A program made the position numbers and the translations under genes. Below, piece after piece: positions 1 to 38,160 of a stretch of DNA of 38,160 nucleotides. The notes under the pieces were generated by a model. That model saw only the letters and a list, made by a program, of their open reading frames with translations. It was not told the DNA's origin and searched no databases. The stretch comes from Candidatus Saccharimonadota bacterium. GTDB lineage: Bacteria > Patescibacteriota > Saccharimonadia > Saccharimonadales > Saccharimonadaceae. The DNA lies in the NCBI GenBank assembly GCA_017432425.1, contig JAFRJE010000012.1:1-38160 (forward strand), in the 5' to 3' direction. How positions within the stretch are numbered: the first letter of the stretch is position 1; each line of letters begins with the position of its first letter.

Positions 1-150
<150 letters not shown>

Positions 151-313
151 TTGAGAAGGATGTTAGGCGCTTTTCTTAGGAAAAGTAGCTAGGTCGGTCG
201 TAATTGTGTATGGTAAGCTTAGTACACAAGTTTTCTGGAAACAGATGCGACTTTGAGCTTAAGACTTTTGGATTTTCGGTGATATAATGCGCAACTAAGT
301 TGTTAAAATCTGG
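151..313 (+). other. 16S downstream spacer without tRNA or 23S
   Basis: This stretch lies where an rRNA operon usually has its internal transcribed spacer. I see no tRNA and no 23S start. It contains small dyads and an extended -10-like TGATATAAT (TATAAT at 283-288) with only a weak -35 (TTAAGA near 259, spacing 18). That box would start a transcript near 295 that runs straight into the terminator at 314-344. Confidence 0.6.
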
Positions 314-344
314 AACGTACTCTAAAGAGTACGTTTTTTGTTTT
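314..344 (+). terminator. Intrinsic terminator ending the 16S transcript
   Basis: A stem of nine to ten base pairs (314-322 with 327-335, AACGTACTC/GAGTACGTT) with a four-base loop is followed by a T-rich tail. It indicates that 16S is transcribed without 23S and 5S in this genome. Confidence 0.9.
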
Positions 345-369
345 GGGAAGGGAGCGATTCTGATTATGC

Positions 370-397
370 TTGAAATGGAACGGGGGGGGGGTATAAT
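370..397 (+). promoter_or_regulatory. Promoter with a G10 tract in its spacer
   Basis: TTGAAA (370-375) and a perfect TATAAT (392-397) are separated by 16 bases whose last ten are all G (382-391). The start of transcription would fall near 404. A homopolymer in the -35/-10 spacer is the usual arrangement of slippage-controlled promoters. The -10 box touches an ATG at 398, so that ATG cannot be used on the transcript; a GTG with a good ribosome site lies at 461. Confidence 0.75.
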
Positions 398-460
398 ATG
401 AGGGAATTAGAAACCTTAGGGTTTTTGTTCTTTAATTTTTTGGGAAAGGAGGCGAGAGAG

Positions 461-1354
461 GTGGGGCTGACGCAGATTTATACGCTTGACGACGAGGTTG
501 GATTTGAGCTGAACGACGGGACGGTTGTTAAATTTAAGTATGGTGAACATCAAGAGGGGCTAATTGGACTGCTAGCTAGATTAAGAGATGAATTGGGAAG
601 AGTACCGACTTTTGAGGACGCTTTAAATTATCCGAAGATGCCCCACCCGAACACGTTTGCGTTTTATTTTGGGTCGTTTGAGAAAGCGACAGAGAGGGTT
701 GGAGGAGTACGAATTGAGAGAATAGAGAAAGGAAGTGAGGATATGTCGAGAAGAAAGTGGACGCACGGCGAAATTATTTCGCTCGTTATTAAGAAAGAGA
801 AAGAACTGGGGCATTTTCCGACGCAGAAAGACTTGAACGACGACCCGGAGTTGCCGAACTATCAGACGATCGCGAATAAGTTCGGAGGTTTAAGGGAACT
901 GAAAGTGGAAGTTGAGGAGAGAAAGAAGAAGCTGGAGGCTATGGGAGAGAAATCTTTGGAGACTCCAGAGGAGGCGGCGGTACAGGCGATTTTGGACTTG
1001 ATTACTCCGCCGAAGAATACCGAGGGGGTTTCTGAGAGCGTTCCTGAAGTGGCTTCTGAGGAGGCGTCTGAGGTGCTTGAGGCGTCTGGGGTATCTGAGG
1101 AAGTCGTAAGTGAGGTTTCCGAGGAAGTTGTTGAGAGTGAACCGATAGCCGAAGAGGAGGCGAGCGAGGGAAGTTATGAACCGGAAGTTGTATCTGGAGA
1201 CGTCGAGGAGACGGAAGAACGCGAAGAGGATCGCAAAGAGGGTAGTGGGAACGGGGAGGCGAAGCCGATTCAGACAACTGTGGAAGTTAAGAATGATGAG
1301 GGGAAGAAAGTTGTTCGGATTGTTTTGAGCCTTGAGATTTCTTTCCCGACCTAG
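461..1354 (+). CDS. HNH-repeat-like putative DNA-binding protein with acidic tail
   Basis: I chose the GTG at 461 because AAAGGAGG (445-452) sits 8 bases before it; the in-frame ATG at 398 abuts the -10 box and would not be on the mRNA. The protein (297 aa from GTG) has two units of about 45 residues, at nucleotides about 557-700 and 770-915. Both have the pattern of homing-endonuclease-associated repeats: a helix, then ELGRVPT or ELGHFPT, a proline-rich turn and a final helix with FGSF or FGGL. Such repeats act as DNA-binding modules. A long low-complexity stretch of Glu/Ser/Val (about 950-1250) follows, then a short predicted strand segment. No nuclease motif is visible. The gene stands alone between two terminators. 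It could be a transcription factor or nucleoid protein; function unknown. Confidence 0.7.
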   Translation: MGLTQIYTLDDEVGFELNDGTVVKFKYGEHQEGLIGLLARLRDELGRVPTFEDALNYPKMPHPNTFAFYFGSFEKATERVGGVRIERIEKGSEDMSRRKWTHGEIISLVIKKEKELGHFPTQKDLNDDPELPNYQTIANKFGGLRELKVEVEERKKKLEAMGEKSLETPEEAAVQAILDLITPPKNTEGVSESVPEVASEEASEVLEASGVSEEVVSEVSEEVVESEPIAEEEASEGSYEPEVVSGDVEETEEREEDRKEGSGNGEAKPIQTTVEVKNDEGKKVVRIVLSLEISFPT

Positions 1355-1359
1355 GATTA

Positions 1360-1395
1360 CCCTCGATCAAAAAGATCGGGGGATTTTTTATTTTT
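1360..1395 (+). terminator. Intrinsic terminator after the HNH-repeat gene
   Basis: Stem CCCTCGATC/GATCGGGGG with an A5 loop, then a long T-rich run (1384-1396). It separates the first gene from the methyltransferase promoter immediately behind it. Confidence 0.9.
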
Positions 1396-1421
1396 TGAGG
1401 AAAGTTGTATAATAAATTTAT

Positions 1422-1952
1422 ATGGAAGATCGACGAAATTTGGTTGACGAATACAAGGGCATGACGAATGAACAAGTTTTTGAGGCGCTTGAACAAAAGA
1501 GAAGCGAGCTAGAGATTGCGATTGAGAACGTGAGTCATGATTTTAACGTTGGAACGATTGTTCGGAGCGCGAATAGTTTTAACGCGAGAGCAGTACATAT
1601 TATTGGGAAGAAAAAGTATAATCGGCGTGGGGCGATGTGTACAGACAAGTATTTGAAAATTTTTTATTGGGGGGATTATAAAGATTTTGTTCAAGACCAG
1701 CGAGAGCGAGGGCGGGAAATAGTTGCGATTGAGAATAATGTTCCAGAGGCGACGGGGCTTTTGGATAAAAAATTTGTTCAAAAAACGACGTTGCTTTTTG
1801 GGAGCGAGGGAGAGGGAATCTCTAAAGAGCTACTTGGGGAAGCGGATGACGTGAGACTGATTGAGAGTTTTGGTTCGACGAGGTCGGTTAATGTTGGGGT
1901 CGCGGCGGGGATTGCGATGTATGAGTGGGTCAGGCAATGCGTCCGAAAATAA
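1422..1952 (+). CDS. SpoU/TrmH-family RNA 2'-O-methyltransferase
   Basis: Transfers methyl from S-adenosylmethionine to a ribose 2'-OH of tRNA or rRNA. The three SpoU motifs are present in order: NVGTIVRSANSF (about residues 42-53), LLFGSEGEGIS (about 125-135) and the C-terminal SVNVGVAAGIAMYEW (about 158-172), which forms the trefoil-knot cofactor pocket. The length (176 aa) fits a bare catalytic domain without an RNA-binding extension, as in TrmL-type enzymes; the target nucleotide cannot be told from sequence. TATAAT (1409-1414) ends 7 bases before the ATG and there is no ribosome site, so a leaderless mRNA is expected. The next gene overlaps its end by 16 bases. Confidence 0.92.
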   Translation: MEDRRNLVDEYKGMTNEQVFEALEQKRSELEIAIENVSHDFNVGTIVRSANSFNARAVHIIGKKKYNRRGAMCTDKYLKIFYWGDYKDFVQDQRERGREIVAIENNVPEATGLLDKKFVQKTTLLFGSEGEGISKELLGEADDVRLIESFGSTRSVNVGVAAGIAMYEWVRQCVRK

Positions 1953-2779
1953 AAACAGAACCAAAAGTAAGGAAGAGGACTAGGCGTAAATTTAGGTTTA
2001 AGATAAATAAGGTTTATCCGTGGCTGAAGATTGCGTTGCCGATTTTGGTTGTTATTTTTGTCCTTTTAGGGGGGAGCGGGCTATTTTGGCAGAGGCTTAC
2101 GGAGGGGACGATTGCGCCGGCGGCGCCGATGAGTTTGCATGTAAAAGTTCCAGACAGGGTTTTTAGGGGGAATTTAGAGGGGAAGAAACTGATTGCGCTG
2201 ACGTTTGACGACGGACCGAGCGCGATAACGACACCGCAACTTTTAGACGTTTTAAAAGAGAAAAAGGCAGTAGCGACGTTTTTTGAACTAGGGAGAAACG
2301 CGGCTTGGAATCCGGAGATTGTTAGGAGAGTGGTTGACCAGGGGAATGAACTAGGAAGTCATACTTATTCGCATCAAAATTTAGTAATGATTAGTGAGAC
2401 AGCGGTTAGAGAAGATAAAAATGCGACGGATATGGCGTTTAGGGAGATAATTGGGACGGTTCCGACTTTGACGCGACCGCCGTACGGGAATTTTAACCAG
2501 AGGGTGATGGAAATTTTAGATACGCCGCTGATTTTGTGGTCGATAGACTCAAGAGATTGGGAGAGTAAAGATCCGGCAAAGATAAAGGAGATTGCGATTG
2601 GACAGGCGAGGGACGGGGCGGTTATTCTGTTTCATGACATTTATTCGACGACCGTCGAGGCGATTCCGGAAATTATTGACCGATTACGGGAGAAGGGGTT
2701 TGAATTTGTAACTGTAAGCGAATTAGCGCGATTTAAGGGGGTTGAAATAAAAAAAGGCGAGTACTACCGCGATTTTTGA
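1937..2779 (+). CDS. Membrane-anchored polysaccharide deacetylase (NodB domain)
   Basis: The predicted protein has a basic N-terminus (many Lys/Arg in the first 30 residues), one transmembrane segment (WLKIALPILVVIFVLL) and an outside NodB domain. All deacetylase motifs are visible: TFDDGP with the metal-binding Asp, HTYSH with two His ligands, RPPYG, the DSRDWE motif and LFHDIY with the catalytic His. Enzymes of this family remove acetyl groups from cell-wall or capsule amino sugars, such as peptidoglycan GlcNAc. The ATG at 1937 overlaps the methyltransferase by 16 bases; an in-frame ATG at 1925 would add four residues. Translation is probably coupled. The substrate is not determined. Confidence 0.93.
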   Translation: MRPKIKTEPKVRKRTRRKFRFKINKVYPWLKIALPILVVIFVLLGGSGLFWQRLTEGTIAPAAPMSLHVKVPDRVFRGNLEGKKLIALTFDDGPSAITTPQLLDVLKEKKAVATFFELGRNAAWNPEIVRRVVDQGNELGSHTYSHQNLVMISETAVREDKNATDMAFREIIGTVPTLTRPPYGNFNQRVMEILDTPLILWSIDSRDWESKDPAKIKEIAIGQARDGAVILFHDIYSTTVEAIPEIIDRLREKGFEFVTVSELARFKGVEIKKGEYYRDF

Positions 2780-2816
2780 TAAAAACGCTTAGAGGGGGCT
2801 TAAAATGCTTTCTAGG

Positions 2817-3050
2817 CTATAAACCAGGGAAGATAGATTTGATTAGGAGGGTCAGGAGGGTAACGTGGAGGTTGGTCATGACGAGGAAACCGATTCCGAT
2901 AAAGATTAGACCGAAGAGTTTTGTTTTGTCATAGGACGAGACGCCATGGGCAACGTTTTCGGCGATTTGGCGATAAAAAACGACAGTTGCGCCGCCGCCA
3001 GCGAAGATTAAGAGACCGATTAGAAAAGACGTTAGACTAAATTCCCACAT
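2817..3050 (-). CDS. Small two-helix membrane protein
   Basis: 77 residues with two hydrophobic segments (FLIGLLIFAGGGATVVFY and LFGLIFIGIGFLVMTNL) around a short polar loop that contains YRQIAENVAHGVSSYD. I know of no function; similar short proteins seem to be conserved in CPR genomes (recollection, not checked). On the minus strand the TATACT box, in the extended form TGCTATACT (3062-3057), ends 6 bases before the ATG, so the mRNA should be leaderless. It converges with the deacetylase gene; no strong terminator is visible between them. Confidence 0.75.
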   Translation of the reverse strand: MWEFSLTSFLIGLLIFAGGGATVVFYRQIAENVAHGVSSYDKTKLFGLIFIGIGFLVMTNLHVTLLTLLIKSIFPGL

Positions 3051-3075
3051 GATTTAAGTATAGCATAAAGATTTA

Positions 3076-3107
3076 AAATAAAAAAAGAAGCCTTTTTAGG
3101 CTTTTTG
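3076..3107 (-). terminator. Terminator of the tRNA-Ala/tRNA-Ile transcript
   Basis: AAGCCT/AGGCTT stem (3088-3093 with 3098-3103) with a four-base loop. On the minus strand it is followed by CTTTTTTT, the better of its two T-tracts, and it lies just past tRNA-Ile. Confidence 0.8.
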
Positions 3108-3120
3108 GAGGTTTTTTAGG

Positions 3121-3197
3121 TGGTGGGGATATGTGGGCTCGAACCACAGACCTCTACATTATCAGTATAGCGCTCTAACCAGCTGAGCTATATCCCC
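3121..3197 (-). tRNA. tRNA-Ile (GAT anticodon), CCA encoded
   Basis: Full cloverleaf on the minus strand: acceptor GGGGATA/TATCCCC, D-arm GCTC/GAGC, anticodon loop CTGATAA, T-arm TGTGG TTCGAGC CCACA, discriminator A and encoded CCA (3123-3121). 77 bases. It follows tRNA-Ala in the same transcript. Confidence 0.97.
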
Positions 3198-3215
3198 AGA
3201 TTTTTAACATTGAGT

Positions 3216-3292
3216 TGGTGGAGTAACAGGGATTCAAACCCTGGACCTCTGCCTTGCAAAGGCAGCGCTCTAATCAGCTGAGCTATTACCCC
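3216..3292 (-). tRNA. tRNA-Ala (TGC anticodon), CCA encoded
   Basis: Cloverleaf on the minus strand: acceptor GGGGTAA/TTACTCC with the G3-U70 wobble pair that marks alanine tRNAs, anticodon loop TTTGCAA on a perfect CTGCC/GGCAG stem, T-loop TTTGAAT, and ACCA at the end. First gene after the promoter at 3305-3333. The Ala-TGC and Ile-GAT pair is the one normally found between 16S and 23S. Confidence 0.97.
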
Positions 3293-3304
3293 AGCACAGA
3301 CGTT

Positions 3305-3333
3305 ATTATAGCGGATTTTTGATTTGAAAGCAA
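3305..3333 (-). promoter_or_regulatory. Promoter of the tRNA-Ala/tRNA-Ile unit
   Basis: Minus strand TTGCTT (3333-3328), 17-base spacer, perfect TATAAT (3310-3305). The tRNA 5' end is 12 bases past the -10 box. Confidence 0.88.
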
Positions 3334-3350
3334 GGGCTTAATTTTTTTGG

Positions 3351-3430
3351 GAAAGAAAATCGCTCTGGGGTCAGAGCGATCATAGGTCAATGCTTTAAGT
3401 AACCTCGCAGAGTTTTACTCAAAGTTACCC
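3351..3430 (-). ncRNA. Putative small RNA, about 75-80 nt, unknown family
   Basis: A self-contained transcription unit without a convincing ORF. The promoter on the minus strand is TTGACT-17-TAAAAT (3460-3432). The transcript would begin at GGG near 3430, contain a GTAAC/GTTAC dyad enclosing a GAG/CTC element, and end in a strong terminator hairpin: ATCGCTCTG (3380-3372), loop ACCC, CAGAGCGAT (3367-3359), then TTTTCTTT. I find no tmRNA, SRP or 6S hallmarks. The only ORF of note begins in the terminator. Confidence 0.65.
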
Positions 3431-3431
3431 T

Positions 3432-3460
3432 ATTTTATATCACAAGGCGAATTAAGTCAA
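3432..3460 (-). promoter_or_regulatory. Promoter of the putative small RNA
   Basis: TTGACT at 3460-3455 and TAAAAT at 3437-3432 on the minus strand, 17 bases apart. It is one of the closest matches to a sigma-70 consensus in the window. Confidence 0.8.
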
Positions 3461-3548
3461 CAGGGAAAGTAAAAGTTTTACGCAAGGGTGTGGAAAACAG
3501 GGGAAAAGGTGTTCGGTAAATTATAAAATATTTTTTAGAAAAAGCGTA

Positions 3549-3577
3549 TTGACAAAACTAAAGCGGTATGATATAAT
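3549..3577 (+). promoter_or_regulatory. Consensus promoter of the KGG-repeat gene
   Basis: TTGACA (3549-3554), 17-base spacer, TATAAT (3572-3577) preceded by TGA (extended -10). It is a full consensus promoter, so high expression is expected. The leader is about 40 bases. Confidence 0.92.
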
Positions 3578-3626
3578 GTCGGTAATGTTAATTTAAGATT
3601 GGTGGGCAGAAAGAATTTTACAGATT

Positions 3627-3830
3627 ATGGCTGGAACTAAAGCAGGTGGTCTCAAAGCTGCCGCGACGAACAAAGCTAAATATGGTAAAGAATTTTACGC
3701 TAAGATTGGACGCAAAGGTGGACAAAATGGTCATACTGGCGGTTTTGCAGCGAACCCGGCATTAGCGAAAATTGCTGGTGCTAAGGGCGGACGAATTTCT
3801 CGTCGCGGACCGGCGAAAAAAGAAGCGTAA
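3627..3830 (+). CDS. Small basic KGG-repeat protein
   Basis: 67 residues, rich in Lys, Gly and Ala, with repeated GxKGGxxG-like units: IGRKGGQNGHTGGFA and IAGAKGGRISRRG. These resemble the stress-induced bacterial KGG repeat (PF10685-like), found in small basic proteins of uncertain role, sometimes proposed to bind nucleic acid. The strongest promoter in this part of the window drives it and a terminator follows directly, so it is a monocistronic, probably abundant protein. The ATG has only a poor ribosome site (GGTGGGCAGAAAG some way upstream). The function is not known. Confidence 0.85.
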   Translation: MAGTKAGGLKAAATNKAKYGKEFYAKIGRKGGQNGHTGGFAANPALAKIAGAKGGRISRRGPAKKEA

Positions 3831-3856
3831 AAGGCGCTCCGCTTTCTAATATTAAG

Positions 3857-3886
3857 AAAAAGTCAGGCACATGTCCTGACTTTTTT
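3857..3886 (+). terminator. Intrinsic terminator after the KGG gene
   Basis: AAAAAGTCAGG/CCTGACTTTTTT hairpin with a six- to seven-base loop and T6 tail; the next TATAAT (3889-3894) begins three bases later. Confidence 0.93.
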
Positions 3887-3917
3887 AGTATAATTATGGC
3901 AAAGATAAGGAGGTCAA

Positions 3918-4259
3918 ATGGAGTTTAAGGAATATCAAGAGTGGGCGAAGAAGTATGATTTGTTTAAGCCGACGGGGAATTATAATACGGTTGCTTTTGT
4001 TGAGAAAGTTTTGGGGTTGACAGGGGAGGCGGGAGAGACGGCGGATAAAATTAAAAAGATTTTAAGAGATAAGGAGGGGGAGATTAAAGAGGAAGATAGG
4101 AAAGAGATTGTTAAAGAGTTGGGAGATGTACTGTGGTATGTGGCGGCGATTGCGACGTATCTTGGGGTTAGTCTTGAGGAAGTTGCGGAGGGGAATATAA
4201 ATAAATTAGAGTCGCGACTTAAGAGGAATTTAATCCATGGAGAGGGGGATAATAGATAG
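3918..4259 (+). CDS. MazG-like nucleoside triphosphate pyrophosphohydrolase
   Basis: Single MazG domain of 113 aa. The metal-binding signature is visible as GLTGEAGETADKIKK (ExxE, about residues 33-47) and KELGDVLWYVAAIA (ExxD, about 65-78). The family hydrolyses non-canonical or signalling NTPs to NMP and pyrophosphate (house-cleaning); substrate specificity cannot be read from sequence. A strong AAGGAGGT site (3907-3914) sits before the ATG, and TATAAT lies at 3889-3894, so this is a leadered gene, unlike many neighbours. It converges with the zincin gene, with one base between the stop codons. Confidence 0.9.
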   Translation: MEFKEYQEWAKKYDLFKPTGNYNTVAFVEKVLGLTGEAGETADKIKKILRDKEGEIKEEDRKEIVKELGDVLWYVAAIATYLGVSLEEVAEGNINKLESRLKRNLIHGEGDNR

Positions 4260-4260
4260 G

Positions 4261-4725
4261 TTAGGCTTTTAAGAGGTCACAGCGGGGGCAATGATAGTTC
4301 CCGTCGGGGGTTTCGAAACGGGTCATGCCGCAGGTTTTACAGAGAGATTTTTGGTTGAGCCAGTCGCGGTAGGTATCGAGTTCGAGATTGGCGAATTCAG
4401 ACGAAAAAGGGATTTCGAATTTTTCGCAGAGATTCTTAGTTTCTTCCCAGGCGGCGACTTCGATTTTTAAACGTTCGAGGTCGGTTAGATAAGAAAAATG
4501 ACCGAGGAGGGCGTGGGCGAGTTCATGACAGAGGAGGAGGGGGAAAGTTTCGGGAGAGGTTTCGGGGGGAAGATAATAGATAGTTTTTTTTGGGCGAAAC
4601 TTAAATTTCTTTCCGGGGCGGAAAGTCAGGTCGGGATAGAGGAAGCGGAGAGTATCTAGGAGAGTATAGGCGGAGGAGAGAGTTGAGGGTTCAGAAGATC
4701 CGCGGCTAGCGATTTCGTTTGGCAT
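4261..4725 (-). CDS. Zincin metalloprotease-like protein with C-terminal zinc ribbon
   Basis: 154 residues. The middle carries LLCHELAHALLGH, an HExxH zinc-protease motif followed by a helix with Glu residues (a possible third ligand lies in KIEVAAWEE). This resembles the ImmA/IrrE and SprT-like minigluzincins. The C-terminus has CKTCG and CPRC, a four-cysteine zinc ribbon. Together the two suggest a small cytoplasmic protease or a regulator with a nucleic-acid- or protein-binding ribbon. It is translated from GGAGG inside the end of the ROK kinase gene, which it overlaps by 20 bases, so the two form an operon. No cognate repressor (as in ImmA-ImmR) is seen beside it. Confidence 0.78.
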   Translation of the reverse strand: MPNEIASRGSSEPSTLSSAYTLLDTLRFLYPDLTFRPGKKFKFRPKKTIYYLPPETSPETFPLLLCHELAHALLGHFSYLTDLERLKIEVAAWEETKNLCEKFEIPFSSEFANLELDTYRDWLNQKSLCKTCGMTRFETPDGNYHCPRCDLLKA

Positions 4726-5590
4726 AGAGATAGCCTCCGTAGATTACGGATTCGAGCGGACGGCGCGCAGGAGCGATTTTAAGGCTGTCTAAGCGATTTA
4801 AAATTTCGGACGCATTCAGACTTGTCTTTTCGCGTTTCGACGCGTTAGAATGCGTTATTTTCGCTTCTAGGGCTATTTTTAGGACGGGGAGGAGCAGTTT
4901 TTTGCACTTTTTGATAATGAAGCCGACGGCACCGCCGACGATGATAACGTCGGGGTTTTCTTCGAGCAAAATATCGGGGAGACCGAGGGAAAGACGGAGA
5001 GAAATTTCGCGACGGGCGGATTTATTATGTTTAAGGTTTTTGACTGGAGTATCGTTAAAGGTTTCGGAGATTACTTTCGCGGAGGCGAGATCCTCCCATT
5101 CGGCGGTTTGTTTTTTATAAACGTATTTTTTATGACCAGGTTCAAAAGAGGCGGATTCGGAGAGAAGTTCGCCGTTTTTCGCAATACCGCCGCCGATACC
5201 GGTCGAGAAGGTTAGATAGACGACTTTTTTATGTTTATAGAACGAGGATTCGTAGAGAGTTGCTAAATCGGCGTCATTGAAGACGGAAATTTTACAATTG
5301 AACAATTTTTTTATAGGGGGGATTAGATCGATTTTTTTCCAGGGGAGATTTCCATAAGTAATTGAACAAAAATTTTGTTCTTTAACGATTCCGGGGACGG
5401 CGAGAACGACGGATTTGATTTTTTTACGTTTTTCGGGAGGAATGAAGGATTCGAGGTTTTCGGAATAGTATTCGAGAAAAATATCTTCGTTTTTTTCGGT
5501 TGGGAATTTTTTTGTTTTTAAAAGTTTCCCGCAACGAGAGAAGAGGGCGAAAAGGGTTTTTGTCGCACCAACATCAATCACAAAATACAT
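4706..5590 (-). CDS. ROK-family sugar kinase-like protein
   Basis: 294 aa with the actin-like ATPase fold of ROK proteins: DVGATKT (phosphate loop, residues 6-12), FNDADLATL (catalytic Asp), STGIGGGIAKNGELL and VIIVGGAVG. The EPGH histidine is present, but the CxCGxxGC zinc loop that normally follows is missing (KKYVYKKQTAEWEDLAS in its place), so it may not be a classical glucokinase or N-acetylmannosamine kinase. No HTH domain is present, so it is an enzyme type rather than a ROK repressor. GGAGGT precedes the ATG. The promoter is divergent from that of rpsA and fully overlaps it. Confidence 0.85.
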   Translation of the reverse strand: MYFVIDVGATKTLFALFSRCGKLLKTKKFPTEKNEDIFLEYYSENLESFIPPEKRKKIKSVVLAVPGIVKEQNFCSITYGNLPWKKIDLIPPIKKLFNCKISVFNDADLATLYESSFYKHKKVVYLTFSTGIGGGIAKNGELLSESASFEPGHKKYVYKKQTAEWEDLASAKVISETFNDTPVKNLKHNKSARREISLRLSLGLPDILLEENPDVIIVGGAVGFIIKKCKKLLLPVLKIALEAKITHSNASKREKTSLNASEILNRLDSLKIAPARRPLESVIYGGYLYAKRNR

Positions 5591-5613
5591 ATTTATACCT
5601 CCATTTTGAATTT

Positions 5614-5649
5614 ATTATACTTTACAAAACAGGGGGAGTAAAGTATAAT
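5614..5649. promoter_or_regulatory. Symmetric divergent promoters of the ROK kinase and rpsA
   Basis: Plus strand: TTTACA (5621-5626), 17 bases, TATAAT (5644-5649). Minus strand: TTTACT (5642-5637), 17 bases, TATAAT (5619-5614). Both lie in one inverted repeat, ATTATACTTTAC and GTAAAGTATAAT, so the -35 of each promoter touches the -10 of the other. RNA polymerase can hardly occupy both at once. Confidence 0.85.
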
Positions 5650-5712
5650 CTTTTCTATGTTTTAAGCTCAATGGACATCGAGCCAGAGTTTAAAGGAAGG
5701 AAAAATTTATAA

Positions 5713-6786
5713 ATGGCTAATGCCAAAAAAGTAACAATGGACGAATTGCTTGCTTCGGGAAGCGAATTCGCGAAAAAAGTAGCGGTTGGAGACACGCTAG
5801 AGGGGAAAGTTATCTCTGTTAAAAAGCACGAGATTTTGATTGATCTCGGAGCGCAAGGGGTTGGGCTAGTTTCAAGAAAAGAAGCTGGGTTTGCGCGCAA
5901 TCTTAAGGTCGGAGACGACGTTACGGCTTCCGTAATAGATTCGGAAATGGACGACGGGACAGTGCTTCTGTCGCTAAGAAAAGCCGTTAAAGATAAAGGT
6001 TGGGACGAGATTCAAGTTAAGATGGATAATGCCGAGATTGTCGAAGTTATTCCGTTTGACGCGAACAGAGGCGGACTTCTGGTTGAATATGAGGGGATTC
6101 GCGGATTTTTGCCAGTTTCTCAACTTTCGGCGGAACACTATCCGAGAGTCGGGTCGGCGGATAAAGACGAAATTCTCCAGAGACTCAATTCGTTGGTTTC
6201 TAATCCGATTAAAGTCCGAATTTTGGACGCGAACAAGAAAGAGAATAAGTTAATTTTCTCCGAAAAGGAAGCGATTAAAGATGGATTAGCGGCGAGGTTC
6301 GCGGAACTTCAAGTTGGTGACGTCGTTAAAGGCGTCGTAACTGGGGTTGTTGACTTCGGAGTCTTTATGAACGTTGACGGAATCGAGGGGTTAATCCATA
6401 TTTCCGAGATTTCTTGGGAAAGGGTTAATAATCCGGCTGACTATGTTAAGGTTGGCGATACAGTTGAGGCGAAGATTATTGCGATTGATAAGGAACGCTT
6501 ATCGCTTTCAATGAAACAGTTGGTTGAGGATCCGTGGCTTTCGGAAGTCGAGGGGCTTAAAAAAGGCTCGAAAGTCGAGGGGACGGTTACGCGAATTACG
6601 CCGTTTGGCGCGTTCGTTCAGATTTCTCCGGCGGTTGAGGCGCTCGTTCACGTTTCTGAACTTGGCGAGGGTTCGGACGTTGACCCAGAGAAAGTCTTTA
6701 CACTCAACGAAAGAAAAGAATTTAAAGTGCTTGATGTTGATAAAGAGGGAAGAAAAATTTCACTCTCGATTGCGGGAAAGAAATAG
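5713..6786 (+). CDS. rpsA: 30S ribosomal protein S1, four-domain form
   Basis: 357 aa with four S1 (OB-fold) repeats at about residues 24-91, 107-187, 198-268 and 283-355. The third and fourth are most typical (GVVDFGVFMNVDGIEGLIHISE and TPFGAFVQ...ALVHVSELG). E. coli S1 has six repeats; four-domain forms are common in Gram-positive and CPR bacteria. It helps mRNAs with leaders bind the 30S subunit. The leader of about 57 bases and GGAAGG site leave room for autoregulation, which is known for S1 elsewhere but not shown here. A terminator follows directly. Confidence 0.94.
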   Translation: MANAKKVTMDELLASGSEFAKKVAVGDTLEGKVISVKKHEILIDLGAQGVGLVSRKEAGFARNLKVGDDVTASVIDSEMDDGTVLLSLRKAVKDKGWDEIQVKMDNAEIVEVIPFDANRGGLLVEYEGIRGFLPVSQLSAEHYPRVGSADKDEILQRLNSLVSNPIKVRILDANKKENKLIFSEKEAIKDGLAARFAELQVGDVVKGVVTGVVDFGVFMNVDGIEGLIHISEISWERVNNPADYVKVGDTVEAKIIAIDKERLSLSMKQLVEDPWLSEVEGLKKGSKVEGTVTRITPFGAFVQISPAVEALVHVSELGEGSDVDPEKVFTLNERKEFKVLDVDKEGRKISLSIAGKK

Positions 6787-6805
6787 ATTAACAGAAAAGC
6801 AGCCG

Positions 6806-6833
6806 AAAAGCCTCTTTACGGAGAGGCTTTTTT
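6806..6833 (+). terminator. Intrinsic terminator after rpsA
   Basis: AAAGCCTCT/AGAGGCTTT stem (6807-6815 with 6822-6830), six-base loop, T-run. TATAAT of the tRNA-Asn promoter starts at 6838. Confidence 0.93.
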
Positions 6834-6859
6834 GGAGTATAATGTTAGAGGGTTAGTAT

Positions 6860-6934
6860 TCCCGGGTAGCTCAATGGTGGAGCAAGAAGCTGTTAACTTC
6901 GAGGTTGCCGGTTCGAGCCCGGCCCCGGGAGCCA
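6860..6934 (+). tRNA. tRNA-Asn (GTT anticodon), CCA encoded
   Basis: Acceptor TCCCGGG/CCCGGGA, D-arm GCTC/GAGC, anticodon loop CTGTTAA, T-arm GCCGG TTCGAGC CCGGC, discriminator G and CCA (6932-6934). Anticodon-stem pair 27-43 is an A-G mismatch; otherwise regular. TATAAT at 6838-6843 lies just upstream. Confidence 0.96.
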
Positions 6935-6946
6935 CAGATTGTTAGT

Positions 6947-6973
6947 AAAATCGCCTGTTTGGGTGGTTTTTTT
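6947..6973 (+). terminator. Terminator after tRNA-Asn
   Basis: AATCGCC/GGTGGTT stem with two G-U pairs, six-base loop and a T-run of seven. The next promoter's TATAAT begins at 6978. Confidence 0.78.
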
Positions 6974-6990
6974 GTTATATAATTTTTAAT

Positions 6991-9900
6991 ATGAGCGGGA
7001 TTAGAGAGGTAAAAGCGAGGGGGCGAAGAAAGGGATATGCTGCGAAGTTTTTTGAGCGGGGCGGGAAATTTAGGTTAGATTTTTTGGAGATGAATGAGAG
7101 CGAAAAAGAGAAACTTAAGGAGAAGTTAGGGGTTCATTTTTCGGTTTTATTGAAGATTGTTTTTCGAGGGAGGGGAGGGGGAGAAAAAGAGAAGATTCAG
7201 GCGATTTTGGCGACGCTTTATCAAGAGGGGAAAATAGAGGGGGGAGATAAAATAGAAGTTGAGCGAGGATTGTTTAGAGAGGAGGTTTTAGAGGAGGGGC
7301 TTAGAGAGTTGGAGGAGATTGAGGGGGGATTGGCGGAGATTTATGGAGAAAAAAGGGTTATTTTTAAGAATAAAATTGAGATTGTTGAGAGGGGAGATAG
7401 AACGGGGTTAGAACAGTTGTTTGACGGAGAGAGGAGAGAGGAGTTTGATAAAAAATCTGCGGAGGAGTATTTCTATTCGGAATTTTTAGTTCCGAGGATT
7501 TTAAAGAAAGGTGGGCGAGAGGAGGACGTTATTCCGCAACTTTTGTTTTCGAGTTTAATTGAGAAGACTGGGGACGAGAAAGAAGACGAGAGGAGGGCGG
7601 ATTTTTTTGTTTCGGACGGGGTAAGGGGGTTGGTGGTTGAGATTGACGACTCGACACACGAGGGGAGCGAGCAGAAAGATTTAGAGCGGGACAATTTACT
7701 TCGAGCACATCGGATTCGGGTTTTAAGGATAAAATTAGAGGAATTTCAGAAAAAATCGGGAGTTAATCGTCGAGTCCGACGGGCGTTCGAGGGGTTTTAT
7801 GAGGAAGGGGTTGATAAAGAGGAGACAGAGGGGGCTCGTTCGGGGAAGATTTTTGTTTCGAGAGGGGAGAAGAAAGAAGAGATTTTATATCAGGAAGTTA
7901 GGTTTTTAGGGGAGTTTTTAAACTACCGGAACCAGGGGTATTTTCAGGAAAACGAGATTAAATTAACAGAGAAAAAGTTAGACTGTATAATAAATTTGTT
8001 CAAAATTCTCTTCGGTTATGAGGGATTTCGGGAGGGACAGGAAGAGGCGATTAAGAGGACGTTAGAGGGGAAAGATTCGGTTGTTTTATTGCCGACGGGG
8101 TCGGGGAAATCGGCGATTTATCAGTTTTTGAGCTTGATTTTACCGGGGGTAGGGTTGGTGATTGAGCCTTTACGGTCGTTAATGGAGGATCAAGTTCAGA
8201 ATCTAAAGCGGAGAGGAGTCGAGACAGCGGTTAATCTGTCGGAGGTCAAGTCGAGGAGTCAGAAAGCGGAGGTTTTTGAGTTGATTCGGGAGGGGGCATT
8301 TTCGTTGATTTATTTGACGCCAGAGAGGTTGGAGATGGAGGAGTTTCGAAAAGTTCTTAAAGAGGCGAAACTGAGAGGCGTTTCTTTTTCTTTAGTTGCG
8401 CTAGACGAGGCACATTGCGTTTCGGAGTGGGGGCATGATTTTCGAGTTTCGTATCTTAACCTCGGAGAAACGGCGAGAAAAATATTGAGTTTTAAGGAGA
8501 AAAGCCCGGTTTTATTGGCTTTGACGGGGACGGCGTCGGATTCGGTTTTAAAAGATATTGTCCGAGATTTGAAAATTTCAGAGATGGGAATTATTCAACC
8601 AGGGTCGTTTGACCGGTCGGAAATTCATTATCGGGTTATTGAGGCGCCGAACGGGGAGAAATTCGCACCTTTAACGCAGATTTTAGAGGCGGAGGGGGAG
8701 GGGCGGAGCGGAATTGTGTTTTGCGTTTATAAAACGGGGAATACGGAATTTGGGGTCGATTCGGTTTATCAGAGATTATTAGACGAGGGAAGAGAGGGGG
8801 TTGTTCGGTATTATTCGACAGATGTTGAGCGAGGGGCAATGGAGGAAAATGCGGCGGCGTTTAGAGAGGATAGAGCGAGGCTGATGATTGCGACGAAAGC
8901 GTTTGGAATGGGGATTGATAAGGGGAACGTTCGGTTTACGGTTCACTACGGGATTCCGAGCTCGATTGAGGCGTATTATCAAGAGGCGGGGAGGGCTGGA
9001 CGAGACGGAGAGAGAGCGACGAGTTATATTATCCTGTCGAATGATGCGCCAGAGAGGAATTTGGAGTTGATTAACGAAGTTAGTATTTTAGATTTGAGAC
9101 GGGAGTTAAACAGGGGACGAAATTTTGCGCAAGACGACGCGAGCCGAGTTTTGTTCTTACACCAAAAGAATTATAACAAGAAAGAGGTCTTGAACGAGGC
9201 GGGGAAAGTTTTGGATTTGATTGGGGAGTTTAAAGCGGGAGAGAAGAAGATTGCGGGGGAAACTCGGTTTGAGTTTTCGAGAATGCAAAAAGTTTTGTAT
9301 CGTTTAAAAATTTTAAACGTGATTTCGGATTATACGATTTTTAATCATGCGAATAATGAATTTAAACTTTCTGTACAAGATTTTGACGCAAAGAAAATTG
9401 TTTTGGCGTATGGGAAGTATGTTGCGGAATATCAAGAGGGGCAGGCGAAGAGCGAAATGAATAAGATTAAACGACAGGTTTATAGAGGAAAAAAGGAATT
9501 TATTCTGGCGGTAATTGAGACGTTAGTTGAATTTACGAACGGAGTGTTCGAGGCGAGCCGACGGAGGGCGATTGGGAATATGCTAGAGCTGGCGGTTCAA
9601 GCGGCGAAAATTAAAGATAAAGAGAAACAAGACCAGGCGGTTCGAGCGAGGATTTTGGATTATCTCGGAAGCACGTATAAGGAGTTATTAGCGAAAATTT
9701 TAAAGGATAAAAAAATTGTTCAGGAGGCAATCGAGGCGATTAAAAAAGTTAGGCTGATTGACCAAAATAAATTGTTCGGGGAAGTTAAAAGAAGTTTACA
9801 GGCTTATCCTGACCATCCGGGGCTTCTATTGACGGTCGGAGCTTTGGAGGCGATTTCGCTCGACGGGGACTATGTTAAGGCGGGAGGCGAGATTTTGGCG

Positions 9901-10191
9901 GCGGAAAAGAGCGCGGTAGAAAAATATCAGATTTCGGAGGAGGAAATGACTGAGGCGATTCTAGAGGTTGTTCAGGCGATTTATGGGCGGGCGAGGAACG
10001 AGGCGGGATTTCGGAGGTTTGTTGAGGTAATTTCGCGGGGAAGAGGGGAGGAATTTAAGATGAGGCTGTTGGAGATTTTGCCAGAGAGATTTTCGTATCT
10101 TTTAGAGGCGGAATTTTTGATTTTAAATCTTACAAAAACGCTTGCTAGAGTTAAAATAGAGAAAAGGAATTTATGGATAGGGAAGAATTAG
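6991..10191 (+). CDS. PD-(D/E)XK nuclease-like domain fused to RecQ-type helicase
   Basis: 1066 aa. Residues about 150-250 look like a restriction-type nuclease fold of the DUF559/DUF2726 kind: D204 in RADFFV, then E217-I-D219 in VVEIDDSTH, followed by a Q..D..RD helix and the closing strand IRVLRI. Residues about 333-700 are a RecQ superfamily 2 helicase: PTGSGKS (about 367-373), DEAH (472-475), ALTGTAS, and motif VI QEAGRAGRDG (about 664-673). The last 360 residues are helical; the four-cysteine zinc site of RecQ proteins is absent. A nucleic-acid-processing role in repair or defence is inferred. TATAAT (6978-6983) ends 7 bases before the ATG, without a ribosome site: predicted leaderless. 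The next gene overlaps its end by 19 bases. Confidence 0.85.
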   Translation: MSGIREVKARGRRKGYAAKFFERGGKFRLDFLEMNESEKEKLKEKLGVHFSVLLKIVFRGRGGGEKEKIQAILATLYQEGKIEGGDKIEVERGLFREEVLEEGLRELEEIEGGLAEIYGEKRVIFKNKIEIVERGDRTGLEQLFDGERREEFDKKSAEEYFYSEFLVPRILKKGGREEDVIPQLLFSSLIEKTGDEKEDERRADFFVSDGVRGLVVEIDDSTHEGSEQKDLERDNLLRAHRIRVLRIKLEEFQKKSGVNRRVRRAFEGFYEEGVDKEETEGARSGKIFVSRGEKKEEILYQEVRFLGEFLNYRNQGYFQENEIKLTEKKLDCIINLFKILFGYEGFREGQEEAIKRTLEGKDSVVLLPTGSGKSAIYQFLSLILPGVGLVIEPLRSLMEDQVQNLKRRGVETAVNLSEVKSRSQKAEVFELIREGAFSLIYLTPERLEMEEFRKVLKEAKLRGVSFSLVALDEAHCVSEWGHDFRVSYLNLGETARKILSFKEKSPVLLALTGTASDSVLKDIVRDLKISEMGIIQPGSFDRSEIHYRVIEAPNGEKFAPLTQILEAEGEGRSGIVFCVYKTGNTEFGVDSVYQRLLDEGREGVVRYYSTDVERGAMEENAAAFREDRARLMIATKAFGMGIDKGNVRFTVHYGIPSSIEAYYQEAGRAGRDGERATSYIILSNDAPERNLELINEVSILDLRRELNRGRNFAQDDASRVLFLHQKNYNKKEVLNEAGKVLDLIGEFKAGEKKIAGETRFEFSRMQKVLYRLKILNVISDYTIFNHANNEFKLSVQDFDAKKIVLAYGKYVAEYQEGQAKSEMNKIKRQVYRGKKEFILAVIETLVEFTNGVFEASRRRAIGNMLELAVQAAKIKDKEKQDQAVRARILDYLGSTYKELLAKILKDKKIVQEAIEAIKKVRLIDQNKLFGEVKRSLQAYPDHPGLLLTVGALEAISLDGDYVKAGGEILAAEKSAVEKYQISEEEMTEAILEVVQAIYGRARNEAGFRRFVEVISRGRGEEFKMRLLEILPERFSYLLEAEFLILNLTKTLARVKIEKRNLWIGKN

Positions 10192-10631
10192 AAAAAATTA
10201 GGAGGCTGTCGGAAAATGTTACGGAGGGGATTCAGGAGCTTCAAGAGGAGATCAAGAATTATAAGAGCGGAGCGGAGAGTTTTGCGGAGGCGGTCGCGGC
10301 GATTAAAAAATTGTCGGAAGAACAGGGGAAAGTCGCTGAATTATTGACGAAATATATACACGAATTAAGCGAGATTGATTCGGGAAAAGAAATTGGGGAG
10401 TTTTCGAGGAAGAGCAAGGAAGTTATTTCGAAGCTAGAGAGAGGGTTAGGGAAGATCGAGAGAAGTCAGGGGAATTTAGAGGAGATTAAAGGGGAGATTT
10501 TAGAGAAAATTAGCGAGGAGGGAAAAGCAACGCGAAAAGAGATTTGGAAAATTAAGAGAGAAATTTTAGAGGCGGTCGAGGAGGGGAAAGTTGAGAAAAA
10601 GAGGCGATTCAGGATTTTTAAGCGAGGCTAG
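10173..10631 (+). CDS. Helical, probably coiled-coil partner of the nuclease-RecQ protein
   Basis: 152 residues, almost wholly helix-forming, with heptad-like Leu/Ile spacing (IQELQEEIKNYKSG, IERSQGNLEEIKGEIL) and a very basic end (KKRRFRIFKRG). No catalytic motif and no hydrophobic membrane segment. It starts inside the helicase gene (19-base overlap, AAAAGGA before the ATG), so it is made from the same transcript and is probably a partner subunit or scaffold. Family unknown to me. The end of the gene runs into a weak AAGC/GCTT dyad with a short T-run that may be a poor terminator. Confidence 0.75.
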   Translation: MDREELEKIRRLSENVTEGIQELQEEIKNYKSGAESFAEAVAAIKKLSEEQGKVAELLTKYIHELSEIDSGKEIGEFSRKSKEVISKLERGLGKIERSQGNLEEIKGEILEKISEEGKATRKEIWKIKREILEAVEEGKVEKKRRFRIFKRG

Positions 10632-10683
10632 CTTTTTAAAGACTTTTATGATAAAATTAAAAGATATTTGGAGCTAATTAGAT

Positions 10684-12459
10684 ATGACTGAAGTCCAGGA
10701 AAAGATTATCCAGATTGCCGGTTCGATTACGGTTGATGAACTGGCAAAAGCGTTAGGCTTGTCGGTTACGCAGTTAATCGGGGAGTTATTTAAGGAGGGG
10801 ATTGTCGCGACGATTAACCAGAGATTGGATTTTGATACGGCTTCTTTGATTATCGAGGAATTAGGGATTAAGGGGGTTCGGATTGAACGAAAAAATACTT
10901 CGACGAAGTTAACGAATTTCCATCGGGAATTGTCGGATAAAGCCGTTGAGCGACCGCCGGTTGTTGCGGTAATGGGACACGTTGATCACGGAAAAACAAC
11001 ATTACTAGACACGCTGCTTCATAAGAAGACGGTTGAGGGGGAAGCTGGGGGGATTACGCAGCACATCTCAGCATATCAGTTGGAGCACGAGGGAAGAAAA
11101 ATTACGTTTTTGGACACGCCGGGGCACGAAGCGTTTGCGGCGATTCGACAACACGGGGCGATGTTGACGGATATTGTTGTGATTGTGGTTGCGGCAGACG
11201 ACGGGGTTAAGCCTCAGACGATCGAGGCGATTAAATTTGCGCAGGGGGCGAACGCGAAGATTATTGTCGCGATTAATAAGATTGACCGAGAGGGAGCAGA
11301 TATTCCGAGGACGATGGCGGATTTGGCGCAAAACGGATTACAGCCGGAAGAATGGGGCGGAGACATTACAATGGTACCGATTTCGGCGAAGCGAGGAGAT
11401 AATCTTGATAAATTGTTGGACATGATTTTGCTCACGGCGGATATTGAGGAATTAAAAGCAGACGTCGAGATCCCGAGCGAGGGGTTGGTTATTGAGAGCC
11501 ACATGGAAGTTGGAAAGGGGTCGGTTGTTAATCTTTTGGTTACGGGCGGAGAGTTGAAAGTTGGGGAGTTTATTGTTGCGGGGAACGCGTATGGGAAAGT
11601 AAGGACGATGCTTGATTTTCGAGCAAAACCAAAAGGAAAAGCGACGCCGTCGACTCCAGTTACGGTAACTGGGTTTAAAGATTTGCCGAATTTTGGAGAT
11701 AAGTTTATTGAGGTTAAGGACGAAAAAACGGCGAGGAAGATGGCGCTTTTGAACGCGCAACAGGCGTCGGATGCGAGCGCGAGCGCAAACGTAACTTCGA
11801 CGGATTTGCTCCGAATGATGAATACGGCGGACAATTCAAAAGTCTTTAATGTGATTATTAAGGGAGACGTTCTTGGTTCGGTTACTTCGGTCGTAGATAG
11901 TTTGAAAATGATTGATACGGGGGGAGAAATTACGTTAAATATTGTCGCAACTGGGGTCGGGGATATTACGGAGAATGATGTCTATATGGCAGAGGGGGGA
12001 GAGACGGTAATTTATGGGTTTAATGTTTCGGTTCCGACAAATATTGCGAAAATGGCGGCGCGAGACGGGGTCAATATCCGAACTTATCGAATAATTTATG
12101 AACTTTTGGACGACGCAAAAGGAGAAATGGAGAAATTATTGCCGGCGGAAGTAGTCGAGACGGAAACTGGGGAAATGAAGATTAAAGGGGTTTTCAGGAC
12201 AGAGAAAACTGCGATTATCGCGGGAGGGGAAGTTATTAAAGGGGAAGTTCGTCCGCAGTATCTTGCGCGAGTTTATCGGGGAAAAGACGAGATTGGGGAA
12301 GTCGAGGTTGAAAGCGTTCAGAGAGAGAAGATAAAGGTTGAGAATTTAGTTGAGGGGGAAACGGGGGGGATTGCCTTGAAGCTAGAGAAGAAGTTGACGA
12401 TTGAGTTGAATGATAGATTAAAATTCTTTACGAGAGAAATTAAAAAACGAAAACTCTAA
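10684..12459 (+). CDS. infB: Translation initiation factor IF-2, short form
   Basis: 591 aa. A short N-domain (EIF2-N-like helices, residues 1-60) leads straight into the GTPase: GHVDHGKT (98-105), [12 protein letters not shown] and SAK in proper order, followed by the beta-barrel and C-terminal domains that hold initiator tRNA. The long low-complexity N-terminal part found in E. coli IF-2 (890 aa) is missing, as usual in reduced genomes. GTP hydrolysis by IF-2 drives subunit joining with fMet-tRNA. -10 TAAAAT (10652-10657, extended by TG) and a TTGGAG ribosome site give a leader of about 20 bases. A DUF5663-like gene follows 21 bases downstream. Confidence 0.97.
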
Positions 12460-12480
12460 AAGAGAAAGCGGAGGTTTTAA

Positions 12481-12768
12481 ATGGAGTTTGACGAAAAGTT
12501 TTTAAGAGAAGTTGGACTAGCGGTAATGCCAGAGGATGAGAGGCGAGCGTTTATTGAGTATGCGCAAGAGGAACTAGAGGTACGAATTGGGGAGGAGATT
12601 GCAAAAGGGATGAGCGAGGAAAAAATGAGGGAATTTGAGGAAGCGGATGACGAAGCGGCGCTAGAGTGGTTAAAAGAAAACAAGCCGGATTATAAGGAAA
12701 TTGTTAAAGCGACGGTTGAGGAACTTAAGGGGGAGATTAGCCGAAACAAAGACAAAATCTTGGGATAG
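12481..12768 (+). CDS. DUF5663-like small acidic protein
   Basis: 95 residues, acidic, all-helical. The segment MPEDERRAFIEYAQEELE and the later EEAALEW-like helix resemble DUF5663 proteins, a family I associate with CPR genomes; the function is unknown. It is co-transcribed with infB (21-base gap, GCGGAGG site before the ATG) and closes the operon in front of a strong terminator. A role near translation initiation is only guilt by association. Confidence 0.75.
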   Translation: MEFDEKFLREVGLAVMPEDERRAFIEYAQEELEVRIGEEIAKGMSEEKMREFEEADDEAALEWLKENKPDYKEIVKATVEELKGEISRNKDKILG

Positions 12769-12772
12769 AATA

Positions 12773-12798
12773 AAAAAGAAGCCCAGAGGGGCTTTTTT
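12773..12798. terminator. Bidirectional terminator between infB operon and tRNA-Met
   Basis: AAGCCC/GGGCTT stem with a four-base loop; A6 on the left and T6 on the right make it work in both directions, for the infB operon and for the minus-strand tRNA. Confidence 0.92.
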
Positions 12799-12800
12799 GA

Positions 12801-12877
12801 TGGTAGTACCGACTGGGATCGAACCAGTGACCTTGGGCTTATGAGTCCCACGCTCTAACCATCTGAGCTACGGTACC
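12801..12877 (-). tRNA. tRNA with CAT anticodon, probably elongator tRNA-Met
   Basis: Minus-strand cloverleaf of 77 bases with CCA encoded: acceptor GGTACCG/CGGTACT, anticodon loop CTCATAA, T-arm ACTGG TTCGATC CCAGT. It lacks the three stacked G-C pairs next to the loop and the mismatch at 1-72 that mark initiators: the stem shows A31-G39, and 1-72 is a G-U wobble. It could instead be the tRNA-Ile whose CAT is modified to read ATA. TATACT (12893-12888) is its -10 box. Confidence 0.9.
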
Positions 12878-12921
12878 ACGCTTGTTTAGTATAACACAGA
12901 AAGAGGGGATTTTAAAGGGGG

Positions 12922-13731
12922 TTAGCGAATTCCGTTAAGGAAAGATTTGGCATCCATTGGCTTTCGGGATTCGGGTTGGAGACGGAGGATTTTTAGCCAC
13001 TGGTTGTCCGCGCACCTAATAGAGAGCGACCCCTGTTCGTTTGCGGAGGTTTTCTCCGCGCTTAAAATAATACAAGTTTTTCCAAAAAGAGTCAGTTTCG
13101 GCTTTGGAAAATCTTGGAAAGCGATTATTTTTCGGAGGGTTAAATCGGCAGGGTCGGTTTCGGGAGTTAGGAAGCCGTCGCGCTTTTCGAACTTTTTTGT
13201 AAAGGTCGCGCGGGAGTCGTCTTGGATAATTAAATTATGATAGTCGGATAAAGATTTTAAGGATTTTAAGACGGGGAGGTTTTCAATAATCCAGGCAGTA
13301 CCGGCGGCTGCTAATTGTTCGTAAATTTTCGACTTTTCGAGAGGAAGATTTTTAAAGGTTTTTTGGTAGAAAACGGGACCGGCGTCCATTTTTTTAACGA
13401 GCTTCATAACGGAGACGGAGAAATCGGTATCGCCGGCGAGGATTGCGGATTCGATTGGGGAGGCGCCGCGGTATTTTGGGAGAAGAGAGGGGTGGATATT
13501 GAGGATTCCAAGAGGTTCAAAGAGGGAAAGAAGATCCTCTTTAATTAGGACGCCAAAAGAGGCGAGCACGCCGAGCGCGGCGGGATTTTCTTGTTTTAAA
13601 ATTTTTACTCGATCTAAATCGTCTTTCGACTTAGCGTGAAAAATGATTTCTAAATTTGAACAATTTTTTAGTTCGCGAAGAGCGAAGTCGGCGAGAGTTC
13701 CGTTCCCGAAGAAAATAATCTTAGTCTTCAT
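12922..13731 (-). CDS. fmt: Methionyl-tRNA formyltransferase, short form
   Basis: 269 aa; E. coli Fmt has 315. The N-terminal formyl-transfer domain holds NIHPSLLPKYRGASPIE, with the catalytic Asn and His, and the conserved Asp in KKMDAGPVF. A shortened C-terminal tRNA-binding domain follows. It formylates Met on initiator tRNA using 10-formyl-tetrahydrofolate. The ATG lies within the last codons of def (11-base overlap), and priA lies upstream, the classic priA-def-fmt order. Minus-strand codon use is richer in C and T than in plus-strand genes, in keeping with the strand bias of the window. Confidence 0.94.
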   Translation of the reverse strand: MKTKIIFFGNGTLADFALRELKNCSNLEIIFHAKSKDDLDRVKILKQENPAALGVLASFGVLIKEDLLSLFEPLGILNIHPSLLPKYRGASPIESAILAGDTDFSVSVMKLVKKMDAGPVFYQKTFKNLPLEKSKIYEQLAAAGTAWIIENLPVLKSLKSLSDYHNLIIQDDSRATFTKKFEKRDGFLTPETDPADLTLRKIIAFQDFPKPKLTLFGKTCIILSAEKTSANEQGSLSIRCADNQWLKILRLQPESRKPMDAKSFLNGIR

Positions 13732-14296
13732 TGGGGAAGAGCTCTTTATTGTTTTTTATTTCCTTATCATAATCGACGGGGTCGAGATCGCCTTTATCAT
13801 TCATTTTAAAGAAAGCGGTTTTATCGTTTTTTATGTGGTCAATAAAGAGAATACCGTTTAGATGGTCGATTTCATGGAGAAAAGTTCGGGCGAGAGAATC
13901 TTCGACTTTTATACGAACTTCGGTTCCGTTTTCGAGAAAGGCTTTTATTTTTGCTTTTTTCGGGCGGGGAACAAGACCGTAGTAAAAAGGAACAGAGAGA
14001 CAACCCTCATAATCTTTTTCTTCTTTTCCTTCGACTTTGATTACTTCGGGGTTCAAAAAAGCGGTAAAGTTGTTGTTTTTCTTGTCTTCGAGGTCGTCGC
14101 GGATGATGATAATGCGTTTATTAAAGCCGAGTTGGGGGGCGGCCATAGCAGCGGAAAGCTCAAAAGGATGCGCCTTTTCCCAGGAAAGGGAGGCTTTTTT
14201 CATTTCGGCGATTATTTTGGCGGTTTCGGGGTCGTCGAAACGGGCTTTAGTCGATTTCTCGCGAAGACGCGGATCGGGGGTCGTAATGATTTTCAT
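13721..14296 (-). CDS. def: Peptide deformylase
   Basis: 191 aa. The three motifs of the metal centre are present: AAMAAPQLG (motif 1, the first Gly residues replaced by Ala/Met), EGCLSVP (Cys ligand) and HEIDHLNG (two His ligands and catalytic Glu). It removes the formyl group from new proteins, partnering Fmt encoded next to it and MetAP at 19.2 kb. TGATATAAT (TATAAT 14311-14306) ends 9 bases before the ATG, so the transcript is leaderless or nearly so. The C-terminus is longer and more charged than in E. coli (169 aa). Confidence 0.96.
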   Translation of the reverse strand: MKIITTPDPRLREKSTKARFDDPETAKIIAEMKKASLSWEKAHPFELSAAMAAPQLGFNKRIIIIRDDLEDKKNNNFTAFLNPEVIKVEGKEEKDYEGCLSVPFYYGLVPRPKKAKIKAFLENGTEVRIKVEDSLARTFLHEIDHLNGILFIDHIKNDKTAFFKMNDKGDLDPVDYDKEIKNNKELFPNED

Positions 14297-14321
14297 ATTC
14301 TTTTTATTATATCATAAAAAG

Positions 14322-16289
14322 TTATAAGAGGCTAGGCGGGTCGATTGCGACTTTAACGCTTTTTAGGTCGAGCGAAGACAAGAGTTTTAATAGATTAGCG
14401 CGAGAGGAGGATTTTAAGACGAGTTGCCAAGTAAAGCCGGAGGTAGTGTGTTCATGGAACGTAGGGGTCGGGGAGGAGATTTCGATTTTTGAGGCGAGGG
14501 GGGAGGAAGAGAGGGTGCGCCTTAGGGAGCGGATTTTTTTCAGGGTAGTTTGTTCGGTTTTATAGGTAACGGAGACTTTGGCGAGATAGGTAAACGGGGG
14601 GAATTTTGCTTTTTTTCGACGAGTGAGTTCGTAAGTATAAAAATTATCATAGTCAGAGGCTAGAGCGAAATTAATCGCAGGGGAGTCGGGCTTATAGGTT
14701 TGGACAAAAACAGAGGCGGTCGGGAGATGACCGCGACCGACGCGACCGATTACTTGGGCAAGAAGCTCGAAAGTTTTTTCTTCGGCGGAAAAATCAGGGA
14801 GGGAGAGTCCGGAGTCGGCTTGGACGACGCCGACGGTTGCGAGACGGGGAAGGTCGAGCCCGCGAGCAAGGGTTTGAGTCCCAATTAAGATGTCGATTTT
14901 ACCGGATTTAACTTCGTCATAGAGAGCGTCGAGGGAGTCGGTTTTTTTATTGTCGGCGTCGAAACGGGCGATTTTAGCGTCTTTAAAGAGTTTTTTGAGT
15001 TCGGATTCGAGGAGTTTAGTACCGAAGCCTTTATGGAGGATTGAGGGAGAATTACAATTTGGACAGGAAGTCGGGATTTTGGTTTCTAGTCCGCAGGTAT
15101 GGCAGATTAAAGAATAAGAGTCGGAGTGGAGAGTTAAGGGGAGAAAACAGTTCGGGCAGAACGCCTGCCAACCACAATGTTCGCAGAGAGTGATTGGGGC
15201 GGAGCCGCGGCGGTTATGGAAAATTAGGGTTTGGTAATGGTTTTTTAGGTTCGATTTGATTGCGGAGAGGAGAGGGTTGGAAAAATAGCGGTTTTTTGAG
15301 AAAGAATCGCGAGATTTAAAGTCGATAATTTTTAGGTCGGGTTTTATGGCGGAGGATTTTGCCTTGATTTTTAGGGGGACGACGGAGTTTTTGGCTGAGG
15401 CGAGATAATAGTCGGAGACGAGAGGGGTTGCGGTTCCGAGAATACAGGGGACTCGGAGGGTTTTGGCGATAAAAGAGGCGAGGCGGAGGGAAGAGTATTT
15501 TGGGGCATTTTCTTGGTAGTAGGCGGATTCGTGCGCCTCGTCGATAATGATTAGACCGAGATTTTTAAGGGGAGCGAGGAGGGCAGAGCGAGGACCGACG
15601 ACGATTCTCGGAGAGTTGTCGAGGAGGAGAGATTCCCAGATTTGATGACGGGAAGATTCGGTTAGTTTGGAGTGGATTAGGGTAACTTGCTGTTTGAAAG
15701 TTGATTCAAAAACAGAGACGAGCTGGGAAGTTAAGGCGATTTCAGGGACGAGGAGAATAACGGATTGGTTTTTTTCGAGGGTTTTTCGGGCGAGTTCGAG
15801 ATAGATATTGGTTTTGCCGGAGCCGGTGATGCCATAGAGGAGGCGGGTTGGGTTTTTTAGGGATTCGAGAGAGGAAAGGGCGGAGAGCTGGGCAGGGTTA
15901 AGGTTGAGGGACGTTGAGGTTTCTCGTTCGGGTTTCGTCCTGGTTTTTGAACAAAAAATCTCTTGTGCCATCGTCTTTCGTCTCTTTTTCTCGACGCCGA
16001 CGGGGAGAAAGAGGGAGGCGACAGAGGGGAGGGGGGAGAGATAAAAAGAGGAGAGCCAAAGGAGTGATTTTAAGAGATAGTCAGGGAGCGGGGTTTTATA
16101 GAGGAGTTGTTTAATTTCGCGGGTTTTAAAGGGGGGTTGTTGGACTTTTTTGAGGACGATTCCGGGGCAGGAGGTTTTCCCAAGCGGAACGAGGACAAGC
16201 TGACCGGGCTTTAAATTTTCGGGGGAAGAATAGGTTAAAACGCTAGCGTCGGCGCGGAAAATTTTAGTCGGAATTACCTCGTAGTACAT
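14322..16289 (-). CDS. priA: Primosomal replication-restart helicase PriA
   Basis: 655 aa from the chosen ATG. Order of parts: N-terminal DNA-binding domain, GITGSGKT (Walker A, about 150-157), IIIDEAHES (DEAH), then the zinc-binding insertion with paired cysteines (CEHCG, CPNC, CHTCG, CPNC) and helicase motifs GTQTLARGLDLP and QVIGRVGRG. It reloads the replisome at stalled forks. I took the ATG at 16289, not the one at 16298: TATAAT (16302-16297) covers the latter and ends 7 bases before the former. This again predicts a leaderless mRNA. Confidence 0.96.
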   Translation of the reverse strand: MYYEVIPTKIFRADASVLTYSSPENLKPGQLVLVPLGKTSCPGIVLKKVQQPPFKTREIKQLLYKTPLPDYLLKSLLWLSSFYLSPLPSVASLFLPVGVEKKRRKTMAQEIFCSKTRTKPERETSTSLNLNPAQLSALSSLESLKNPTRLLYGITGSGKTNIYLELARKTLEKNQSVILLVPEIALTSQLVSVFESTFKQQVTLIHSKLTESSRHQIWESLLLDNSPRIVVGPRSALLAPLKNLGLIIIDEAHESAYYQENAPKYSSLRLASFIAKTLRVPCILGTATPLVSDYYLASAKNSVVPLKIKAKSSAIKPDLKIIDFKSRDSFSKNRYFSNPLLSAIKSNLKNHYQTLIFHNRRGSAPITLCEHCGWQAFCPNCFLPLTLHSDSYSLICHTCGLETKIPTSCPNCNSPSILHKGFGTKLLESELKKLFKDAKIARFDADNKKTDSLDALYDEVKSGKIDILIGTQTLARGLDLPRLATVGVVQADSGLSLPDFSAEEKTFELLAQVIGRVGRGHLPTASVFVQTYKPDSPAINFALASDYDNFYTYELTRRKKAKFPPFTYLAKVSVTYKTEQTTLKKIRSLRRTLSSSPLASKIEISSPTPTFHEHTTSGFTWQLVLKSSSRANLLKLLSSLDLKSVKVAIDPPSLL

Positions 16290-16338
16290 AAGAAACATTA
16301 TAGCATCTTAGGGAGAGGAAATTCGTTGTTATTTTTAC

Positions 16339-16367
16339 TTGAAACGAAGAATAAAACGGGCTATAAT
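16339..16367 (+). promoter_or_regulatory. Promoter of the winged-helix/recJ unit
   Basis: TTGAAA (16339-16344), 17 bases, TATAAT (16362-16367). It is divergent to the priA promoter, with 60 bases between the two -10 boxes. Confidence 0.85.
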
Positions 16368-16396
16368 AGAGAGAGTTAAAGCGAGGTAAAGGAAAA

Positions 16397-16696
16397 ATGT
16401 TGGATGTTTTTATTACATCGAGGGTAAGGCGGAAGATTCTGGTCGTGTTCGCGAAATATCCGGATTTTAAGACGCACGTTCGGGGGCTTTCGAAGTTGAT
16501 TAAGGAAGACCCAGGGAATATTCAGAGAGAGCTGTCGAGATTAGAGAAAGGGAAGTTTTTGATTATGACGAAAAAGGGGAACACGAAGATTTATCAGACG
16601 AATAAGCAGTTCCCGATTTTGAAAGAGCTTCAGAGTATGGTTATTAAGAGTCAGCAACTTTCGGCACAGAATAAGCCGAATAAGACGATTGGGTAA
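16397..16696 (+). CDS. Small winged-helix (ArsR-like) DNA-binding protein
   Basis: 99 aa. Residues about 5-75 fit a winged helix: VRRKILVVFAKYPD, a recognition helix around EDPGNIQRELSRLEKGKFL and a beta-wing (IMTKKGNTKIYQTN). Such proteins bind DNA as dimers; no metal-binding residues are obvious. The leader has AGGTAAAGG before the ATG. The stop codon touches the recJ ATG, so the two genes are coupled, which is unusual company for recJ. It may regulate this operon or the divergent priA-def-fmt set; that is inference. Confidence 0.82.
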   Translation: MLDVFITSRVRRKILVVFAKYPDFKTHVRGLSKLIKEDPGNIQRELSRLEKGKFLIMTKKGNTKIYQTNKQFPILKELQSMVIKSQQLSAQNKPNKTIG

Positions 16697-18343
16697 ATGT
16701 CGAAGTTATTTCAGGAGTTAGTCGAAAAACGGGGGTATTCGGAGGATTTTTTGAGTCCGAAGTATGAAAAATTGGCGTCGCCGTTTTTGTTGCCGGATAT
16801 GAGGAAAGCGGTCGAGAGGATTAAGAGGGCGATTGAGGGGAAAGAGAAAATTTTGATTTATGGGGATTATGATGTTGACGGAGTAACGGCGAGTGCGGTA
16901 ATGAATGACGCGCTTAAGCTGGCGGGATTAGAGGATATAGAAATTATGTTGCCGGACAGGTTTAAGGACGGGTATGGAATGAGTAAAAAAATTGTTCAGG
17001 AAGCGGAAAAACGCGGGCGAACATTGGTAATTACAGTTGATTGCGGGAGCGCGAATAAAGAAATTGTTCAAGATTTGAAAAAAATAGGGGTCGAGACGAT
17101 TGTAACTGACCATCACGAAGTTCCGAAAGAATTGCCAGAGGCGGTTGCGATTGTTAATCCGAAGAGGCGGGACGTTCAGAATTGTATTAAGAACTGGGAA
17201 GAGGACGCAGAAAAGATTTTGGATTTAAGGGATTTGGCGGGGGTTGGAGTTGCGTTTGAGGTTGCGCGAGCGTTGGTTTTAGAAGGAAAGATTCCGGCGG
17301 GGCAAGAGAAATGGTTGCTTGATTTGGTTTTGATTGGGACGATTTGTGACAGTATGAAAATGTCGGGGGAGAATCGAAAGTTGTGTTTTTGGGGAATGAG
17401 GGTACTTAAGAAAACGCGGAGAGTTGGATTAAGGGAGCTACTAAGGGCGATTGGGGGACAAGAATTGTCGAGCGAAGTGATTGGGTTCCAGATTGGACCG
17501 AGGCTGAACGCGGCGGGGAGAATGAGCTCGGCGAAGAAAGCATTAGAACTGTTGACGAGCAAAACGCGAGCGGAGGCGGCGAAATTAGCAGCGGAGCTAG
17601 AAGAACTGAATAAACAGAGGAGAAATGAACAGAATGCGGCGGTAAGCGAGATTCGAGAGTTAGGGGTTAATAAAGAGCCAGTTTTGGTTTATAGCGGGGA
17701 TTGGCACGAGGGGGTTTTAGGGATTATTGCGGGGAGATTGGTCGAAGAGTATAAAAAGCCGACTTTTATTTTTTCGGAAACGGAGGATTTTTTAAAGGGG
17801 TCGGGGAGGAGTTTTGGGGAATTTGACTTATCGGAAGCGTTGAAAAATTGTTCAAAGTCGATTATCGGGGGAGGCGGGCACGCGGGAGCGTGTGGGGTGA
17901 AAATTGAAAAGGGGAAACTTAAAGAATTTGAACAGGAAATAAATAATTATTATCGCGGGCTTAATTTATTTGAACAAGAAAGATTTTTAGACGAAAAAGA
18001 AGATTTAAGTAGTTTTCGGCTAGACGGGTTTGATTTGGATTTTTTGAATGAGTTAAAGAGCTTGGAGCCGTTTGGGGTTGGGAATCGAATGCCGATTTTT
18101 TTACTGATGAATATGTTGATTTTGGATAAGGGACTGATGGGGGACGAGGGGCAACATCTAAGGCTTTTGATTCGGGGGGAGGGTGAAAAAACGCTGAAAG
18201 TTTTGGCGTTTAATGCGCCAGAGCAATGGCGAAGAATAGAGAGAGGACAGAGAGCGAATTTGTGGACGAGGATTGAGAAAAACGAGTTTAGGGGGACGGC
18301 GAGCGTTGAGGGGAGGATTTTAAAAATGGGACTTGCTGAATAA
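16697..18343 (+). CDS. recJ: Single-strand-specific exonuclease RecJ
   Basis: 548 aa. DHH phosphoesterase motifs: YGDYDVDGVTAS (motif I), VDCGS (II), TDHHE (III) and the following NPKR. The DHHA1 domain has GGGGHAGACGV, and an OB-like domain closes the protein. It degrades single-stranded DNA 5' to 3' using manganese or magnesium in mismatch and recombination repair. The ATG follows the stop of the winged-helix gene with no gap and no ribosome site, so translation depends on the upstream gene. Confidence 0.95.
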   Translation: MSKLFQELVEKRGYSEDFLSPKYEKLASPFLLPDMRKAVERIKRAIEGKEKILIYGDYDVDGVTASAVMNDALKLAGLEDIEIMLPDRFKDGYGMSKKIVQEAEKRGRTLVITVDCGSANKEIVQDLKKIGVETIVTDHHEVPKELPEAVAIVNPKRRDVQNCIKNWEEDAEKILDLRDLAGVGVAFEVARALVLEGKIPAGQEKWLLDLVLIGTICDSMKMSGENRKLCFWGMRVLKKTRRVGLRELLRAIGGQELSSEVIGFQIGPRLNAAGRMSSAKKALELLTSKTRAEAAKLAAELEELNKQRRNEQNAAVSEIRELGVNKEPVLVYSGDWHEGVLGIIAGRLVEEYKKPTFIFSETEDFLKGSGRSFGEFDLSEALKNCSKSIIGGGGHAGACGVKIEKGKLKEFEQEINNYYRGLNLFEQERFLDEKEDLSSFRLDGFDLDFLNELKSLEPFGVGNRMPIFLLMNMLILDKGLMGDEGQHLRLLIRGEGEKTLKVLAFNAPEQWRRIERGQRANLWTRIEKNEFRGTASVEGRILKMGLAE

Positions 18344-18371
18344 GGGAGAATTTGATATAATACTGGGCAAT

Positions 18372-18590
18372 ATGGCAATTAAAGTAACTAGAAAAGATCA
18401 AAGCGAGGCGAATGAGAACATTATTCGTCGTTTTAATCGCAAGGTTCTTCAGAGCGGAATTATGCCGCTAGCGAAGTCTCAACTCCGTTTCTCGAAGCCG
18501 ATTTCGAAGAGAGAAAGAAGATTGAAAGCAATTTTACGTGAACAGAGGAGAGCAGAGAAGACTGAAAGAATTAAGCTCGGTCTAAAATAA
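18372..18590 (+). CDS. rpsU: 30S ribosomal protein bS21
   Basis: 72 aa, very basic, with the typical S21 segment NENIIRRFNRKVLQSGIM and a Lys/Arg-rich C-terminal helix. It sits near the anti-Shine-Dalgarno of 16S in the ribosome. A longer reading from 18333 is possible, but the TATAAT at 18356-18361 lies inside it, so the ATG at 18372 is the start; the leader is four bases at most. The promoter overlaps the end of recJ almost directly. Confidence 0.93.
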   Translation: MAIKVTRKDQSEANENIIRRFNRKVLQSGIMPLAKSQLRFSKPISKRERRLKAILREQRRAEKTERIKLGLK

Positions 18591-18631
18591 GGAAATTTTA
18601 GCGAATTTCTACGTCGGGATTTCCAGTACTC

Positions 18632-18660
18632 AAAAGACGTACCACTAAGTACGTCTTTTT
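18632..18660 (+). terminator. Intrinsic terminator after rpsU
   Basis: AAAAGACGTAC/GTACGTCTTTT, eleven base pairs, six-base loop and T5 tail. Confidence 0.95.
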
Positions 18661-18735
18661 CCGTGCTTCAATTTTTTCTTGAATTTCATCTAAAATTTCG
18701 CTTATTTTAAGAAAATATAGTATAATATAAGGAAT

Positions 18736-19260
18736 ATGATAATTCTATTTGGTTTAGCGGGGTCGGGGAAATCGACACAGGGGCAGATTTTAGCAGAAAA
18801 AAAGAATTTAAAATGGCTTTCGGTCGGGGAGGTTTTAAGAGGAACGGGGAGGTTTGACGAAATTCTTAAGGCGGGGAAGTTGGTCAATGACGACGAAGTG
18901 ATTAGGTTGATGTCGGCGGAGATTAAGAAAGCGACAGACGAGGGGAAAGATGTAATTTTAGACGGATTTCCGAGGAATATTTATCAGGCGAAATGGGCGG
19001 GGGAGAATATTGCGGGAGAGATTGAGAAAGTCGTTTATCTTGAGGTTCCGAAAGAGGAACTATATAAAAGGTTAGAACTTCGGGGGAGAGTTGACGACAC
19101 GAAAGAAGCAATTGAGAGAAGATTTTCGATTGTTGAACAAAATATTTATTCAATTTTGGATTTATTAGAGGAGAAAGGGATAGAAGTTTTGAGACTATCA
19201 GGGGTTGGGGAAGTTGAAGAAGTAACGGAAAGATTAGAGAAAGCGATATGGACGAAGTAA
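18736..19260 (+). CDS. adk: Adenylate kinase-like nucleoside monophosphate kinase
   Basis: 174 aa. GLAGSGKST is the P-loop (residues 6-14); DGFPRN (about 76-81) and RGRVDDT (start of a very short lid) follow the adenylate kinase pattern. The LID domain and its four zinc cysteines are missing, so it is the short form (long forms have about 214 aa). It interconverts ATP + AMP and 2 ADP. The neighbour map, overlapping by 13 bases, is also its usual partner, although secY is not here. TATAAT (18721-18726) ends 9 bases before the ATG, so a leaderless or nearly leaderless mRNA is likely. UMP/CMP specificity cannot be excluded. Confidence 0.88.
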   Translation: MIILFGLAGSGKSTQGQILAEKKNLKWLSVGEVLRGTGRFDEILKAGKLVNDDEVIRLMSAEIKKATDEGKDVILDGFPRNIYQAKWAGENIAGEIEKVVYLEVPKEELYKRLELRGRVDDTKEAIERRFSIVEQNIYSILDLLEEKGIEVLRLSGVGEVEEVTERLEKAIWTK

Positions 19261-20000
19261 AGATTAAGGCGATGCGCGAGGGGGGAAGGATTTTAGGGCG
19301 ACTTTTAAGAGACCTTAAAGATTACGTCAAACCTGGAATGACTGGGAAAGAAATTGACGCTTGGGTTCGAGCGGAGATTATAAAGAGGGGAGCAGGGGTA
19401 GCGTATGATATGCTGGACGATAGATTCCCGGGGGCAATTTGTATTTCGGTCAATGACGAACTGGTACATGGCGTGCCGACGGACGAGCCACTTGAGGAGG
19501 GAGATAAGGTTTCGTTTGATTTGGACATTTTTTATAAGGGGTATTTTACGGATTCGGCGTTTACGATGATTGTTGGAGGAGAAAAAATGGCTTCGTCGGC
19601 GGTTCGACGACAACTTTCTGTAACCGAGAGCGCGCTTTATGAGGGGATTGAGAAAGTTAAGGCGGGGGTACATATTGGGGATATCGGCTATGCGGTTGAG
19701 CGGGTACTTCGGGCGGGGAAGTTGGGGGTAATTGAGGACTATATTGGGCATGGAATTGGGAAAGGAATGCACGAAAAACCGGACGTTCCGAATTATGGAC
19801 GAAAGGGGCACGGATATATTTTAAAGGAGGGAGATACGATTTGCATTGAACCAATGTCGAGCCTGGGGAAGCCGAAGACGAAAGTTGACAAAGAGAATGG
19901 ATGGACGGTTAGAATGAAAGACGGTTCGACGGGGGCGCATTTTGAACATACTATTTTAGTTCTGAAAGATGGTTACGAGATTTTGACGCAGGCGGATTAG
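19248..20000 (+). CDS. map: Methionine aminopeptidase, type I
   Basis: 250 aa. The five metal ligands can be placed: Asp in SFDLDIF, Asp in FTDSAF, His in GHGIGKGMHE, Glu in CIEPM and the final Glu in HFEHT. HGVPTD carries the substrate-side His. It removes the first Met from new proteins after deformylase has acted. The gene overlaps adk by 13 bases and ends 39 bases before ftsA. Confidence 0.96.
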   Translation: MDEVKIKAMREGGRILGRLLRDLKDYVKPGMTGKEIDAWVRAEIIKRGAGVAYDMLDDRFPGAICISVNDELVHGVPTDEPLEEGDKVSFDLDIFYKGYFTDSAFTMIVGGEKMASSAVRRQLSVTESALYEGIEKVKAGVHIGDIGYAVERVLRAGKLGVIEDYIGHGIGKGMHEKPDVPNYGRKGHGYILKEGDTICIEPMSSLGKPKTKVDKENGWTVRMKDGSTGAHFEHTILVLKDGYEILTQAD

Positions 20001-20004
20001 ATTA

Positions 20005-20033
20005 TTGCGTTAGTGGTTTCTTTGTGTTAGGAT
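20005..20033 (+). promoter_or_regulatory. Promoter of ftsA
   Basis: TTGCGT (20005-20010), 17 bases, TAGGAT (20028-20033). The ATG of ftsA is only 6 bases further, so the mRNA is predicted to be leaderless. AGGAGT lies between -10 and ATG but would be mostly upstream of the transcript start. Confidence 0.7.
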
Positions 20034-20039
20034 AGGAGT

Positions 20040-21275
20040 ATGGAAGAAAATCTTAGATATGCGGTCGGAATTGATGTTGGAACAGAGAATGTGCGGGCGG
20101 TTGTCGCGTCGATAAACAGGGAGGGGGTTTTGTCGGTAGTTGGGTATAATGAGGCAAAAAATTCGGGAATGAGAAAGGGCGTGCCGGCGAATTTGGCGGG
20201 TCCGGCGGACGCGATTGATAAGATGTTGGGGGAAGTTGAGAGAATGTCGGGATATGAGATCCATTCGGCATACGTTTCGATTAACGGAGCGCAGATTTTG
20301 ACGACGAAGACGGAGGGAATGATTGCGGTTGGAACGATTGAACACGAAATTAATGAGGAAGATTTGGCGCGAGTTGAGGACGTTGCGGTTTCGGGGAGGA
20401 TTCCGGCGAACAGAGAAATTCTTGGGGTAATTCCGATTGGCTATTCGATTGATGAACAAGACGGGGTTAAAGACCCGATTGGAATGACGGGGGCGAGATT
20501 GGAAATGAAAGCGAACGTAATTTCTGCGCTAAGCCCGAATTGTGTGAATCTAAGGCGCGTAACGGAGGGGGCGAAACTGAACGCGGAGAGTTTAGTCCCG
20601 ACGGCGGTCGCGGCGGGGCGAGCGGTTTTGGACGAAAGACAGTTAGAGAACGGCGTCGCGGTTATTGATATGGGCGCGGCGACGACGAGCGTGGCGGTTT
20701 ATGAGGAGGGGGATTTACAATACGTCGGAGTTGTTCCGGCTGGTTCGAATAATGTGACGAATGATTTGGCGATTATGCTCGAGATAAATACTGAGGTCGC
20801 GGACGAGATTAAGAAGCGATATGTTACGGGGAGTTTTTCGGGAGAAAAAGACATCGTAATTAAGGTTAATCGAGAGGAAATGACGTTTGAGCGAGAAAAA
20901 GTTGACGAAGTTGTTCGAGCGAGACTGGAGGAGATTTTTGAGAAAGTTAGGAAAGAATTGAGAAAAGCAGGGTACGAAAAAAGATTGCCGGAGGGAGCGG
21001 TTTTGGTTGGCGGGGGAGCGAAGATGCGAGATATTGAGGTTTTTGCGAAACAAGTTCTAGAAATGTCAGTTAAAGTTGGAGTTCCGAAAGGACTAGGGGG
21101 AGTTTCGAGCGCGGTTGAGAAAGCTGAATACGCAACGGCGGTTGGATTGATGTTGCTTGCGGCAGAGGGGGGGAGCGGAAAAGCGACTGGAAGAACAGGG
21201 AAAATGAAGAAAAAGGCGAAAAAGAAGTCGGGGGGAGGGTTCTTTACGGGGCTTTTAGCGAAGTTTAAGATATAA
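20040..21275 (+). CDS. ftsA: Cell division protein FtsA
   Basis: 411 aa, actin-like ATPase that ties FtsZ to the membrane. GIDVGTENVRAVV (phosphate 1), VIDMGAATTSVAVYEE (phosphate 2) and AVLVGGGAKM (adenosine motif) are present, and the SHS2-type 1C subdomain lies at about 85-165. The Lys-rich linker ends in GGFFTGLLAKFKI, an amphipathic membrane-binding helix as expected for FtsA. ftsZ follows 64 bases later with its own promoter. Confidence 0.95.
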   Translation: MEENLRYAVGIDVGTENVRAVVASINREGVLSVVGYNEAKNSGMRKGVPANLAGPADAIDKMLGEVERMSGYEIHSAYVSINGAQILTTKTEGMIAVGTIEHEINEEDLARVEDVAVSGRIPANREILGVIPIGYSIDEQDGVKDPIGMTGARLEMKANVISALSPNCVNLRRVTEGAKLNAESLVPTAVAAGRAVLDERQLENGVAVIDMGAATTSVAVYEEGDLQYVGVVPAGSNNVTNDLAIMLEINTEVADEIKKRYVTGSFSGEKDIVIKVNREEMTFEREKVDEVVRARLEEIFEKVRKELRKAGYEKRLPEGAVLVGGGAKMRDIEVFAKQVLEMSVKVGVPKGLGGVSSAVEKAEYATAVGLMLLAAEGGSGKATGRTGKMKKKAKKKSGGGFFTGLLAKFKI

Positions 21276-21277
21276 AG

Positions 21278-21305
21278 TTGATTTAGCGAAATATTTTAGT
21301 ATAAT
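21278..21305 (+). promoter_or_regulatory. Promoter of ftsZ
   Basis: TTGATT (21278-21283), 16 bases, TATAAT (21300-21305). The leader is about 28 bases with a GCGAGG ribosome site. ftsZ can therefore be expressed separately from ftsA. Confidence 0.75.
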
Positions 21306-21339
21306 AAAGGGAAAGAATTCGTAAAGCGAGGAAAATAAA

Positions 21340-22530
21340 ATGCCTGAAATCAAGCCATCTGAAGTAGAAAGCACAGCTAGCATTAAAGTCGTTGGGGTTG
21401 GGGGAGCCGGAGGTTCGGCGGTTGACAGAATGAAAGAGGTTGGGCTGAGCGGGGTTGAGTTGATTGCAATAAATACCGACGCGCAGGCGCTACATCATTC
21501 CTCGGCAGATACGAAAGTTCATATTGGACGCGGGCTTGGCGCAGGCGGAGACCCAGAAAAAGGGCGCGAGGCGGCAGAAGAGAGTAGGGAGCTGATCGGC
21601 AAGGCGTTGGACGGGGCGGACATGGTCTTTATTACTCTGGGCGCAGGGGGTGGAACTGGTTCAGGGGCGGGACCGATTGTTGCGGCAGAAGCAAAAGCGC
21701 GCGATATTCTTACGGTTGGAGTTTCGACAAAACCCTTTACGTTTGAGGGAGCGAAGAGAAAAGAAAACGCGGATAAGGCGATCGCGAATTTGGCGAAAAA
21801 CGTTGACGCGTTGATTACGATTCCGAACGACAGGCTTCTTCAGACGATTGACCCGAGGACGCCGTTACTCGAGACGTTTAAGATTGCGGACGATGTTTTG
21901 AGGCAGGGGGTTCAGGGGATTTCTGAGCTAATTACGGAACATTCTTTGATTAATCTAGACTTTGCGGATGTGAAAGCGATTATGAAGAACGCTGGCTCGG
22001 CGTTGATGGGGATTGGGCGAGCGAGTGGAGAAAATCGTGCGTCGATTGCGGCGCAACAAGCGATTGAGTCGCCGCTGATTGAAGTTAAAATTGAGGGAGC
22101 AAAAGGCGTACTCTTTTCGGTTGCGGGCGGATATGATATGTCGATGTCGGAAATTCAGGAAGCGGCTGAGGTTATTACGGGGGCGGTTTCGCCAGACGCT
22201 AACATTATCTTCGGCGCGTCGATTAGACCAGAGCTTCAGGACGAAGTTGTTATTACGGTTGTTGCGACGGGGTTTGATTCGGATTATTATAAGGAGCTCG
22301 AACGAGCGAACGAAGAGGCGCGAAAGGAAGCTGAGGATAGAGAAAAATTATTGAAACTAGAAGAGGAAAGACGACAGAGAGAGGAAGAAGAGGTCAAGAC
22401 GGCGCCGACGACAGATTCGAGCGATTTTACGGCAGAAAATAAGGCGAATATGTGGGACTCGATTCGAACGCCGGAGCCGGAAGAAGATTTAGATATTCCG
22501 CCGACACTAAGGAATAGATTAAAGAAGTAG
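21340..22530 (+). CDS. ftsZ: Cell division GTPase FtsZ
   Basis: 396 aa. The tubulin signature GAGGGTGSG is at residues 101-109; the N-terminal GVGGAGGSAV loop, NTDAQAL and the T7-type loop (NLDFADVKAIM) are in place. A charged linker of about 60 residues leads to the C-terminal peptide DLDIPPTLRNRLKK, the binding site for FtsA. It forms the division ring at mid-cell. The start has a leader and GCGAGG. Confidence 0.97.
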   Translation: MPEIKPSEVESTASIKVVGVGGAGGSAVDRMKEVGLSGVELIAINTDAQALHHSSADTKVHIGRGLGAGGDPEKGREAAEESRELIGKALDGADMVFITLGAGGGTGSGAGPIVAAEAKARDILTVGVSTKPFTFEGAKRKENADKAIANLAKNVDALITIPNDRLLQTIDPRTPLLETFKIADDVLRQGVQGISELITEHSLINLDFADVKAIMKNAGSALMGIGRASGENRASIAAQQAIESPLIEVKIEGAKGVLFSVAGGYDMSMSEIQEAAEVITGAVSPDANIIFGASIRPELQDEVVITVVATGFDSDYYKELERANEEARKEAEDREKLLKLEEERRQREEEEVKTAPTTDSSDFTAENKANMWDSIRTPEPEEDLDIPPTLRNRLKK

Positions 22531-22559
22531 TTTTTAGGCTTTTCGAGAAAGATTGGGGG

Positions 22560-22580
22560 TTGAACAAAAAATTTGTTCAA
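22560..22580. repeat. 21-bp palindrome just before the nrdR ribosome site
   Basis: TTGAACAAA, three A, TTTGTTCAA: a perfect dyad touching AAGGAGGT. As RNA it would form a hairpin whose base meets the Shine-Dalgarno. As DNA it could be an operator. It lacks a T-run, so it is not a terminator of ftsZ. It does not match the known NrdR box. Confidence 0.75.
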
Positions 22581-22590
22581 AGGAGGTAAG

Positions 22591-23049
22591 ATGAACCCGA
22601 AACTAAAGATTAAGGATAGTAAGGTTTTAGAGAGTCGCGAATCGCCGGACGGAACGAGCGTTCGGAGAAGGAGGGTAACGCTAGACGGGAAGTATAGGTT
22701 TACGACCTACGAGAGGATTGAGATGCCACAGTTGATGGTTCGGAAGAGGTCGGGCGCAAAAGAGGCGTTTGAGCGAGATAAGTTGGTTGGGGCGGTTCGG
22801 AAAAGTATTGGGAAGTTTTTAAACTCAGAATTAGAGGTTGAGGAAGTTGTCCAGAAAGCAACGGAGATTCTTTATTCGTATGGGCGGGAGGTTGTTACTT
22901 CGGAGGAAATTGGGGAGGCGGTTTTGGATGTATTGGCGGGAATGAACGAGGTTGCGTATATTAGGTATGCGAGCGTGTTTAGGAAGTTTAAAACGCTAGA
23001 CGAATTTGAACAAATTATTAGAGAACAAAGAAAAAAGGAGGAGAGATGA
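22591..23049 (+). CDS. nrdR: NrdR-like regulator lacking the zinc-ribbon cysteines
   Basis: 152 aa. NrdR represses ribonucleotide reductase genes, sensing ATP/dATP through an ATP-cone. The ATP-cone is clear (VRKRSGAKEAFERDKLVGAVRK to about residue 140, with EVAYIRYASVFRKF). The N-terminal third still reads like NrdR (KVLESRE, SVRRRR, RFTTYERIE), but all four zinc cysteines are gone: the two pairs expected near residues 3-6 and 31-34 are replaced, and the protein has no Cys at all. The ATG at 22591 follows AAAGGAGGT; an upstream ATG at 22573 lies in the palindrome. Linked to a thioredoxin-like gene by an ATGA overlap. Confidence 0.85.
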   Translation: MNPKLKIKDSKVLESRESPDGTSVRRRRVTLDGKYRFTTYERIEMPQLMVRKRSGAKEAFERDKLVGAVRKSIGKFLNSELEVEEVVQKATEILYSYGREVVTSEEIGEAVLDVLAGMNEVAYIRYASVFRKFKTLDEFEQIIREQRKKEER

Positions 23050-23306
23050 GGGTGGTCGTGATCGGGAAAGAGTTTTCCGAATATAATCGAGAAGTCGAGG
23101 ATTTTATGAGAGATTTTGAGGCGAGGACGGGAGTTGAGGTTGAACGAATTAACCCAGAAACGAAGGAGGGAGAGACGTTTTGTCGAGCGAGGGACGTAGT
23201 TCAATATCCGACGGTAATTGTTGAGACGGAAGAGGGGAAGATTTTGGGGGAATATCGAGGGACGCCGTTGCCGGGGATTGACGAAGTATTTTCATATTTA
23301 AAGTAG
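23046..23306 (+). CDS. Thioredoxin-fold small protein without CxxC
   Basis: 86 aa. Strand-helix-strand order (MRVVVIGKEF, then a helix, VEVERINPE), a YPTVIV segment with the cis-Pro of thioredoxin folds, and a final strand and helix. The CxxC redox motif is missing; the only cysteine is at residue 46 in TFCRARD. It may therefore be a binding protein or a one-cysteine enzyme. The start overlaps the nrdR stop (ATGA). I recall similar proteins in Saccharibacteria, but cannot check this. Confidence 0.75.
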   Translation: MRVVVIGKEFSEYNREVEDFMRDFEARTGVEVERINPETKEGETFCRARDVVQYPTVIVETEEGKILGEYRGTPLPGIDEVFSYLK

Positions 23307-23325
23307 ATTATGTTATAATAGGGGA

Positions 23326-26300
23326 ATGAAATATAAAGCTGGGAGTAGGCGACGAGCCAAAGAATACGAAAAAGCCATTTTGGAATGGTGGAAAAAAGAT
23401 AAGACTTTTGAGAAGTCGATTAACCAGCGAGAAATAGACAATTCTTATGTTTTTTATGATGGCCCGCCGTTTATTACGGGGAAGCCACATCACGGGACGC
23501 TACTGTCTTCGATTATTAAAGATGCGGTTCCGCGTTATTGGACGATGAAAGGGAAGCGGGTCGAAAGGAGATGGGGGTGGGACTGTCATGGACTGCCGGC
23601 GGAGAATTTTGTTGAGAAACAACTCGGAATTACGGATAGGAGACAGATTGGCGGAGACCCGAAAAAAGTTCCGGGGGCAATTTCGCTCGAGACTTATATT
23701 ACGAAAGCGAAAGAATCGATGGTTGCGAATAGCGAGACTTGGCGAGGGACGATTGAGAGAATTGGGAGGTGGGTTGATTTTGATAATTCGTATCGAACGA
23801 TGAACAAGGATTTTATGGAAAGTGTGTGGTGGGCATTTAAGACGCTGTATGAGAAAGGGAAGATTTATGAGGGACGAAAAGTTTTGATGTATGATACGAA
23901 GTTTGCGACGCCGGTTAGTAAAGCAGAAGTGACGATGGATAATGATGCGTATAAAGTCGTTACCGATCCAAGTGTGTTCGTTAAGTTCAAAGTTACTGAG
24001 CCCTCGTCCAATGTTCAAACGGGGACCGATGTCCTGCGCGCCCGTCTTCACGGGGCTCCGGCATCTTCATCCTCGCTAGCAAGCTCCGGACATCCCCTTA
24101 TTGGACATTTGGACTCGGCTAGCGAGCAATTTATGTATTTCTTGGCATGGACGACGACGCCGTGGACGTTGATGGCGAATAGGATGTTGGCGGTTAAAGC
24201 CGAGGGAGAGTATGGGGTTTATGAAGTTTTAAACAAGGAGGGGAAGAAAGAAAATCTGGTTGTTTTGAAGAAACTAGCAGAGAAAGTTTTTCAAGGGGAA
24301 GCGAAGTTGATTCAGACGGTTAAGGGGAAAGAACTAGTCGGGCTGGAATATGAGAGTTTGGACGGGACGAAAGGGAAAGTTTATGCGGCGGAGTTTGTTG
24401 GGGAGGAAGAGGGGACGGGAATAGTACATTGTGCGCCGGCGTATGGGGAGGACGATTATAACTTGTATTTGGAGCATGAAGACGAAATCGAATTTGTTGA
24501 TACGCTAGACGAGAATGGCTATTATATTCCAGAGTACGCAGAAAAATTACACGCGCTAGGAGTTCGAGATACGGACGAAAAGGGGATTGAGGCGTTTGCG
24601 GCGAATAAGTTTATTGCGAAAGTGCTCGAAGAACGGGGGATTGTTTATCGAATTGAGTATATTAAACACGAATATCCGTTTAATCCGCGTTCGAAGCAGC
24701 GGATTATGTATCGGGCGTTTCCAAGTTGGTTTTTTGACGTTCAGGGGCAGAAGCTGATTTTATTAGAGAAGAACGAGAAAATAAATTGGTTTCCGGAGCA
24801 TTTTAAGGAGGGGAGGTTTAGGAAGAATATTGAGGCGGCGCCGGATTGGAATTTGAGCCGAGATAGATTTTGGGCGACGGCGATGCCGGTTTGGAAAGGG
24901 GATAAGGGGACGGTAAAAGTTGTCGGGAGCTATGATGAGTTATATGAGCTGTCGGGGGTTAGGTTGGAAGACTATCATCGACCCTGGGTTGATAAGGTAG
25001 AATTTGATATTGACGGGGAGCATTTTAAGCGAGTTGAGAAAGTTCTCGACTGTTGGTTCGAGTCGGGGAGTATGCCGTTTGCGCAATTACATTATCCGTT
25101 TGAGAATAAAGAGAAATTCGAGAAGAATTATCCGGCGGACTTTATTGTTGAATATGTTGGACAGATTCGAGCGTGGTTTTATTATGTTCACGTTGTTAAT
25201 ACGGCATTGTTCGGGGAAAATGCGTATAAGAACGTAATTGTAACGGGGACGTTGGCGGGAAACGACGGGAGGAAGATGTCGAAGAGTCTTGGAAATTATA
25301 CGGATCCAAATGAGTTAATGGATAAGTTTTCGGCGGACAGTTTAAGGTTTTTGTTGCTTTCGAGCCCGGTAACGGCGGGAGAGGATTTTGCGCTTTTGGA
25401 TAAAGATGTTTCGGATGTTGCGAGGAAGTTATCGATGGTTTGGAATGTGTATGATTTCTTTACTACGTATGCTGAAGTAGACAAATTCGATTCTAATGAC
25501 TCAGTTTTAGGATTTTCAAAAAGTCCCTCTGAGGAGCTTTTGCAAAATCCTTTAGATAGGTGGATTGTTTCGCGAGTGTTTGAATTGAGGAATGAGATTG
25601 GGGCGGGAATGGAGGAGTATAATCTTCCGAAAGCGGTTTCGGGGATTTTGCCGTTTATTGATGATTTGTCGAATTGGTTTGTTAGGAGGAGTAGGCGACG
25701 TTTTTGGAAGTCGGGAGAGACGGAAGATAAACTGGAGGCTTATTCGACGCTGTATTTTGTTTTAGTTTATCTCTCGAAGTTAATGGCGCCGTTTACGCCG
25801 TTTCTCGCGGAAGAATTATATCAAAAAATGACGGGGAGCGAGAGCTCGGTTCATTTAGAGGATTTTCCGGAAGCGGGCGAGATTGACGAGAATGTAATTT
25901 CTGAGATGAAGCGGACGCGCGAGATTATTACGGAGGGGTTGGCGCTTCGAATGAGGAAGAGCGAGACGGAAGACCAAATTAGGGTTCGCCAGCCGCTTGC
26001 GCAATTTATTTATACAGGTGAACAACTTAGTGAATTTTATGAAAATATTATTCGAGAAGAGCTAAACGTTAAGAAGGTTAGGAACGGAAAAGAGACGAAG
26101 CTAGACAAGAAGCTGACAAAGGAACTTAAAGAGGAGGGAAGAGTTCGTGAGCTGATTCGGTTAGTGCAGGCGGCGAGGAAGAAAGCGGAGCTAGAGGTTT
26201 CTGATCGGATTAGGTTGTCGCTTTCGATCAAAGTTCCGGAAAAGTATCTTGAGACGGTTAAAGCGGAAGTTCTTGCGACGGAGATTTCTCAGAATCAAAA

Positions 26301-26370
26301 TTATCAATATGACGAGATTGCTAAACTCGTTGATGAGAATATTACGATTAGTTTAGAAAAGGCTAATTAG
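23326..26370 (+). CDS. ileS: Isoleucyl-tRNA synthetase with two palindromic in-frame insertions
   Basis: 1014 aa, class I. The HIGH-type motif is PHHGTLL (54-60), KMSKS is at 650-654, the tRNA editing domain has WTTTPWTL, and an anticodon-binding domain ends the protein. It charges tRNA-Ile with isoleucine and edits valine. Two extra segments stand out: residues about 225-267, between KFKV and FLAWTTTPW, with C-rich, Ser/Ala-rich coding unlike its surroundings, and residues about 728-742 near the start of the anticodon domain. Each is an inverted repeat in DNA. TATAAT (23314-23319) ends 6 bases before the ATG, so the mRNA is predicted leaderless and there is no T-box leader. Confidence 0.96.
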   Translation: MKYKAGSRRRAKEYEKAILEWWKKDKTFEKSINQREIDNSYVFYDGPPFITGKPHHGTLLSSIIKDAVPRYWTMKGKRVERRWGWDCHGLPAENFVEKQLGITDRRQIGGDPKKVPGAISLETYITKAKESMVANSETWRGTIERIGRWVDFDNSYRTMNKDFMESVWWAFKTLYEKGKIYEGRKVLMYDTKFATPVSKAEVTMDNDAYKVVTDPSVFVKFKVTEPSSNVQTGTDVLRARLHGAPASSSSLASSGHPLIGHLDSASEQFMYFLAWTTTPWTLMANRMLAVKAEGEYGVYEVLNKEGKKENLVVLKKLAEKVFQGEAKLIQTVKGKELVGLEYESLDGTKGKVYAAEFVGEEEGTGIVHCAPAYGEDDYNLYLEHEDEIEFVDTLDENGYYIPEYAEKLHALGVRDTDEKGIEAFAANKFIAKVLEERGIVYRIEYIKHEYPFNPRSKQRIMYRAFPSWFFDVQGQKLILLEKNEKINWFPEHFKEGRFRKNIEAAPDWNLSRDRFWATAMPVWKGDKGTVKVVGSYDELYELSGVRLEDYHRPWVDKVEFDIDGEHFKRVEKVLDCWFESGSMPFAQLHYPFENKEKFEKNYPADFIVEYVGQIRAWFYYVHVVNTALFGENAYKNVIVTGTLAGNDGRKMSKSLGNYTDPNELMDKFSADSLRFLLLSSPVTAGEDFALLDKDVSDVARKLSMVWNVYDFFTTYAEVDKFDSNDSVLGFSKSPSEELLQNPLDRWIVSRVFELRNEIGAGMEEYNLPKAVSGILPFIDDLSNWFVRRSRRRFWKSGETEDKLEAYSTLYFVLVYLSKLMAPFTPFLAEELYQKMTGSESSVHLEDFPEAGEIDENVISEMKRTREIITEGLALRMRKSETEDQIRVRQPLAQFIYTGEQLSEFYENIIREELNVKKVRNGKETKLDKKLTKELKEEGRVRELIRLVQAARKKAELEVSDRIRLSLSIKVPEKYLETVKAEVLATEISQNQNYQYDEIAKLVDENITISLEKAN
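24006..24126. repeat. Palindromic insertion element inside ileS (editing-domain region)
   Basis: Nested inverted repeats: GTCCAAT (24006-24012) with ATTGGAC (24100-24106), GGGG (24021-24024) with CCCC (24094-24097), ATGTCC (24029-24034) with GGACAT (24088-24093), and CTCGCTAGC (24072-24080) with GCTAGCGAG (24118-24126). The C-rich composition is unlike the flanking gene. It stays in frame and adds about 43 residues. Confidence 0.8.
25507..25553. repeat. Second short palindrome inside ileS
   Basis: AGGATTTT (25509-25516) pairs with AAAATCCT (25544-25551), and an inner AAAAG/CTTTT extends the stem. The coding segment (Ser/Asn/Pro-rich) interrupts the link between the catalytic and anticodon domains. 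Confidence 0.6.
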
Positions 26371-26445
26371 GAATATCTATTTTTCGCCAAGTCCTCGAAA
26401 ACAGGTATGTTTTTGACAATTGTGAAAAATAAAGCATAAATAGTA

Positions 26446-26474
26446 TTGACTTTTTTGAGTAAGTGTGCTAATAT
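26446..26474 (+). promoter_or_regulatory. Strong promoter and hairpin leader of the 86-aa protein gene
   Basis: TTGACT (26446-26451), 17 bases, TAATAT (26469-26474). A second TTGACA (26413-26418) lies upstream with a poor -10. The mRNA would begin with a GTTAGAT/ATCTAAC hairpin (26483-26508), then an A-rich, unstructured stretch up to an AAGGA site. A 5' hairpin like this is typical of stable transcripts. Confidence 0.78.
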
Positions 26475-26566
26475 AAAAGACAGTTAGATAATAAAACAAA
26501 AATCTAACAAGACAAATAAAAAAATAATAATAAACTAAAGTCAAAAACAAAAAGGAAACCAAAACT

Positions 26567-26827
26567 ATGAACGAAAATAAAATTAATATCCCTAAGGACG
26601 TTTATAGTAAAGACGAGATTTTAGCCGGAAGCGAATTGGATTATGAGCCGCTCGGCGGAAGTGACAAAGAAGAAGCAAATTATAGTCACGACGAATCCCC
26701 GACAGCTAAAGAGTTCACAGAGGCGAACGAAAGAAAACTCGAAAATTTTGAATATTCGAGAACGCGACTAGCTGGAATTGGACGTAAGGTTAATAAATTG
26801 GTTTTGACTTTTGGAAAGGCAGCGTAG
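26567..26827 (+). CDS. Small acidic protein of unknown function, probably abundant
   Basis: 86 aa, acidic and polar in the first 60 residues (many Glu, Asp, Asn, Ser), with a short basic-hydrophobic end (RTRLAGIGRKVNKLVLTFGKAA) that could be an amphipathic helix. There is no signal peptide and no known motif. It stands alone between a strong promoter with a leader of about 86 bases and a perfect terminator. Such expression signals fit an abundant structural or regulatory protein. Family unrecognised. Confidence 0.75.
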   Translation: MNENKINIPKDVYSKDEILAGSELDYEPLGGSDKEEANYSHDESPTAKEFTEANERKLENFEYSRTRLAGIGRKVNKLVLTFGKAA

Positions 26828-26846
26828 AGTATAAGATAGAGAAATA

Positions 26847-26875
26847 AAAAACCGAACTTTAAGTTCGGTTTTTTT
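26847..26875 (+). terminator. Intrinsic terminator after the 86-aa gene
   Basis: AACCGAACTT/AAGTTCGGTT stem with a tight loop and a T7 tail. Confidence 0.96.
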
Positions 26876-26893
26876 GATTGAGCTTATTTTTTC

Positions 26894-26922
26894 TTGTTAA
26901 TTTATTATGTTTATGGTAAGAT
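26894..26922 (+). promoter_or_regulatory. Promoter of the envelope cluster
   Basis: TTGTTA (26894-26899), 17 bases, TAAGAT (26917-26922) with TG extension. The leader carries TTGGAG 9 bases before the ATG at 26946. Confidence 0.72.
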
Positions 26923-26945
26923 AGGGGTAGTATTGGAGATTTTCG

Positions 26946-27275
26946 ATGAAAAATAAAAATAGCGGGGAAGAATTAGCAAGGAGGTTTGCGAAGAAGCTGA
27001 TTGAGGATAAGCGGGCGATTTTTAAGGAGGGAGAAAAAGAGGCGGAAATCGAGCGGATTGTTGAGGAAGTTGCGCTACTGGTTAACGATAGAATGATTGA
27101 GGAGTTGCCGGACGATAGATTAGCGGAGCTTTATCTTTCGCTAGACGAGGAAGAGAAAATTTCCCAAGACAAGTTAAACGCGATTATTCTGGGGGCGAAA
27201 TTGGACTATGAAAAAATTACGAAAGAAGTTTTAGAAAAATATCGAGAAGAATACCTTAGAGGGGAGGAAAGTTAG
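26946..27275 (+). CDS. Small helical protein, weakly DUF5663-like
   Basis: 109 aa, charged and helical. The middle (EELPDDRLAELYLSLDEEEK) has the same flavour as the DUF5663-like protein at 12.5 kb, but the match is too weak to name a family. No membrane segment. It leads an apparent operon with the membrane protein two bases downstream and the LPETG protein. A role in envelope assembly is suggested only by the neighbours. Confidence 0.7.
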   Translation: MKNKNSGEELARRFAKKLIEDKRAIFKEGEKEAEIERIVEEVALLVNDRMIEELPDDRLAELYLSLDEEEKISQDKLNAIILGAKLDYEKITKEVLEKYREEYLRGEES

Positions 27276-27277
27276 AA

Positions 27278-29005
27278 ATGGAAAATGGCGAGGATTTTGA
27301 ATTTCAGGAGAGATTAGGCGAGAGAGAAAGGCGACGAGCGGAAAATCGTTCGATTGGGAGAAAGGTTGAGGCGTTGCCGGGGATTTTGCCGAATGAGGCG
27401 GGGACGCATGACATAAATACAGGGCGACCGATTACGGTTTATGCGGGGAGATATGTGTTTGATCCGACTAAAGAGAAGCAGGAGCGAGAACAAAAAGCGA
27501 GGAAAGAGGAGTGGGAGAGGTTGGAGAAAGGCGAGGAGGAGGATTTTGGAGAAGAAGAGCTGGATGAAAAGCTAGATGAGGAGTTGGATGATGATTTTGA
27601 GGAAGACGGGCTTGAGGACGAGGAGCTGGATTTAAGTGAGTTCGAGGGGAGTTGGTTTGGATTGCCGGTTAGAACGGGAGCGGAAGAGGATGTCGTCGGC
27701 TATCCGGCTGACTATGGGGAGAAAAAGGATGAGGAAAGACCGGAGATAAAGATAGAAAGAATAGAGCCGCAGCCGGAAGCGGACGTTGCGCCAGAATCAG
27801 TGCCGGCGGAGGGGGTGGAAGTTGGGGGTGAGCCGACGTCTGAGACGGAGACGGGAACGGAGAGAGAGCCGGCTGCGGAGGTAGTTGTAACGGATTTGAC
27901 GGCGGGATCTGAGCCGGGGGCGAATGATGTTGAGGGGGGAGAGGTGGACGAAGACGAATATGACGATGAGGATTATGACGAAGAAGAGGAGCGAAGTAGA
28001 AAGAAAAGGAAGAAGAGCAAACGTCAGCGTAGGCTAGAGGAGCGTAGGGCGCGAAGAGAGGAAATTATAGACCAGATTGAGCGGGAGGGGTTGATTCGGA
28101 CGATTAAGGAAAAATTGAGGCGAGATAAGGGGACGAAAGGAAAGGCGACAAAGACGGGGCTGATTGCGATTGGAACGGGAGCAGTAGTGGTTGCGGTAGC
28201 GACGGTTTTGGCGCTTTCGCCGATAACTGGGAGCGGAGTTTTAGGAGGAAGCCCGGAGACTAGACCGGTAGCGAGCGAGAGCGGGGAAATATTCGCGGCG
28301 CCGGAATATTCGGTTGAGAACGACACGACGTTTGCGGACGCATCGTTAAAACGCAGTAATAATATTCACAATATCGCGCCGGGGGTTTCGGGAGAGACGC
28401 CGAAAGAGGCGGCTTATAATTTGGCGGGGGCGATTGAAAATTCTTGGGACTTGGCGGTTATTTATGGAGTCAATTTAAACGTTGCGGGATTTGAGGGGGT
28501 TGAGCTTGGAAAGATGGAGGAGTTTTCGACGGGAATTGAGGCGACAGGTCAACATGATTTAAGGAAGAGAGTTGCGGATACGGTGCGGACGATGGCGGAT
28601 AGTGGTAAATTGCAGTTGGTTCAGGCGCCGAAAGGAGTGTTTTATTCGCAACAATATAGATTCCCGGACGGGGGAGAGAGACAGATGGAGCCGACGAGGC
28701 GTAGGCTTTCGGAGGGCGAGGGAGTTTATTTGACAGGATTTTGGGACTGTATGGACGAGACCGCTCAACAAGCTGTTCGGAATAAATATATTAGACATTT
28801 TGGAGACGAAAAGGCGGATACGGTTTCGGTTTTGGCGGCGAGTGTTGGGGCTAATAATGTTATGGAGAATACGGGCGACGGAGGGAATGGCGACGGATTG
28901 AACTGGGCGGGGACTTTAGGAAGGGGAAACGGGGGAGGATGCTGTCAGTTTGGAATGCTCCAGCGAGCGGCAGGGACGAATTTAATAGAGGCGAGCAAGG
29001 CATGA
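27278..29005 (+). CDS. Single-pass membrane protein with acidic cytoplasmic part
   Basis: 575 aa. Residues 1-230 are charged and low in complexity (long Glu/Asp runs, then Pro/Glu/Val-rich repeats). A Lys/Arg-rich patch (about 240-290) precedes one transmembrane segment (about 292-316, LIAIGTGAVVVAVATVLAL). About 255 residues follow, presumably outside, with Trp, Asp and three Cys (WDCMDE, GGCCQF). Positive charge before the helix puts the N-terminus inside. The Glu-rich start could bind partners in the cytoplasm. No enzyme motif is recognised. GGAGG lies before the ATG, and the next gene overlaps by ATGA. It resembles architecture of envelope or secretion proteins, but the family is unknown. 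Confidence 0.78.
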   Translation: MENGEDFEFQERLGERERRRAENRSIGRKVEALPGILPNEAGTHDINTGRPITVYAGRYVFDPTKEKQEREQKARKEEWERLEKGEEEDFGEEELDEKLDEELDDDFEEDGLEDEELDLSEFEGSWFGLPVRTGAEEDVVGYPADYGEKKDEERPEIKIERIEPQPEADVAPESVPAEGVEVGGEPTSETETGTEREPAAEVVVTDLTAGSEPGANDVEGGEVDEDEYDDEDYDEEEERSRKKRKKSKRQRRLEERRARREEIIDQIEREGLIRTIKEKLRRDKGTKGKATKTGLIAIGTGAVVVAVATVLALSPITGSGVLGGSPETRPVASESGEIFAAPEYSVENDTTFADASLKRSNNIHNIAPGVSGETPKEAAYNLAGAIENSWDLAVIYGVNLNVAGFEGVELGKMEEFSTGIEATGQHDLRKRVADTVRTMADSGKLQLVQAPKGVFYSQQYRFPDGGERQMEPTRRRLSEGEGVYLTGFWDCMDETAQQAVRNKYIRHFGDEKADTVSVLAASVGANNVMENTGDGGNGDGLNWAGTLGRGNGGGCCQFGMLQRAAGTNLIEASKA

Positions 29006-29751
29006 AAAGTCGGCTAGGACGAATTTTGATTACGGTCTGGGCTGTTATTGGGGGAGTTGTTGGTTTAGAGGGAGTGAGAGCGGTAGCCTTAGAGAATACG
29101 ACAAGCGCGGCGAAGTTTTATATTGAGAAACAGGCGTCGAAAGACGGCGGGGAGAGCTGGGCGGAGGCGGTTGAAGTTGAGCCGGGGGACGAGATTATGT
29201 TTAGGCTGAAATTTGAGAATATAGGGACGAGCGTCGCGAAAAACGTTTCGGCGTTTGATACGTTAGAGTTGGCGACGGGAATGGAATATATCGAGGGGAG
29301 TACGAAAGTTAAGGGAATTGACGACGAGAGAGCGGAAGCGATTAGGGACGGGATTTTTTCGGGCGGGGTTTCGCTTGGGGAATTTCTGCCGGGGGAAGTC
29401 GCGGAGGTTTATTATAAAGTCAGAATCATAGCGGATGAAGAAAAATTTTCTTGCGGAGAGACGACGCTTTATAACGGGGCGGCGGTTTCGTTTGGAACGG
29501 GGACGGCGAGTTCGGAGGAGGAGAGCGAAGCGAGCGGAGGAATGGCGACGCAATATGATAAGGTAAGGATTGTCGTAAAGAGGGAATGCGTGCCGGAGGA
29601 GTTGCCGGAAACGGGTCCGGCGGAAATAATCTTGGCGGGAGTTGTGGTGCTTGGGGTTATAACGGGGGGATTATATTATTATAGTTCGAGGAGACTGGTT
29701 AGGAAGTTGGAGATGTCGGCTAAGGGGATTGATAAAAAAGACAAGATGTGA
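29002..29751 (+). CDS. LPETG-anchored surface protein with DUF11-like domain
   Basis: 249 aa. A signal peptide (MKSRLGRILITVWAVIGGVVG) is followed by a beta-rich domain (about 35-190) of the DUF11/SdrD-B-like type: PGDEIMFRLKFENIGTSVAKNVS, then LEFLPGEV-like closing strands. LPETG then precedes a hydrophobic stretch (AEIILAGVVVLGVITGGLYYY) and a basic tail, the three-part sorting signal used by sortases. The tail after the helix is longer than usual (about 20 residues). The start overlaps the upstream stop (ATGA); an upstream ATG at 28939 would give a start without a signal peptide. Sortase itself is not in the window. Confidence 0.85.
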   Translation: MKSRLGRILITVWAVIGGVVGLEGVRAVALENTTSAAKFYIEKQASKDGGESWAEAVEVEPGDEIMFRLKFENIGTSVAKNVSAFDTLELATGMEYIEGSTKVKGIDDERAEAIRDGIFSGGVSLGEFLPGEVAEVYYKVRIIADEEKFSCGETTLYNGAAVSFGTGTASSEEESEASGGMATQYDKVRIVVKRECVPEELPETGPAEIILAGVVVLGVITGGLYYYSSRRLVRKLEMSAKGIDKKDKM

Positions 29752-29757
29752 TAGAAT
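29729..29757 (+). promoter_or_regulatory. Promoter of rplU, inside the end of the LPETG gene
   Basis: TTGATA (29729-29734), 17 bases, TAGAAT (29752-29757) with TGA extension. Leader about 24 bases with TAAGGA. Confidence 0.7.
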
Positions 29758-29787
29758 ATAGCAAGTAATTAAATTTAAGGAAAAATA

Positions 29788-30096
29788 ATGAAAAAAGCAG
29801 TTGTACTCATCGGCGGGAAACAATATATCGCCGAAGAGGGTGAGACCCTTAGGGTGGACCTCCTCCCTGAAGGAACGAAAGAGCTCGAAACTGATGCTTT
29901 GCTTGTTATGGACGGAGACAAAACCGAAGTCGGAACGCCGACGGTTAAGGGAGTCAAGGTCAAGGCGAAGGTAGTCGAGGAGCTTGTTAAAGGCGAAAAA
30001 GTTCGAGTTATTCGCTACCATTCAAAGAAACGTGTTCATAAAGAAAATGGACATCGCCAGAAGTATTCGCTAATTAAGATTACTTCGATTAAATAG
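29788..30096 (+). CDS. rplU: 50S ribosomal protein bL21
   Basis: 102 aa. VVLIGGKQYIAEEGETLRVDLL and VIRYHSKKRVHKENGHRQKYSLIKI are typical for L21, which binds 23S rRNA and L20. bL27 (rpmA), its usual neighbour, does not follow; a terminator does. The gene has its own promoter and a leader. Confidence 0.96.
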   Translation: MKKAVVLIGGKQYIAEEGETLRVDLLPEGTKELETDALLVMDGDKTEVGTPTVKGVKVKAKVVEELVKGEKVRVIRYHSKKRVHKENGHRQKYSLIKITSIK

Positions 30097-30104
30097 AAAA
30101 GAAG

Positions 30105-30136
30105 AAAATACCGTTTGATAAAAACGGTATTTTTTG
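30105..30136 (+). terminator. Intrinsic terminator after rplU
   Basis: AAATACCGTTT/AAACGGTATTT stem, five-base loop, T-run; the TATAAT of parA starts at 30141, four bases past the tail. Confidence 0.95.
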
Positions 30137-30150
30137 TTATTATAATGAAT

Positions 30151-30921
30151 ATGGCTACGGTTATTTCGGTAACGAATCAAAAGGGAGGAGTCGGGAAGAC
30201 GACGACGGCGGTTAATCTTGCGTATTATCTTGCGAAAGACCGATTTAGGACGCTAGTAGTTGATTTTGACCCGCAGGGAAACGCGAGTTCGGGACTTGGG
30301 GTTGATAAAAATGACTTGAGGGCGACGATGGTTGATGTGATGAGCGGAGGGGTGTCGATGGACGCGGTAATTTTAACGACGAAAACGAAAAATTTGGACG
30401 TTGCGCCGACGGTTCCGGAGTTAGCGAACGCGGAAGTTGAGCTAGTTAAGGCGAAAAATCGATTTAGGATTTTAAAGGACGCGATTAAGCGAGTCGAGGG
30501 GGATTATGATTATGTGATTATCGATTCGCCGCCGAGTTTGTCGCTTTTGACGGTTAACGGAATGATTGCGTCGGATTATCTTTTGTTGCCGGTTCAGACG
30601 GAATTTTATGCGCTTGAGGGGGTTGCGCAACTTTTAGAGTCAATGAAACTGGTTCGAAAGGCGATGAATCCGAATTTACAGTTGCTTGGGGTTCTCGCGA
30701 CGATGTATGATAGGCGGACGTCGCTGTCGGCGGAAGTTTTGACGGAGATAAAGAAATATTTTAAGGAAAAGACGTTTGAGGTAACGATTCCGCGGAACGT
30801 ACGGGTTGCGGAAGCGCCGTCGCACGGAGTTCCGGTCGGAGAATATGATAAATTTTCGCGAGGAGCGCGAGCGTATAAAGAATTAGCGAAAGAAGTTGAA
30901 AGGAGAACAGGGAAGAAATGA
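30151..30921 (+). CDS. parA: Chromosome-partitioning ATPase ParA (Soj)
   Basis: 256 aa from the chosen ATG. The deviant Walker A KGGVGKTT is at residues 11-18, with DFDPQGN (Walker A') and IIDSPPS (Walker B). It moves ParB-bound origins using ATP-dependent DNA binding. An upstream in-frame ATG at 30115 lies within the terminator and is excluded; TATAAT (30141-30146) ends only 4 bases before the ATG at 30151, so the mRNA has no leader. parB overlaps by ATGA. Confidence 0.95.
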   Translation: MATVISVTNQKGGVGKTTTAVNLAYYLAKDRFRTLVVDFDPQGNASSGLGVDKNDLRATMVDVMSGGVSMDAVILTTKTKNLDVAPTVPELANAEVELVKAKNRFRILKDAIKRVEGDYDYVIIDSPPSLSLLTVNGMIASDYLLLPVQTEFYALEGVAQLLESMKLVRKAMNPNLQLLGVLATMYDRRTSLSAEVLTEIKKYFKEKTFEVTIPRNVRVAEAPSHGVPVGEYDKFSRGARAYKELAKEVERRTGKK

Positions 30922-31766
30922 GTCTTGGAAGAGGATTTGAGAGTTTGATTCCGACGGATTTGGTTGATGAGGAATTTGACCCGACGGTCGAAGAAGACGG
31001 AAAAGTCTCGAAGTTAGTCGAGATTAGCCTTGAGAAAATTGTTCGAGACAAGGAACAACCGCGGAAAGATTTTTCGGAAGCGAGTTTAAGCGAGCTAGCG
31101 GATTCGATTAAAAAACACGGAGTTCTACAGCCGATTGTCGTTACGAGAGAGGAAGAAAATTATAAAATCGTCGCGGGGGAGAGGAGATGGCGCGCGGCGA
31201 AGTTGGCGGGGTTAGAAAAAATTCCGGCGATTGTCCGGACGCTTGACGCGCAAAATCGGCTCGAGCTGTCGATTATCGAAAATGCCCAGAGAGAGGATTT
31301 GAACGCGATTGAACTCGCGACGGCATACGCGAAACTGAAGAGCCAATTTAATTTATCGGTTAGGGAGATTGGGGAGAGGGTCGGGAAGAGCGAACAGGCG
31401 GTCGCGAATACGTTGAGATTACTGAACTTGTCGGAGGAGGCGAAGAAAGTGATGCGGGAGAATGGATTGTCGGAGGGGGTAATGAGACCATTAATCGGGA
31501 AAGATGAGAGGGAAGTTCAGAGAGTTTTGGGGAAGATTGTTAAGGAGGGCTGGACGGCGAGGAAAGTTGAGGAATATTTTAAGAAAGAGCGAAAGAAAAA
31601 TCAGAGTTCGAGCGTGGCGATTAAACTGTATGAATATGAGAAGCGTATTGAGAAGTTGACGGAGAAGTTTAAGCTCGCTAAGGTTAAAATCGACAATAAG
31701 AGCGTTACGCTGACTTGTAAAACGAAAGCGGAGTTGGACGAGCTATTAGGATTCCTTACGAAGTAG
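30918..31766 (+). CDS. parB: Chromosome-partitioning protein ParB (Spo0J)
   Basis: 282 aa. The ParB/Srx-type CTP-binding domain shows QPIVVTREEENYKIVAGERRWRA and ENAQREDLN (the C2 and C3 motifs). A helix-turn-helix (LSVREIGERVGKSEQAVANTLRLL) binds parS. A C-terminal dimer domain closes the protein. It clamps DNA around the origin together with ParA. The end overlaps the convergent rsh gene by 21 bases. I found no parS palindrome in the window. Confidence 0.95.
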   Translation: MSLGRGFESLIPTDLVDEEFDPTVEEDGKVSKLVEISLEKIVRDKEQPRKDFSEASLSELADSIKKHGVLQPIVVTREEENYKIVAGERRWRAAKLAGLEKIPAIVRTLDAQNRLELSIIENAQREDLNAIELATAYAKLKSQFNLSVREIGERVGKSEQAVANTLRLLNLSEEAKKVMRENGLSEGVMRPLIGKDEREVQRVLGKIVKEGWTARKVEEYFKKERKKNQSSSVAIKLYEYEKRIEKLTEKFKLAKVKIDNKSVTLTCKTKAELDELLGFLTK

Positions 31767-33209
31767 TTGGTTGAGTTTTTGACGGGCGTGGGAAGTAATG
31801 ATTTTGTCGAACCAAGAGGCTTTTGGGGTTTGGTTTTTGCTGGTTAGGATTTCGACGATGTCGCCTTGTTCGAGTTTATGATTCAAGTTCGACATTTTTC
31901 CGTTGATTTTAACGCCGACGACGTGACCGCCGATTTCGGAATGGAGACGGAAAGCAAAGTCGAGGGGGAGAGAGCCTTTCGGGAGGTCGATAATGTCGCC
32001 TTTCGGGGTATAGACGAAGATTTTATCCGCAAAGAGGTTTAAGCGGAGCTTTTTTAAGTCAACTTTTTTCCCGTCGCGGAGTTTAGCGGCGGCGTCTTGG
32101 AGTTCGGTAATCCAGAGGAGGGAAGTCGGGAGATGTTGGATTTTCCCTTGTTTATAGTTTTCGGTTAGTTTTTGTTCGTTATAGTAGAAACTGGCGGCTA
32201 GTCCGCGCTCGGCGTATTCGTGCATTTCTTTAGTTCGGATTTGGAATTCGATGATTTTTTTGTTTGGGGTAATGACAGTTGTATGGAGAGACTGATAACC
32301 GTTTTGTTTTGGGACGGAAATATAGTCTTTTATACGACCGTTCATTGGGGTATAGAGGGAATGAATGAGTCCGAGGACGAGATAGCAGGAAACAATGTCG
32401 GGGACGATAATTCGGAGGGCGGTTAAATCATAAATCTCGTTGATGTTTTGGTTATATTTTGCGAGTTTTTTGTGAAGCGAATAGACGGACTTCACGCGAC
32501 CGGAGATTTCGAAGTCGATTTTTTCACGTTTCAGGGTTTCCGAAACCTCTTTTTTGATTTTTGAGAGGGTTTTTTCGGCGGATTTGTTGTATTTTTCGAT
32601 TAGGTTTTTTAAGTATTCAAAACGGCGAGGATCGACGTAGGCGAAAGCGCGGTCGGCGAGTTCGACGCGGAGTTTTCCCATATTTAAGCGGTCGGCAAGC
32701 GGGGCAAAAACTTCGAGGGTTTCTTTTGCGATTTTAATACGTTTTTCGGGAGGGAGGGCGGAAAGAGTGCGAATGTTATGGAGTCGGTCGGCGAGTTTGA
32801 TGATTAAGACGCGAATGTCGGAGCCGAGAGCAATCATAAGGCGGAGGAAATTGTCTTTTGTCGCGGGGAGATAAGAGTCGAGATCTTTCATGTTTTTTCG
32901 GGCGGCGGAGATTTTGGTTACGCCGTCAACGAGAAAAGCGACAGAATCGCCAAATTCGGTTTTGATTTCTTCGAGCGTAAGGTCGGTATCTTCGACGGTG
33001 TCGTGGAGAACGCCGGCGATGATTGTGTCTTCGTCCATACCCCATTCCTCGAGGATTTTTTTAACGGCGAGGGGGTGATTGATATAAGGTTCGCCGGATT
33101 TACGGAGCTGGGACTTGTGTTTTTCGGTTGCGAGGGAAACAGCGCGCTTTAGGCGGTCGGATTCGACGGGCTTTTTTTGGGCAGGATTTTTTTCTTTCGG
33201 AGCAACCAT
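31746..33209 (-). CDS. RelA/SpoT-type (p)ppGpp synthetase/hydrolase, truncated regulatory end
   Basis: 487 aa from the ATG at 33209. The HD hydrolase domain (YINHPLAV, GVLHDTVEDTD) and the synthetase domain (RVKSVYSLHKKL, YDLTALRIIV, GYQSLHTTV) are both intact, so it can probably make and break the alarmone. A TGS domain follows (DKIFVYTPKGDIIDLPKGS, IGGHVVGVKING). The helical, zinc-finger and ACT domains of full-length Rel (about 740 aa) are missing, as in other reduced genomes; regulation by uncharged tRNA may differ. The start is probably leaderless: TATAAT (33224-33219) ends 9 bases before the ATG. Confidence 0.92.
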   Translation of the reverse strand: MVAPKEKNPAQKKPVESDRLKRAVSLATEKHKSQLRKSGEPYINHPLAVKKILEEWGMDEDTIIAGVLHDTVEDTDLTLEEIKTEFGDSVAFLVDGVTKISAARKNMKDLDSYLPATKDNFLRLMIALGSDIRVLIIKLADRLHNIRTLSALPPEKRIKIAKETLEVFAPLADRLNMGKLRVELADRAFAYVDPRRFEYLKNLIEKYNKSAEKTLSKIKKEVSETLKREKIDFEISGRVKSVYSLHKKLAKYNQNINEIYDLTALRIIVPDIVSCYLVLGLIHSLYTPMNGRIKDYISVPKQNGYQSLHTTVITPNKKIIEFQIRTKEMHEYAERGLAASFYYNEQKLTENYKQGKIQHLPTSLLWITELQDAAAKLRDGKKVDLKKLRLNLFADKIFVYTPKGDIIDLPKGSLPLDFAFRLHSEIGGHVVGVKINGKMSNLNHKLEQGDIVEILTSKNQTPKASWFDKIITSHARQKLNQLLRKES

Positions 33210-33214
33210 TATGG

Positions 33215-33224
33215 TATAATTATA
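33215..33224. promoter_or_regulatory. Palindromic TATAATTATA shared by rsh and rnhA
   Basis: TATAAT on the plus strand (33215-33220) and on the minus strand (33224-33219) overlap by two bases. Only 31 bases separate the two start codons. The two promoters face away from each other and cannot be used at the same time. Confidence 0.72.
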
Positions 33225-33240
33225 CAAGAAAAGAAATATT

Positions 33241-33663
33241 ATGACGAAGATTTTATGGACAGACGGGAGCGCGAATCCAAATCCGGGCCCGGGTGGATAC
33301 GCAGTAATCGAAAACGGGAAACCGGTTCGACTGGGGCGGGAAAAAGAATCGTCGAATATTCGAATGGAGGGGACGGCGTTGATTGAGGCGATGAAATATG
33401 CCGGAGAGGAGGGGGCGGAAATTCATACCGATTCGCAGTTTTGGGTTAATGTTTTAGAGAACTGGGCGAAAGGTTGGAAGGCGCGAGGTTGGAAAAAACA
33501 GAATGGACCGATTAAAAATCTTGAACTGGTTAAGGAAGCCTATAAACTCTATACGGAGTTGCCGATTAAATTGGTTTGGACAAGAGGACACGTCGGGACG
33601 GAAGCGAACGAGTTGGCGGACGAATGGGCAAATAAGGCGAGAAAGGGGGCGGAGATAGAATGA
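33241..33663 (+). CDS. rnhA: Ribonuclease HI
   Basis: 140 aa. Catalytic residues: D8 in TDGS, E43 in RMEG, D64 in HTDSQ, and the last Asp in GHVGTEANELADEWA. It removes RNA from RNA-DNA hybrids. The start follows TATAAT by 20 bases with a poor ribosome site (AAGAAA). The CYTH-like gene overlaps its stop (ATGA). Confidence 0.95.
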   Translation: MTKILWTDGSANPNPGPGGYAVIENGKPVRLGREKESSNIRMEGTALIEAMKYAGEEGAEIHTDSQFWVNVLENWAKGWKARGWKKQNGPIKNLELVKEAYKLYTELPIKLVWTRGHVGTEANELADEWANKARKGAEIE

Positions 33664-34202
33664 AAAAAGTAATCGCTAAGGTTCATTTAGGGAAAAGTCG
33701 AGATGCGTTTGAACAGAAATTAGCGAATATTGAGCTGGATTTTTCGCCAGTTTATTGGCAGCATGACCGAGTTTATGTTCCGAGGGGATACCGAAAAAAC
33801 GCGAATTATCCGCGACTAATTATGAGGACGGAAATGAAAGCGGTTGACCGTCCGCCGAAATATGAAATTATTTTAAAGCGACACATCGAAGATTCGGGAC
33901 TGGACGTTGTTTATACGACGCCGATTCGGGATTATACGGAGGCGGTTGGGATTATTCAGCAGCTTGGGTTTACGCCGCTTTCGGAGGTTTCGCGAAAACG
34001 ACAGGAAATTAAAATGGCGGAGGGAACAATTCTCTATCTCGACAAGGTCGAGGGGACGAACGGATTTTTTGCGAAAATTGAGACAACGATTCTCGATAAA
34101 GATTCGGTCGAGCGAGTTCGAGAAGAGGTCGTTGCGACGTTCAAGAGTCTAGACGAGACGAATTTCATTAACGAATCATACGCGGAGACAGTAAAGCACT
34201 AG
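33660..34202 (+). CDS. CYTH-like (class IV adenylate cyclase/thiamine triphosphatase-type) protein
   Basis: 180 aa. The pattern fits the CYTH tunnel fold: PRLIMRTEM, YEIILKRHIED, TEAVGIIQQLGFTPLSEVSRKRQEI, ILYLDKVEGTNGFFAKIETTI. The usual EXEXK at the N-terminus is not visible (VIAKVHLGK in its place), so I would not assign cyclase or triphosphatase activity. Members act on organic phosphates such as triphosphates. Coupled to rnhA by an ATGA overlap. Confidence 0.7.
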   Translation: MKKVIAKVHLGKSRDAFEQKLANIELDFSPVYWQHDRVYVPRGYRKNANYPRLIMRTEMKAVDRPPKYEIILKRHIEDSGLDVVYTTPIRDYTEAVGIIQQLGFTPLSEVSRKRQEIKMAEGTILYLDKVEGTNGFFAKIETTILDKDSVERVREEVVATFKSLDETNFINESYAETVKH

Positions 34203-34234
34203 ATTTTTTATTCGTGGTGTGATATAATTTTTTT

Positions 34235-35791
34235 ATGAAAACTTATTGCGAGACGCTAAAAGTAATTGGGGAGAGGGTTGCGGAGCTTCGGGTTCGAAAT
34301 GGTTGGACCCAGAATGAGTTAGCGAAAAAAATAGGAACGAGCCAGTCGGCGATTTTTAGGATTGAGAACGGAAAACAAAACATTTCTTTTGAGTTGATTG
34401 AGAGAATTGAGGAAGCGCTTGGCGAGCCGGTTGTATCTGTTAATAATACGGGAGAACAGAGTTATTTAATCGAGGGAGGGCGAGAACTGAGCGGAGAAAT
34501 TGAAGTTAATACGAGCAAAAACGCGGCAGTCGCGTTGCTTTGCGCGAGCCTACTAAACGAGGGAAAAACGACGCTAAAAGGGCTGGCGAAAATCGAAGAA
34601 GTTTATCGAATCATTGAAGTTTTGGAGTCGATTGGGGTAAAAATTAGTTGGATTAACAACGAAAAAGACCTAGAAATTATATCACCCGACGAATTAAAAC
34701 TCGAAAAAATTGACGTTCTGGCGGCGAGGAGAACGCGCTCAATTTTGATGTTGATGGGCCCGCTGTTACATAAATATTCTGAATTTTCTTTACCGTACGC
34801 GGGAGGCTGTTCGCTCGGAACGCGAACGATTACGCCGCATCTTCGAGCTTTAGAGAAATTTGGATTGAGAGTTGACGCCGAAAAGAAGTCGGGGTTTTAT
34901 CTCGCGAAAGTTGCGCAAGGTTCGGAGAAATCGGGCGAGGCGGGGAGATTTCCGAAGAAGAAGATTGTGTTGATTGAGCGGGGGGATACGGTAACGGAAA
35001 ACGCGTTGATGGCGGCAGCGAAATATCCGGGCGAGACGGAGATTGTTGGGGCGAGTCCGAACTATATGGTTCAGGATTTGTGTTTCTTCTTAGAGAAACT
35101 AGGCGTTAGAATTGAGGGAATTGGGACGACGACTTTGAGAATCCAGGGAGTCGAGAGAATCGCGCAGGATGTCGAATATTATCCGAGCGAAGACCCGATT
35201 GAGGCGATGAGTTTGATTGCGGCGGGGATTGTAATGAAGTCGGAAATTACGGTTAAACGCGCGCCGATTGAGTTTTTGGAGATTGAACTAGAAGTTTTGC
35301 GATCGATGGGGGCGAAGATTGAGCGGGGGGAGGAATATTTGTCGCGAAACGAGCGAACGAGGTTGGTTGATTTGAGAATTAAAAAGGCGGAGTTGGTTGC
35401 GCCGGCGGACAAAGTCCATCCGATGCCGTTTCCGGGGTTGAATATTGATAACCTGCCGTTTTTCTCAGTAATTGCGGCGACGGCTAAGGGGCGGACGCTG
35501 ATTCACGATTGGGTGTTTGAGAATCGAGCGATTTATATTACGGAGTTGGCGAATTTAAACGCGAAAGTTGAACTTCTAGACGCGCACCGAGTTTATGTAA
35601 CGGGTCCGACGAAGTTTAGGGCGACGGAAATTGTTGCGCCGCCAGCGTTAAGACCGGCGGTAGTGATTTTGCTTGCGATGTTAGCGGCGCCGGGGAAGTC
35701 GATTTTAAGGAATGTTTATATGATTAAGCGCGGATACCAGGATTTTGCGGAGAGGTTAAAGACGTTGGGGGCGAAGATTGAGCCGATTTAG
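34235..35791 (+). CDS. murA: XRE-type HTH domain fused to MurA-like enolpyruvyl transferase
   Basis: 518 aa. Residues about 8-65 are a Cro/C1-type helix-turn-helix (LRVRNGWTQNELAKKIGTSQSAIFRIENGKQN). From about 75 on it is UDP-GlcNAc 1-carboxyvinyltransferase, the first committed step of peptidoglycan: VNTSKNAAVALL, LPYAGGCSLGTR with the PEP-binding Cys (C192), and late ALRPAVVILLAMLAAPG. Ordinary MurA is about 420 aa with no HTH, so this may couple wall synthesis to gene control. TATAAT (34223-34228) ends 6 bases before the ATG: leaderless. The fusion is seen in the sequence; its meaning is inference. Confidence 0.93.
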   Translation: MKTYCETLKVIGERVAELRVRNGWTQNELAKKIGTSQSAIFRIENGKQNISFELIERIEEALGEPVVSVNNTGEQSYLIEGGRELSGEIEVNTSKNAAVALLCASLLNEGKTTLKGLAKIEEVYRIIEVLESIGVKISWINNEKDLEIISPDELKLEKIDVLAARRTRSILMLMGPLLHKYSEFSLPYAGGCSLGTRTITPHLRALEKFGLRVDAEKKSGFYLAKVAQGSEKSGEAGRFPKKKIVLIERGDTVTENALMAAAKYPGETEIVGASPNYMVQDLCFFLEKLGVRIEGIGTTTLRIQGVERIAQDVEYYPSEDPIEAMSLIAAGIVMKSEITVKRAPIEFLEIELEVLRSMGAKIERGEEYLSRNERTRLVDLRIKKAELVAPADKVHPMPFPGLNIDNLPFFSVIAATAKGRTLIHDWVFENRAIYITELANLNAKVELLDAHRVYVTGPTKFRATEIVAPPALRPAVVILLAMLAAPGKSILRNVYMIKRGYQDFAERLKTLGAKIEPI

Positions 35792-35818
35792 GGTTCTGTT
35801 TTATGATAAAATGAAAGA

Positions 35819-37786
35819 ATGAATGAAATTTTCGGAGGTTTAAACGAGAAACAGTTAGAGGCGGTCAAGACGCTTGAGGGACCGCTGCTGATTTTGGCGG
35901 GGGCGGGGTCGGGAAAAACGAAGACTCTGACTCATCGGATTGCGAATTTATTAAAACACGGGGTTTTTGAGTCGGAGATTTTGGCGGTTACGTTTACGAA
36001 CAAGGCGGCGAGAGAGATGAGGGAGCGGCTTTGGAAGATTCTCGGAAACGGGACGGAAGCCCCACGGAGTTTTATGCCATATATGGGAACGTTCCACGGG
36101 ATTTGCGTTAGGATTTTAAGAATCGAATATCTCGCGGCGGGGTTGGAGCGAAATTTTACGATTTATGATACGGAAGACCAAGTTAGTCTCATTAAACGAA
36201 TCATGAAAACTCTAAAAATTACGGACAAGAGCCTTAAACCGAAGTCGATTATCGCGATTATTTCGAAAGCGAAGAACGAGGGAAAAACTCCGGAGGAATA
36301 TAAAGAGGGAGCGTATTATCCGAACCAGCGAAAAATTGCGAGAATTTATCAACGTTACGAAGAGGAAAAGGAAGCGGCGAACGCGCTCGATTTTGACGAT
36401 TTGTTGCTCAGGGCGCTGAAGATGTTTCGGGAAAATTCGGAGGTTCGGGAAAAGTGGCGCGAGAGGTTTAAATATATTTTGATTGACGAATATCAAGATA
36501 CGAACAGCGTTCAATATCGGTTAATTAAACTACTCGTTAACGAAAAACAGAATATTTGTGTTGTTGGGGACGACTGGCAGTCGATTTATTCTTGGAGGGG
36601 GGCGGATTTTACGAATATTTTGAATTTTACGAACGATTTTCCGACGGCAAAAGTAATTAAACTTGAGCAAAATTATCGTTCGACGGGGAATATTCTAGCG
36701 GCGAGCCAGAAAATTATTAACAATAATAAACAGCGTTCGGAGAAGACGTTGTTTACGGAGGCGGGGGAGGGCGAGCCGATTCGGATTAAGAATTTAAGAG
36801 ACGAGACGGGGGAGGCGAATTTTGTCGCAACGCAGATTCTCGCGGAGGCGGAAAAGCGAGCGTTTTCTGATTTTGCGATTTTATACCGGACGAACGCCCA
36901 GAGTTATGCGTTTGAGAAAGCGCTGATAAACGCGCATATTCCGTATAAGATTGTCGGCGGGGTCAGGTTTTATGACCGGAGAGAAGTCAAGGATGTACTT
37001 TCGATTTTGCATTTAATTTTGAATCCGCGAGACAAGATTGCACTAGAGCGGGTAACGAAAAATGTGCTTTCGGGAGTCGGAGAGAAAAGCCTGGAGAAGA
37101 TTTTTAGTTATCTAGATGGGGGAGAGGAAAGGAAAATCGGGGATTTAGAGCTTTCCGAGAGTCTAACCGCGAAAGCGAGGGCGGCGGTTTTAAAGCTCGC
37201 GAAATTTATTGGGAGGGTAAGGGAAGAACAAGAAAATTTACGACCGAACGAGATTGTTGAGCGGGCGGTTCGGGAGTTTGATTTTATGAATTTGCTTGAC
37301 GACGGGACGCCGAGCGGAAAAGAGAGAATAAATAACCTCGCGGTTTTGGTTGATAATGCGAGTCCATACGAAAATCTAGAGGATTTTTTGGCAGATGCGG
37401 CGCTGATGTCAAGCGCGGACGAAAGTTCGGCAAAAAATTCCGTAACTTTGATGACGCTTCACGCGGCAAAGGGGCTTGAGTTTCCGGTTGTGTTTATGGT
37501 CGGAATGGAGGACGGGTTGTTTCCGAGTTCGCGGTCGGAAACGGAGGCGGAGATTGAGGAAGAAAGGCGGTTGGCGTATGTTGGAATGACGCGGGCGATG
37601 GAGGAGCTGTTTTTGACTTTTGCGGAGAGTCGATTTTCGTTCGGGGGAAGAAGTTATACGAGCCCGTCGAGGTTTCTTAGCGAGTTAGATTATAATCCAT
37701 ATAGCGAGGATTTTGAGCGAGATGAGTTTAGCGACGGGTTTGAGGACGATCCGTTTCCGGAAGAAGAGGTCTGGAGGGAGTGGTAA
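35819..37786 (+). CDS. UvrD/PcrA/Rep-family DNA helicase
   Basis: 655 aa, superfamily 1A. Motif Q (LNEKQLEAV), Walker A LAGAGSGKT (26-34), DEYQDTN (motif II), NYRSTGNI (IV), LMTLHAAKGLEF (V) and VGMTRAMEEL (VI) are in order. It unwinds DNA 3' to 5' in nucleotide-excision and mismatch repair or helps forks; UvrD, PcrA and Rep cannot be told apart here. It is shorter than E. coli UvrD (720 aa), with an acidic end. -10 TAAAAT (35807-35812) ends 6 bases before the ATG: predicted leaderless. Confidence 0.95.
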   Translation: MNEIFGGLNEKQLEAVKTLEGPLLILAGAGSGKTKTLTHRIANLLKHGVFESEILAVTFTNKAAREMRERLWKILGNGTEAPRSFMPYMGTFHGICVRILRIEYLAAGLERNFTIYDTEDQVSLIKRIMKTLKITDKSLKPKSIIAIISKAKNEGKTPEEYKEGAYYPNQRKIARIYQRYEEEKEAANALDFDDLLLRALKMFRENSEVREKWRERFKYILIDEYQDTNSVQYRLIKLLVNEKQNICVVGDDWQSIYSWRGADFTNILNFTNDFPTAKVIKLEQNYRSTGNILAASQKIINNNKQRSEKTLFTEAGEGEPIRIKNLRDETGEANFVATQILAEAEKRAFSDFAILYRTNAQSYAFEKALINAHIPYKIVGGVRFYDRREVKDVLSILHLILNPRDKIALERVTKNVLSGVGEKSLEKIFSYLDGGEERKIGDLELSESLTAKARAAVLKLAKFIGRVREEQENLRPNEIVERAVREFDFMNLLDDGTPSGKERINNLAVLVDNASPYENLEDFLADAALMSSADESSAKNSVTLMTLHAAKGLEFPVVFMVGMEDGLFPSSRSETEAEIEEERRLAYVGMTRAMEELFLTFAESRFSFGGRSYTSPSRFLSELDYNPYSEDFERDEFSDGFEDDPFPEEEVWREW

Positions 37787-38024
37787 AAAGCGAACTTGAA
37801 CGGGTACGAGTTAAAACCTAAAAATATCTCCTCACAACTCTTCATCTAGCCTTAAAAGATAACAACATATTTCACTTAATATCTCGTAAATGCGATTCGA
37901 GTAACACCGGGCATCGATTTACTCGATATAAGGAAATAGTCGTTATCTTTTAGGTAGATTCAGAATGTTGTTTAGAGATATTTTTAGGTTTTTCAATACC
38001 GTTTTCGAGCTTGCGAGAAAACCG
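37787..38024. other. Intergenic region between convergent genes
   Basis: 238 bases between the helicase stop and the stop of the partial minus-strand gene. Most is one long inverted repeat (37813-37992). No ORF and no tRNA. C is as common as G or more, unlike the rest of the plus strand. Confidence 0.8.
37813..37992. repeat. 180-bp imperfect inverted repeat (giant hairpin)
   Basis: The outermost 18 bases are perfect: AAAACCTAAAAATATCTC (37813-37830) against its complement at 37975-37992. Inside, AAAAGATAAC (near 37854-37863) pairs with GTTATCTTTT (37942-37951), and TATTTCACTTAATATC pairs with GATATAAGGAAATA with single-base bulges, up to a small loop near TAACACC. It ends in a short T-run on the right. 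It might be a hairpin terminator, a MITE-like element or a structured RNA; the type is unknown. Confidence 0.85.
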
Positions 38025-38160
38025 TTAGCCGCGAGGGGGTTCGCCCTCGGGTTCGGACATGAGTTTTTTCGACTTTATTTCGTAACGAAGTCCGGAGACG
38101 GGAGAGACGAAATAGTCTTCCGAGAGGAGATTAACAAACATCGAGAGGTCTTTGTCGTCC
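38025..38160 (-). CDS. C-terminal part of an unknown protein (continues beyond window)
   Basis: Minus-strand reading frame open from the window edge (first full codon at 38159) to TAA at 38025: 44 residues, ending in SEPEGEPPRG. The codons (CTC, TTC, GTC, TCC, CCC) match those of other minus-strand genes here, so I believe it is real. The sequence FVNLLSEDYFVSPVSGLRYEIKS suggests a globular end, but no family is recognised. The start lies outside the window. Confidence 0.75.
   Translation of the reverse strand, partial: DDKDLSMFVNLLSEDYFVSPVSGLRYEIKSKKLMSEPEGEPPRG

Follow-up and report, generated by a model that had tools for sequence, protein, structure and literature searches.

A poly-G promoter spacer downstream of the 16S rRNA gene in a Candidatus Saccharimonadota bacterium as a candidate phase-variation switch of the porA/fetA type

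The window, which is the whole stretch of 38,160 nucleotides analyzed here, corresponds to contig C2 in the genome of a Candidatus Saccharimonadota bacterium (712 kb in 30 contigs). Its first part holds the end of a 16S rRNA gene, a terminator-like hairpin, a promoter with a run of ten G in its spacer, and a gene encoding a protein with two HNH_repeat domains. The features are as follows:

1–149, plus strand: 3' end of the 16S rRNA, the contig beginning inside the gene (Rfam RF00177, E 9.8e-36)
142–149, plus strand: anti-Shine-Dalgarno CCTCCTTT in the 16S tail, within the window
312–337, plus strand: intrinsic terminator-like hairpin closing the 16S transcript, 5' of the promoter
370–375, plus strand: -35 box TTGAAA (sequence, promoter scan)
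376–391, plus strand: promoter spacer of 16 bases, TGGAAC-G10 (sequence, promoter scan)
382–391, plus strand: G10 tract, candidate slippage site (sequence; orthologues with G9, G10, G11 and G14)
392–397, plus strand: -10 box TATAAT (kept in all 14 orthologous promoters aligned)
404–460, plus strand: predicted 5' leader, its start placed 7 nt past the -10 box (corresponds to the leader kept in orthologues)
445–452, plus strand: Shine-Dalgarno AAAGGAGG, perfect complement of 142–149
461–1354, plus strand: CDS of 297 aa with a GTG start (PF18780, AF2 model)
554–703, plus strand: first HNH_repeat domain, residues 32–81 counted from GTG 461 (Pfam)
1360–1382, plus strand: terminator-like hairpin 3' of the CDS

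In the promoter scan, positions 370–397 match the consensus at 11 of 12 positions with a spacer of 16. The -35 box TTGAAA holds five of the six consensus bases and is weaker than the TTGACA/T found at most poly-G sites of the genus, the G10 tract adjoins TATAAT with no gap, and TGGAAC fills the rest of the spacer. The initial annotation, which described TTGAAA and TATAAT separated by 16 bases including ten consecutive G, is exact on this point, as read from the sequence. No other G run longer than 7 was found in the 38 kb window. The -10 box directly abuts ATG 398, and a transcript beginning about 7 nt past the box would exclude this codon. Because the Shine-Dalgarno AAAGGAGG standing 8 nt 5' of GTG 461 is perfectly complementary to CCTCCTTT in the tail of the organism's own 16S rRNA, GTG 461 is the best-placed start, which bears out the earlier proposal that the -10 box touches an ATG and that the true start lies at 461. 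No 23S rRNA was found in the 38 kb window; since the 16S rRNA gene also has its own terminator, the 16S and 23S genes may be unlinked.

The product of the gene consists of an N-terminal beta segment, two HNH_repeat domains, an acidic low-complexity tail and a C-terminal beta hairpin. The two stretches matching PF18780 have E values of about 1.5e-13 to 1.7e-13, scoring 51.3 bits against a curated cut-off of 26, and in the AF2 model the repeat helices mostly have pLDDT values of 80–93 and the tail is disordered. The earlier description of an HNH-repeat-like, non-surface protein with a long acidic tail is supported. The Pfam scan of the 297-aa protein found no HNH nuclease domain, so that it does not qualify as an HNH homing endonuclease. 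It shares with HNH_repeat proteins the two repeats above the curated cut-off, and differs from them by the lack of a nuclease domain, the long acidic tail, the C-terminal beta hairpin and the position next to 16S in the genus. Weak matches of PIN_5 and PRK04358 on the acidic tail were dropped as compositional, and a structure search with the partly disordered AF2 model found nothing significant (best E 0.2). From its family and domain type, the protein is probably a DNA-binding protein.

The HNH_repeat gene sits downstream of 16S in several species, and its orthologues are mostly 16S-linked. A G run stands against the -10 box at five orthologous promoters, namely those of the window (G10) and of genomes G001 (G9), G013 (G10), G063 (G14) and G175 (G11, on a contig that stops short of 16S), while genomes G018, G029, G031, G033, G069, G082, G120, G126 and G166 have a -10 box at the same place, often as TGnTATAAT, without a G run. 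All 14 aligned orthologous promoters keep the -10 box, with a leader of the form GTGGGAGTA...TTAA and then a Shine-Dalgarno after it, and the orthologous tracts lead directly into this non-coding leader. The conservation of the -10 box and leader in the 14 orthologues indicates that 392–397 is a genuine -10 box and that the tract lies in a real spacer. As most orthologues have the -10 box without poly-G, the gene does not depend on switching. The GTGGGAGTA..TTAA element, which lies in the leader (398–460) and is kept between the -10 box and the Shine-Dalgarno of 16S-linked HNH_repeat genes, could possibly act in regulation at the RNA level.

The same promoter layout recurs in the genus. The pattern TTGA-N2..13-G8-N0..8-TANNNT was scanned in 174 congeneric genomes with the reversed pattern as control, giving 91 matches against 3, an enrichment of about 30-fold, which argues that the layout is not due to chance. 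Its distribution is patchy, with at least one match in 49 of the 174 genomes. In the 82 distinct sites parsed, the tract is flush with the -10 box at 74, the -35 box is TTGACA at 51 and TTGACT at 17 (68 together), and the -10 box is TATAAT at 28, most others being TATTAT, TACAAT, TAGAAT or similar. In Neisseria porA, the poly-G adjoins the -10 box. The spacers of 71 clean sites have a mean of 17.7 and a standard deviation of 2.3, most being 14 to 22 and one 26. The length of the G run is negatively correlated with that of the rest of the spacer (rho -0.33, p 0.005, the lower cut at G8 limiting the test), and this anti-correlation fits an importance of total spacing, as longer G runs go with a shorter remainder. 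Several contigs end or start about 100 bases or less from a poly-G promoter (G107:C1, G107:C19, G157:C21, G181:C28 and G086:C9), which suggests that repeats or strain variation disrupt assemblies there.

At the level of the order, the pattern is again patchy, being present in 48 of 392 genomes and concentrated in the family of the window. In a scan across Patescibacteria, only sporadic sites were found outside the family, at a number not far above the control rate, and for this reason no phylum-wide claim is made. Among the matches listed, TTGA-n-G9-TATAAT also occurs in gut Bacilli, Clostridia, Streptobacillus, Streptococcus and Helicobacter; these promoters are the same by sequence in unrelated phyla. 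The pattern is frequent among the matches listed (L145–L263) in metagenome-assembled genomes (MAGs) of gut Bacilli and Clostridia, several of which have more than one site, and switching through such promoters may be a widespread trait of gut bacteria.

The genes driven by these promoters are biased toward the cell surface. An N-terminal signal or transmembrane segment, called by a simple hydropathy rule and not by SignalP, is present in 53 of 78 driven proteins and in 20 of 66 neighboring ORFs (Fisher p 1e-5). Matches to Pfam and NCBIfam among the driven proteins include internalin-like LRR, FISUMP, Listeria-Bacteroides (List_Bact) repeats and SpaA, together with a pectate-lyase-like adhesive domain, T4SS pilin and TM2. 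In a second group, comprising 9 of the 78 driven proteins, there is no signal peptide but a W[DEQ]x[LVM] motif close to the N-terminus; this motif occurs in 0 of 68 control stretches of the same proteins and in 0 of 33 ORFs of the window. The motif lies at about residues 15–40, sometimes followed by VPFxG (L062, L063, L069, L071, L080, L083, L114, L123 and L138), and is possibly an export or targeting tag. The family of the window protein forms a third, cytosolic group and is an exception to the surface or secreted majority.

The genome itself has four tracts of at least ten G in its 712 kb, and three of them are promoter spacers. Besides the window tract, these are TTGACTTTTGTTGAC-G10-TACAAT at C13:127677, with the -35 box TTGAC, and TTGACAAAATGGTC-G14-TACACT at C21:114394, with the -35 box TTGACA; the protein driven from C13 reads as secreted and LRR-like and that driven from C21 as of the T4SS-pilin type. 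The fourth, at C10:7270 (L141), is a coding homopolymer with 10 C on the coding strand, at whose assembled length the downstream half of the gene falls outside the reading frame, making it a candidate translational switch or an assembly error.

The lengths of such tracts change faster than their surroundings. Orthologues of the window locus, which belong to different species, range from G9 to G14, and other loci of the genus include near-identical paralogous promoters that differ in length only. In G029, two promoters 1.6 kb apart have 0 differences in 48 flanking positions and carry G11 and G10. Pairs of promoters in other genomes differ at 1 flanking position with G15 and G10 (G027), at 1 with G10 and G9 (G114), at 4 with G10 and G14 (G115), and at 2 with G17 and G16 (G107). 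Several of these comparisons of tract length are drawn from draft MAGs. A coding tract behaves in the same way: two copies in G031, on C6 (L298) and C12 (L299), are identical over 122 bp save one G, and G9 opens a long secreted protein, whereas G10 leads to a 15-residue peptide. Because near-identical copies differ in G count at both promoter and coding tracts, the tracts appear to change faster than their flanks. Furthermore, the N-terminal domain of MutS (MutS_I, PF01624) went undetected in the genome and exceeded the cut-off in 0 of 60 relatives, in a search in which 11 of 14 control genomes score. Slippage errors are thus probably not corrected by MutS, and the genome appears permissive for slippage, a property that supports the assignment to porA/fetA-type loci and does not strictly define it.

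In Neisseria, porA has a homopolymer in the -35/-10 spacer, and variation in its length alters spacing and transcription (van der Ende, 1995, as cited in PMC5320596), and fetA/frpB has a poly-C between the -10 and -35 boxes whose length alters expression (Carson, 2000, as cited in PMC5320596). The slippage-prone homopolymer between the two boxes, by which loci of this type are recognized, is present in the window (G10, 16-bp spacer). From its sequence, the poly-G spacer promoter is best read, with a probability of roughly 0.78, as transcriptional phase variation of the porA/fetA type, belonging to a genus-wide set that mostly drives surface or secreted proteins. A sigma-70-type promoter downstream of 16S would drive the gene of the 297-aa protein with two HNH_repeat domains, slipped-strand mispairing in replication would add or remove G residues with no detectable MutS repair, and the -35/-10 spacing would shift around the optimum of 16–18 bp, so that transcription would go reversibly up or down. 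Under this mechanism G10 (16 bp) would be moderately ON, G11 (17 bp) would give the highest output and G9 (15 bp) would be weak. We infer slippage at the window locus in living populations, its effect on transcription and DNA binding by the product. Slippage at the promoter spacer, already proposed in the initial annotation, is the reading favored by the comparative evidence, which comprises differing orthologous lengths, enrichment in the genus and sister copies with identical flanks. The window locus would work like fetA and porA; in porA, the switch was shown by experiment for a single surface porin, whereas in Saccharibacteria it is deduced from sequence for many loci per genus and the window gene is non-surface. 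The fetA/frpB case likewise concerns another organism and gene and is experimentally verified.

Other explanations of the tract were weighed. The G run could be a fixed promoter element, that is, a structural spacer of set length or a binding or quadruplex site tuning a constitutive or regulated promoter without switching. The total spacer centers on 17–18 bp and the tract is almost always flush with the -10 box, as such an element would have it, and the anti-correlation of G run and remainder is also expected from stabilizing selection on spacing. This explanation is nevertheless unlikely, since spacers spread over most of the range from 14 to 22 and up to 26, identical flanks carry different tract lengths, orthologues span G9–G14 with many lacking any tract, coding G tracts in the genus vary too, and long G runs are hard to keep at a fixed length without detectable MutS. 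It is considerably less probable that the tract toggles an N-terminal extension or translation. ATG 366, preceded 11 nt 5' by AAGGGAG, would be in frame with the main ORF at one G more or two G fewer (a tract of 11 or 8), and coding G-tract switches exist in the genus; yet the terminator at 312–337 cuts ATG 366 off from upstream transcription, the -10 box, leader and Shine-Dalgarno before GTG 461 are kept in orthologues, and the orthologous tracts lead into a non-coding leader. Least credible of all is an artefact of assembly or sequencing, or a G run arisen by chance. In favor of an artefact, homopolymers are prone to error and a contig end is 382 bases away, but errors would not set G runs between TTGACA and TATAAT, and 91 matches against 3 in the control, from many independent assemblies and at orthologous positions, contradict an artefact as regards the existence of the tract, the exact count of 10 being possibly off by one.

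Transcriptional phase variation through the poly-G spacer therefore remains the preferred reading. Our search of the open-access literature yielded no description of phase variation for either Saccharibacteria or Patescibacteria, and the hypervariable repeat gene of a gracilibacterium (PMC6851277) represents a different mechanism. Phase variation of the porA/fetA type is apparently unreported so far in Saccharibacteria, and the window locus is a well-supported candidate of a known switch type in a group for which none was found reported.

Saccharibacteria are ultrasmall and live as epibionts on other bacteria. In the parasitic members of the genus considered here, random DNA slippage probably turns surface genes on and off, and surface variation bears on host resistance, phage and animal immunity. 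The genus-wide set, with poly-G promoters in front of genes for adhesin-like, pilin-like and other secreted proteins, provides a concrete list of candidate switches. A regulatory role for the window gene is a possibility, and it is a rather speculative thought that its phase-variable HNH_repeat protein binds DNA and regulates other genes, the poly-G surface genes perhaps among them. If that is true, slippage at one promoter would switch an entire surface programme in an epibiont facing changing bacterial hosts.
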